Shown here: piece by piece, positions 1 to 64,000 of the stretch | How positions within the stretch are numbered: the first letter of the stretch is position 1 | How the letters are laid out: each line of letters starts with the position of its first letter | Assembly (NCBI GenBank): GCA_039654915.1 | Contig: CM077600.1 | Location: 40,408,492-40,472,491 of the forward strand | Source: Aquilaria yunnanensis | Lineage: Eukaryota; Streptophyta; Magnoliopsida; Malvales; Thymelaeaceae | DNA: 64,000 nt | Reading direction: 5' to 3' | The notes under the pieces: model-generated | The model's database searches: none | What the model was told of the DNA's origin: nothing | The model's input: the letters and a program-made list of their open reading frames with translations, nothing else | Translations under genes and position numbers: made by a program

Positions 1-1
1 C

Positions 2-2281
2 TCTAGATTCACCAAAGTTTATTTGTTAAGAAACAAAGATGAGGCTTTTGATATGTTTTTGTTGTATAAGTCTGAAGTGGAAAATCAATTGAACAAAAAG
101 ATTAAAAGAGTTAGATCAGATAGAGGAGGTGAGTTTCTATCGTTTAATGATTTCTGTGAAAAAGAAGGGATAATTCATGAATTAACTCCACCATACTCTC
201 CTGAATCAAATGGTGTAGCTGAAAGGAAAAATAGAACTTTGAAAGAAATGATGAATGCCATGCTTGTTAGTTCTTCTGCTCCTGATAATCTTTGGGGAGA
301 AGCTATCTTATCTGCTTGTCATTTGCAAAATCGAATTCCTTACAAAAAGGCTGGTATAACTCCATATGAAATATGGAAGGGTTATCCCCCAAACTTAAGG
401 TACTTAAAAGTTTGGGGATGTCTTGCAAAGGTTATGCTTCCTGAACCAAAAAAGCGTAAAATTGGATCAAAGACATCCGATTGCATGTTTATTGGATATG
501 CAGATCATAGTGCTGCATATAGATTTTTAGTGTTGAGAAGTGATGTGTTGGACTGCAACACCATAATCGAAACAAAAAATGCTGAGTTTTTTGAGCATAT
601 CTTTCCTTTGAAAAAGGAAAAGATTTCTCGTGCCCCCACTGATGAAAATATCTCTGAACATCAAGTGGAAGACTTGAGAAGGAGTAAAAGGAAAAGGAAA
701 GAGAGTTCCTTTGGACATGACTTTTACACCTACCTTGTAGATGATCCCATAACTTTTAAACAGGCGATTTATTCAAAAGAATCTGTTTTCTGGAAAGAAG
801 CCATTCAAAATGAAATAGATTCTATTTTACAAAATCAAACATGGGATTTGGTAGATTTACCACCTGGTGCTAAACCCATTGGTTGTAAATGGATTTTCAA
901 AAGAAAACTTAAGCCTGATGGCTCGGTTGACAAATATAAAGCAAGATTGGTAGCAAAAGGATTCACTCAAAAAGAAAATGTTGATTATTTTGACACTTTT
1001 GCACCAGTTTCTAGGATTTCTTCAATAAGAGTTTTATTTGCCTTGGCTTCTGTACATAAACTTATTATACATCAAATGGATGTCAAAACTGCTTTCTTAA
1101 ATGGGGATCTACAAGAGGAAATATATATGGTCCAGCCAGAAGGCTATGTTGTTTCTGGACAAGAAACAAAGGTGTGCAAATTGCGAAAATCCTTATATGG
1201 ATTAAAACAAGCACCTAAACAATGGCATGAGAAATTTGACCAAGTCTTGTTAGGTAATAAATTTTCAACTATTGGAGTTGATAAATGTGTTTACACAAAA
1301 CTTGAAGGTGGTGAATGTGTAATAATTAGCCTCTATGTGGATGATATGCTCATTTTTGGAATTACTCTTGAAATAGTTGAACATACCAAAAGCTTCCTAT
1401 CTTCACAGTTTGACATGAAAGATCTAGGGGAAGCTAGTGTAATTTTGGGTGTTAAGATCATAAGGAAAGAAAGTTGCTTAATGTTGTCACAGGAACACTA
1501 TGTTGAAAAACTTCTAATGAAGTTTAACTATCTTGAGGTGACATCTGTGAGCACTCCTTATGATGCAAACACACAATTAAAGAAAAATAAAGGTGAAAGT
1601 GTTGCTCAACAAGAGTATGCACAAATTATTGGAAGTCTGATGCACCTAATGAACTTCACTCGACCTGACATAGCTTATGCTGTGTGTAGATTGAGTAGAT
1701 ATACTCAAAATCCGAATGAAGAACATTGGAATGCTTTGGTAAGAATTATGAAATATCTAAAAGGTACCATGAAATGTGGTATCATGTATAGTGGTTTTCC
1801 CGCTGTACTAGAAGGGTACAGTGATGCTAATTGGATTTCTGACTCTGATGAAACCAAATCTACTAGTGGGTACATTTTTACTCTTGGTGGTGGAGCTGTG
1901 TCTTGGAAATCTTCAAAGCAAACTATCATTGCCAGATCCACTATGGAGTCAGAATTTATAGCCTTAGAAATGGCTGGAAGTGAAGCTGAGTGGTTGAAAA
2001 ACTTCTTAGCAGATATACCGTTGGGTATAAAGCCAATGCCTTCTGTGTCTATGCATTGTGATTGCCAAGCGGCAATAGCAATTGCAAAAAATAAATCTTA
2101 CAATGGCAAAAATAGACACATTCGATTAAGACATGATGTTGTAAAGCAGCTGCTTAATGATGGTGTTATATCGATCGATTATGTAAAGTCAGAAGTGAAT
2201 TTGGCCGATCCTCTGACTAAACCTCTGGGAAGGAAAATGATATATGAAACATCGAGAGGAATGGGACTATTGCCAACCTGA
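2..2281 (+). CDS. Ty1/Copia pol polyprotein, 3' part (integrase end, reverse transcriptase, RNase H)
   Basis: This is the C-terminal half of a Copia polyprotein, which copies element RNA into DNA and integrates it. The frame is already open at the left edge, so the start lies outside the window. In order it shows the end of the integrase core (RSDRGGEF, then [15 protein letters not shown]), the RT entry [11 protein letters not shown], the motif [15 protein letters not shown], the catalytic [13 protein letters not shown], and RNase H ([18 protein letters not shown], then ARSTMESEF). It ends in KPLGRK and a TGA stop. About 760 codons carry no stop or frameshift, so this copy is young. The 3' LTR follows after a 577-bp spacer. 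The Copia assignment rests on domain order, with integrase before RT. I do not assign a lineage. Confidence 0.95.
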
Positions 2282-2858
2282 GTCAATAGTGATGGTAACC
2301 CAACCTATGTGATTGGAGATCCCATGAATTAGGTTCATATGGGTAATAACAAGTCACTGTTAGACCTGGAAGCATTATCAAAACTTTTCCTTAAAAGGTC
2401 CCTCATATGGTGTAGATAATGCAAAAACTGCATTTACTAGAGGATGAGCAAAAAGCTCTTAATGATTTACATAAGCCATGATAGGTAGTGTATTTATGCA
2501 GTATACACTTGATGGAATCACCTATATGAGTGTAGGAGTGAAGCCGCTCCTATGAGATTTGTGGCAGAATCTCTAAAGCACTCATGAAAACCAGGACATG
2601 CGCATGGCCGATAAGCGCAACACCGCGATGAACAGCAGAAATTGTGGGGGTGTAATGTGATCAATGAATCACTTAAATTACAAAAGGGTATTTGGTTCAT
2701 AGAAACTAAATGCTTCACCAAGTACTCTGTAAGTTAAGTTTCATTGGCTCTAGGACTGGTTCATAGTCTAATAGACACCAGCCACGATGCATTGTACTCT
2801 TGAGCTTAAAGCCAGCAAAGAAACCTTGAAGTAATGCCTTTTGAAATATGTGGGGGAT
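2282..2858 (+). other. Copia post-pol spacer and polypurine tract
   Basis: This non-coding stretch lies between the pol stop and the 3' LTR. It ends in a G-rich run, GTGGGGGAT (2850-2858), directly before the LTR terminal TG. That is where the plus-strand primer (polypurine tract) should be. I see no further reading frame with known domains. Confidence 0.7.
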
Positions 2859-3538
2859 TGTTGTGAAATATTCCAAAAGGCAAATCCCACATGGCTTGGA
2901 CAATGAGAGTTCTAAGACTTTATAAGTTAACATACCCAAGTGGGCTAGATAAGAAAGAGAATGGTAATGGGCTCGCGCGCACAAGATGGGCCAAAATAGT
3001 GGAAAGAGTCCGATTTCCCCCCCCCTGCGCGCAAAGTATCACGAGGCCCGGTCCAAGTCAGTTTTTATATTTTCTGAATTTACTTTTTTATCCTTACCCG
3101 GAAAATTTGTTTTTCACGTGTTTGGATATCAAAACGGACAAAATTATAAAACCAGGATAAATTCTGTAACTCCCAAACTTATTGCACATTATTACCCCAG
3201 CGTTTTAATTCTGACACTTTATTACCCAACGTTTAAAATCAGACCACTACTACCTATAAATACCCATTTTCACTCCTCTCCTAGAGACAACGCTTTCGAG
3301 CTCTCTCTTCTCTCCCCCTCCTGCTCTGACCCTTGCTGGCTCTTGAGTTTCTGCTGATTCCTAGAGTATCCCGGGTGTGAGTGCACACTTCCCGGAAGAC
3401 CCGTTGTATCCTGGGGGATTTTCGTAGACCTATTCTCCTGCACACTTTGGAGAGTCGCGAAATATAATCCTTGAGGACAGTGAATACACGCCTCGGGTTA
3501 AGGTGGTTCGTGATTGTTACAAATTGCTGTTTACAACA
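2859..3538 (+). repeat. Copia 3' LTR
   Basis: A 680-bp LTR starts TGTTGT and ends ACAACA, which are perfect inverted terminal hexamers of TG...CA type. It lies just after the polypurine tract of the intact pol frame. A TATA box (TATAAATA, 3255-3262) is followed about 25 bp later by a pyrimidine-rich start region (CACTCCTCTCC), giving a normal U3/R layout. The following five bases, ATCAA (3539-3543), are the expected target-site duplication. The 5' copy is outside the window, so this is untested. Confidence 0.8.
3255..3262 (+). promoter_or_regulatory. TATA box of the Copia LTR
   Basis: TATAAATA sits in the middle of the LTR with a CT-rich putative start region 20-40 bp downstream. It is the expected promoter of the element and, from the 3' LTR, could drive readthrough into flanking DNA. 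Confidence 0.6.
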
Positions 3539-5112
3539 ATCAATATTTATGCTGCTGAGAAATGTGATGTGATATAATAACATAGAAGTGACATTGGAAA
3601 AATGTATCAGCTTATAATCTAAATAATTATATGTCTATTATTGTATGACCATATATATGCCCACAATGATATGAAGAATTAATTGTGTTATTGTGAATAA
3701 ATAAAAATTTAATAACTAAATAAGAAAAGGGGTATAAAAGTGAATTGCATCGACGAGTCTAATAGTAAGAGAGACGTGGCTGCATTAGGAAATTTCTCAT
3801 AAATTGTTAAATGAACTATTTATGATCAACAATATATTTAGTATTTATCTAGCTAGTACTCTGGCCAAAAAGGGTTAAAAAAAAATCTAGATAGTACAGG
3901 ACGTAAAAAAGGTAGCCAAGTCCCAGGTGGGGTGGGGGATGAGATGTATGAGTTTGTTTTGCATGAAAGGAGAGATTGATGTATATGCATTGAATCGGGT
4001 TTTTGTGTTACCAAATCAAATGGAACAGATGGGCATGTCGGCCGCATTTACATGAATATCCGGTTTCTAGGACCCCAACCTACCTACATCGCTTCCTTTT
4101 TCCCACGATAAAAGTTACAGAAAAAGCAACGGAACGATATTTGTCTCCAATCCATTACTTATCATGGACAAGCTTTTCTCCCTAGGCTTTTCCATACCCA
4201 CAAGCAAAGCGACCAATTTACCGACGAAAAAATCACCAAGCCTTTTGATACTATCATTTCCATCCCTTTCTTCCGTTGCCTTGATGCCTGATTCATTGTA
4301 TTTGTAGCTAGTGAAGATCTGAGATATATGAGGAGAAATTGCAGTTTTAATTGGCTAGACTAAGGGGAAGCTGGGAGTTGGGGTTTGTGGAATGCTCTTA
4401 CATTTACATTTCCGGATGAAGATGAAGTTCCAAGTTGAAAAAACATTGGGGTAGGTCCCACAAAAAAGTCCATTTCTTTCGTTTTTTCCATGATCTTGAT
4501 GTGGGAACTGCGAACGCTATTAAATTTGAACCACCAGAAAGCTTTCGGCAGAAGCGGACACGTATCAACGGAGGAAGGTAAAAATCGTGAAGTCAACAAC
4601 CCTCTCCCCTCGGTTTGGGGTAGTGTGCATGAAACGAATCATCGATTTTAGCTCAGGGCCCTTAGCCGTCATAAATTTTCCGCCACTCCTTATCAGTTTT
4701 TTGGTGAAAGGCCTAATATCATATATATCATTCATTTTCTAATTATTTTTTTTTTATGTATTTTATATGGATAACTGCTCTCCAATTTATGATGACGGTT
4801 GGTTTGGTAATAATTTTAGCGATTAGTACTCAAGTAAAGATCATCAAACAGTAGTTTAGCTCCAACAATATTTTAAAAGATTCACTTTCATAAATCATTT
4901 CAAAATTAATACCGATCACAGTAATTTTTCCAAACAAAGTCAATATAGACCATGTTTGAGTGAGTATAACTTTTTAGCAATTTCATTAAAATTTTAGATA
5001 AATTATTAGCAATAGCTATCAATTTTTTAAGTTGTTAAAGTAAAAAAAAACATGATCATTAAGTACCTAGCTTTTTAAATAATTTTTACAGTTACTCACA
5101 CATAAAATTCCG
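3539..5112. other. AT-rich intergenic DNA
   Basis: No gene could be supported. Short frames in the slightly GC-richer part (about 3850-4650) have no recognisable domain. The last 400 bp are AT-rich and merge into the long-TIR element that follows. Confidence 0.5.
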
Positions 5113-5756
5113 ATGATATTACATTTACATCTTAAAGTTTGGAAAGATACTCTTTCCCACTAGTTTTTTTACTATGTCAAATTAACTGACGGTTAAAATT
5201 ACAGTTACACTCTTTGAACATAAGTTGATGTTACAATTACATCATGAGGCTTAGAAATATACATTTTTTCTCTTGTTTTTTAACAAGGTTTGACATTAAT
5301 TTTTGAAACCTTAATTTAAACTGATTGTTAACTATGTTATACACTAATTTTAAGTTATATGATATTTTTTAACAATATTAAGATTTAAAAAATATAATTT
5401 TATATTTATTGGGATAAAAAATAATTTAAAATATTTGTTAACTATAAAAAATATTTTATAGATTGCAATAAAATAGTTTAATAAATGTCTATTTACTAAA
5501 AGATAGTAACCATATAGTTTAAGTGCAATAAAATAGTTTAATAAATGTCTATTTACTAAAAGATAGTAACCATATAGTTTAAGTTAAAATTTTAAAAATT
5601 ACTATCAAACAATGAAAAAAAAGGCTGAAAATGTAAATATCTAAACCTATGAGGTGCTACTGTAATATCCATAACTCTAATTAATGACTGACTAATGGTG
5701 TTAAAACTGTATAGAGAAAGTGTATATTTTCAAACAAAGAGTAAATATAATATTAT
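5113..5756. mobile_element. Degenerate non-autonomous element with long terminal inverted repeats
   Basis: The left part (GATATTACATTTACATC, then ATTACATCATGAGGCTTAG) reappears as its reverse complement at the right (GATATTACAGTAGCACCTC, then AATATTATATTTACTC). The arms are about 150 bp each and the core is AT-rich. No coding frame is present. Similar wording in the arms of the 8580-9318 element suggests one Mutator-like family. The ends are approximate and no clean target duplication was found. Confidence 0.4.
5464..5583. repeat. Exact 60-bp tandem duplication
   Basis: A 60-bp unit beginning TGCAATAAAATAGTTTAATA occurs twice head to tail (5464-5523 and 5524-5583) with no mismatch that I can see. 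It lies in the core of the long-TIR element. Perfect identity points to a recent duplication or an assembly artefact. Confidence 0.9.
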
Positions 5757-6466
5757 TCAGAGTTAGGAGGGTAATTGTAGAAAACTTTTCCTGAAACCTC
5801 TAAGGGTGATGGTTAATATTATTGGTAAACGAAAAGATGCCTTCCACGAGAAGTTGGAGGGCTTGAACGATATTACTGTAAAGAGAGAATCGACTAAACG
5901 ATATTATGAAAGAGAAAAACATGAAAGAGATCAAAGTGGCATTATTTGAGGGCTGAAAATTATACGGTGTGACATATCAGTCGATTCGACATTCCGTGTG
6001 TAGCTGGAAATTCGTACTGGAAAGATACACGGCACGGGAAGCCGTTAACTCATCATTGTTCCATTAAGAAATAGTTGTGCCTTAATGAATTAGACAAGTG
6101 ACCTACTAGCCTCGAACACAAGAGCATGCTGACGCTCTAATTAGTTTGATTTGTGGTAAGTACTAGTATATTTAATTGAGTAAGTCAAAGTTGGTAATTT
6201 TTTTTATTGCAAATTTGTAAACTTTTGTAATTTAACCCTAAAATGTAAACCATTGAAACTTATCAACAAAAACGTAAATAGGATTTTTTAATGAGTACTG
6301 ATTGCATAAATCTGGCTTATGTCATAAGTCTTTCTTCTATTATATAACTACTGTCACTTTAATCCATACTTATTAAAAACTATCATTTGACAGATGCGCT
6401 ACGATTTCTATAAAATTATTTCCTCATCACTACGTTAGTCATTAACATCGATTACCGAAATCTCTA

Positions 6467-6493
6467 TACACACACACACACACACACACACAC
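6467..6493. repeat. (CA)n microsatellite
   Basis: An uninterrupted AC dinucleotide tract of about 13 units. Confidence 0.95.
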
Positions 6494-6777
6494 CTAATCG
6501 ATGAAACTGGTCTAGGTTTTCAATTTGGTCAAACTAGGAGAATTAATTGATTTGTTGGATCCTAGAATTGTTGAAAAATATTGGTTAGAGCAATATCGAG
6601 AAACCCTAGCTAAAACAAGGAGCTAGTTTGTTGGGATAAAATTAACATGAGAAGGAAGAAAAGGGAGCTAGCTAGCTTACCGGTTAGCCGGAGTGAAACG
6701 GACTGGCGTTGTTGTCTATCATAACATTCTAGTCAAGATAAATCACTTTACAAAAAGATTCTTCGACCAAGCCCAAA

Positions 6778-8020
6778 AACACGATGCATGCTTGTTCTTT
6801 TACATTTTCAGGCATTGCATAAATTATTTGTTCTTTTATGTTTTAGTATTTATACTTACGGCCCTGTTTATTCTTTTAGAAGGCAATGTTTGTTTTTTCT
6901 TGTCTATATGCTTGTTCTTTTAGAATGCATTGTTTGTTCTTTCTTATAAATGTTTATTTTTTATTACTTAAGTGTTTGTTCTTATAGAATGCACTGTTTG
7001 TTCTTATACATGACCCTGTTTTTATAAACTTCTTGTTCTTTTGTTTTCTGGTGTTTGTTCTTTCAGAATGGTATGTTTGTTTTTTTAGAATGACATGTTT
7101 ATTATTTTAGAAGGCATTGTTTATTCTTTCTTTTACATTTTTTTTTGTTACTTAAGTATTTTTTCTTATAGAAGATACTGTTTGTTCTTATATATGACTC
7201 TGTTTCTATAAAATTTTTGTTCTTTTTTCTTCTGGTGTTTGTTCTTTTAGAAGACATTGTTTGTTATTTCTTTTACATATTTATTTTTTGTTACTTAAGT
7301 GTTTGTTCTTATAGAAGGTACTGTTTTATTCTTTTAGAAGACATTGTTTGTTCTTTCTTTTACATGTTTATTTTTTGTTATTAAGTGTTTGTTCTTATAG
7401 AATGCATTGTTTGTTCTTATACATGACCATATTTCTGTAAACTTTCTATTCTTTTGTCTTCTGGTGTTTGTTTTTTTAGAAGGGTATGTTTGTTCTTTTA
7501 GAATGCATGTTTGTTCTTGTAGAAGGCATTATTTTTTTTTTTACATGTTTATTTTTTGTTACTTAAGTGTTTATTCTTATAGAAGGCACTATTTGTTCTT
7601 ATACATGACCATGTTTCTGTAAACTTTTTGTTCTTTTGTTTTTTGGTGTTTATTCTTTTAGAAGGATATGTTTGTTTTTTTAGAAGGGCATATTTATTTT
7701 TTTAGAAGACATTATTTGTTCTTTCTTTTACATGTTTATTTTTTGTTACTTAAGTATTTGTTCTTATACATGACCCTGTTTTTGTAAACTTCTTATTTTT
7801 TTTGTCTTCTGGTATTTGTTCTTTCAGAATAATATGTTTATTCTTTTATAATGATATATTTGTTCTTTTAGAAGACATTGTTTGTTCTTTCTTTTACATG
7901 TTTATTTTTTGTTACTTAAGTGTTTGTTCTTATAGACACTGTTTGTTCTTACACATACCTTGTTTTTGTAAACTTCTTGTTCTTTTGTTTTCTGGTGTTT
8001 GTTCTTTCAGAATGTATATG
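6778..8020. repeat. T-rich tandem array with about 180-bp period and nested 20-bp motif
   Basis: The anchor GTTACTTAAGTGTTTGTTCT recurs near 6964, 7148, 7291, 7379, 7559, 7746 and 7912. Spacings are 184, 143, 88, 180, 187 and 166 bp, so the period is about 180 bp and some copies carry internal deletions. Each unit is itself built from a short motif close to TGTTTGTTCTTTTAGAAGGC, repeated with variants (TATAGAAGGCACT, CTTTCAGAATG). All copies face the same way, so one strand is strongly T-rich and A-poor. Short frames across it are low-complexity Phe/Leu/Cys strings and not genes. Confidence 0.85.
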
Positions 8021-8579
8021 AAATCAAAAGTCCATTTTTTATAAACCATCCCATTTATCCATTTTAGGAATATTCCAATTTCTTAATTTCTTTTCAACAT
8101 AGTTGATTAATATAGTTTGTGAGTTCTTCATTATTCTATTCCCCATAATTTCTTCTTCCTCTTGTTTTTTTGAAGCAGACTTAGTTAAATTTCTAAAAAT
8201 TTTATCCATTAGTAATTATCAATTACTGTTAATATCTTTATTAACTTATCTGTCAATATTTTACACAATCTTACTGTCCTTTCACATCAATTATGGGTAT
8301 TACAATTGCTACGCAACTTAGGTGACATTCTGAAAATTTCCTAACAATAATATTTAATTACTAGTAGGAGAAAAGTTTTAGAAATTTGACCATTCCTTGA
8401 ATCAAAGAAATGAGACAAAAATTAATTTTTAGGGACTAAGTTGTACATAAAAAATAAATTTGGGGAGGTGGCTTACGCGTGCGCCAGGCGCACAGAAGAA
8501 TCAACCTTTTTTAATTAATCGAAAAATTAGCAAGGATGGTTTATATGACTAAACCAAGTGCAATGGTTAGTTTAATATA

Positions 8580-9318
8580 GGGATAATTACAATTTGAACA
8601 TTGAGATTTAGGTAAAATTGTACTTTACCCCTCTTATTTCAGAAATATACATTTTGCCTCATCCTTTTAGTACAGTTCAACAGTAATTTCTTAAATTTTA
8701 ATTTAGATTGTACGATACTCATATTTTAGTAATGTCAATTTACATACTCCCTCCGTCCCAATTTACGTGAAATATATTTCTTTTTGGGATGTCCCAAAAG
8801 GTTGAAACGTTTCCTCTTTTGGAAAAGTTTAAACAATTAAATAATCCTTTTACACAAAACCCAATAAAACCTCTTTTTTTAATATTTATTCAATTTCTCA
8901 CTGCACAAAACCAAAAAAAAAAATCTTTTCTTTTTTTAATCATTATTTAAACTTTTACCACCTAAAAAATTAACACAAATTATATACACCTTAATCTCCG
9001 TGCCCAGAAAAATGTTTCAACTAAAATGGGACGGATGTAGTAATATTTTTTAATAGTTAATTATATTTAAAAAATATAAATTTCTGGTTAAAGAAAAAAA
9101 TAGAAACAAAATTGATAATTTAAAATGTCTAATAATTGTAAAAAAATATCATATAGATTAAAATTATCAAAAATTGTTATCATAATGTTTAAATTAATAT
9201 TTCAAAAGTTGATGTTACACTATATTAAAAAGATGGGGGACAAAATGTATATTTATAAAACTAGATGGGATAAAATGTAATTTTACTTAAATCTCAGGAG
9301 ATAAATTGTATTTAACCC
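8580..9318. mobile_element. Mutator-like non-autonomous element with about 90-bp TIRs and 9-bp target duplication
   Basis: The left arm (GGGATAATTACAATTTG, GAGATTTAGGTAAAATT, AAATATACATTTTG) is mirrored at the right end (GGGTTAAATACAATTT, GAGATTTAAGTAAAATT, AAATATACATTTTG on the minus strand). Flanking 9-mers are TTTAATATA (8571-8579) and TTTAATTTA (9319-9327), matching 8 of 9. A 9-bp duplication and long TIRs starting with G fit Mutator-like elements. A Stowaway MITE lies inside it. No transposase is encoded. Confidence 0.65.
8747..9040. mobile_element. Stowaway-type (Tc1/Mariner) MITE
   Basis: It starts CTCCCTCCGTCCCAATTTA and ends with the mirror image, AAATGGGACGGATGTAG, flanked by TA on both sides (8745-8746, 9041-9042). 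These are the Stowaway TIR and TA target. A subterminal palindrome, TTGGGATGTCCCAA, is also present. It is nested in the Mutator-like element and is related to the copy at 45378-45718. Confidence 0.85.
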
Positions 9319-10165
9319 TTTAATTTAGTTTGATCTTAGCGGCGTGCAACTGATCTTACTCCAAATAAATGAATATTATTAGCAATTATCTACCGGACGT
9401 GAAACATAGGGGACAATTCTAAAAGGGTACCCAAGTTAATTCGTTGTGTCAAGTTCCAACATCGTTTCTCCATCAAACATGAAATTATCATAAATTACGA
9501 GTGGAGATTTGAACTTTGAGCATAAGTGAAAATTTTTTGCGAAGTTGTCATTTTGGCAAATATCATGAGAAGTTCCACAGCAATGCTCATATAATTAATA
9601 AGGGGAGGGGAGAAATAAGTAATTTTTTTTCCAATTTAGAGGGATAAAAAAATGTATAAAGGTAAGAATAATTGTCCCTCCTCTCCATTTACTCCTGAAT
9701 CATGCTAATTTCCAATTCCTCCTCTCCCCTTCCCTAAATCCAAAACAGGAGATTAATGTTATATTTTTGCCCTAAGGAATTTTTTCATGCAATTCACCGC
9801 TTTGTCCTTTCGAATTTAAATTAATAATTTGTTTTAGTAGTTTTTATCCCCGTAAGTAAACTAACCCTAAGAGAAAATAACCTCCTCTAAAATTCTCCCA
9901 CTGACCAGATAAATTGACCTGAAAGAAGACATTTAGGACAAAAAGTGACAGAAGAAGGATATCCAGAAGGGATTTAGTGGCTCTGCTAGAAGAGTTTTCG
10001 TTTCCTTTCCTCATTGTCATTGTTGTAGCATTACATCTTGGCTGGTAGTGGTAATTGGGTTGATTACAGGTAGGGAGAGTAATTATCGAACCTCCTCCAT
10101 TTTTCTGTTGTTGGCGTCAAACTTCAAACTCCTAGGATTAGGAGACATAACAGAGTCTGATTTTC
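9319..10165. other. Intergenic DNA and MYB 3' UTR
   Basis: No frame was supported. The part next to 10166 must hold the 3' UTR of the minus-strand MYB gene. A short mirrored pair (AGGGGAGGGGAG near 9602 and CTCCTCTCCCCTTCC near 9720) may be a small MITE. Confidence 0.4.
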
Positions 10166-11229
10166 TCAATCCATAGGTCTCCAGTCAGTGTAGAAACCAT
10201 GAGAGGAAGAGCTTTGGCAGTCTCTGCACGACTCACTCTTTCGGAACCCTAACTTCCAACACAAACAAACCGTCTCTGCCACCGCCATCGGTTCGCAGCC
10301 ATCATTCCTCCGTCTATGGGGATTCGACTCGGCAGAGTTGCAGCTCGAGACCCGCTCCGAGTTTGCCCGAGATAAACCGAGCCCAATAGAGAGCTCCAAA
10401 TTCAAGTCTTGCCCATTCCCCCGGACCTGCTGTTGTTCTTCGTCCGTCGTCATGCCGCTCCCTTCTTCGAGGGACTCTGTTTTGGCCTTCAATTGAAAGT
10501 CGTTGCTCTGGAAATCCAGAGATGGGTTGGTCGAAAGATTGGAATTTGGGACGAATTTGGATGCCGTTTTGAAGTCTAGTTGGGAGGTGGGTTCATTTAG
10601 AGGACGGTGGGTTTGTGGGTCGATTCCTCTGCTGATGAGTTTTCGCTTGATGTGTGTGTTCCAGTAATTCTTGATCTCATTATCTGTTCTTCCTGGTAAT
10701 CTTCCAGCAATCAGAGACCACCTGCCAACAACATTCATGAGCATTTTGTCTTATTAGATAGCATAATCTATAACAGCATTGAAAAACAAAGATTCTGTAG
10801 CCTCTACGTAAAAAGCAGAGGGAAACGGAGCCTACTTGTTTCCCAGAAGACTGTGAAGCTTGATGATGAGCTCGTCTTCTTCTTCGGTAAAATTGCCTCT
10901 CTTAAGGTCAGGACGCAAGTAGTTTATCCATCTAAGCCTGCAACTTTTTCCGCATCTAAGCAAGCCTGTAACAGAGAGGAGACCGTCAGACCGATTTGTC
11001 TGCCAAAAGCCTTTTCTTGACCGATCCAGGCAATGGTAACGAATAGTATACTAGTAAATAGCAGAGGTAAGTCGAAGTAGCAGAAGCAATAATTACCAGC
11101 GGCTTTAGGAAGGGACCGCCAGCAGCCTTCGCCGTGGAGGCGGATATAATCGATGAGCCGCTGGTCTTCCTCTTTGGTCCAGGCACCTTTATTGGTATGA
11201 GCCTTTTCACAGCAAGGCGCGCGACCCAT
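10166..11229 (-). CDS. R2R3-MYB transcription factor, subgroup-4-type repressor
   Basis: The CDS is the join of complement 11097-11229, 10836-10965 and 10166-10721: 819 bp, 272 aa. The 133- and 130-bp first exons and the intron phases are classic for R2R3-MYBs. The start [18 protein letters not shown] is canonical; an in-frame ATG 22 codons upstream is ignored. R2 and R3 cover about residues 12-115. R3 carries the bHLH-binding signature [DE]Lx2[RK]x3Lx6Lx3R at 76-95. After the repeats come [16 protein letters not shown] (C1 motif), an EAR-type repression motif [10 protein letters not shown] at 193-202, and a Cys motif [17 protein letters not shown] (C240, C242, C253, C256). Together these mark the AtMYB4/6/8/308-like repressors, which in known cases damp phenylpropanoid, lignin or flavonoid genes in the nucleus. 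The exact orthologue is not determinable here. Confidence 0.93.
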
Positions 11230-11679
11230 GGAGCTTCCAAGTGGGCCTTTATCTTTCTTGGAAATTGGAATCCAATATTTGTACTGGAGGAACAAGTTGA
11301 GTACTCGGTAGAAAACAGCTAAAGCAGGAAAGATTGAAATTCCAAAGACAAGGATGATTTTGTTGGTGTTGTGTCTGTTTGTGTCTGTATTGATGATGTC
11401 GGAAAGAAGTACAAGTACTATAATTTGGAAAGGGGGTGAAAGGAGGAGAGGAGGGAGGGGGTATTTTGGTTGAAGTTGAAAGAGAGAGGAATTTATGTAG
11501 GGAGGGCAGGCGAGAGAGGCTTACTGAAGATGGATGGAAATAGAAAGAAAGGGGAGGGAGGAGGGGCAAGAGACTCGCTCGAACTTCTTAAGAAGGGTGT
11601 TGGAGAACGAGAAGGGATGGCATGGGATTTTGACCAAAAGGCTGGTGAGAAAAGACAAGTGGTTAGAGATAGGGCTGGG

Positions 11680-11690
11680 ATTTGGTAGGT
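11680..11690 (-). promoter_or_regulatory. AC-I / double SMRE element upstream of the MYB gene
   Basis: On the minus strand this reads ACCTACCAAAT, about 450 bp upstream of the MYB ATG. ACCTACC is the AC-I box of phenylpropanoid promoters. ACCTACC and ACCAAAT each fit the SMRE consensus ACC(A/T)A(A/C)(T/C) and overlap by three bases. It would let lignin-pathway or secondary-wall MYBs, or this MYB itself, bind its promoter. Function is inferred. Confidence 0.5.
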
Positions 11691-11699
11691 AGCTTTACT

Positions 11700-13060
11700 T
11701 TTACGTCAGATTCATTTTTCTTTTCCGACTATCTTTTCGGTATTTCGTGGGCTCTCTTTTAATTAGGAACAAGTTACTGTTTCTACTCTGTATTTTTATT
11801 TCTCTATTCATTAAAGATATCATAGACATAAATAAATAAATACAGAACAAAACTCCCCATGAATAAATAATGTTGCAGTGCACCAACTCTCTGAGTCTTT
11901 TCTGCGAACACATGGCATTGCTAAGCTGGCCATGTTGTTACCAGTCTGCATCTGCGTCTGCTCACATGCGAATTTTCCATCAGCCTCCCGCCAACCTCGC
12001 CTTCCCTAACCTTGTCACCTACATCCTCTTTTGTTCCTCTCATTTCTAGTCATGGCAATGATTTATGAGCCAAATGTATTTTTTTATCAACACGTACAAA
12101 GGGGAATTTGGCAATGAAAGTCTCCTTATGCTCTGTGTACCCATATAGTAATGGTACTAGTATATTTTTACATTTTTATGAACCATTTTTCCAAGAATGC
12201 CAGAATTACCTATTGAGTTTAGCTGAATCAAATAATAATAATGTCCATTAACATCCATCCCTACTGCTATGTGCCAGGGGTTCAAGTTGTTGCAAGTACA
12301 TATTTACACTTACAGATGTAGAGTTGTATAATTCCAAGATGAAGCAGTTCACAGGTCAACCAGTAGCCATGACTTGAGATGGTGTGTAACTGAAGCTTAG
12401 TATAGCAAGAAAGGGGGAAAACAAGAAAAGAAAGAAAGGTGATACCAATTAAGTATTACGTTGAATGAACCCAGATTATGTAGCGTCCCACTTAAATTGT
12501 CGTATTGAAATACAATTAATAGACATACTAGTGTATTGAATGTTAGATGTTCACAAGCAATGACTGGGTTGTTGAGTATTTTGACAGTTAAATATTAATA
12601 ACAAGCATCTCATATATCCAAAAGAGCAAGCAAAGGCATCATCATGTCATGTTTATTGATTTCTCAAGCCCTCGTGTCATCATCCCATTCCCATCCCCGC
12701 CGTTTTCAGCTGAGTCAAATGAAATAAAAATAATACTTCTGATCCACTTCATCATACGAAATACGCATTTCAATTGAATTTCTATCTCAGTATTAACCTT
12801 ATTGCAAAGTAATATACACCGTACAAAAAATTGCACACAAACAAACGCACCGTACTACTGGGAAAGGGCAAGGGAAATGTGAGGTGAGGTGGACAGGGAC
12901 TTGAAAAGAATAAAAAATAATAGAAAAAAAAAAAAAAAAACACCAACACCCTCTCGAGCAATCTTGAAAGAATTACTCCACTCAATTGAATGATACACAC
13001 TCTATTCTACCCTAACCACTCGACTCGTGTACTGAAGAAGAAAATGTTCAGGACAGTTTT
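11700..13060. other. Intergenic DNA between MYB promoter and O-fucosyltransferase 3' end
   Basis: No coding frame was supported. It should hold the distal MYB promoter and, near 12600-13060, the 3' UTR of the upstream minus-strand gene. A reverse-strand AATAAA sits near 12652. A poly-A tract lies at about 12925-12940. Confidence 0.5.
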
Positions 13061-16000
13061 CTATGTATTTTCATTTCCTACATCTGCTTTACACATGCAG
13101 TCTGGCATCGGAAATGTGTAGAGTGAAGCACTTGATTTTTTCAATTCCATTCCTTTCATATCACTGCGACGAAGCAATTCTTGCATCTGTTGCTTGAAGG
13201 TTTCCCATCTAATATAGTAGTAAAACAGAGTTCAGTTAAAAAATCAATCTACCAATTCATGTTTCTCTCTCTCTTTTTTTTTTCCCGTAGTTCTTTTCTA
13301 AAGTACACAAAGATATGTTACAATCGGCTAATTAACAAACCGCCGAGCAAAACGAGAACGGACGATAGAACAAAATGATTAGTTCAGACAGATGGATCCC
13401 AAAAGTTAAACAAAATACTGTCCTGAAACAGAACCTGGGTGTTGCCATATCAGATGAAGTTTAGCGACAATAAAGAAATGCTACTTTTCCCCCCTAGATG
13501 TTGCCATTTGCTTAAATGTCCTTTTGCTCTGAAGAGTGTACACAATAAGCATAATCTGTACAACTATATGAAGCACACATGCAAAAAGTCATGACCCTAA
13601 TTTTTCCGAAGATATAATACAATATTCTAAAAAAAATAGCTATTGAAATGAAACAATGGCATACAACTATATGAAGCACACATGCAAAAAGTCATGACCC
13701 TAATTTTTCCGAAGATCTAATACAATATTCTAAAAAAAATAGCTATTGAAATGAAACAATGGCATCTTTGTTATTATTATTATTTTGGAGCATGTATTTC
13801 ATCAGCTTTGCAACTCAAAACTGCATTTAATCTTGTCATAGGGTCCCTTCATGAGTGCTGATATTATCATGTTAGGCAGCATGGTGAATATTAATACGAA
13901 GGTAGAAATGCAAAACTGACCAGTACGTCGAAGAACGTTTACATAATTTGATCAACTTTATTGAAACGTATCTTTCACATGGATTAGATACAGGATCAAC
14001 CTCAATTGCATTAACACAGAGAAGGAATTCATAGAGATGAATTCACTTGGGGGAACATGACCGTGGCTTAGGTGCTTTTATAATCAACAGTGACACATCA
14101 GCTCTAAACTATTCTGTTCAAACAAAATAAATAAGTGCAGAATTAGATACCTGATATTGGGACTATCGAACAGAATTGCTAGTTTTCTTTTATCAGGGTT
14201 GATTGTCTTCGAATGGCCCCCATACAAATAGCGCCTATGGCCCATCAAGAAATGGGGGAAATTCCCACCTTGTGTTGTCACAAATACTTCACTGTGAAGG
14301 CTTACTGTGTAATCAAGAGCGGCCAACCTAGATGAGTAGCCCTAGATCAGGAACCTAAGTATTAGTAAAAGCATATAGCTCCTTGTTTTCTTCTTCATTT
14401 CCTTATGCTTTGGGTTTTGTTTGCTTCATGGTAAAAATTAATCAAATCTCATTCACGAAATGACAGCAGTTTGATACCTTAAATGGAGCCAATTCTTCTG
14501 AACTAGCTATCGTATCTTTTGTCTCTAAACGTGGAAACATCTTTCTAAGTGGTGCCAAGTATTTATCTGCCTTATAGATATTTCCTGCTGCCACATAAAC
14601 TGAGGTGGTGTTGTCAAAACCCATGCCTCTCAGCATCATTCCCACCTGCAGTACCAAATTAGAAATATCAGACAAAGTTTCATACGATCCAAGTGACTGA
14701 CATAGTTTCTCAAGTTGCTCCCGTGAGAAAGCTTTAGCTCTTGATACAGATTCCAAGCCATCTTATTTTAAAGCTTTGATGGGATATTGTGATAGATAAA
14801 AAGTATTCAGGGAAATCTCAGTGCCCCACCCCAGAGAAAGAATACGCCTCCAGAAAAATAAAGGGTTCTATTTTAAAAATATGCGGCTTTTACTTGGGTG
14901 GTAAGTGATATGCAAGTCATTTTGGATGAGTGGCCCAGGCTAATTGAATCACCACAAATTATTGGTCACAATATTATGGAGGTTGCACTGACCTGACAGT
15001 GTGATATTTTCATGTTGTAGGCTCAGTGAAACCAAAGCCAGAATTGCCACTGAACATATTAGCCTTCCAATTTTTCTTGTTATGAATAATGGGGAGCCCA
15101 TCAGCACACCTTAAAATTCAATTTGACAAACAAGCAACAAGTTTCACTGCCTAGCTCTATCTAACAAACTCTATAACTTTGGTTTCTTTTGTAGTATTTA
15201 ACCTAGGAGCTATAGTTTATACAGTAGAATTTGGATCCCAAATGTATAACACTAGGATTTCAACTTTACACAAACTCCTATTCCTATTGCGAGAGCAAAA
15301 CTTGAATAACGTGTATTCTGTAGACTTACAAACCAAACCCCAAATAAGTTCAATTGGCAAGTCTCAAACGCTTATGTTGCTGTTACAGTATATTTAGACA
15401 TTAAATAAAAAGAGTATAAAGATAATACTCCCTCCATCCCTTCATATCTGTCCCATTTCCAAATTTTGTGTCCTAAAATATGTGTCACCTTTTCATATTT
15501 ACACATCCTCTTACAAATGTGCCCTTCCCATTATGAAAAACTCAGGAATGGTTACCATTGTGATTATACTATTCAGTGTGGGGTAACTTTGGAAATATAT
15601 ACCTAATACGCTTATGTGGCACAACATCCATACTTTTTTATAAAAAGGGAAAAAGGACATATTATGAGACACAGGGAGTACGTAATTCAGACTCTATTCC
15701 AATTCATTTCATAAAAAATTAAGCTTCGAGAAAGAGCTGCTGGTCATTTGCCAAGTCCTCTACCTTATTTTATTGAGCCATGAACAAAGCCATTATAAGC
15801 TTTTATTTGGACCTTGTTGATAATCAAAGAATTGCTTCAAGCAAGGAGGAACATTAATCCCTTATTCCATGTATATAAACATGGATGTTAGTCAAGACCA
15901 GCAATACATGCAACTTTTTGCGTGCATTAAAAGGAGCCACAGACGTTGTGAATTAGACTGTTGTGAAGATGGGGTTTGTCTGGCATATATAGAGCACCCT

Positions 16001-19000
16001 TCAAAATAAAGGGAAAAATGAGACAGCAGACCTAGCTCTCTATATGCCAATCTGAATAATATGGGCAGAGAAAATAACAGATCTCAGAGATCAAAGCAAA
16101 GGATATTGACTCACTTTTGGATAAAATTGAATTAATTATAGCATCCAGCCATTGGGGTTTTCTATATGTTGTTGTGACATTCTTCAGGGTTGAACTATGG
16201 ATATTATGTAATGGATAAGTGCTTGTTTCCTTGAATTTGTTTCAAGATAATATTTATCAGCAAAATTATATCAATATAATATTTGCTCCTCTTTGTATGT
16301 GCATGTGTGGATAATTTTTTGATGCGGAGAATGATGTTTGAGTAATGAGGGAAAAAGCTCAAAACTAAGCTGGCAAATTTCTATCAGTCAAAGCTGAAAT
16401 TAACATAAACCCAAGAGCAATAGTAGAAAAGACCCATATAGGATATGGCAATTAAAGTCGAAATATAAAGGGGAGTTTCGACAACAAGAGACAGCACAAA
16501 TATCTGCTAGGTTGTGGCTCAACAACAATGACATCACCTATTAATGTTGGCCAAATTGGGGAGTTAAGAGTTTAACAAGGCTACCTCAAACGAGTCTAAC
16601 CTTATATACAAAGCTCATGAACTATCTTTTCCATGAAGGGATAAGAACTTCAATTATATAGAAATATTTCATTTTTTTTCCACGTGGGAACTACAAGTAT
16701 TTGGATACTATGCCATGAATTATAAGAAAATAACGAATGAAGCAGTAAAAGGAAAGCTAAGGTTGGATACCTCCAGAGGGGTTAAAGGGCATTTTCCATC
16801 CATACGATTTATGCCAGGCCTTATAACTCTACCCCTTCGTCGAAATTTTCCTCTCCAACTTCGTTCCCGTGCAATATCCATTTCTTGTTTCTCTTCTTCT
16901 CCGCCATCATATTCACAGCATGAAAATGCAACCATATCCTTCAAGAAACAAAACAAAACATTTCCCAGAAGACATAATTGTTTGTCATTGAAAAGAAATT
17001 TTGGAACTGTATAAACTATAAAGGATTGGAAAGGGCACCGTTTCAAACCGAAGGTGAACTGAAACATATTTCCCCCCACTTTGTGAACTGTTTCTGACCA
17101 TCCTTTCAACCATCTTCTCTGCTAGCATCCTTATAGGTCGTGAAAACCTCAATGCTTCAAAATTGGCTATGCACCTGAGCCCTTGAATTCTTGAAGAGAC
17201 CACCTGAGCTAATCTGTTAGAGAAAGGCGCAATCCTCACGGCCCTGCAAATGAAATGAGCCAAAAGCCAGGATTCAGTCACTTTCCAAGTCTCCTTGACA
17301 AGTCCATAAATCCAAAGAACAAAAACTTTACTAGTCTTCAAGCTTGTACCAAAAAAATCCTTCATCTCCATAGTAACAATCCTAAAGAGTTTCTGGTTCA
17401 AGTTCTCAAGTAAGTTGGAAACGAAAAAAGATAATACCGATATGTAACGCAAAATTTAAAGTCTGGATTTTTCAAGACTCCATGGACATGAAGGAGAAAA
17501 ATGCTATTCCCACTCAGACCAAGACATGCTGTTGTGCTACATGTTATTTTGTCCAGAAAAAATATTTCTATGAAAATATAAGTTGTCTCATTTTTCTATT
17601 TTTATTTTGACTTGTTTTAAATAGAAAATGCTCTTTGTTAATGCAACACTATCCTAAGCATGTAGTCATCTGCTGATAGAGAGCATATATGTAGTGATTA
17701 ACAGATCCTTTCATCGAATTCCAGTTTTTGGTAATAAATGAGAGGAGCTGATCAAAACAATAACAAGATACATACACACCCCAGCTCCTGCAGCCTGGGA
17801 AGAACCTTCTGAATGTAATGGCCTACACTTGACCAAGCTTTTACTCTTAAATTGACAATGCTGCTAATGTTATTGTCAAATTTCTGAAGTACATCTTCTG
17901 GGAGCTGTCTAACTACTTTCACATGATTTCTCAGAGAATCTATGAAAAAGTCTTCATCGAATATCTCTCCAAACTGGCTGCAGATAAATTTTGGGAAGGG
18001 AAAGTAACACAGGTTATTATTGTATTTTTTTAAGCAAATAGCAATGAAATACCAGAAAAAGTTTATGTTGTTGGCTTCAAATATATTGCATCACAAGGTT
18101 ACAACACAAGAAACAATGGAATAAACCAAAAAGCATTATTGGGAATATATAAGGAAAAAATGAAACAAGAAAAAGATCATGGAAATACAAGGAAACTAAG
18201 GTCTACAGATAAGAATAAAGTATCTGGTAATGGATTTGTTTTCACATACATGTCAGTAATGTTTATTATCTGCTGCTGGGAGGTGAACCAGAAGAAGAAA
18301 GAAAGAGAAGGAAAAAGGGTTCCGAATAAAGCTACATTTCCCAATCCGAAGAATATTTTGTCCCCACTTTTATTTATTTTTCCATTATCAGCCAGATAGA
18401 TGTGAACCTGCCACTAGGTTTCTTGAAAATACACATTGCACAATGACAAGCATAGCACTGATAACCTGGAATCTCGCCAAACACTATTCAGGTGAAAGAT
18501 TGGAATCAACAGTGTTGCATTGAGGAGACCTGCTACAGCCACTGCATCAGATATCTGAATTTGACAACAAAGAGAAATCAGACATGCCACTATAGCTTTA
18601 TCAATGGCCAACAAGGCAATGAGATTCATGCATCATTTGAGCCTATTCTGGTATGTACATTTTGCCCACTCCTTCCTTTTCCCATGGTACAAGGAAAGAT
18701 ATCTGTTGGTTAAGATATTTTGCAACATTTTGAACCATACATAACGGTAATGCTATGCAACAAATCATGACATACAGAACGGTTTCCAGAGTTCTTCTAA
18801 GAGGGAAACATACCGATAGGCGCTGTTGGTTTAATCCACCATTTGCCTCAATAATAAGAAACCCATTGGACTGCGCTAATTCAGGAAAAGCTAGAAATCA
18901 TAAAAAACAACAGTCAGCTTCTTCAAAAAAATCTACTACAATATATCACTCCCAACAACGAATTTGATGGATTTCAGCTCCCTGCCTAGTAAGACAAGGC

Positions 19001-20461
19001 ATTAAAACTACAAATCAAAAAGTTATTGCATGGCCTCAATCTATTTTCACTACCTAAACTTGTGAACTCTAGAACACAATGATTCCATGAGCAGAAACAT
19101 TTTTCACACAACACTAGTTTAGGTAAAATATGTTTCCCAGATAATATAGAAAAAATAAGCATACACCTGTTCTAGAAATAATCTTGTTCATGCAAGGTTT
19201 CCAGCTTTGATGATTTTCTGTATTCCACATGGTCTTCAACTGCATGATTACAACATTCAGCACATCAGTTGAATTTTTATTTCGAATATTGAATAATTGT
19301 CTGGTGAAATTGCAAAGAAGCCAGCTTATTTACATGATACTTTAAACTCTCCCATGAAAGATAAAAAATTAGAATGTAGATACTAACTTCTTGACGATTC
19401 ATGTCTGAACAAATGACTGACAATTAACTCTCTCTCTCTCTCTCTCTCGCGTGCGCGTGTGAGGGGACACACACTCACTCGCTCATCCAATGGATCAAAC
19501 TTAATGACTGAGTACCAGATTGCCCATCTGTCTTAATCAGTTTGTAGAACCACTAATTAAAAGTAGTTCATTGTCTGTGCAGATCAATAAAACCAAGTTA
19601 ATAGGTAAACAATATAGCGTTCCAGCATTTGCTCTGGAATTTGTTTCTACTTTAATGTCCAAAAACAGAAGAATTTTAAAGCAGGACATAGCATGATCAT
19701 TCAACTACCCTACCAGAACTTCAAAATCTGCAGTAAGTGCGTGAATGAAAGCTCACAGAGAGCTTTCATGAGCTCAGATTTCTGTGGCTCAACCTGAACC
19801 TCTGGGTGAGGGAGCAAGAAAAACAAGTCTGTCAGCCTATAAGTCGAATAGAACTCATTCTCAACCCCCTAAAAAAGGCAAAGAGAAACTATCCAGTCCG
19901 GACATAAGAACCAGAGAGAATTGCTAAGTTCTCCAGGTTAAAAATTTTCCGGTTGCTTGAAAATTCCGTAAGTATAATTTGTACATTCAGCATACATAAA
20001 CAGCGAATTCCAGCAATCTATCTAAAAACACAGTAGCGCAAGAAAGGAGCAAACAAGATGTGCAGAAACTTTACCGCGGTGGAGCTGCCATTGCTCTCGG
20101 CTTCCATAAACGGCCAGAGCCTCTCGAAAATTTGAGGGCTCCGGTACACGGAGCCCGTGGGTGGACGCTTGCGGACAATAACAACCGCGTTCTTCAAATT
20201 CACAACATCAAACCCTAAAGAACCCATGTACAACAACATACCTGTAATGTACAACAACGGCGCCAGCAACAGCACGCCTCTCCGCCGGAACACCGCCGCC
20301 ATAAACACGAAGAGCATACTGTCGGCCGCATTTCGCTTGGCACCGCGGCCTCCAGCTGAAGCGAAGTACTTGGGGCGGGCGTGGCGGAAGCGCGGCGAGG
20401 ATGGCGGAGAGGGGGATGCGGGGCCGTTAGCGCCGGCGCCGAGGCGGCTGAGGCCGTGCAT
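13061..20461 (-). CDS. O-fucosyltransferase family protein (plant GT106/GT65-type)
   Basis: Eleven exons join in phase on the minus strand: 20075-20461, 19794-19868, 19167-19239, 18814-18875, 18466-18554, 17780-17977, 17039-17243, 16771-16938, 14478-14645, 14151-14341 and 13061-13208. The total is 1764 bp, 587 aa. All introns are GT-AG. The protein is type II: a Pro/Ser-rich basic N-terminus, one membrane segment (about 61-84, [19 protein letters not shown]), then a luminal domain. It carries the family motifs NGGLNQQR (190-197), [25 protein letters not shown] (357-362), [33 protein letters not shown] and [18 protein letters not shown]. The C-terminus is [12 protein letters not shown]. The role expected from the family is a Golgi glycosyltransferase using GDP-sugar in cell-wall or protein glycosylation; the acceptor is unknown. 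No lesion was found. Intron 8 holds a Stowaway and intron 10 a 103-bp duplication. Confidence 0.93.
13559..13764. repeat. 103-bp tandem duplication in intron 10 of the O-fucosyltransferase gene
   Basis: Two head-to-tail copies (13559-13661, 13662-13764), each holding AACTATATGAAGCACACATG. One substitution was noticed (GATATAATA versus GATCTAATA). It lies wholly inside the intron between the last two coding exons. Confidence 0.9.
15428..15678. mobile_element. Stowaway-type MITE in intron 8 of the O-fucosyltransferase gene
   Basis: CTCCCTCCATCCC at the left is matched by GACACAGGGAG at the right, flanked by TA on each side (15426-15427, 15679-15680). It is about 251 bp with no coding capacity. 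It sits in the 2125-bp intron 14646-16770, far from both splice sites. Confidence 0.8.
19424..19449. repeat. (CT)n microsatellite in intron 2 of the O-fucosyltransferase gene
   Basis: A CT run of about ten units is followed by a short GCGTGCGCGTGTG purine/pyrimidine-alternating stretch. Confidence 0.85.
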
Positions 20462-20651
20462 TTAGCTCGGTTGGGGCGGGATCACACTGATGGGGAGAGA
20501 AGGAACCCTAGGGAGGAGTGAACATCTGCATCAGTGGAGAAGATTTGGGTGTGTGGTTATGGCTTCGTGGCTGTTAGTTATTCTTAATAATCAAGTACTT
20601 TGTGAGTGGGGATAAGGAGCGGATCTTTATTGCGGAGGCACAAGTGGGGGT

Positions 20652-20671
20652 AGAGAGAGAGAGAGAGAGAG
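20652..20671. repeat. (GA)n tract in the O-fucosyltransferase 5' leader/core promoter
   Basis: About ten GA units, read as CT on the coding strand, lie about 190 bp upstream of the ATG. CT-rich patches are common in plant core promoters and leaders. Confidence 0.8.
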
Positions 20672-20734
20672 GGAAGGTGCGGTACAGTTGACGGTTAATC
20701 GTGAGTATTCTTTTGTCCGGCCAAATTAAGCGAT

Positions 20735-20740
20735 CACGTG
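20735..20740. promoter_or_regulatory. G-box (CACGTG) at the edge of the hAT cluster
   Basis: A perfect palindromic CACGTG sits 274 bp upstream of the O-fucosyltransferase ATG and directly abuts the 8-bp target duplication of the first hAT element. It could bind bHLH or bZIP factors. Function is inferred from sequence only. Confidence 0.4.
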
Positions 20741-20748
20741 CCCAAGAG

Positions 20749-22828
20749 TAGGGATGTAAACGAGCCAAACCGAGCTCGAACAGGTCAGGCTCGAGTTCGG
20801 CTCGTTTCATATTGCAGTAGGCTCGAGCTCGAGCTTGAGTTCGATGAGCTTCAGAAACAAGGTTCGAGCTCGATTCATTAGCTTGAGAGGCTCGATATAC
20901 TTGGTTCATGAGCTCGAATAGTGGAGCTCGGTTCGAGCTCGAAAAGCATAGTTGAGCTCGTTAACAAGCTCAATTTGAATTACCTAATTACACTTGACAA
21001 AATAACATAAAACCTACATGATCAAGATGCATCTCATCAAGCACATAATCAAGGACATTCATTCGAGTTCAAAATAAGCTATACAGACTTTAAACAACCG
21101 AGCTCATGAAATATTTAGAAATAACAAATTATAAAAGTTTGTCTCAAATGTTCACTACTTTACATCCAAACAAACAACAAGAGCAAAAGATCATGAAATG
21201 TGCATCACCACCATTAACCATTTTTGAAGCCTTAGAGTGAACTCACAAAATTTGCTAAGAATCATTTCCTAAGAAATTTGCTTCTCTTGGTGGCAGTAGT
21301 TTCACTCCAAGCTACAAAAATAAACATAGCCATGAGTAGCATTATTAAACTTCGGAAATTATGAGGATACTAAGTTACTAACAACAACATCACTCATCCA
21401 AATATAAATCAATAAAATGTAATAGCCAGGAATAGAAAGAGTGGATTGCTAATGAAATACCTCAGTAGACAATTATATTTATGATTCTAGCAGACCTGAC
21501 AACAATTTACAAGATATAAGGGTGAAAATTTTCCCTTTTAAGATGACTCAACAGAAGATCATCCTTCAAGTTCAAGTTCACCCGATTCTTCTAGCAAAGT
21601 TTCACAAAATAAAAAGAATCTACATGAATTTTATTTGTTGGCCTCCACCAATGACTTTTCTTATTTTCTTTTAATTGAGAACTAAACAGCACTAGGTACC
21701 CCTTTCCAATGAACACATAATTATTTTCAATTCCCAGCCTAGTTGTGAGGAATTGCTGGAGGACAATAAAAACAATGTTGAATTATTGGAAAGCAAAACA
21801 GATCTTTGGACGCCATTGAACTGTCTTGTTGACGCAGCTAACAGAACCAAGTCATCCAAGTCAAATCCACAGGGAGGGATTTGTCCTAATTGTCAGCAAC
21901 TCCTTACTGAAGGTAAACCTGGTGCTGAATCTACTCATGCTCTTGATGTTGAAGCATGTGCACTTAAATCCAAATATAAGGAGCATGCACAAAATACAAA
22001 AGTTCAAGATGATAAGAGTCAGGTGCATTTGCTTCAAAAACGAGTGGTAGACAGAATGAACCAACAAAGTTATAATCAACAACCAACAGTGGTAACAAGT
22101 CGAAAAAACAAACCTAAATTCATATAAAGCCACAATGGTAGACAGAATGAACCAACAAAGTGACAGAAAAATCAAGTAATGAAACATTTTCCCATTGGAC
22201 AAATTAAGTGAGGAAAAAAAAGCAATACCGAAAGTCAGCTGGGTGTAACATGTCTGCGACTGAGACAGGGGAGGCGTGATGGAGAAAATGCTCGATGGCG
22301 TGATGACTGCACGATGGAGGGAAGGCTCGCCGGTGTGACAGACGGACGATGGAGATAAGGCTCAGGCGCGCTGGTCCGACAACAGACGGAGCGATGGTGA
22401 GCAGATCGAGTTGCGATGGCGGACGCAGGAACTGACCGTGGGGCAGCGATAGCTGCGCCACACGAGTGACGGCGATTCTGCAGACGATAATCGCAATTGA
22501 GGCGACGGTGAGTCGCGAGGCGAGATTCGCGAGTCGCGACTCCTGAGGTGGGTGGGCTGTAAGGGACAGGGTGGGTGAGGGCACTCGGGAATTTTGAATT
22601 GAGGCAGGGAATATAGGGATTTTAGGATTTTAGAATATATGTTATGTTTTAATAAATAAATTATATCATACTAGGCTCGTTAAGCTCGATAAGAGTTCAA
22701 GCCGAACATATTTGGGTTCGAGCTCGATTCGTTAAGGATTCGAACCTAAAATTTGGCTCGATTCGAGAATAAAAAAACGAGCTCGAGCTCGAACAATTCG
22801 ATAAGGCTCGATTCATTTTACACCCCTA
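20749..22828. mobile_element. Non-autonomous hAT element carrying a host gene fragment
   Basis: The ends are TAGGGATGTAAAC at the left and, mirrored, TAGGGGTGTAAAATG at the right. The 8-bp flanks CCCAAGAG (20741-20748) and CCCAGGAG (22829-22836) match 7 of 8, as expected for hAT. Both subterminal regions are packed with GAGCTCGA/GGCTCG repeats, a usual hAT transposase-binding pattern. No transposase is encoded. Inside is a gene-like fragment (about 21735-22126) and a GC-richer block (22200-22580). Confidence 0.85.
21735..22126 (+). pseudogene. Captured fragment resembling a DRIP-type RING E3 ubiquitin ligase
   Basis: The frame reads ELLEDNKNNVELLESKTDLW, then TPLNCLVDAANRTKSS and PQGGICPNCQ, and ends after about 130 codons. 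It begins just after a possible acceptor (CAGCCTAG). DLWTPLNCLVDAANRTKS strongly recalls the middle of plant DRIP1/DRIP2 proteins, the RING ligases that ubiquitinate DREB2A. The RING domain and C-terminal domain are absent, so this is a fragment inside a hAT transposon and not a working ligase. The family name is from memory and unverified. Confidence 0.5.
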
Positions 22829-23200
22829 CCCAGGAGCTTCTGACTAATGGTACCGGCCCAGCTCGGGACCGGCTCGCGTTAAGCACGGCCCAGACTCGGT
22901 CAAGACCAGCACGGCACGGGCCCGTTTTAAGACCGGCTTCATGTGGGCCATTTATGGACTTGGAAGAAGGGGGAGCCAAGTGGGCTCGGCACGGCCTAGG
23001 AGGCGCCTGGGACCGGCACGGCGGCGGTGCGCAACGGTCAGGAAGCCAACGTTCTGAAAATTTTAAAAAAAAAAAGAAAATGACAGTTTTAGTCCCTATA
23101 ACGGCTTCCGGCCATTTTTTGACCCCTGTAATTATGTTTTTACCCCTTCCAACAACTATTTTGTAAGGATTTTTTTGGAAAAAAAAAAAAGGCCTTCCCC

Positions 23201-23208
23201 TATAAATA
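23201..23208 (+). promoter_or_regulatory. TATA box of hAT copy B
   Basis: CCCTATAAATAAGG lies about 170 bp upstream of the transposase ATG (23373). In copy A the equivalent reads CCCTATAACATT, a degraded box. Confidence 0.55.
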
Positions 23209-23477
23209 AGGAGGCCATTTCCACCATTTCTTCACACCACTCTTAGCAATCTCTCCTTCTCTACTAATATATTCTTTCATTTCTTTCAAGCAGTCAATAT
23301 TATTTTCTTCATTCTCAATCAATTCTCAATTACTTTCGAAGCTCGTGATCTGCTCAATTTTGCCTCACACAAATGACATTAAGAGGAAAAGGAAATGCCT
23401 CAAGCTCTTCATCCCGCACCGGTTTGAGGTCATTTTTCCGTGACCTTTCCCAACCGGCGACCCGTGGGACTCATATC

Positions 23478-26400
23478 TAGAGTTGTTCACCGGGCCGGAC
23501 CGGTTCGGGACCGGACGGTCTTGGGCCTAAGGAATTTGGGCATGGGCACAACCCGGGTTGACACGTGCCGGGTTCGTGCCGGGCCTGACCCGGTCCTGTG
23601 TCGAATTCGAGCTGGGCCGTTAATTTTTAAATTTTAAATTTTAAATTTTTATTTTTATTTTAAGTTTTAGTTTTAATTTAAAATTTTTAGTCTTCAATTT
23701 TAAATTTTTAGTCTTTAATTTTAAGTTTCATTTCATTTTATATTTTTACAAATTGATATTAAAATGAAATAATATAAAAATATTATTGTCGGTATGTTAA
23801 AGAGAACAAATTTTTGGTAACTAATGTTTTACCTTTTAAAATAGTACATAAAACAATAACTGAAAAAGAAAAGGTTGAGGACGAAGAGAGGAAATAGAAG
23901 ATCTAGAGTAATAGTTATAATATGGATTTTTCAATTTTAACAATTATGGACCAAAGTACTTTATTGAACCATGGATCTTTTAAAGTAAATAACTCATTAT
24001 AAAAATCTCAATCATCAATAATGAAAAAATATGACGAAATACAATATTATGTTGAATTGATGTTAATTAATCAAAGGTTAAATCAATAACTTAATAAAAA
24101 TAAAAATAACAGGTAAGAAATTGACCAAAAAGTTTAGAAACTATGATATATTTGATTTTGAGTTAAACCATTTTTTTTAACCTTTATTAAGTCAATTATT
24201 AAAACCTTAATAACTAAAGTTATTTCTTCATGCTAAAGAAACAAACGATGATTACCAAGATTTGTATTGGTAAGATAATAATGACAAAAAATTAGAGATA
24301 AAGACAATAAATTATGCTCATAAATGTCTTACCTTAGAAAATAGTACATAAACCAACAAAAAAAAATTTGGGGACCAACAGAGTAAATAGAAGAACTAGA
24401 TTAATAGTTATTCTAAGCTTATCTTTATATTTTTATAATTACTTATTTTAAGAGTAAAACACCACTACTGGTGTGAACTTTTATTAATTTTAAAGCCAAA
24501 CGGCACTTACGTACCATGGAACGGGCTTTATATAACTCAATAGCGAAACATTCTATAAAATTAAATGCAAAATAAAAGGTACGATCTGTGCTAAACAGCA
24601 AAATCAGATCAAACACAAAGTAAGTAAATAATGAGCAAGCAGTGAATTTAAGCATCTATCTCATCGGGGTTTTCCTCGTCAGAACTCTTGTTATCTTGTA
24701 ATCTTAAAGCTGCAAGACCCCAATTACGATTGCATATACAAGCTTCAACTGCATCTGATGATAACCTTGCCCGTTTCTCTGAAATGACACGCTTCCCAGC
24801 GCTGAAAGCGGACTTCGATGCAACGGTTGAGACAGGAACAGCTAGAACTTCTTTGGCAATGATGGAGAGTATTGAAAATTTGTTGCTTCTTACTTTCCAC
24901 CAGTCTAGAATGTCCGTCTCACTATTCTCCCAAACAATGTTAAGATATGCGTCCATTTCAGTAAGACCGGATGCGGCAGCACGGAGCCGTTTGAGGAGTT
25001 GTTCAGCCGGATTGAATGACAATGAGCCCGATAATGATGAAGACCCGATGGTAGATGAAGTAGTGTTTGCAACCTTATCCTTATGCCGACCGACATAAAT
25101 CTTAAATAACTATCACAAGTGCTCATCAATAGAGGCAGTTATAGCATGAACAGAAATATGTGTCATTTCTAAAAAACTATAATAACCCTCAAGTAGCTGT
25201 TGCGTACCCGTGATTCTTACGGTCGGGTATAGTGCAGATGCAAGTAAGTAGATTGGGGGTATAGTACTGAAATATAAAATTCATTTATCTTTCATGACCT
25301 TAATTGTGTCTTTTAAGAACTCGTCATCTTTGTATTGGTTAAAAACCCATGCAATGTTGACCATATGCATTACAACTTTGTGCGATAGGGGATAGTATAC
25401 ACCGGAGCAAAAAACAGTGGCATCATAAAAATATCGCAGCACAGCAGCCAATTTTGACAATTTATCCCACATCTCTTGTTTCAAAATCGTTTTCTTTTCT
25501 CTGACATTTATAAAACATGTCATGTGTGCAGCAAATGACATCACATCCATCAACATCTCGTAAGTGGAGTTCCATCGGGTATGGCAAATAAGTTTAAAAC
25601 GTTTCCAACTAAAATCGAGGCCATTTTACAGACAATATTGCTTAAACTCTTTAGAGACTTTGGTTATTGACTTAAAATAATGGATTGCCCACCTAATTGG
25701 AGTAATTTTATTACTCAAAACTTGAAGACCTTTTTGGATAGCTAAGTTTAAAATATGACATATACACCTAATGTGAAAAAATGCGGCATCACGGACAGGT
25801 TCTAGTGATTCCTTCAATGTCTCAACCGCGACATCGTTGTTTGATGCATTATCAAATGTTATGCTAAAAACCTTGTCATGACAAAAAAATTCTTTTAAAC
25901 TTTCTGAAATTACATTGAATATGTTCCAACCAGTATGATCGACCTCCATCCACTTAAATGCAATGATACATTTTTGAATAACCCAACTATCATCAATCCA
26001 ATGTGCAGTTATACAATAATAATCTTGTCCTAGTGGTGAAGTCCACATGTCACTAGTAAATGAGATAGAATGATCAAAAGCAGAGAAGTATGCTTGTAAG
26101 TTTGATTTACCAGCTTCATAAATTTTAAATGCCTCCCTCCTAGCAGTAGTCCTAGATGTTCTTTTAAAAGTAGGGTTTAAGTATGATGTAATCCATTTTT
26201 CCATGTGTCTATCTTCCGATTGTGTAAATGGTTTTTCAGTTAACAGCATCCATTCTACCATGCATTCTCTACAATCTTTTTTATGAAATTTAAAAATACC
26301 TGATCCACCGACAGTGCTTGCAAGTTGTGTCTGACCGCCGGTACTCGTAGCTGCATCTGGACATAAAGTCGGATGCTTTGATTCCATGTGATGTCTCAGT

Positions 26401-27357
26401 GTTCTTGTGGCATCGTTCTTCTTGTGCGAAAGCTTTTGTTTGCAATGTTTGCAATGTGCGAACCTCGTATCGTTTCCATGACTATCCTTCTAAAAAACTT
26501 GGTCAAAATGCTCCCAAACCCATACGGTGCGCCTCGACGTCTTACCTTCTGGCGGAAGTTCGGCTTGATGGCTTGTCGGGGTTTGTTCAGAACCATCTCC
26601 TCCACTAACATTCCCTGTTGCCGTTTGCTCCACCTCCTCAATGTCATCATCAGAAAGTTTATCGTCGAGCCCCAAGTCGTATTGACTCATATCGAATTGG
26701 TCGTCATCGTCAGTTTGTTGGATATAAGTCCCACGGGTCGCCAATCGGGAAAGGCCATGTAAAAATGACCTCAAACCGGTGCGGAATAAAGAGCTTGAGG
26801 CATTTCCCTTTCCTCTTGATGTCATTTGTGTGAGGCAAAATTGAGCAAATCACGAGCTTTAAAAGTAATTGAGAATTGATTGAGAATGAAGAAAATAATA
26901 TTGACTGCTTGAAAGAAATGAGAGGATATATTAGTAGAGAAGGAGAGATTGTCAAGAGTGGTGTGAAGAAATGTTATAGGGGAATGCCTTTTTTTTTTTC
27001 CAAAAAAACTCTTACAAAATATAGTTTGGAGGGGGCAAAAACGTAATTACAGGGGTCAAAAAAGGGCTAGGAGCCGTTATAGGGACTAAAACTGTCATTT
27101 TCCTTTTTTTTTTTTAATTTTCGGAACGTTGGCTTCCTGACCGTTGCTCGCCGCCGCCGTGCCATGCCGGGCCCAGGCGCCTTCTGGGCCGTGCCGAGCC
27201 CACTTAGCTCCCCCTCTTCCAAGCCCATAAACGGCCCGCATGAAGCCGGTCTTAAAACAGGCCCGGGCCGTGCCGGTCTTGACCGAGCCTGGGCCATGCT
27301 TGACGCGAGCCGATTCTGAGCTGGGCCGTGTCAGGACCGGCCCAATGAACACCATTA
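23478..27357 (-). mobile_element. hAT transposase element, copy A (inner, inverted)
   Basis: On the plus strand it starts TAGAGTTGTTCACCGGGCC and ends GGCCCAATGAACACCATTA. These are hAT TIRs sharing TGTTCA..GGGCC. It is flanked by a perfect 8-bp duplication, CTCATATC (23470-23477 and 27358-27365). It is 3880 bp and lies opposite to copy B, whose transposase it splits after codon 35. The region beyond the stop (23478-24647) is AT-rich and non-coding, as in copy B. Confidence 0.93.
24648..26825 (-). pseudogene. hAT transposase pseudogene, copy A
   Basis: It starts at ATG 26825 (MTSRGKGNASSSLFRTGL). Order: acidic N-terminus; BED zinc finger (about 26520-26375, HCKHC then HHMESKH); core (26387-25626) with ITFDNASNN and IRCICHILNL; middle part (25556-25281); and hATC dimerisation domain (25022-24648, LDWWKVRSNKFSILS, then AFSAGKRVISEKRARL). 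Stops occur at 26490 and 25626, and frameshifts lie between 25281 and 25022. hAT transposases cut and paste DNA in the nucleus; this copy cannot make a full protein. It resembles the RICESLEEPER/Ac-type BED-hATC proteins of plants. Confidence 0.9.
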
Positions 27358-30300
27358 CTCATATCCAACAAACTGACGATGACGACCAATTCGATATGAA
27401 TCAATACGACTTGGGGCTCGACGATCAATTTTCTGATAATGACGTTGAGGAGGTGGAGCCAACGGCAGCAGGGAATGTTAGTGGAGGAGATGGTTCTGAA
27501 CAAACCCCGACAAGCCATCAAGCAGAACTTCCGCCAGAAGGTAAGACGTCGAGGCGTACCGCATGGGTTTGGGAGCATTTTGACCAAGTTTTTTAGAAGG
27601 ATAGTCATGGAAACGATGCGAGGTTCGCACATTGCAAACATTCCAAACAAAAGCTCTCGCACAAGAAGAACGCTGGCACAGGAACACTGAGATGTCATAT
27701 GGAATCAAAGCATCCGACTTTATGTCCAGATGCAGCTACGAGTACCGGCGGTCAGACACAGCTTGCAAGCAGTGCCAGTGGATCAGGTATTTTTAAATTT
27801 AATAAAAAAAATTGTAGAGAATGCATGGTAGAATGGATGATGTTAACTGAAAAACCATTTACACAATCGGAAGATAGACACATGGAAAAATGGATTACAT
27901 CATACTTAAACCCTACTTTTAAAACAACATCTAGAACTACTGCTAGGAGGGAGACATTTAAAATTTATGAAGCTGGTAAATCAAACTTACAAGCATACTT
28001 CTCTGCTTTTGATCATTATATCTCATTTACTAGTCACATGTGGACTTCACCACTAGGACAAGATTATTATTGTATAACTGCACATTGGATTGATGATAGT
28101 TGGGTTATTCAAAAACGTATCATTGCATTTAAGTGGATGGAAGTCGATCATACTGGTTGGAACATATTCAATGTAATTTCAGAAAGTTTAAAAGAATTTT
28201 TTTGTCATGACAAGGTTTTTAGCATAACATTTGATAATGCATCAAACAACGATGTTGCGGCTGAGACATTGAAGGAATCACTAGAACCTGTCCGTGATGC
28301 CGCATTTTTTCACATTAGGTGTATATGTCATATTTTAAACTTAGTTGTCCAAAAAGGTCTTCAAGTTTTGAGTAATAAAATTACTCCAATTAGGTGGGCA
28401 ATCCATTATTTTAAGTCAATGACCAAAGTCTCTAAAAAGTTTAAGCAATATTGTCTGTAAAATGGCCTCGATTTTAGTTGAAAACGTTTTAAACTTATTT
28501 GTCCTACCCGATGGAACTCCACTTACGAGATGTTGATGGATGCGATGTCATTTGCTGCACACATGACATGTTTTATAAATGTCAGAGAAAAGAAAACGAT
28601 TTTGAAACAAGAGATGTGGGATAAATTGTCAAAATTGGCTGCTGTGCTGCGATATTTTTATGATGCCACTGTTTTTTGCTCCGGTGTATACTATCCCCTA
28701 TCGCACAAAGTTTTAATGCATATGTTCAACATTGCATGGGTTTTTAACCAATACAAAGATGACGAGTTCTTAAAAGACACAATTAAGGTCAGAAAGATAA
28801 ATGAATTTTATATTTCAGTACTATACCCCCAATCTACTTACTTGCATCTGCACTAGACCCGACCGTAAGAATCACGGGTACGCAACAGCTACTTGAGGGT
28901 TATTATAGTTTCTTAGAAATGACACATATTGCTGTTCATGCTATAACTGCCTCTATTGATGAGCACTTGTGAGAGTTATTTAAGATTTATGCCGGTCGGC
29001 ATAAGGATAAGGTTGCAAACACTACTTCATCTACCATCGGGTCTTCATCATTATCGGGCTCATTGTCATTCAATCCGGCTGAACAACTCCTCAAACGGCT
29101 CCGTGCTGCCGCATCCGGTCTTACTGAAATGGACGCATATCTTAACATTGTTTGGGAGAATAGTGAGACGGACATTCTAGACTGGTGGAAAGTAAGAAGC
29201 AATAAATTTCCAATACTCTCCATCATTGCCAAAGAAGTTCTAGCTGTTCCCGTCTCAATCGTTGCATCCGAGTCCGCTTTCTGCGCTGAGAAGCGTGTCA
29301 TTTTAGAGAAACGCGCAAGGTTATCACCAGATGCAGTTGAAGCTTGTATATGCAACCGTGATTAGGGTCTTGCAGCTTTAAGATTACAAGATAACAAGAG
29401 TTCTGACAAGGAAAACCCCGATGAGATAGACACTTAAATTCACTGCTTGCTCATTATTTACTTACTTTGTATTTGATCTAATTTTGCTGTTTAGCACAGA
29501 TCATACCTTTTATTTTGCATTTAATTTTATGGAACGTTTCGCTATTGAGTTATGTAAAGCCCATTCCATGGTATGTAAGTGTCGTTTGACTTTAAAATTA
29601 ATAAAAGTTCACACCGGTTGTAGTGTTTTACTCTTAAAACAAGTAATTATAAAAATATAAAGATAAGCTTAGAATAACTATTAATCTAGTTCTTCTATTT
29701 ACTTTGTTGGTCCCCAAATTTTTTTTTTGTTGGTTTATGTATTATTTTCTAAGGTAAGACATTTATGAGCATAATTTATTATCTTTATCTCTAATTTTTT
29801 GTCATTATTATCTTACCAATACAAATCTTGGTAATCATTGTTTGTTTCTTTAGCATGAAGAAATAACTTTAGTTATTAAGGTTTTAATAATTGACTTAAT
29901 AAAGGTTTAAAAAAATGGTTTAACTCAAAATCAAATATATCATAGTTTTCAAACTTTTTGGTCAATTTCTTACCTTTTATTTTTATTTTTATTAAGTTAT
30001 TGATTTAACCTTTGATTAATTAACATCAATTCAACATAATATTGTATTTCGTCATATTTTTTCATTATTGATGATTGAGATTTTTATAATGAGTTATTTA
30101 CTTTAAAAGATCCATGGTTCAATAAAGCACTTTGGTCCATAATTGTTAAAATTGAAAAATCCATATTATAACTATTACTCTAGATCTTCTATTTCCTTTC
30201 TTCGTCCTCAACCTCTTCTTTTTCAGTTATTGTTTTATGTACTATTTTAAAAGGTAAAACATTAGTTACCAAAAATTTGTTCTCTTTAACATACCAACAA

Positions 30301-30620
30301 TAATATTTTTATATTATTTCATTTTAATATCAATTTGTAAAAATATAAAATGAAATTAAACTTAAAATTAAAGACTAAAAATTTAAAATTGAAGACTAAA
30401 AATTTCAAATTAAAACTAAAACTTAAAATAAAAATAAAAATTACAAATTGAAAATTTAAAAATTAACGGGCCAGCTCGGCACGGGACTAGGTCAGGCCCG
30501 GCACGAACCCGGCACGTGTCAACCCGGGCTGTGCCCGGGCCCAAATTCCTTAGGCCCAAGACCGGCCGGTCTGGTCCGATCCCAAGTCGGTCCGGCCCGG
30601 TGAACAACTCTACTTCCGAC

Positions 30621-32110
30621 AGCCAAAAGGCATGGAATCATTTCACCAGCAATCGATCACCTCATTTTCAAAGTTTCCTTTCCCTCTGTATCCCTCTGGG
30701 GCAAAAATATTCTTATCTCAACTGATTCGTGATGGTTTTATACTTCATGCCTTAAAATCACCATTACTCCCAAACTAGGTTTTTTTTACCTGCACTTTGT
30801 AGCAGGTAATTTGGTTTGATAAAATTACCATTAAAATAAATGTTAGTTAAAATTTTATTTTATTTTAATTTTGAGTTTAGTTTTTTTTTTATGTTATGTT
30901 CTTATCATTAAAATGAGTAGTCATGATCAAAAAATAGCATTGTACATATTTAAAAGTGATAGATATTTTTTTCTTGTTAAAAAATAATTAACTAAAAAAT
31001 TTCTATTATCAACTCAAATTCTAATTTTTAATATTGGTGGGAAATTAAAATTTATTTAGAAAAGTTCATTTTCAATTTTAATAATTATGGACCAAATTAC
31101 TTTATTAAACTATAAAGCTTTTGAATTAAATAACTCATGCTACAAAAGTCAATTATCAATAATAAAAAGATATGATGAAAATAGAAAAAATTATGTTTAA
31201 TTTATTTTGCTTTAGAAAATTGTACATAAAAAAACAACAAAAAATTTGAGTAAGATAGCAGATAGAAAGAATATTAAATAATTATTAAACACGGGTCGAA
31301 CTTAGTGACTTATATGGTAAAGATTAGAAATTTTGAGACGAAAAACACATTTAACCACAACAAAAGGGAAACAGGCTTAAACTAAAAAACTTGCAACATT
31401 GGCCCTCAGGACGCGAACCGCCTGCTGAAAAGTGGACTAAATTTCAAAACCAGTTAATCTAGTCCAGGAAAAAGTAAGGAAAAAAAAAAACAACAACAGC
31501 AATAGCACTGTTGATGAATAGTGTACTTTCACTCAACTTTTGTACTATTCATCTATAGTGCTTATGTTCATATTTAGAAGTATAGTGTAATTTTAAATTT
31601 TCATTACAAATTTATCTTCTTCAACCTCCTCTTAATTGCATATTGGTCGCAGAGAATACATTGTATATTGATCTCTTACCTATAGTTAAGACCAAGTTGG
31701 CAAATAAACACAATTTACATATACAAAAATTTTGGTCTATTAGATATCAAAAAATTATGACAAAATTTGAATTCAATTGAAGATAATTATTGAAAATTTT
31801 GAGTTATTAATATCACGTTACCATCGAATATCAATTTTTAAATTCAAATTTAAAATTTTCCATAGTAGTATTCCTATAAATTCAACCAATATCATAATCT
31901 TTTTATAATTAATGGACTATTTATATTATCAATTTTTTCTCTATGCAAATGAAGTTTTGTGTTAACTCTTACCTATGACTCCGAACCAATATGTAATAAT
32001 TTACAAATATTAGGGACCAATATGCATTAAAATAAAAAATGAGGACCAACTTGTAATGAAAATTAAAGGTTTTGGTGGATTAGTGGTATATTTTTACCCA
32101 TATCCTTTTG
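30621..32110. other. AT-rich intergenic DNA
   Basis: No gene was found. It contains a short imperfect hairpin at 31505-31561, listed separately. Confidence 0.5.
31505..31561. repeat. Short inverted repeat (hairpin)
   Basis: GCACTGTTGATGAATAGTGT is followed by a loop of about 16 bp and then GTACTATTCATCTATAGTGC, its near-complement. It could be a tiny MITE remnant or a small RNA hairpin; no promoter is evident. Confidence 0.5.
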
Positions 32111-33302
32111 TAGGGGTGAGTATGGGTTGAATAAACCCGAAACTGAAACCGAACCACCCTCATTGGGTTGGGTTAGGTTGGGTAAAAATTGATCATGGTT
32201 CTTGGGTTAGTTCCACATATAGGAGAACCGACGGTTTTTGAGTTGGTTCTGGTTCCATATAAAACCAACCCGAGATGGAACCGAACCCGAGATATATATA
32301 TAATTATATAATAAAAATTATAGTATTACTAATATATCTACCACACACACACACATATATTTCTTTGAAGTATTATGATGGTTATTTTTGTGTTTTTATA
32401 TTAAACTCTTAAACTGATGCTCCAAATTGAAACATTATGGAAGTTGTGGGATCATTTACGAAATTTCTTCATATTTACTTAAATCACTTTGCTTCATAGA
32501 CTCACCACTCCTAAATCATTTTGCTTTCGATCTTTCATTCCAGACTACTTTTTACGACACAATTATGATATTTTTTTCATTTGAGTTATACAAAATTAAA
32601 AATTTATGACATCAACATATTTTAGGTTTTAATGCTGAAGAAGATGGTCTTAAAAGCTCAATTTTTCATATTGAATGTCATACCAATATTGTAATTACTG
32701 TAATGAAGTAAACTAGTTGAGATATAAGATGCCCCACAAGCAACTCTTTTGAACTATTTTTGTAAGAACAACATTTTAAACTCTTTTGAATGTATCTAAG
32801 TACATATATTTAAATATTAATTTAATTGTATATTATGTTGAATATGTCATAAAATTAATTATGGATGTAGATTTATTGAATTTTTGTGTTGTTATAGGTA
32901 TATGATATAAACCGAAAAACCCGAGAACCAGAACCAAGAAACCCAGAATCATAAAAGATGCCCCACAAGCAACTCTTTTGAACTATTTTTGTAAGAATAA
33001 CATTTTAAACTCTTTTGAATGTATCTAAGTACATATATTTAAAAATTAATTTAATTGTTTATTATGTTGAATATGTCATAAAACTGATTATGCATGTAGA
33101 TTTATTGAATTTTGGTGTTGTTATAGGTATATGGTATAAACCGAAAAACCCGAGAACCAGAACTGAGAAACCTAGAACCATGGTTCTGGTTCTGTTCGGT
33201 TCTCGGTTCTAGGTTGAGTAGAAAAATTTTGGAACTAATGCCATTTCGGGTTGATTCGGTTCTACCATAAAACCGAACCAACCCGACCCATGCTCACCCC
33301 TA
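32111..33302. mobile_element. Non-autonomous hAT element
   Basis: The ends TAGGGGTGAGTATGGGT and, mirrored, TAGGGGTGAGCATGGGT are excellent hAT-like TIRs. Flanks TCCTTTTG (32103-32110) and CCCTTTTG (33303-33310) match 7 of 8. Subterminal regions repeat GAACCGAACC/GGTTCGG. A 229-bp internal duplication makes up much of the right half. No transposase domain is seen. Confidence 0.85.
32727..33184. repeat. 229-bp tandem duplication inside the hAT element
   Basis: A unit beginning AGATGCCCCACAAGCAACTC starts at 32727 and again at 32956. The copies differ by scattered substitutions. Each unit ends in the GAACCAGAACC subterminal repeat, so it doubles part of the element's terminal repeat cluster. 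Confidence 0.85.
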
Positions 33303-35341
33303 CCCTTTTGAACCAAGATTTCATAAGAGAAGTGGAAATATGTAATCTAATATTTTTCATTTGGGTTACTTACAATTTGTCTCCCCAGGTTATATTACAC
33401 TTTTTAACCCTTTAAGAAAAATTATTTTACATTTAAAAAATAAAAATTAATAATTTAAAATATCTATTAACTGTAATAAATTAGCATACAAACTGAAATT
33501 ACTGGAAGACAACTACTATATAGTTCAAATTAGAATTTAGAATTTGCTATTGGACAGTGTAAAAAATGTACGAAGTAAAGTACATATTTCTAAAATAGGT
33601 GGAACAAAGTATAATATCATTTAAATCCCAAAAGCAAACTATCACTAACCCTTTTCATATTTTACTCTTCAATTATTATTGTTTTATAGCTTACCATCGT
33701 GATAGACATGTAACGCATGGACAATGTTCATGGCATCTGATAATGGATATATTATTTTCCTGTGGCACGATGTTTTACCATGCTAATCTAACCAATATTG
33801 ATTATGCTAATATGCATTTAATACAAAAATCACATGGATATAACACTTATAAATGCTAATAAGCTTAACTTATAGGATTTTTAACAGTTATTCCTAAACT
33901 TTAAGTGATATAATATTTGCCTTCCTACGATTTGAAAACCTACACCTACCCCGTAGCTTTTTAAATCTATCAATCAGTTGTTAGTCAAAGTTATAGTTAC
34001 CTTCAATGACATTAGTTTAGTTTACAATTATATCCAAAGTATTATAAATCTACACTTTGTCTCTTGGTTTTTTCATATTATTTGACAGCTTCTTCAGGGA
34101 TTTTAATTCAAATTATTTGGTAACTATATTATAGTAATCACAAGTTGCCTAATATTTTTTAATAATTAATTAACATTTTGTATCAACGTGTTTTTAGAAG
34201 TTGTTACCAATTTATTTATACCTAGGCAATTAAACACCTTAAAATGGTTTGTAAAAGTTTGAGGGGTTCAGGAGTATGGTTATGCTAAAATAACCTTATT
34301 TTAATGCAGAAAAAAATTGATACCTTGGTTTGATTTTTTTTTTTTACTTGCTTTAGAAAATATTAATTATTTCATCAAATCATGAATTCTATCGAATTAC
34401 CTTGATTTGGACTTTTAAAAATTACTACTTGATTTACTTATTTTGTACATTTTAAAATATTTTTAAATCATAGATCCTATCAGACCATCCCAAATATGGA
34501 TATATAAATTTAATTTATTTCTCATTTAAAGATTTTAAATAATTATTAATTTAAACCATAAATCCTATTGAATCACTGGAATATGGTTCCTAAATTTTAT
34601 TTTTAATTATTATCTTAAATTCATCAAAGCTTTTCACTAAACCCATGCAAAATAGAATTTTTTAAAAAAAATGATATTTAAGATACATTATTAAAAGAGT
34701 TTAAATGAATTTTAAATTTATATTAATCATAAAAATTAAATGTCTATCGTAAACTTATAATCCACATGATATTAGTGATGAAAACAACTTACAGCTCGAA
34801 TAAACAAAAAAAAAACAAACAAAGAGAAAGGAACGAAAACAATTCTGTCAGTGATTAAATTAAAACAAACAGAGAAGACTGGAACTAAAACGAGCAAAAC
34901 TAAGAGATTGAGGGTTAAATGGGCATCATACCGAAAGGGAGAGTGTTGACTGGATTCGGTCAAGGCGAAATGGATCGGCGCAGGTTGGAAGGCGGGTTCG
35001 TCCCCAGATTCCTTCAACGGCGGCGGCTGTTTGGACAACCGGGGGCTAGTCTTTGCTAGGTCGACAATAGCGACCTTGGGGGATGAGCGAACAACAGCCA
35101 TTTAGGTCGATGCTGGCGGGTCACGATGGTTATAGCGGCAGGCGTGGCGGAATTCTCCTTCTCCTCCTCAATATAGCATCACCGATTGGTGGGGATGCTT
35201 GGAAACAGCGGCATGGGGCAAGGCGGTGCGGTGTCAGCGACTAGGGATGGCCGGCGGCTATGGAGCAACCTGGACACAGCGGGTTGGGCTTAACGGATGG
35301 CTACGGTAGAAAGGAAGATTTAGGCTTTTTGGGGTAAGTTA
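33303..35341. other. AT-rich repeat remnants and a GC-rich patch
   Basis: Around 33350-33640 the text resembles the arms of the 8580-9318 Mutator-like element, weakly mirrored. A GC-richer patch (34920-35330) includes a minus-strand frame (35101-34772) starting MAVVRSSPKVAIVDLAK with a hydrophobic tail. It has no recognisable domain. It may be a fragment acquired by a transposon. Confidence 0.35.
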
Positions 35342-36199
35342 GAGCATCTCCAACAGCTTCCCCAAAATTTCTATAAGATGGGGAAGCAAAAAGTAAAATT
35401 TCTATAATTTTTTTGCTTAAACTCCAACAGCTTTTCTATTTTGTAGAATTTTTTATTTATTACATAGCAATTAAATATTATGAATTTAAAGCAAATTTAA
35501 ATTAATGACTAGATTAATTATTGTATAATTAAATATTATTAAAAATGTAAAAAAATTACTCCTTTCATTTTACAAAGAATGACTCTTTTACCTTTTTTAC
35601 TAAAATTTGACTTAAATATATTTATATTAATTTATATTATAAAAAATTTTAAAAATTATGTTTATAAAATAGTCTTTAGGTTCAATTTTCATAAAAAAAA
35701 ATTATAATTCTATAAAAAATTTTGAAAAAAAAATGAAATAATTGTTGATAATTAAATATTGTGCAAAATATAAAAATTTACTACCTTTATTTCACAAAAA
35801 ATGACTATTTTAACTTTTTTAACTAAAGTCTGACTTAAAAATATTCATATTAATTTGTACTATATTTTTTTAAAAAAAATTTAATTTATAAAATAGAGTC
35901 TTTAAGATACCATTTTCATATAAAAAGTTTATATTTCTATTAGAAATTTTGAAGAAAATAAAATTATGAATTAATTGTTGTGAATAATAAATAGGATAAC
36001 CTTTACGAAAAAGGGAGAATGTTATTTTTCATTCCCCAAAATTTTTTGGAGTTTCTGCAAAAATAGGGAATGAGATCTTTTCTTTCATCTCATTCCCCAT
36101 TTTAGAGAATAGAATGGGGAAACTGCTGGAGTGAAAAATGGCTTCATATTCCCCAAAACAGAGAAAAACTGCAAAATAGGGAAGCTGTTGGAGATGCTC
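35342..36199. mobile_element. PIF/Harbinger-type (Tourist-like) non-autonomous element
   Basis: An exact 21-bp terminal inverted repeat, starting GAGCATCTCCAACAGCTTCC and mirrored at the right end, is flanked by TTA on both sides (35339-35341, 36200-36202). TTA is the target site of PIF/Harbinger elements. It is 858 bp, AT-rich and without a transposase frame. The sharp TIRs suggest recent movement. Confidence 0.88.
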
Positions 36200-36202
36200 T
36201 TA

Positions 36203-36771
36203 CGGGAAATAAGGACCAAAGTTGCATAATGATATTTTAAAATTTAAATGTTAATCAATTATTAAAAAAAAAATACTATCATGTAACTTAAGATTACTGT
36301 GACATAGTTTCCGAATGTAACATTAGCCCCTTGTAATCACACATGTATGTCAGGTCAGCGGGTTCTACGGCCCTGCTAGATTTCTTAATTTTTTATTATG
36401 AGATTTACCAAATTCCAATTGATTTAAGAAAACAAATAATATGACATAAAAATGAATTAATTAAAATTATTATCTTTATAATACACTAAACTTTAATTAC
36501 AAATTGAAGTCTGATCAACCATTTTATTCATATAAAACTCAAAAGTTAATTTGAAAGTTCATGGTTTTCCTCTATGTCAAAGCCAATTATATGGTGATAC
36601 CATAGCAAAAAAAAATCTCACATCTTTCAGTGTACCTTATTATAAATTTATGTACAGATAGTGGCACATGTAAGTTAAACCTACCGTTTTCTAAGTACTA
36701 GGGCTATGTAGTAAGTGTGTACTTTATGTGAATTTGCCGTAAATTATCTTTAAGCGACTAACAGTGTTACA
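36203..36771. other. AT-rich intergenic DNA
   Basis: No feature was seen. Confidence 0.5.
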
Positions 36772-37980
36772 GTAAACTCGGGTTCTCTTTTTTATTTTTT
36801 ATCCTAACTGGATCGCATAATTTTATTTTGTTCTATTGAGACCCTTCACCTTATATTACACATTTTATTTGAGTTATTTCCGTTAGTTTAACTGTTAATT
36901 TTAATGAAATTTTAATAAAAAATGACAACTCTAATCCCTAAAATTTATACATCTTACTCCTAGTACCTTAATTTATTATACTTCTAACATCATAAAAATT
37001 ATAAATCTAACACATCAACTAAAGAAAAATAACTACTTTTCTCGCAAAAAAGCGTAACACTGAAAAACACTCAGAAACTTTTCTCATTTTTGCATTTTCG
37101 GCGTCGCCCTCCTCCAAACTGCGCACCATGACAAAATTGATGGGTTGACGCCGAGCGTAACCAAATTCTCACCTTCATCGCCGAAATCAACACAAAATCA
37201 AGAGCAATTGGAATTTTGTGATTGGACCGATGAAACCCAATCCGTCCGAAAAGCCCCCGTCGCCTATTTCAACTGCGAAGGAAGTGGAGTCAGGTCGGTC
37301 GGCGGTGACTAGTGTGCCGTTGACCTAGCTAGATAGGTCGATTTCGATTCCTTTTTTGAACTCGAGCAGAGAGAAGAGAAGAATGAGAAATTCAGAAGGA
37401 GATCTACGCGAAAGCTGATTCGAAAGGAGATAGATGTTGAGATTGAAGCGGAAGCTAATTTAGAAGAAGATCGATGCCGGAGATGGGGCGGCCCGGGAGC
37501 AGCAGATGGTGAGATTGACACCGATGGTGGAATCCACGTTAGAAAACGGGGTGGCGCGGAAGCAGCTAGAAACGGGGTGGCAGGGCGAAGAAGAGACATC
37601 TTCTCAGGCTTGGGTTGTGCGAGGAAAAGACCATATACTAGTTTTTTTTCCTGATCTGGGTTTTGTTTCCTTCGGCCGAGAGAAGTACTTGGTTGGTGCG
37701 CGTGCATGAGAAATGGTTGATTTATTATATATCTGTTTTAAGGGTGTTAAAAATAGGATAAATAAAGTTTAGGATAATGTGAACAGGCCCAATGAATTTT
37801 AAGGGTTGGAGTTGTCACTTTTTATGGAGATTCTGTTAAAATTAATGGCCCAATTGATGGAAATGGCCTAAACAGAGTGCACAATATAGGGTGAGGGAAC
37901 TCATTAAAAAAATATAAAGTTATTTGACCCGGTTATAAAAAAAAATAAATGAAGAGGACTCATCGTAGAGTTTAATGAAA
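36772..37980. mobile_element. Mutator-like non-autonomous element with about 180-bp TIRs and GC-rich core
   Basis: The left arm (CTTCACCTTATATTACACAT, GTTAATTTTAATGAAATT, AAAAATGACAACTCTAATCC) is mirrored at the right (CTCACCCTATATTGTGCAC, ATTAATTTTAACAGAAT, AAAAAGTGACAACTCCAACC on the minus strand). Flanks AGTGTTACA (36763-36771) and AGTGTTATA (37981-37989) match 8 of 9. The core (37080-37700) is GC-rich with frames on both strands but no recognised domain, the look of a Pack-MULE with captured exon sequence. The outer few bases are uncertain. Confidence 0.6.
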
Positions 37981-37989
37981 AGTGTTATA

Positions 37990-40280
37990 TGTGTGTCTTT
38001 AGAAACTTTTTCAATAATTGGAAGGCAACAGTTTAGTATATATTGTCTCAAAATATTTTTATTCTTCTTTTCTAAATGACATATTATAATATATCCCGTT
38101 TAAAAGCTTATTATTTTTAAGCTATTGATTTTTTTTTTATCTAGGACGAATACCATTTGGAAGTCTACAATTTATCTACCCAACAGGCATTCAAATAATA
38201 TTTTTATAAAAATTAATTATTTTTTAAAATTTTTTGCATATAAATTATAAAAAAAAATTAACAAAAACATAATTTTTAAAAATATTTTTTGAACTTTTTA
38301 AATTATAGAGTTTCAATTGATATATAAATTAAATAAAAAATAATAAAATTAAGAATAATTTGTCAAATAACTTATTATTTAAACTCTCCAAACACAATAT
38401 CTATTTTTTATGATAAATGTATACCTATTCTTGCTCCAAAATCAAATGAGAAAAAAAGGCCTCTATGGTCTCCACTATCATAAAATGACCATATGAAAGT
38501 AGAAATGAAAATAAAATTTCAAACACTATAGTAATCTGTAATGTCACATTTTTTTTGTGACAATAGAAATAAATATCATTAAGAAACAAAAGAACATGGG
38601 TAGCTATCATACATCCGGGCATAAGACATACATCCCAACATCCAATTACTTACGAAATTAATACAGCACTCAAATTTTTATAAATTACTATAATACCATT
38701 TGTCACAACTCTCTATTATACATCATGTCTCAACTCTCTTTTAATTACAATAATGCAAATGTTTTAGAACTAATTGGCGCTTTAAAGTTGTTCCTTATAA
38801 GATTATTCTTTGTACTCTGAATGAATTTGGTTGTGTTATTTACTCATATTATCCTTCATTCTGCTATTTATTGTTTGCTTGCTTTGCTTGTATCACAATT
38901 GTTTCTTATCAGATATTTCATGTTCTTTTGTTTAATATAGTTGTTTTATTATCTCATGTTGTTGTTCTTTGACGAATATATATATTCCTTTTGATATTTA
39001 ATAACTACTTGTTATATTTGTAGCAATTTTTCATTTATCAGATTATTCATGTTCTTTTACTAAATATAGCTATTTTATTGTTTAATATTGTTGTTCTTTA
39101 AGAAATATATATTTTATTTAAATATTTAATAAATGCTTGCCATGAATGCAATGGTTGTTCCTTTTGAGATTGTTTTTGTTCTCTAATTGAATTTAGTTGC
39201 TCATTTGACATATATTATTATTCACTAACAAATATATATGTTTCTACTACTATTTAATATTTACTCAATATAGATATAGTAGTTGTTCATTATTTGATGC
39301 TTCATGTTCTCTTATTGAACATAGTTGTTTCTTTTGTCTTATCTCATTATTTCTTATTAAATCTACTTGTTCCTTTCACAAATTGCCTACGTTCTATTTT
39401 ACATCAGTTATCCTAAAAGTCTCGTGTTTACTTTTTCCTTTTTATTGTTCTTTTGATATTTATTTTATTGTTTCATTATATTTTCTTGTTATTTGTTATA
39501 GTTTTCTTCTTTTCTGTTCTTGTTTGCATACATATTCTTATATTCTATTTTTTATAACTTGGATGTTCTCTTATCGAGAACTACAATTGAAATACCTTTC
39601 TCATTAACCCAATTTTCCTTTTATTAATATGTTTGCTACACTATTTCTATTTTTTCTATTCCTTAGTAACAATTTAGATATTCATTTTATATACTATATT
39701 AGAAATCTAAGAAATGAGGACAAAATAAAATGAAGAAAGAAGAATGAAAAGAAGAACAAAAAATGGGAAAAGAGCAAAAAAATGAAAGAGGCATGAACAA
39801 AAAAATTAAGAAGTGTAAAAAACAAATTAGTGACATAACCCAAAAAACAAAGGCATGGATGATCAACATGTTTCTGACTAGTTCACTTATACTCATATAG
39901 TTTTCATTTACCATTTAGTCGTTTTTAACACATGTTCTAATATAAAAATAACCAATGGAGACAGCACATAATAATTTTCCGTCTAAGCATGTTATATGCT
40001 CTAAGGCAAGCCAATGAATGCTTTTTTAAGTTTTTGTACACTGTAATAATGTGCATTGTCACATTTGGCTGCGTACCTTTTTAATTTTTTTAATATCTCC
40101 TCAAACAATGGTCAAATGGAACACCAGTAATATCAAAAGCTTTCAAATAAAAACTTAAATTTTATTTAAAAAAATCTCAAAGTGATAGATTATCTGAAAA
40201 TCATTAAAATGACTAACGTGAAAATATAGATGATACTCCATAATATAGACCACAAATTTAGGGTAAATGCTATACATGAA
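37990..40280. other. AT-rich intergenic DNA with degenerate T-rich repeats
   Basis: From about 38790 to 39560 the plus strand repeats variants of TTGTTCTTT and CATGTTCTTTT with ATAGTTGTTTTATT spacers. It recalls the 6778-8020 array but is too diverged for a clear period. No gene was found. Confidence 0.4.
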
Positions 40281-41169
40281 AGGTAAAAATAACGATTAAA
40301 CCACTAAATTTTTTAGTGGGCCTAATTCAGCCACTAATGTTTTTTTTTTTTTTTGCCAAATAAACAACTAATGTTTTAAAATCAGACCAAATAGGCCATT
40401 GGTCGTTAACTTGCTGAATATTCTGTTTCAAAATAGATAATATTCTGTTAAAATTTACTATTTTAGTCCTTAACATTTTTAAAATTTTCTATATTAGTTC
40501 ATAACTTTATGTCCTGTCCAATCTAGAAGAATAGAAAATGATCGCCACTATCCCAATTCCTAGGTCTGCCCAATCTCCCCTGTTGCACCTATCTTTGTTA
40601 CTCCCACCTTTATCTTAAAAATGAATCGACACCATTAAATGACCACTGGCACAAATCAAAGACAAATCAACGACTATTTTTCTCATTTGCCTTACCACTG
40701 TTTGTAAACCGCCACAAGGTTTCGCTCGACCCCTCCACCATCATCCATGATTCATTCATATGCGAGAAGATGATGCTAGGGCAGGCAAGCTTGAGGACGG
40801 CGTCAGGGATGAGAGACTTCAACCAATTGTGTTTGTTCTGTCTTTATGGCTCAGTGACAAGGTCAATTCGAGGAAGGCTTGAATCAGCATGAACGACAAG
40901 ATAGAATTGTGCAACTAGAGACCAATTGGCATGAATAGAGATGTGGAATCATGCGGCAGTCATAGAGGGATGAACCATCGGGTGTTAGAAATTGTTGGGG
41001 TGAAATAGAAAAGTTAGCAAATTTTAAGGATTGAAAATTAATTAATCTTAACTGCAGTTGGTGAATTGGACTAACTTAATAATGCCAGTGGTTTATTTTG
41101 AAAAAAAAAACATTAGTGGCCGAAACGGGGCAACTTAAAAATTTAGTAGTTTATTCGTTATTTTTGTCT
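40281..41169. mobile_element. Mutator-like non-autonomous element with about 100-bp TIRs
   Basis: The left arm (AGGTAAAAATAACGATTAAA, GCCACTAATGTTTTTTTT) is mirrored at the right (AGACAAAAATAACGAATAAA, GCCACTAATGTTTTTTTT on the minus strand). The core (40500-41000) is less AT-rich and non-coding. Flanks ATACATGAA and ATATGAAAA are only partly alike, so the ends may be off by a few bases. Confidence 0.55.
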
Positions 41170-41273
41170 ATATGAAAAAATGCAAAATTCAAAGTTTTAA
41201 CAACCATAAAATCGATATACTTAGGGCCAAACAAAATCAATACAAGTTGTTTCAATTAAAAAAATGAAAAAAC

Positions 41274-41331
<58 letters not shown>
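41274..41331. repeat. (TAA)n microsatellite
   Basis: About 19 uninterrupted ATA/TAA triplets. Confidence 0.97.
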
Positions 41332-41335
<4 letters not shown>

Positions 41336-42047
41336 AATAATGATAACAATAGTAATAGTAATAGAAAAAAATCAATATAACCTTTCTTTTGATTTTGTTA
41401 CCCATATACTATTCACAATAATTATTCTACAGGTTTCATCTTCAATATTTTAATATATAAAAGTAAAAATTATATTAAAAAATAGTAAATAAAAACTAAA
41501 ATTTTTTAAATAAATTTTTATTATATATAAAATATTAATATAAATAAATTTAAAACAAACTTAAGTAAAAAAAGGGTAAACCAATGATTTTGGGATGGAT
41601 GAAATACAAGTTGGCGCTAGCTAGTATAGATTTGTATGAAATATGTGTGCATGGTAAAATGGCTATACGGATAATCATTATTAAAAATTGATTACTAGAG
41701 TTTATTTTATATATAATAATTTTTTGTTTGATTTGTAAATGGGGAAAGAAAAATTTTACTCCTAGAATTTGTTCTATTTTCTGTTTGTGTCTTAAAAATT
41801 TCCATTTTTTTTAGATGGGTCTTAAAACATTACCGAGATAGTAACAATTAGCCCTAAGTTTATTGAAATATAGTTATAGAACAATGACACAATCTACAAT
41901 GAGAAAAATTGATAATTTAAATTATTTGTTAACTAGAAAAAATTGTTAGAGTATAATTTAAATTTATTGGAAGTTACTTACAAACGGTCTGAATTAAAAT
42001 TGTAAAAAAGTTGATATCACAAAAATGAACAGTTTTATGACTATCTA

Positions 42048-45000
42048 TGTTAAAACCCACCAGGTATCAGACCGATGACGGTTAGGTAAGACTTGGTTAT
42101 GAGGTAAGAAATTCTTAGCTTAAGGCCTCAATTAGTTTAATTTTGCAAGTCAAGCAAGTTCTTCAAGAGTTTGATGGTTCCTAGGTCGTTTGGCACCTAA
42201 GTGTCACCATGGGCAAAATAATCATTTTGTATCATGAAGTGATAGTATTGGTTTTGAAGCTCAAAGTAATTTTTTGGATCTAAGTGATAAAAAAAGCAAA
42301 GTGGGGAATAAAGTTGCCTAAGTTAGTGGCACTATTTAGAGATGGGGTTCTTTTGGCAAAATTAAAGCTGTTGGAAGAATCTTGGAAGAGGTTTGGTTTT
42401 TAAATCATTTTAGGTGGCTTTAATGCCACTATTCATCATCCTCTTTACCTTTAACCAGTAGCTCCCTCTTCCACCTCAAAATTCATGCCCAAATCTTAGT
42501 CATTCTTTCAATTCTTGGTGAAATTGGAAGCCCCATTGAGTACTCAAGTGAAAGCAAGCTTGCTTTTGCTTAGTTTTGATGGGTTAAACTTTGGAATGAC
42601 GTTTTTGGTTCTTGGGAGCTTAGGTATGTTTTTCCCCTTTGTTTTCTTGGTTTCTTAAGCTTCCTTAAGGTTAGGTCAAGCTTAGTTGAGCTAGAATTAA
42701 TGCCATTTATGGTGAATTTATCTTGGAACTCTAGGAAACTTTTAGTGGAGTCATAGAAGCTTTGGTGCTCAACTTGCTTGATTTTGCTTTGGATGTATTT
42801 AAGGTAAGAGAATTTCTTGTTTTCCTTGTTATGTTAATACATTTCCATCATATTTGCCCTCGAGGATAATAATTGTAAGCCTAACATGTTTGAGCCAATT
42901 GTGAATAGTTTTTGCGAAGATAAACAAAGTTTGTGAATTCTGGGCGTTGTAGCGCTGTTCTGGCATTGATGTGCCAAGGAAATCCTTGCTCGGGTTGTGG
43001 TCTGGGCGCTACAGCATCAGTGAACCAACATTTCCAAACACATTCACACAACTATAGTGTCATGGCACTATGCTCATGTTGCAACGCCACAGTTGTTTCA
43101 GACCTAAACCAAATATGGTGTTTTTGGTTCCTAATTGGTTCCTAAACATCTTAGACATGTTACTAAGTGTGGTTCAAGATTTAAAATGGAAAAGGAATGA
43201 AGAACAAGTGACAAATTGATCAAATGAAGTAAGGAGAAGATAATGTGTGCACGATTGAACCATGTGTGTCTTTAAGGGTATTTTGGTGCCCTAGTTGAGG
43301 CTTGTAGTCATTCCCAAGGTAGTTTAAATGCATTAATAATGAGTAACCAAGTAGTTTAGGCAAGGAACATGGTGAACTAGCATTGGTGAACTAGAACCGT
43401 GGCCTAGTTAACTAAAAGTAGTGCATGTGCACTAAGGCACAGTTAATATGGGTAACTTATGGTACAACTTGCTGTAGTTTAGAAAGATGACTTGGGTTAG
43501 TATTTCATTGACCCTATATTGGTTTAAAAGCTACAAGAATTACAAAAAGTTAATAAAAACACCTAACGGCCAAGGAAGGCACTATGAGGTTAATGGGGGC
43601 ACATAAGCACATTTAGGTGCAATATGAGCCCTAAGGCTTATGGGAAGCCTATAATGGATAATGTGGGAGCGTGGCATGGCTTAGAAGGTTGCTTGATATC
43701 CAAGTATGTGTAAGCTACCTAAGGAATCAAGGAAAACACTATGAGCTCTAGGTAAGCATGTAACTTAGAACTTAAGCTAAGTTATTATAGCACTTTAAGA
43801 GGCTTTGGAGGCACAAGGTAGTTAGGCTACCTTAGTGTATTCGAGACCCTAGTATGTGCTAGAAAAAAATAAGGAGTACTTAGAGCAAGCATGATTCATA
43901 GTAATGGCCAACTCGTTAAAGTGTAGTAAGTATCAAGCCTAATATCATTCAAGGTTCACCTAGGAAGGTGGAGGCCTAATAACACTTGGTCACCTAGTTG
44001 GGTCCCAGACCTAAGGGACTAAAGTGAAAGCCATGTACATTTAGGGTTAGAGGTTTAGTACGCCTAGTTACCTAGCTGGGTCTTAGGCCCAATAAGATAT
44101 AGTGAGAACCTAATATGCCCAAACTAGATTAGCCATTTGCTAGTCAAGGTTTACAATAGAAAAGGTGAAAGGTTAATAACACTTAGTAACCTAGTCGGGT
44201 CCTAGACCTAAGATATTATTGTTTGACCTTAGTGCACCCAACTTGACTTTGCCAAGTAGACTTAGATTACTCCTACACATAATATTTAAGGGGAGATAAT
44301 TATGTGCCTAGGTGATGATGACCTAGTACAATTGGCAAGTCAAGGCTTGCTAGAGCAAATTAAGGGCCAAAACTCGCTACACATGAGACAATGTCTCATA
44401 GGAAGACTAGGATGAGAAAAGGTCCCAGGGGACCCAAACATATGCACATATGTTAGGCTTCAGACCATTATGAGCTCGTGGTAGATTTGTTACATTATTA
44501 TCCATTATCCTATAAGTTTTTGTTTTACAGGTACCTGGAAGACCCCTTGTTGAGAATCTAAGATTCTCACCCCTTAGTTTATATGTACAGGTTTGGGTGA
44601 TTCAGCAAGCAACCAAGGATAGCTGTTGAGCTGGTTGAGTAGGTACAAGTTATACTTGCTAGTTTGTAATTTTTTTCTGGTTGGTTGGTTGTGTTATATA
44701 CTAATAGTGTTAGATTAACCTTGAGCAGTGGTTGATCTATAAGCACATGGGGCATTCGAGGCTAAAGGCATTTAAGAGGTGGAGCTTAGGTGGTTAGCCT
44801 AGTATGGTCATTTCAGTAAGTTATGCTTGAGTACTTAGTTGTACTAGATACCTTTAGCAACATTGGTTAGTTTTATGTTTTGGTTTGCGATTCATGTACA
44901 TAATTGAATAATATACATGTGGTTGATACTTGTAAGAAATGTGGTTATGGCTTTGGCTAGTTTTACTATTGTTTTAAAGTACGGATCCGCCAATATTTTG

Positions 45001-45191
45001 AATGTTTTATTTTATAAATTAGATTTCCTTGCCAAAAACGAATCATGCATTATTTGATGCTAACATATAGGTTAGTAAGTTTAGGTTACGTGTATTAAAT
45101 TTTATCACAAGTATAGAAACCAACAATTATAACCCAAAACTTGGGAATTTCGTGAATTCCTAGCAATCCTAAGTAGTAGGTAGCTGCCACA
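42048..45191 (+). repeat. Probable solo LTR of a large Gypsy-type retrotransposon
   Basis: A 3.1-kb block, less AT-rich than its surroundings, begins TGTTAAAACCC and ends GCTGCCACA (TG...CA). The start matches the TGTTATACCC heads typical of big Tekay/Del LTRs and the LTR head at 63388. There is no gag or pol on either side. Degenerate internal repeats contain CCTAGTTGGGTCCCAGACC near 43980, 44060 and 44180. Sequences on both sides (41740-42040 and 45195-45340) look like mirrored arms of an older long-TIR element, which would make this an insertion into it. No clean 5-bp duplication was found. Confidence 0.45.
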
Positions 45192-45377
45192 AACTATTTA
45201 CAAAGTTTCAAAGTTTTAAGATTCAATTTGAAAAATGGAAATTTTTAGGACTAATTGTTTAAACAATCTCAAAGTTCTAGGACTCATTTAGAAAATTTAA
45301 AATTTTTACGAATAAGAATAAAAAATTATGTAAAATGTTAGTACAAAAAAAAATCCTTTCCCTATTTATAAATCATA

Positions 45378-45718
45378 CTCCATCCATCCTAATTTAGTCG
45401 AAACATTTCTCTGGGCACTGAGATTAAGGTGTATGTAATTTGTGTTAATTTTTTATGTAGTAAAAGTTTAAATAATGATTAAAAAAGAAAAGATCCTTTT
45501 TTGGGTTTTGTGCAGTGAAAGATTGAGTGGATATTAAAAAAAGATTTTTTTTTGGGTTTTGTGCAATGAGAGATTGAGTGGACATTAAAAAAAGTTTTTA
45601 TTGGGTTTTGTGTAAAAAAATAATTTAATTGTTTAAACTTTTTCAAAAGAGAAAACGTTTCAACCTTTTGGGACATCCCAAAAAGAAATATGTTTGAAGT
45701 AAATTGGGACGGAAGAAG
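45378..45718. mobile_element. Stowaway-type MITE with internal duplication
   Basis: It starts CTCCATCCATCCTAATTTAG and ends AAATTGGGACGGAAGAAG between TA and TA (45376-45377, 45719-45720). It is the same family as 8747-9040 in the opposite orientation and shares the palindrome TTTGGGACATCCCAAA. A segment of about 65 bp containing TTTTGGGTTTTGTGCA is doubled inside it. Confidence 0.8.
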
Positions 45719-47445
45719 TAAATTTTAAGGCTATTATAAGGTGGGAGCAGTGGCAAATCTAAGAATTCTACAAGGGTGGGTCTTTTTTACGTATATAAAT
45801 ACTAAATACTAACATTATATGATAAAACTTACAAATTAGTATATTAAAAATAGTGATAAAAATTAATTTTTAGAAGAAAGTATGAAAAATATACTTAAAT
45901 TTAGCATTTATTTTTCTATCATTGGTTAAACAGCTTTAACTATAGTTATAAAATTATAGTATATGAATTATAGAAGTAGATGGTGAGGTTATGTATTCTC
46001 TATAAAATTTAAAAGACAAGGTCTTGGTTTACACATTAAACTTATGTGTTTCTTCCTTGTTGACTCATTGACTTTATCTCATGCCCGGTTAGCTTTTTAA
46101 ATTTTCAATATGTTTGAAAGAAAAAAAAAAAAGAATAGTAAAAAAGGTTCAAGGTCTAGGTGGAAAAATATATGAAAGTTTAAAGGCAAATGTATGACTT
46201 TTGCCTTTAGAAAATTGTTTATAAATATATTTTGATTTTTTGGGTACCTTTTTAGGTAACCTATTTTCTTATTCCATTAGATGTTACGAAAATTATAAGG
46301 TCTGTTACAAAATTAAAATTATTAAATTATACATCTATTGTTAATAATTTCATAGAAGATCTATTATGAACAATTTCATAGAAGAAATGGGATTCATGGA
46401 CCCCCTTATTAGACATATGGATGTGTCATTGGGTGGGAGAGAGTTTTACCCTTTTTTTCGATGAGGGTTTCCCTTAACTACGAATTCCAAGGTCTAGTAT
46501 GTTTTTAGATTAATTGAAAGTGATTCATTTTCATTTTTGCAGTTTTTTTGTCTAGAATCTTTATCATTTCAATGATAATACATCACTTGTTTAAATTTCA
46601 TTGAATAACAATCTTTTTAATAATATGATGAAAATTATCTTAATTTTTTTAAGTTGATTAAGTAACAAATTTATAACAATTTTTTAAAATTATAAAAAAA
46701 AATTCAATAAATTATTATCTTATATAGCATTAGTTTTTAAATTATCAATGATTCAAAATTAAAAATTTAAATAATAAAATAAATCATTTTTAATTAGTCG
46801 AATTTGAGTATAAACAAATTGTGCCTAAACTTGTGGGGCCTTAGATGTTCCATCTCTCAAAGCTCGTGAAAATCCCAAAATCACATTTAAGACATTCTCC
46901 AACAAAAAACTTATAAATTTTTTTATTAATTCTGCACTTCATTCGTATTAAAAAAGACAAATGATATTCTTTTGTAAGTTTTCTTAAAAAATTTGAACTG
47001 CTCATTTTTAAATTTTTTTTAACATCTAATTTACATTATTACCATTAATTAAACTCTCACCACACAAATTTTTTTAAAAATTATATTTTTTAATCATCAT
47101 ATAAATTCTCAACACACAAAACCTAAATAGAAGTTTTTTTTTTCTTAGTTTCAGGGGTAGAGTTGAAAAAATATCATATACCACATACAATTTAATATTC
47201 GTGCACAGAAAAATAGATCATCATTTACTGGATGGAGGGGTACTTTTAATGTGTAATGATAAAGAATCATAAAATTTGTAATTATAGAATATGATTCAAG
47301 TAAGTATTAGATTGATAAAATTTTAACTTCCATGAAATTAATTTTAGAGAAAAAATATGTAAATTTGAAAATAAGTTAATTGATTTTTTTTGTTATTCAG
47401 AAGTATATGTACAAATGCATAAAGTTAAAAAAGTACATATATATT
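45719..47445. other. AT-rich intergenic DNA
   Basis: No gene was found. Around 46933-47240 mirrored ends (CACTTCATTCGTATTAAA and TTTACTGGATGGAGGGG) followed by TA suggest a very diverged Stowaway. Confidence 0.35.
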
Positions 47446-48346
47446 GGCCTAATTACTTATTTGACCCATGTGCTATAGTGACTCGGCCATTCACTCTCCT
47501 GAACTTTTGAGGGGTTATAATCGAGCCATAAACTTTAATGACCGAAATACTTTACTCCATTTACTTAACTTCCATTTATTTAAAAAGGAAAAAAATGACA
47601 TAATTGTCACTTAAGTTTCCAGGTTTTTATTGTTTGGACCTAAATGTTCTAACTCCTCCATTTTTACTACTTATTCCGTCTTGTCTCGTCCTACCAGCCT
47701 TGTTTGTCAGCCATCACCTGTCTGTCCATCCTATCCTGTTGGCCTCATCCATCGGTCATTGCCCGTCCTACCAGCTTCGCCCATCACCTGTCTGCCCGTC
47801 TATTTCTCAATTTATCTCATCATCTTCTCCTTCATCACTCCTCACATTTGTTCGCTCCTCGATTAGCTGGCATCGATTCGCCCTATTCAATTTCCTAGCC
47901 TCGATTCATCGAGTCGCTCAATCTTCGATCATGCTGAAATCAAGATTATTGAAAGTGTTGAAATCGCGCTGAAATTGAGACCATTGGAATCACACCAAAT
48001 CACATTGGAATCATGCCAGAATTGAGACTATGGATCGCGTTAGAACCGAGACTATCGAAATCGTGCCTTAATCGCATCAAAATCTCATATGTTTCGGGTT
48101 TCTATGGGTTGAATTATAGTTTAAGTCCCAAAGTTATTGGTTTGTATAATTAGAGGCCTGAAATTTTAAATTATGCAACCAGATGCAATTCTGTTACATA
48201 ATTGATGAAAAACATCTGATTTACTGAGTCAATGGAGTAAAGTGTCTCGATCATTAATGTTCAGGGATCAATTATGACCCCTAAAAAGCCCAAGGGAGCA
48301 AATAGCCGAGTCATCATAGTACATGGGTCAAATAGGTAATTAGGCC
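47446..48346. mobile_element. Mutator-like non-autonomous element, TIRs over 100 bp, 9-bp target duplication
   Basis: The left end GGCCTAATTACTTATTTGAC and the right end (minus) GGCCTAATTACCTATTTGAC stay alike for more than 100 bp (for example ACTTTACTCCATT in both). Flanks ATATATATT (47437-47445) and ATAGATATT (48347-48355) match 8 of 9. The core is GC-richer, C/T-rich on the plus strand, with degenerate repeats of GAAATTGAGACCATTGGAAT. Open frames across it are Ser/Pro/His-rich and have no domain. Confidence 0.75.
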
Positions 48347-48355
48347 ATAGATATT

Positions 48356-49220
48356 TAATGGGAATAGGGTGTTAGCTTTTCTGGAACCCAAAAGGCCATT
48401 GAATTAGCATACGTGGCATTTAAGGAGAAAGTGGCATATATAGGGTTCAAACTTTTAATCTCAACTGGGCATCCCTCACTCCTTAGCCACTGGCTGATGT
48501 ACTTATGATGTGAATCAGTTTTTATAGTTGCACAGAGCAACCTTAAAATTAATAAAACTTTCTGATAATACTAAAATCATGTTGGTTGGAAACTGATTAT
48601 ATGGTACAGGGTGGTACTAACTCTGATAGGTACATATTAGTTCAAAATGAGAAGAATAAATAGTGATTTCAATGGTTAGGGTTTAGCTAATCTTAAACTC
48701 TCCCCACGAGTAAATAGGTTTAGGCAGTATCTGTCTTGCGGGTAGGCAAGCACTACCCACCAACCCATTTAAGGCATATGTTTATTTTTTAAAACTTTTT
48801 TTTTATATTTTTATGTATATTTTCAAATGAATGAATATATTTAAAATTAATTAATAACTAAAAAATCATAAATTAAAGCAATATATGGTAACTTATGTTA
48901 AATTATAAATTTTATTTTAAAATAAAATTATATTTTAAATATAAATATATTAATTTTGGAGAGGTAATGTAGGGTTGAATAGGATTAATTAAATTTATGT
49001 TTTTCTTATGACTTTCGCGGGTAGAATTGGATTCATGTTCCAGGCCTGGCCCACGGGTAGCGGCAGATAGGGAATTTTATTTTTTTTCCGGACATCCTAG
49101 GAATAAAGGCCCGAACTGCTTATGGAGGCAATTTTAGCGGGTTAAGTTGCAAATTGTAAAATTCTACAGCAGTTAGGGTTTCACCCCCCCCCTCACCGGC
49201 GCCACTAGGTAGAGCTACGT
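48356..49220. other. Intergenic DNA upstream of TFIIIA
   Basis: No gene was found. GGGTAGGCAAGCACTACCC near 48741 and GGCCTGGCCCACGGGTAG near 49043 may be the ends of a small degraded hAT element. The TFIIIA promoter occupies the last few hundred bases. Confidence 0.4.
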
Positions 49221-49228
49221 TATATATA
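49221..49228 (+). promoter_or_regulatory. TATA box of TFIIIA
   Basis: TATATATA lies 83 bp upstream of the ATG, placing a start site about 50 bp before the ATG and a short leader. Confidence 0.6.
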
Positions 49229-49310
49229 CTGCTTCCTGCAACTGCGGCCCGTGAGCCTCTTTTCTTCCGATCTCTGATCTCCCATCTTGTCAACTTAGAG
49301 AACCAGACAA

Positions 49311-52300
49311 ATGGAGGAAGATAATCAAGTTCCACTGAAAAGAGATATAAGGCGTTATTATTGCGATTACTGCGGGATCTGTAGATCCAAGAAAGTTCTC
49401 ATCACCTCTCACATGGCCGCTCACCACAAGGTAATGCTCGTTCTCTTTGCTATGCAAGGTTATCGTCAGAGGCTAGTTTTGTTCTCTATTGACTTGACTA
49501 GGGTTTTGAAATTTCCTTCCACTAGTCGCGAGCTTACTGGTGGTGACAGATCTTGGGTTCTTCTTAAGTTTGCTGGTTATAATCTATCCTAATTGGGTGT
49601 TTTCTGTGAAAAATGATGTTGGTTGTGAAAGATGATAGATGTACTAAATTACGTGAACTGGCTATTTCTGTGAGAACGTGGCTCTATGTTTGGTGTCATT
49701 TTTTTCAGTTGGGTTAATACTGAGGGCAAACATAAGCTGTGACTGTGATCTTAAAGTGGTAGGATTTGCTTTTTTGTTTATCCAAATTTTAGGATTGATT
49801 TTGACAAAGCTCACAGATATATGAGATTGAGTATATTGGTAGAATTTCTGATCTTATTATACTATTAACGTCAAATTGATCGAGAACACATGACGAGTTC
49901 TAGTGAAGGCAATACAATGAATATTTAGTTCCTGATTTTTAAGCATGCTGGTGTATTGGCGGTGAAGGTGGATTTATTTTGAATCAAATTGATACAAGGT
50001 ACTGAAGAATGTCGTTATTGATTGTTTGCGAAGTGAATTGCATCTTTCAAAGGACATGTTACAGCTGTAGTTCAATTCATTCATCTCTGTGTTTAGGAGG
50101 AGATTGAGAAGAAAAATGTTGATGGGGGTAGCAAGCCAGGTGTGGAATCAAATACTTGTGAAGAATGTGGCGCAACTTTTAAGAAGCCCGCTCATCTTCA
50201 ACAACACAAGCTAAGCCATTCTGATGAGGTATTGCCAGTGAATGCAAACTGTGTCATGTAAACCCATGTTTTTTCTACGAATCAGATGTGTGTTGACTCC
50301 TGAAACTAATTTGTCGCCTGTTGGTCATGCATCTACTTCTACTTATATTCAGTTTATAGCGTATCGTTTGTGCTTCCTCTCTTCAGACAGTTTGTAGTTG
50401 TATTGCACTCTTATGCACCCTATGGTCTGTCTAATGATCAAGCGTTGGGTTCCTTGGCCTTCTGATATTCTTTTACTTTTACTTGTATCAACATTCTGAT
50501 AACTTTTGAACAGTTTAAATCTCTGCTGCTAGTTAGCCCCTTGTTCTGGTCTGCCTGTTGCACTTTTTTTTCCGTTATTCATGTGGTAACTTACATTTAT
50601 CCATTCTACACTTCCTCTAAATCCTCACTGGATTGAGGTTTTATTTGTTGCCTTTAATTTCAATTTTTTATGACATGGAAAAAATATCAATCGGAAAAAT
50701 TTGGCCCAGCTATAAGAATCTCGTCTCAGTCTACTTAAAGTTATCTTCTGTCAGTAAAAAAGCAGTCTCAAATTGAAGTCTTTTGATCAATGTAAGAAAT
50801 GGGAATCCTGTATGTTTGACTGGATTCATTGATGATTAGTATTGTTTGCATATCAAGTATCTCTCTCTCTTTCTCTCTCATTATCGATTGTTTGCATGTG
50901 TTCCTATTCCATGGCAGTTGCCTGTCGGGGTCCAACTGATGTCATACAGAGCAATAGATGATAGTAGTGTCTTTTAGTTTTTTTAGTGCTTCATTGTTAC
51001 TCTCTGTCTAGGAGACATTAAGAACGAAATAACTTTGCAGGAAAGATTTGTTACACCCTATGGATTTTGTAGCGTGAAGCATTGGATCCCACTGAAAGAA
51101 CTCCAAAATGCAAGAGGCTTGGTTTTTCAACTTTGGTGGACCAGTATCAGGATGGGCGACCACCTGAGAAGCTCCATCAAGTAAGCCTCTGTCACGCAAT
51201 AATTCAATTTGAGGTTTGAAGGAATTTTTCCCCATGGCATACTATTTGTTAAGTTGAGAGTTATGTGTGAAATTGCAACCAGTAATTCTTTTGATTTTTT
51301 TTGCAGCGGCCATTTGTCTGCACATTTGATGGTTGCAATGCCAGTTACAAAAGAAAAGACCATTTGTATGTCCACCTTCGTCAGCACCGAGGAAAGGCAT
51401 ATATATGTCCTATTGATGGCTGCAAGCAAGAGTTTTCATATAAAAGCAACATGAAAGTACACATGAAGAAAGTGCACAGCAAGGATTCCCCGTCCTTGGT
51501 TCAAAGCAAGGAGAAACATATTTGCCCTGAAGTGGGCTGTGGAAAGGCGTTTAAATATGCATCGAAGCTTAAAAAGCATGCAGATTCCCATGGTAAGTTG
51601 ACTTGATTCTGTACACTTTCAGCCTTGTGAACGTTAATGATACTGAATTGTGTGTGCATTTGTTGTTCCAGTGAAGTTGGATTCAGTGGAGGCTTTCTGT
51701 TCTGAACCAACATGTATGAAATTCTTTACAAACGAGGAGTGCTTGAGGGCCCATGTGCAGTCTTGCCACCAGTATATGACTTGTGAAGTTTGTGGGGCCA
51801 AGCAGCTTAAAAAGAATATTCGGAGGCATTTACGCACACATGAATCACAAATCCCTTCAAAGAGGATCAAATGTGATTTCGGGGGCTGTGACCATACTTT
51901 TGCGACTGTAAGATACCTAGGATGTGGAATAGAATTCAAAGTTATTTTAACTTCCTACTTCAGTCAGAATCTATTGGTTTCCAGTATCTCATCCCCCTCG
52001 AAGCATCAAATGGCCCTTGTTATTGATAAATAATTTTCTTGCAGAAATCAAATCTCAGTCAGCATGTCAAGGCTGTGCACCATGGACATAAACCCTTTGC
52101 CTGTAGCTTCGCAGGCTGTGGCCAGAGATTCTCGTTCAAGCATGTCAGGGATCAACATGAGAAGTCTGGTTGCCATATTTTTACTCCGGTGAATTCTTTT
52201 GCTCTATTCTTTGTTTCATGAGCGCCCCAAAAAAAATTGTGGAGGTGGATGCTAAGTTTGTCAATCTCTATTTGCTAGGGAGATTTCCTGGAATCTGATG

Positions 52301-52428
52301 AGCAGTTACTGTCGATGCCTAGAGGCGGGCGGAAGAGAGTATGTCCTACAGTGGACATGTTGCTTAGGAAGAGGGTCACCCCTCCTGACGTCGACTTCAT
52401 GAGTGAAGATGTGTGTGATGTTCAATAG
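49311..52428 (+). CDS. TFIIIA: Transcription factor IIIA (nine C2H2 zinc fingers)
   Basis: Exons 49311-49430, 50097-50228, 51307-51592, 51672-51907, 52045-52188 and 52279-52428 join in phase: 1068 bp, 355 aa. TFIIIA binds the internal control region of 5S rRNA genes to recruit TFIIIB/C and Pol III, and also binds 5S rRNA itself, in nucleus and nucleolus. Nine fingers are visible: C18/H39, C61/H81, C89/H111, C118/H141, C157/H179, C189/H212, C217/H236, C247/H270 and C278/H302. Fingers 1 and 2 are set apart by a spacer, as in plant TFIIIA. The tail is [20 protein letters not shown]. The intron between exons 2 and 3 (50229-51306) carries the 5S-rRNA-mimic cassette, so output is probably set by alternative splicing. 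A TATA box lies 83 bp upstream. No lesion was seen. Confidence 0.96.
51041..51180 (+). promoter_or_regulatory. P5SM: 5S-rRNA-mimic cassette exon in TFIIIA
   Basis: The cassette lies between acceptor ACTTTGCAG (ending 51040) and donor CAA/GTAAGCC (51181). It copies the 5S rRNA core in order and spacing: GGATCCCA (51084-51091), AGAACTCC (51097-51104), GGCTTGG (51117-51123), GGATGGGCGACC (51150-51161), CCTGAGAAG (51163-51171). Plant 5S rRNA has GGATCCCATCAGAACTCC, then GGATGGGTGACC and CCTGGGAAG. Upstream ATGGA (51060-51064) can pair with TCCAT (51173-51177), closing a helix-I-like stem. In the known plant system ribosomal protein L5 binds this mimic and promotes skipping, which gives productive TFIIIA mRNA. 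Including all 140 nt shifts the frame and reaches a TGA at 51452-51454, expected to trigger decay. Confidence 0.92.
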
Positions 52429-52881
52429 AGTATTATTTCTTCCGAATGTGGACTTATTGTGTATGTCATGAAAGGGAAAGAGTTTTCTACCATGTAATTA
52501 TCTGCTTAATAGAACAACTAATTTACGTGTATGTATCGTTCTTGTAAATGAAAGAAATATCATTTTTGTGTTATGATATTTGAATGATAATTTGAACGTT
52601 GTCTGTTATTTGTTTGCATTCTGCCGCACCAATAAACACCCTGATATAGGCAAAAGCGCAACATGTGAATTTGACTTGAACGGTTGAATCTCTTGCTGAT
52701 CGACAGCCCTATTCCCGTCATAAAATCAAAACAGGTTCACGTCCAACAACTGGTTCTCTTAGGCCTTTGCAAACACACTTGTCAATTGTACCATCCTTCC
52801 AGGACGTGGATGTTTCATAACATGCTCTATGTGAACATAATCACTCATTTATCTGTTGTAAATGATGATGCACTAATGCCC
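52429..52881. other. 3' UTRs of the convergent TFIIIA and uL18-like genes
   Basis: The stop codons of the two facing genes are only 453 bp apart, so both 3' UTRs must lie here. No further gene was found. Confidence 0.6.
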
Positions 52882-54775
52882 TCATACAAATATGATACCG
52901 TTTTCTTTTATGGTATCAAGAACAATCCCTAGCTTACCTTCAATACGTTCACCTTTTCTAGGCTCATAGGACATTGCATATACATCGGCTTCTTTTGATC
53001 TCTCAGCAATAAGTTCACCAATAACTCGGCATGCATTTTGATCAGTGAGAGAAGGTAAGGTGTACCTGAGATCCTTGGCGTTTGTGGTAGCTACTGACAT
53101 AACCTTACTTGTACCCCGGTGCATCACCTTTGCATGGATAAATTTCTTTGAGAAGAACACATTAAGTAGAAAAGGCCTCATGTACATATCAGTTCGCTGC
53201 TTCCACGATTTCCTGCTGGGTCTCTCTGCTGCTTCACTGCGTGATCTCCGGGTCCATGCAGCTTGGACAAAAGGGACCTAAAGATAAAAAACACTAACAT
53301 AATTTCTTTTACCACTTGACAAAGTGAACAAAAAGACAACCACCGATACCTAATATTAAAATAACTCCCATATCACCTATATCCTAGCAAAGAAAACCAA
53401 CAAAAACACAAGTTCCGGGTTCCCAGAATGATTTTTATACAGTTGAAAAATTCTAGACAATACCGAGGGTGTTGAAATAGGAAAATCCATCAGTTCCCCT
53501 TTTTCTTTTTATCCATAGCAAGAATATCTCCAACACTGAATACAACGTAAATAAGATCGATACTAGACAGCGAGAGTGACAATCTGTAAAAGAAAACCCG
53601 AAGGACTCCTTAAACTAAGTCCAAGTTGCATGCCAAACACACGTGGCACCTTATTCTGAGCCACAAGAGCAAGCAGATTATGTTTCTACTAGTTATGGCT
53701 CACATGAATCACAATCCTTCCATAAGAACAAAATGGGAGTAAGAAACGTCTCTGCCTACCAATAAAGAAGCTGATAAGAGGATATCCAGATCAGGCGTTG
53801 TCCATTGAGGAGTTCCATCAGTGTAGATGAAGTGAGAGGATCTAACGAGCTCAATAGCCCTTCTTGCAGTTTTGTAATAAAGGGAGATATGTAGGTTCAA
53901 CCCCTGGACTACTATGGACAGCAAAAGCCATTCCAACTGATTAAGGACTTCAAGTCCATAGATAAAAGGAAGTCGAAGCCGATAGATTTACCAATCTGCT
54001 GAGCTAAGATTTATTATTGATGAGTGGCCTCAGTATTAACATCACAAGAATCAAGTCCAAGTGTCCAACAAACAAGACAATTAAGGTTTGTAACTGATCA
54101 AGTAGTTTTTACCTATCTTCCAGTCGCGCACACACAACCACAGTTCGCGACGTATTTTCTGTAAATTCTCTCCAACATATCAATAATTAACAAGCAGGGA
54201 TAACTAGCCATAGCACAGCAAACTAAGAACACTAACCCAGTTTCATCAAGCCCTGTAACATAGCCCGTACCCAAGTGATTTAATCTTGAGTAATCACGAA
54301 CCCAAAATTTCTTAGTTTTCTTTTCCAAAATTCTCTTATTTGTTTACTTGATGTTATCTTTGATGGAATTGAAAAACTCGGCTTCTATATTTGCACAAAT
54401 ATTATTGTAAAGAAGAAAACTACTACTATTGATTGCTTCAAACAAACAAAAAATTACGATGCTTCAGCATGTTGAAAGCTGAGAAAAGAAAATCAATGAT
54501 GCACAAGGTTGCAACTTGCAACATCACCTCAAATGTTCCAAAATCCAAATAAAGGGCCACAGCAGAGGCACAATAAGATTTTAACTGATCGATAAGAGTG
54601 AAACAAGTACCTGGCGACGAACGGGAGGAGGAGGAGTGGCCTTGTGGATATGGATACCGAAGGTCGGAAATGAAGAGAGCCATGATAGCGAGTTGTGCCC
54701 ATGCGAGCGAGATGGAAATGAGTGGAGCGGCCGGGGAGAGTTCAGTGCAGCAGAATAAGATACTACGGCGGCCAT
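52882..54775 (-). CDS. uL18-like (L18p/L5e family) ribosomal protein, probably organellar
   Basis: Two exons, 54611-54775 and 52882-53277 on the minus strand, join in phase 0 (561 bp, 186 aa) across a 1333-bp GT-AG intron. The start is MAAVVSYSAALNSPRPLHSF. The first 55 residues are Ser/Arg/His-rich and poor in acids, like a plastid or mitochondrial transit peptide. The body fits the L18p fold: RPFLLNVFFSKKFIHAKVM, then SVATTNAKDLR, an ACRVIGELIAERSKEADVY helix, and the basic end RKGERIEGKLG...IKENGI. uL18 proteins bind 5S rRNA in the large subunit; plants also have L18p/L5e paralogues of unclear role. It could be one of those. It is convergent with TFIIIA. Confidence 0.75.
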
Positions 54776-54816
54776 TGTTCGTCGGCGTTGTGAGGAGTGA
54801 CGACTCCTTATTCGTC

Positions 54817-55292
54817 TAGGATGCCAATAGGTCGGATGTGGTTTGGATGAGGTTGGTGAATAATTTTTATAATCCATATTATATCTATTTTTAGACAATT
54901 TGAGTTGGGTAAAATCTATTTATTGACCATATTTTTATAATTATAATTTTATTGAGTCATGTCAATTCTAATATTACATTTGTTACTGTTAAAAATATTT
55001 ATTTATTAAAGTAACTCATGTTTGTTTTTAATTTCATACAATTTATCTGATATACTTTTATTTTGATCACATAACTAATAGTAATATGTTATATACACTC
55101 GCACACACACATATATATATGTCAGATATGGGGCCGATGAACCCTAACCCGACATCCTACCCAAACTTGTCAGCGACTGAAAAAAGAAAAATCATATCCA
55201 ACCCAAACTCAATCAATTGCTAAAAAAATTCCAACTTATAGGATCAGATGCAACCGGATGGCTATTGGATTGGACATCCAATGACATCCCTA
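54817..55292. mobile_element. Short non-autonomous hAT-like element upstream of the uL18-like gene
   Basis: The ends TAGGATGCCAATAGG and, mirrored, TAGGGATGTCATTGG resemble hAT TIRs. Flanks TATTCGTC and TGTCCGTG match only 5 of 8. It begins 41 bp upstream of the chosen ATG of the minus-strand gene, so it may contribute the leader or core promoter. An AC/AT microsatellite lies inside it (about 55098-55120). Confidence 0.5.
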
Positions 55293-56342
55293 TGTCCGTG
55301 GCTCCTACGATAGCAGTGTGCATCGAATCCTATCAACCTGTAAAACTGTATTAATTGATCCGCTCCAAATTAAATAGTATGTGATTTTATGTGGTTATGG
55401 CCATGGTTCGAGTTTAAAATTTTTAAAACCAAATATTATATAGTACAGTTACAGTTTTAAATGTTATAGCTTGATAAAAACCACATTAGCCAAATAAGAA
55501 AGACTTAATCCAATATAATCCTCTCTCTCTTATTCTCTTTGCTACCGTTTAATACTAATTTCCTAAGCCTAAGATTAAGGAAGTCCAATGAACCTGATAG
55601 GAGAAGACCAATACAATACTGTTATGTTAGCTTTGTTGTCTTGTTGTTCATTGCTAATTTTCTAATTCCTAAAATAAATCTAAGGTAGACAGAGACGTGA
55701 GAGTGATGAAATGCTGCAGACAAAAAATTTCTTATTTATATGTGTTGGTGATAGAAAAGTAGACAATGAGTTTCTTATGTTTGATTCTAATGGAAACATT
55801 GAAAAGTATACAATGACTTTCTTATGTGTGTTTGCGATGAAAATATTGGAAAACAGATAAGGCGTTTCTAACTTTCATATGTGTAGGAATTTAGGATGAT
55901 AAATTTAACTAATTTAAAATTTTTATTTCTCATGTGTGTTGATTAATGGGTTGAATTGTATTTTTTTTTTTATGTTATGTACTTGTATTAATTTATTTGG
56001 ATTTAGTATGGTGGATTTGTGACATGAAAAACCACAACCAAACCACCATTAAATCGCATTTATGCAATGTAGTTTTTTTCGGATTTATATACAAAGCAAT
56101 GAGGTTATGATTTCAAATTGTGAAACCATTTTACTATACGGTGTGATTGTGGGTTTGACTTTAAACCGCATAAATCCGCACCATGAACACCCTTATCTTG
56201 AGGACTGGAAATAGAGAAAATTGTAAAACAACAAATCTTTTGATGGGGATGAACTGCATTGGTAATGGCGAACTGTTTGTCAACAGCATGGTATAGTACT
56301 AGTAATGCATTGTGGTGTTTCAAATATACTAGTTATATATTA
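55293..56342. other. AT-rich intergenic DNA
   Basis: No gene was found. GGTTATGGCCATGGTTC near 55395 and ACCGCATAAATCCGCACC near 56165, followed by ATGAACACCC, may be ends of a worn hAT element. Confidence 0.35.
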
Positions 56343-56691
56343 TATTTTTCTTGAGGTAAGATCCGTAGATCGATATGTTGATCACTTAAAAGAGCATTAC
56401 ATAGCCAATTGGGAAAAGGAACCTCCAAGAAGACGGACCTAAGCATTCCGATCCATTTTGAGCAATATAATGAGCAACACCTTAACCTAACAACGAACAT
56501 GAGAAAAAAATGCAAGAAGAGAAATTGACCCTAAGACAACAAGCCTCACCAATAATGGCTCCAAAGTAAAACAACAAATGAACATGAGAGCTTAAAATTT
56601 CTAAAATCAACATCTGAGAATTGGATTCTAAGAGAAACCTATAGAACCCTTGACGATAAGCCTTATTCAAACCCCACAACAATGCCAACAC
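56343..56691 (-). pseudogene. RNase H-like fragment of a LINE-type retroelement
   Basis: Read on the minus strand with a frameshift, it gives MLALLWGLNKAYRQGFYRFL, then LESNSQMLI and, later, VAHYIAQNGS. The pattern (ALxxGLxxAxxxGF, LESDS-like acid site, AHxxA) is that of the RNase H-like domain found in plant LINE-derived proteins. It is short and broken, and the assignment is by pattern only. Confidence 0.4.
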
Positions 56692-56771
56692 TTTAAAGTA
56701 CTAGTTATATATTATAAATATAACATATAAAATATATAGTGTATAAACTATAGTAACCACTAAAAGTCAAA

Positions 56772-59700
56772 GGGTCAAATTTAGCATTAAAGTTTATAGG
56801 TATAGTAATTTTGCCACTGAACTTTTTTGTAGACAAATTTACCATTAAAGTTTTTGTTGTAGGCAAATTTGACACTAATCGTTAAATGGTTTTGCTGGGG
56901 ACGAGAAAAGTAATTAGCCAAAAAAATTTGTCGTGAAACTGAAGTTTATAAAAAACTTTCTCAACTTTAACTTTAATCTCACCTGTATACAATGTCAATT
57001 GTAGTAGTGGTGACTCAAGTGTCAATCCCATGGGAAACTGTATGGAAAAAAATTCAATAAAATACCAAAGTATGATGATCTTACTATAGATAGAGTAAAC
57101 AAACTATGAAAATAAGAAATAAGATACTAAACTACCAAAATTATGGATCACTGAATCACCAAACCAAATGAACATCACAACTATCTAAGGGGAAAGAGCC
57201 GGGCTTTTTTCGGGTAGCTCGAGCTCGAGTTCAAGCTCAAGCTGAAAAATTGGCTCGAATAAATTTAGGGTCGAGTTCAAGCCTCATGATATTCGGCCCT
57301 ATGGGCTTAAGGGCCTTTCGGGCTCGAAAGCCTCATGATATTCAAGCATTTCCTTTGCTTGACCCATTAGGTTTTAAGTCCTTAACACCCCTGCTTCCTT
57401 CAATTCGAACTACCCCATGAGCTACCAACCCACGCACCCAGTCAGCCACCATGGCACCACCAAGATTAATGGCGGCAAACACGACAATGATACTAAAGAT
57501 CGACAATAATCTCCACCGATTTCACGAAGATAGTCTGCCTTCCGTTGGCCATGTCTCTGTTTTCAGCTATGGAAACAACTGTTCTCCGATCTATTGATAC
57601 CACTTATGTTTTTCTAGCCTCTTGCACTTGAAATCAGGACCACACAATCCGAATAGCTTCTGCCTTGTGATGCTGCCAATAATTGCAGCTCCGATTGCAC
57701 AATTGACTTGGGAATCAGTTGCATATTCTAATTGCAGATTTTGATCGCAGATTCTTCAGTCTTGTGGCACTAAGACTAGCCGAAGGATGAAACTGAGGCC
57801 GTCTTCTTAAGCCCAAAAGTCGACGCGACAACAGATGACGGATTACGGTAGCTTAGTCGACATATTAAGGAAGATGATGGCTCATTCGTCGAATTTACAA
57901 AATTAAGGTAGAATAGCAAAAGATTATAAAGTTTGGGATAGGTTATAAAATTTTTCCTTCTCTCGTTATCTATGTAAAAAATTATAGGTTTCGCTCCTAT
58001 GTTTTATCTAAATTATAATTATGATACCTATAAATCTAGATGTGTCATTCGATCTTGACAAGCTTTCGGGTTGAGCTCGAGCCTGAAAAAATTGGGCTTG
58101 AGCAATTCGAGCTCGAGCTCGAGTAGTATCGTACTTAAAAAGGGCCGAGCTCGAGCTTAGTGGGCTCGGGTTCGGCCCGACCCATTTCACTCCTAAACTA
58201 TCATAAACACATATTTACAAAGTTTCTAAGGAGTTTTAATCAAATGGTTGTTATATAGACATAGCTTTGACACAAGTATTTACCTAACTAAAATCATGTT
58301 TCCCAAAAGTTGTAGGCTAGAAAACTCAGAAGTGTCAACCCTCATTTCTCAAGGCAGGACCAATTCGTTCCTTATAACTCATTAAACATTCTCATGCTAA
58401 CTAGTTGTCCTGGGAACCCTTAAGCTCAAGTTTTCCTTTAAGGTCTCGTAGGAACGATAATTCTCTTAAATCTACCTTTTACCCATGCTCTATTAGCCCT
58501 TTTCATACTTAAAAATTTTCTCTTGAGTATTTCCTAAATCTAGGAAGTTGTTCAATACAAGCAGCCAACAAATGAATAACACATTCAAGCACAAACTAAA
58601 TAGCTAACAAATCATGAAAATAATCAATAAGTTATGTATTTACAAGCATTAAATCATCCCAAATGGTTCACAACATTCATAGAAATAACAAATCTACACA
58701 TATTTACAAAAATCTTACACTAAATAAAAAAAAGTTAGGAGAACCAAATCCAAGTATAAATTCATATTGTAGAAGAGCTCTCACTTTAATCTAGGTAATA
58801 ATCTCCATGAAATTGGCTTTCTAGCTTCCCGATTCATGAAAATCTTCATAAAATTAGCCAAAAAAGGAGTTTGGAAGGTTTGAGGTCAAAGGGGATCCAT
58901 TTTCATGACTGCTGGCCAAGGATTTTTATAAACAGAGTAGGTCTTGGCGTGACAGTGTTGGCATTTGATAGCATCAACACCTTTCAATATTTTGACCATA
59001 ACTTTGTGCATATGTATCCGATTGAGATGATTCAAAAACCCACATGAAATTAAGAGGAATGGCTACAACTTTCATTCTTTCACCCAAGCTTGAATTTGCC
59101 AAGAAGAGGTCCAAAAATGGCTTGAAATATACCCCTTTTCTGCTCCAAATTGCCTTTGTCTGCAAAAAATAAGAATAACACTAGAATGATCTTAATTCTA
59201 GCAATTATTGTCGTGAAATACATCAAATGAAGGCAAAATGATAGACATATCACGCACTTAACAAGTTTATTCAGAGAATATTTCATGACATATCTCTTAA
59301 ACTAATCCCTGAAAGTTTTCTCATTAACCTCTGGCTACTAAAAAATTTCCCAGCACCTAAATTAGCTAAAACACTGTGTTTGACCACACATTTATATTGC
59401 TGAGCTTTCTTGTTTTCACATTCCTCATTGTTGCCAAACAATTCTCCACCGCCACTACCATTTATCCTTTATTCCAAAATTGTAGCTTCTTTAAATTCAA
59501 TCCTACTTGTATCAATCGAATCATGTTTGATTAAAGTTTGTTCTAATAAATGTTGTCAAAATGTGTGAAAGAGTAAAGGCAGCGTCAGTGGCAGAAATGA
59601 TAAAGGGTGGCAAATGGTACAAAAAGTTGCTCTCATGAAGATAATGGTGAAAATGATATATTCAAAAACTTAAGGGCCAGGGTGTTAAGTAATAAAACTT

Positions 59701-59898
59701 GGAATTGAAACTTGTATTTATCTCATTGTTTCATGTTTTCCATGTTAAAAAAAAAAATAGCCAGAAGTAGATTTGCTTCGAACAAAAAATATTGATAACA
59801 AATTTGCATCATCTGAAAATACTAAAGGCAAAATTGCTTGAAAAAAAAAGTTCAATGGCAAAATTACTCTCCTTATAAGCCTTAGTACATATTTGCCC
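56772..59898. mobile_element. Long inverted-repeat pair bounding a 3.1-kb element
   Basis: The left arm (GGGTCAAATTTAGCATTAAA, then TAATTTTGCCACTGAACTTT) is mirrored at the right (GGGCAAATATGTACTAAGG, then TAATTTTGCCATTGAACTTT on the minus strand). The arms run about 100 bp. The inside has no transposase; it holds the 57186-58195 hAT and otherwise non-coding DNA. No matching 9-bp flanks were found, so Mutator-like origin is likely but unproven. Confidence 0.5.
57186..58195. mobile_element. Non-autonomous hAT element with GAGCTCGAG subterminal repeats
   Basis: The left end TAAGGGGAAAGAGCCGGGC and the right end (minus) TAGGAGTGAAATGGGTCGGG are hAT-like. Flanks CAACTATC and AAACTATC match 7 of 8 if the right end is moved one base. 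Subterminal GAGCTCGAGCTC repeats occur at both ends. GCCGGGCTTTTTTCGGGTAG is nearly identical to the start of the 60459 hAT, so that transposase family may have moved it. Confidence 0.75.
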
Positions 59899-60458
59899 AT
59901 TTTGCCTATTAAAAATGTGTAGGTGTGTATATAAATTACTTAAAACATTTTACACATAATTAATATAGAGTAAATTTCTTCGGGGGGTTCCCTTAACTTA
60001 TTTTTGTGTCCTAAATGAGTACCCTACTTAAGGTTATCATATCGAAGTACCATACCTTATTTATCATGTCCCAATTGAGCTATTTTGGTCAATTTGACAA
60101 TTAAATCAGACATAAATAGTTGATGTGACATTAATAAACATTAAAACAAAGGTAAAACAACAATTTTCATTCTCAAAATTTTCCAATTAATTATTTTAAG
60201 CCATGGAATTTTAATGCTAATGTTTTTATCCATAATCTCTACTCAAACTCTTTTCTGGAAAAAACACAACAACAACACTGATCAACTTACGCCAAAATCT
60301 GCTCATATCTACTCTAATCTGATGAAGGGTGCAACATTGATGGGTGTCACCGGAAAGGGTCTTTATTTGCTTGGTCCATCAAGGCTGGAGAGTTCCCCTT
60401 TAAATTCGGTAATCCGAATGCGGTGGGAGAAAATATGAGAAGGAAGAAAGGTCACTAG
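59899..60458. other. Intergenic DNA
   Basis: No gene was found. The wording at 59975-60060 (GGGTTCCCTTAACTTA, then AAATGAGTACCCTACTT) resembles the arms of the Mutator-like elements in this window, but no mirrored partner was seen. Confidence 0.4.
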
Positions 60459-63100
60459 TAGAGCTAAAAATGGGCCGGGCTTTATTCGGGTAGCTCAAGG
60501 TCGAGCTCGAGTAAGAGATTTTCGAGTTCAAACTCGAGCTCGAGCCAAAAATTGGGCTCGAGCCCACACATATTCGGCCCTTTAGGCCCTTGAGCTTAAT
60601 ATGCTCGATATTTACATGATTGGGCCCTTCCCCTTAGTCCCAGCCCACTCCTCTTCGGCCCTTGCCCTTAGTCCCTACTCCATCTCGGCCTCTCCCAGAC
60701 TTTAGAGTCCCAGACCCAATGACCCATCACCCAGTCCCAGTCTCTTGAGTCTCGACTCTCTCTGTCGGATTTAGATCAGTGCCTTCAGAATCTCAGATTT
60801 AGAGTTCAGATTAGAGACTCTTGTGTCTCATCACTCTCCCCGTCGGCCGTCTCCTGAGTCCCGAGTCCCTCTCGACTCCCGACTCCCGACTCCACAACCC
60901 GAGTCCTGACTCCTGTCCCCGCTCTCCCCTGCCCTGACTGCCCACCCACCCAGCCACCTACTCGGCATTAGCGACTCAGCCTTGGTAATTCTTATCCCTC
61001 GCCTTTCGCACTTCACAGTGGATTCTGATTCCCTCTCGTCTCCGACGGACCGACGCTTCCACTCTGCGACGCCAACGCTTCAGAATCAGCACCAAGCACA
61101 GCACAATCGGTTGTCGTCTGCTCCGACTCATCGCACCTGGTATTTAATTTTTGTTTAGGATTTTCGAATCTAAATTTTTTGTTCTTAATTGTTCAATTTT
61201 TGATTTTACAATGTTTCAGTGTCAATGTTTGTTATTAATTTTGGAGCAATGTTCTTTAGGAGCTTGGAATGCAATGTTCTTTAGAAGCAATGTAAAGCCG
61301 GATACTAGATTATGTTAAGGAAACCTATTGCAAGAGAACTCGAATTGAAAATCATAATAGAACTTGGAAAGCTACGAAGCAATTATCTACTAACCAAGAA
61401 AGAAAATCAAACAAGATTTCATTTGTTCCTTAAAATTCTGGAATTTCCAGTAGACCAAAAAATTACCAGATTTTATTTGTTCCCTAAAATTAATAAAAAG
61501 TAAACTTAGGCAAGACTTATAAAACTAATAATTATATAAATATGTAGAATTAACCAAGGATAATAATCTATGCTGTTATCCTTCATCACTTGCATTCAAT
61601 TTTTATTTGCAATAAACTTATGAACTTATGAATGGTTTTTTCCATAGTTAGTGCTTCTATAAAACTTGCACTTTGTTCTTTTATTTGTCATTTGCAAATT
61701 TGTAATGGTTTTGCAATGTTAGAATATTTTAATTAACAATAGAATACTAGAGGGGTGGAATTAGTGGAGTATGTAAATTTATGAATGCTTATTGCGCTAG
61801 ATTTGCAATGTTTGAGATTTTGAGTGTTAATGTTTGTCGATGTTTGTTATTATGTTTGGGAAATACCATTAGTAGAGTGAGTTTTGTCATTAAATGATTA
61901 TAAGTTAGTAAGTGATTGAGCATCAAGGGGGAATTGAGTACATTGGCTGCTGAGTTTTGTCTGCTGAAACAAGGCAAACAATTAAGAAACATTGGCTAAA
62001 ACAAGGCTATTTTGTAGCCTTTAATGTACCTGTGAGTCTGTGACAATGTTTTGTTTTGCAGCAATGTTAATATCGAGTAAGGGTTTTCAATCTATGGGTG
62101 AGTCAAATACAAATCCACCAATGGATGTAGATCAAATTGACACAACCATTGACACCGATCAAGCTCGAATAGCAGAAATGGCTGATATTCCCATTGAGAC
62201 TTTATCTGGTGATGATAATGACGGATCAAGTTCGACAGATGAGGGTGAGAATAAGGAAAAAAATGATGGGGGTGCTGTTAGTGGTGAGACAACAGTTGGT
62301 AGGGTATTGAAAAAAAAAAAAGAGTAGCAAGAGATCTACTATTTGAAAAGAATTCAAAACATGCATTGATTTGAAAGGGTCAAAGAAGGCAAAGTACATG
62401 CATTGTGGAACACTTATGTCGATGAGCAAGCCTTCAAGTACATTACATCTTTGTAGGCATTTGAAAAAGTGCACTCAAAGAAAGCTCTACATGAAACGAC
62501 AAGGGCTTCTTAATTTCCAGCCAGAAAACACAAATACTAGTGATAGCTTTCATACCCTTGCACCAGTTGTGGTAAATGGAAAATATGGTGCAATGAAAAT
62601 GAGAAAGGCTATTGCTCATTGGATATTGATGCATGAGAAGTCATTCATGGTTGTAGAGGAGGATGGGTTTAACTTTATGATGAGGATTGTAATTCCTCAA
62701 TGGGAGAAGATAAGTCGGGTCACATTGAGGTCAGATTGTATGAAGGTCTATGAGCATAAGAAGAAAAGATAAAATGGGCTTCTGAACAAAATTTCAAAGA
62801 TTAGTTTGACAACAGATTTGTGGAAGTCTAAAAGTCAAAATATAGGGTATATGGTAGTCATTGCTCACTTCCTTGACCCGGATTGGAAGCTTAATAAATG
62901 GGTGTTGAATTTTGTCCACATTCCTCATCCACATCATGATATGGAGATTTCAGATGTTTTGTACAAGTGTCTGAAGGAGTGGGGTATCGAGAATAAGATT
63001 TACACCATATCAGTTGATTATTGTTCATCTAATGACAACGCTATTAGCAATTTGAAAGATATTTTTGAGGTGAATAGAAAATTGCTTTGTGGTGGAAAGT
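60459..63100 (+). mobile_element. hAT element truncated by LTR insertion
   Basis: The left end TAGAGCTAAAAATGGGCCGG is followed by subterminal GAGCTCGAG repeats; the 8 bp before it are GTCACTAG. Next comes a C-rich leader with GACTCCC/GAGTCCC runs (60720-60930). A likely leader intron spans 61140-62061 (CACCTG/GTATTT to TTTTGCAG), followed by transposase coding. The element stops at 63100, where LTR sequence begins. The right end is not in the window or lies beyond the LTRs. Confidence 0.8.
62064..63100 (+). pseudogene. hAT transposase pseudogene (BED finger and core, C-terminus lost)
   Basis: It begins MLISSKGFQSMGESNTNPP directly after a splice acceptor, then an acidic Asp/Ser/Glu-rich stretch. 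After a stop at 62325 and a frame change comes a BED-type finger (KYMHCGTLMSMSKPSSTLHL, then CRHLKKC). A conserved block follows (AIAHWILMHEKSFMVVEEDG, then IPQWEKISRVTLRSDC). Another stop lies at 62770. Further on are LTTDLWKSKSQNIGYM and YTISVDYCSSNDNAI, the region of the catalytic Asp. The frame ends at LLCGGKL, where the LTR interrupts it; the hATC domain is missing. It is a different family from copies A and B. Confidence 0.88.
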
Positions 63101-63387
63101 TGTAATGCCCGGACTATTCGAAGTGATTAGGTCCCGGGGTAAGTGAATTGGAGCAAAGAAATTTTTTTTTATTATTTGGGAATTAAGTGTAATTAATGTG
63201 AGGGGACATTAAATTAAGTGTTGGACATTCATAAAAATTAAGCTTGGCCTTGGCCAAGAAAATTAGTGGTGAAAATGAAGTACTTCAAAAGTGAGGGACT
63301 CAATTGAACAAGGGAATTTTTGTAGGTTGGGCTCAATTGCCCAAATTCAAATAATTGGAGGACCTAATTTCTTAAGGTGGGGAGTAT
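63101..63387 (+). repeat. LTR head, first copy (Gypsy-type)
   Basis: It begins TGTAATGCCCGGACTATTCG at the exact break in the hAT transposase. It shares order and wording with the next segment (AAGTGTTGGACATTCAT, GCTTGGCCTTGGCCAAGA, AGTGAGGGACTCAATTG) but diverges clearly. It is cut at 63387 by the second copy. Confidence 0.65.
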
Positions 63388-64000
63388 TGTTATACCCAGA
63401 AAATCATAAAAGATTAATTCTCGGGTTAAGCGGATTAGTGATAGAAAAAGTTTCTTAATCTGGAAACTTGGAAATTTAATCGTGGAGACTTGGAATTTAT
63501 TTATGGAATGGGCATTAATGAGTGTTGGACACTTTGAGAATTATGCTTGGTTTAGACCAAGAGTGTTAGTGATGAAAATTGTGGAATATAAAGTTGAGGG
63601 AATCAATTGCACAAAGGAAAAATTTATGGGAGGACTCAATTGAAAGGATTGAAGAAAGATGGAGGACTAAGAGTGGAATTTGACCACTTTTCATGGAAAT
63701 ACAAGCCATGGCTGCCACCCTTGCATATTGGCAATAAAAAATGCCATATCATCCCTCCACTCACCAATTTAAATCCTCCTACATCCTCCACTCACCAATA
63801 TTTTATTCCCTCCACTATACATGTCTCCCACTCACACATATAATACATTACCTTGGCCCATGCTTGTCTCCACTCACACTATTTTAAAACCCTCCTACAT
63901 CCCCCACTCAACCTTGTCCCCCACCTTACCCCTTCCACTATTCTTTTACCTTTACTATGTCTCCCACTACACATTCCACTATGAATAAATTATTCCCCCA
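63388..64000 (+). repeat. LTR head, second copy, running off the window
   Basis: It begins TGTTATACCCAGAAAATCAT and contains GAGTGTTGGACACTTTG, GCTTGGTTTAGACCAAGA and AGTTGAGGGAATCAATTG, parallel to the first copy. It ends at the window edge in a C-rich stretch (CCCTCCACTCACC). TGTTATACCC is typical of large Tekay/Del-type Gypsy LTRs. No coding part is visible. Confidence 0.6.

Follow-up and report, generated by a model that had tools for sequence, protein, structure and literature searches.

Does the TFIIIA gene of Aquilaria yunnanensis contain a P5SM, the exonised 5S rRNA that Hammond et al. and Fu et al. are said to have described in TFIIIA pre-mRNA in 2009, and if so, what would its structure conceal and what would its transcripts encode? 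The question arose from a first-pass annotation of a 64,000-nucleotide stretch of contig CM077600.1 (the window, in whose positions all coordinates are given). TFIIIA is required for the production of 5S rRNA. P5SM couples the availability of 5S rRNA to that of ribosomal protein, and according to a passage in PMC12218528 it is one of few cis-acting RNA structures known to control splicing in plants.

A model built from splice sites and translation places six coding exons with canonical splice sites at 49311-52428 of the forward strand, and their product is an intact TFIIIA of 355 residues. Exon 1 (49311-49430) runs from the start codon to finger 1; exon 2 (50097-50228) encodes finger 2 and is followed by the donor GTATTG at 50229; exon 3 (51307-51592) encodes fingers 3-5; then come exons at 51672-51907 and 52045-52188 and the last coding exon, 52279-52428, which carries the stop codon TAG. 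Nine C2H2 fingers were found in the product by pattern matching. The protein scored 72.4 bits with Pfam zf-C2H2, and the TFIIIA chains 8ffz and 1tf6 were among the 134 solved-structure sequences that it matched. A homologue search returned 322 proteins at E ≤0.001 among 490 candidates, and the best 120 of the 322 were examined. The closest named proteins are plant transcription factor IIIA, with identity of at most 69% among these best 120. Sixteen of the first 17 homologues are from Malvales (Malvaceae and Shorea), and the remaining one is from Oxalis.

A 140-nucleotide cassette exon (51041-51180, forward strand) separates the finger 2 exon from the finger 3 exon, with an acceptor tttgcag/GAAAGA at 51041 and a donor CATCAA/gtaagc at 51180. 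The flanking signals are the donor after 50228 (gtattg) and the acceptor before 51307. The placement of the cassette between coding exons 2 and 3, proposed in the first-pass annotation, is thus borne out by the gene model and the splice signals. A possible shorter form, 51080-51180, would use the AG at 51078-51079 and leave the frame unchanged. An acceptor at 51080 matches the junction E/HWIP seen in gene models of Camellia, soybean, lupin and Oxalis, which suggests that it may be used in A. yunnanensis as well.

Skipping of the cassette joins exons 2 and 3 in frame, and inclusion of its 140 nucleotides (2 mod 3) shifts the frame. The cassette itself is open in the upstream frame through 51180, so that no stop codon falls in the retained exon; the frame of the exon-included form ends by translation at a TGA in exon 3 (51452-51454, forward strand), which lies 138, 374 and 518 nucleotides upstream of the three following junctions. 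As read from the sequence, this placement of the stop upon inclusion is the classical setting for nonsense-mediated decay. The Camellia model P0086 also reads through the exon. We infer that premature termination upon inclusion, which the A. yunnanensis copy retains, is the functional core of the element, and that the location of the stop is variable and not defining. If the donor is left unused, a TAA is reached at the splice site itself (frames ending in SSIK).

Resemblance to 5S rRNA was assessed against the Arabidopsis 5S sequence printed in PMC7412053. Four core blocks of 5S rRNA had been claimed to occur in the cassette in their native order. All four are present and in that order, GGATCCCA at 51084, AGAACTCC at 51097, GGATGGGCGACC at 51150 and CCTGAGAAG at 51163, but only GGATCCCA and AGAACTCC are exact in Arabidopsis 5S; GGATGGGCGACC is one base off, and the CCTGAGAAG region is more diverged. 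In the local alignment, helix II/III, loop C, loop E and helix IV are all colinear, and loop C is three bases longer in the mimic. The alignment scored 42, compared with a mean of 20.0 (sd 3.7) for shuffled sequences, and a score of at least 42 was reached by one of 5000 dinucleotide shuffles (the best scored 45). When the window was scanned on both strands in 160-nucleotide segments with a step of 40, the cassette obtained the top 5S score and the next unrelated segment 34; no second copy of comparable score was found by local alignment on either strand of the window.

The comparison with covariance models, which had been proposed as a check, fell short of the curated level. The top match is the Rfam 5S family, RF00001, but at 16.8 bits it stays under the gathering score of 38, and no P5SM family was among the matches from the 4227 families searched. 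The E-values, 2.2 for a segment of 1201 bases and 0.24 for one of 131, are counted over all 4227 families, and simple division suggests that they would be about four thousand times smaller had the single family been asked in advance. Loop E and helix IV fall within the match, which passes over 49 model positions holding helix II/III and puts its helix I onto the predicted helix P3 (see below), not P1. No Rfam match in the whole window reached the gathering score, a tRNA scan of the window returned none, and a DNA pattern derived from the helix IV region had no match in viral_contigs. The element is like 5S rRNA in its colinear sequence and predicted three-arm topology and unlike it in its score, and the mimic is not a 5S gene.

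The first-pass annotation had taken 51041-51180 as the structured element and had advised folding exactly this segment. Folded alone, the exon is no more stable than its shuffled versions (z = -0.72; 48 of 200 shuffles equally stable). With 20 nucleotides of intron added, the predicted free energy is -49.3 kcal/mol and the z-score -2.93, and none of 200 shuffles was as stable. The notion that the exon ends are the structure ends was rejected on these grounds; the predicted 5S-like fold instead occupies about 51072-51197, crossing the 5' splice site and extending some 17 nucleotides beyond 51180. A separate hairpin, 51043-51051/51060-51068, is predicted just after the cassette acceptor, outside the 5S-like part.

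In the exon with 20 nucleotides of intron, the prediction is a three-way junction with its arms in 5S order (all forward strand). P1, the analogue of helix I, is formed by GCGUGA (51072-51077) and the intronic strand UCACGC (51192-51197). P2 (51079-51111, pairs 51079-51086/51102-51111) corresponds by folding and alignment to helix II/III and loop C; this hairpin has two bulged adenosines and contains GGATCCCA and AGAACTCC. P3, the analogue of helix V, has its 5' strands at 51113-51121 and 51132-51140 (within 51113-51140) and its 3' strands at 51182-51190 and 51173-51181, respectively (within 51173-51190). It encloses the analogue of loop E and helix IV (51141-51172), which is delimited by folding and the covariance match and holds GGATGGGCGACC and the helix P4 (51147-51151/51163-51167). 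Refolding in a 1151-nucleotide context left 19 of the 23 listed P3 and P4 pairs with a probability above 0.8, and gave 0.33-0.38 for P1 and 0.22-0.38 for P2. Thus, the helix that would hide the donor is the most robust part of the prediction, and the arm resembling the L5 site is the least certain.

Peptides encoded by the P5SM element (for example, GRPPEKLHQ) are found just before finger 3, at the same gene position, in 28 of the 120 listed homologues, and 17 of the 120 read on beyond the element end with a VSLNH-like peptide; both counts were made with regular expressions, by which rows may be missed or misjudged (P0045, with VSLDH, falls outside the 17). The element-bearing models include Gossypium, Hibiscus, Malus, Rosa, Citrus, Populus, Glycine, Camellia, Olea and Papaver. 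Words from the 46 exon-side residues alone returned no candidate in a protein search, and the 28 models come from the wider search. Three models, P0024 and P0067 of Malus domestica and P0080 of Prunus yedoensis, show the P5SM-derived peptide twice in succession ahead of finger 3, at a spacing of 53-55 residues. Judging by these gene models, the mimic exon has perhaps undergone a tandem duplication in Rosaceae.

5S-like sequences are common in plant genomes, and the modest 5S score would be expected if the segment were a chance resemblance, or a recent and functionless 5S pseudogene fragment lodged in an intron. This explanation, which we find barely credible, was rejected because the same element stands at the same place in TFIIIA gene models of several eudicot families, a shared position that contradicts chance; the element is, moreover, colinear with 5S yet diverged from it, and it comes with splice sites. 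Decay of a genuine P5SM is another matter: an orthologue that has lost L5 binding or splicing, and no longer switches in A. yunnanensis, would agree with an RF00001 score below threshold, with P1 and P2 being weak in the long context, and with the enlarged loop C. Against this, the copy retains both splice sites, the frame logic, the AA bulge and the blocks of loop C and helix IV, and gene models of many other plants carry the element as well. We consider decay improbable. The identification of the cassette as a P5SM in TFIIIA pre-mRNA, made at first from the sequence, is supported by the host gene, the position, the 5S resemblance, the splice signals, the frame logic and the plant homologues together. 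We conclude that 51041-51180 is very probably the P5SM of A. yunnanensis TFIIIA, acting through exon skipping.

How would such an element be switched? Passages in PMC5972288, PMC5568362 and PMC6164485 state that L5 binding triggers cassette skipping, which gives nine-finger TFIIIA; a passage in PMC8617911 has the opposite direction from PMC6164485, with RPL5 inducing the included variant. By analogy with the literature on other plants, plentiful free L5 would bind the 5S-like fold of the A. yunnanensis transcript, the cassette would be skipped, and exon 2 would be joined to exon 3 in frame, so that nine-finger TFIIIA and, through it, more 5S rRNA would be made. With L5 occupied, the cassette would be included, the frame shifted and the transcript unproductive. 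Since P1 and P3 use intron sequence, the GU of the 5' splice site (51181-51182) is paired in the predicted fold. The bound, folded state would thereby hide the donor from U1, and we propose that skipping occurs at least partly because the 5' splice site sits inside helix P3.

The predicted accessibilities are consistent with this step. Of the six donors in the gene model, that of the cassette has the lowest accessibility, its mean unpaired probability being 0.055 versus 0.234-0.717 for the other five. Among the 134 GUAAG, GUAUG or GUGAG sites on the forward strand of the window, only two, the cassette's own included, are equally closed. In the 1151-nucleotide context, the cassette donor is 0.064 unpaired and the exon 2 donor 0.33. 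Should masking be the default whenever L5 is absent, inclusion would need a helper. Competition between L5 and an exon-defining splice factor is proposed in a passage of PMC4538838, and the same proposal also favours a different account of this one step, in which the donor helix is a bystander and L5 acts by covering the acceptor or an exonic enhancer. At 0.58 unpaired in the long fold, the acceptor at 51041 is rather accessible, as that account would have it. It does not, however, lead one to expect a donor so unusually closed for the window, nor the similar peptides with which the 17 homologue models continue beyond the element, an indication that the intronic strand has been conserved. We regard coverage of an enhancer or of the acceptor as a real possibility, short of probable. 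For masking of the cassette donor by P3, the folding models leave the case about evenly balanced.

The products of the included transcript raise a further point. Published work, PMC6164485 included, describes the long form as a decay target or, which is disputed, as the source of the TFIIIA-7ZF used by viroids. In A. yunnanensis, the reading frame for fingers 3-9 stays open from 51073 onwards, and its first ATG, at 51451, lies inside finger 4, which leaves 223 residues with fingers 5-9. With AUG starts considered, no seven-finger frame was found in the form that includes 51041-51180. The GTG at 51136-51138 (forward strand) aligns, via (M/V)(D/N)QYQ(V/D)G, with the ATG at which four seven-finger models, from Gossypium raimondii, Hibiscus syriacus, Quillaja and Malania, begin; since these are gene models, some of their start codons and junctions could be predicted ones, and the comparison would miss any model that lacks the ATG. 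The peptide (D/N)QYQVG is found in five models, preceded by M in P0002, P0005, P0019 and P0050 and by F in P0074. A change from ATG to GTG at 51136-51138 would leave U51177 paired in P3, as G-U instead of A-U.

The stop codon of the included frame and the ATG of the TFIIIA frame overlap at 51451-51454 as ATGA, which may be due to chance. Overlaps of this sort occur in termination-reinitiation in other systems.

With its stop outside the exon and no seven-finger start, the copy separates the two roles ascribed to the long form, throw-away transcript and source of TFIIIA-7ZF. Only tentatively do we combine these elements into a single reading, by which the P5SM switch has been kept, TFIIIA-7ZF has been lost (ATG having become GTG, and a restart at ATGA yielding at most five fingers) and the 5S-like fold hides the 5' splice site; taken as a whole, it is rather unlikely. 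If true, the loss would offer a natural experiment on the importance of the seven-finger form.

The P5SM system itself is already known, and the A. yunnanensis copy is a further member, of the usual kind apart from a few particulars. A. yunnanensis TFIIIA was absent from the 120 proteins examined. It shares with the P5SM described in a passage of PMC6164485 the gene, the location after finger 2, the colinear 5S blocks and the nine-finger frame upon skipping. A TFIIIA-7ZF, if made, would derive from the same exon-included transcript as there, but the finger 3-9 frame has no ATG before 51451. The stop of the included frame lies in exon 3 in A. yunnanensis, whereas the P5SM of reviews has it in the P5SM sequence according to a passage in PMC12857756, and those of Arabidopsis and two legumes have their stops in the retained exon according to PMC5568362. 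We regard the position of the stop beyond the exon, and the lack of a seven-finger ATG, as modest variants. The TPP riboswitch and the DEAD and 45ABC motifs, as presented in PMC12218528, likewise combine an unproductive isoform with an RNA structure located on or close to a splice site, but they involve other genes, structures and partners.

Several other open reading frames were seen in the window. Two closely similar ones of 253 residues, at 25626-26387 (reverse strand) and 27699-28460 (forward strand), stand in opposite orientation about 1.3 kb apart, and presumably are pieces of a hAT-type transposase. A 752-residue frame at 23-2281 (forward strand) presumably belongs to a Copia-type retrotransposon, judging by its integrase and reverse-transcriptase features, and a 192-residue frame at 10166-10744 (reverse strand) resembles what we assume to be part of an R2R3-MYB gene.
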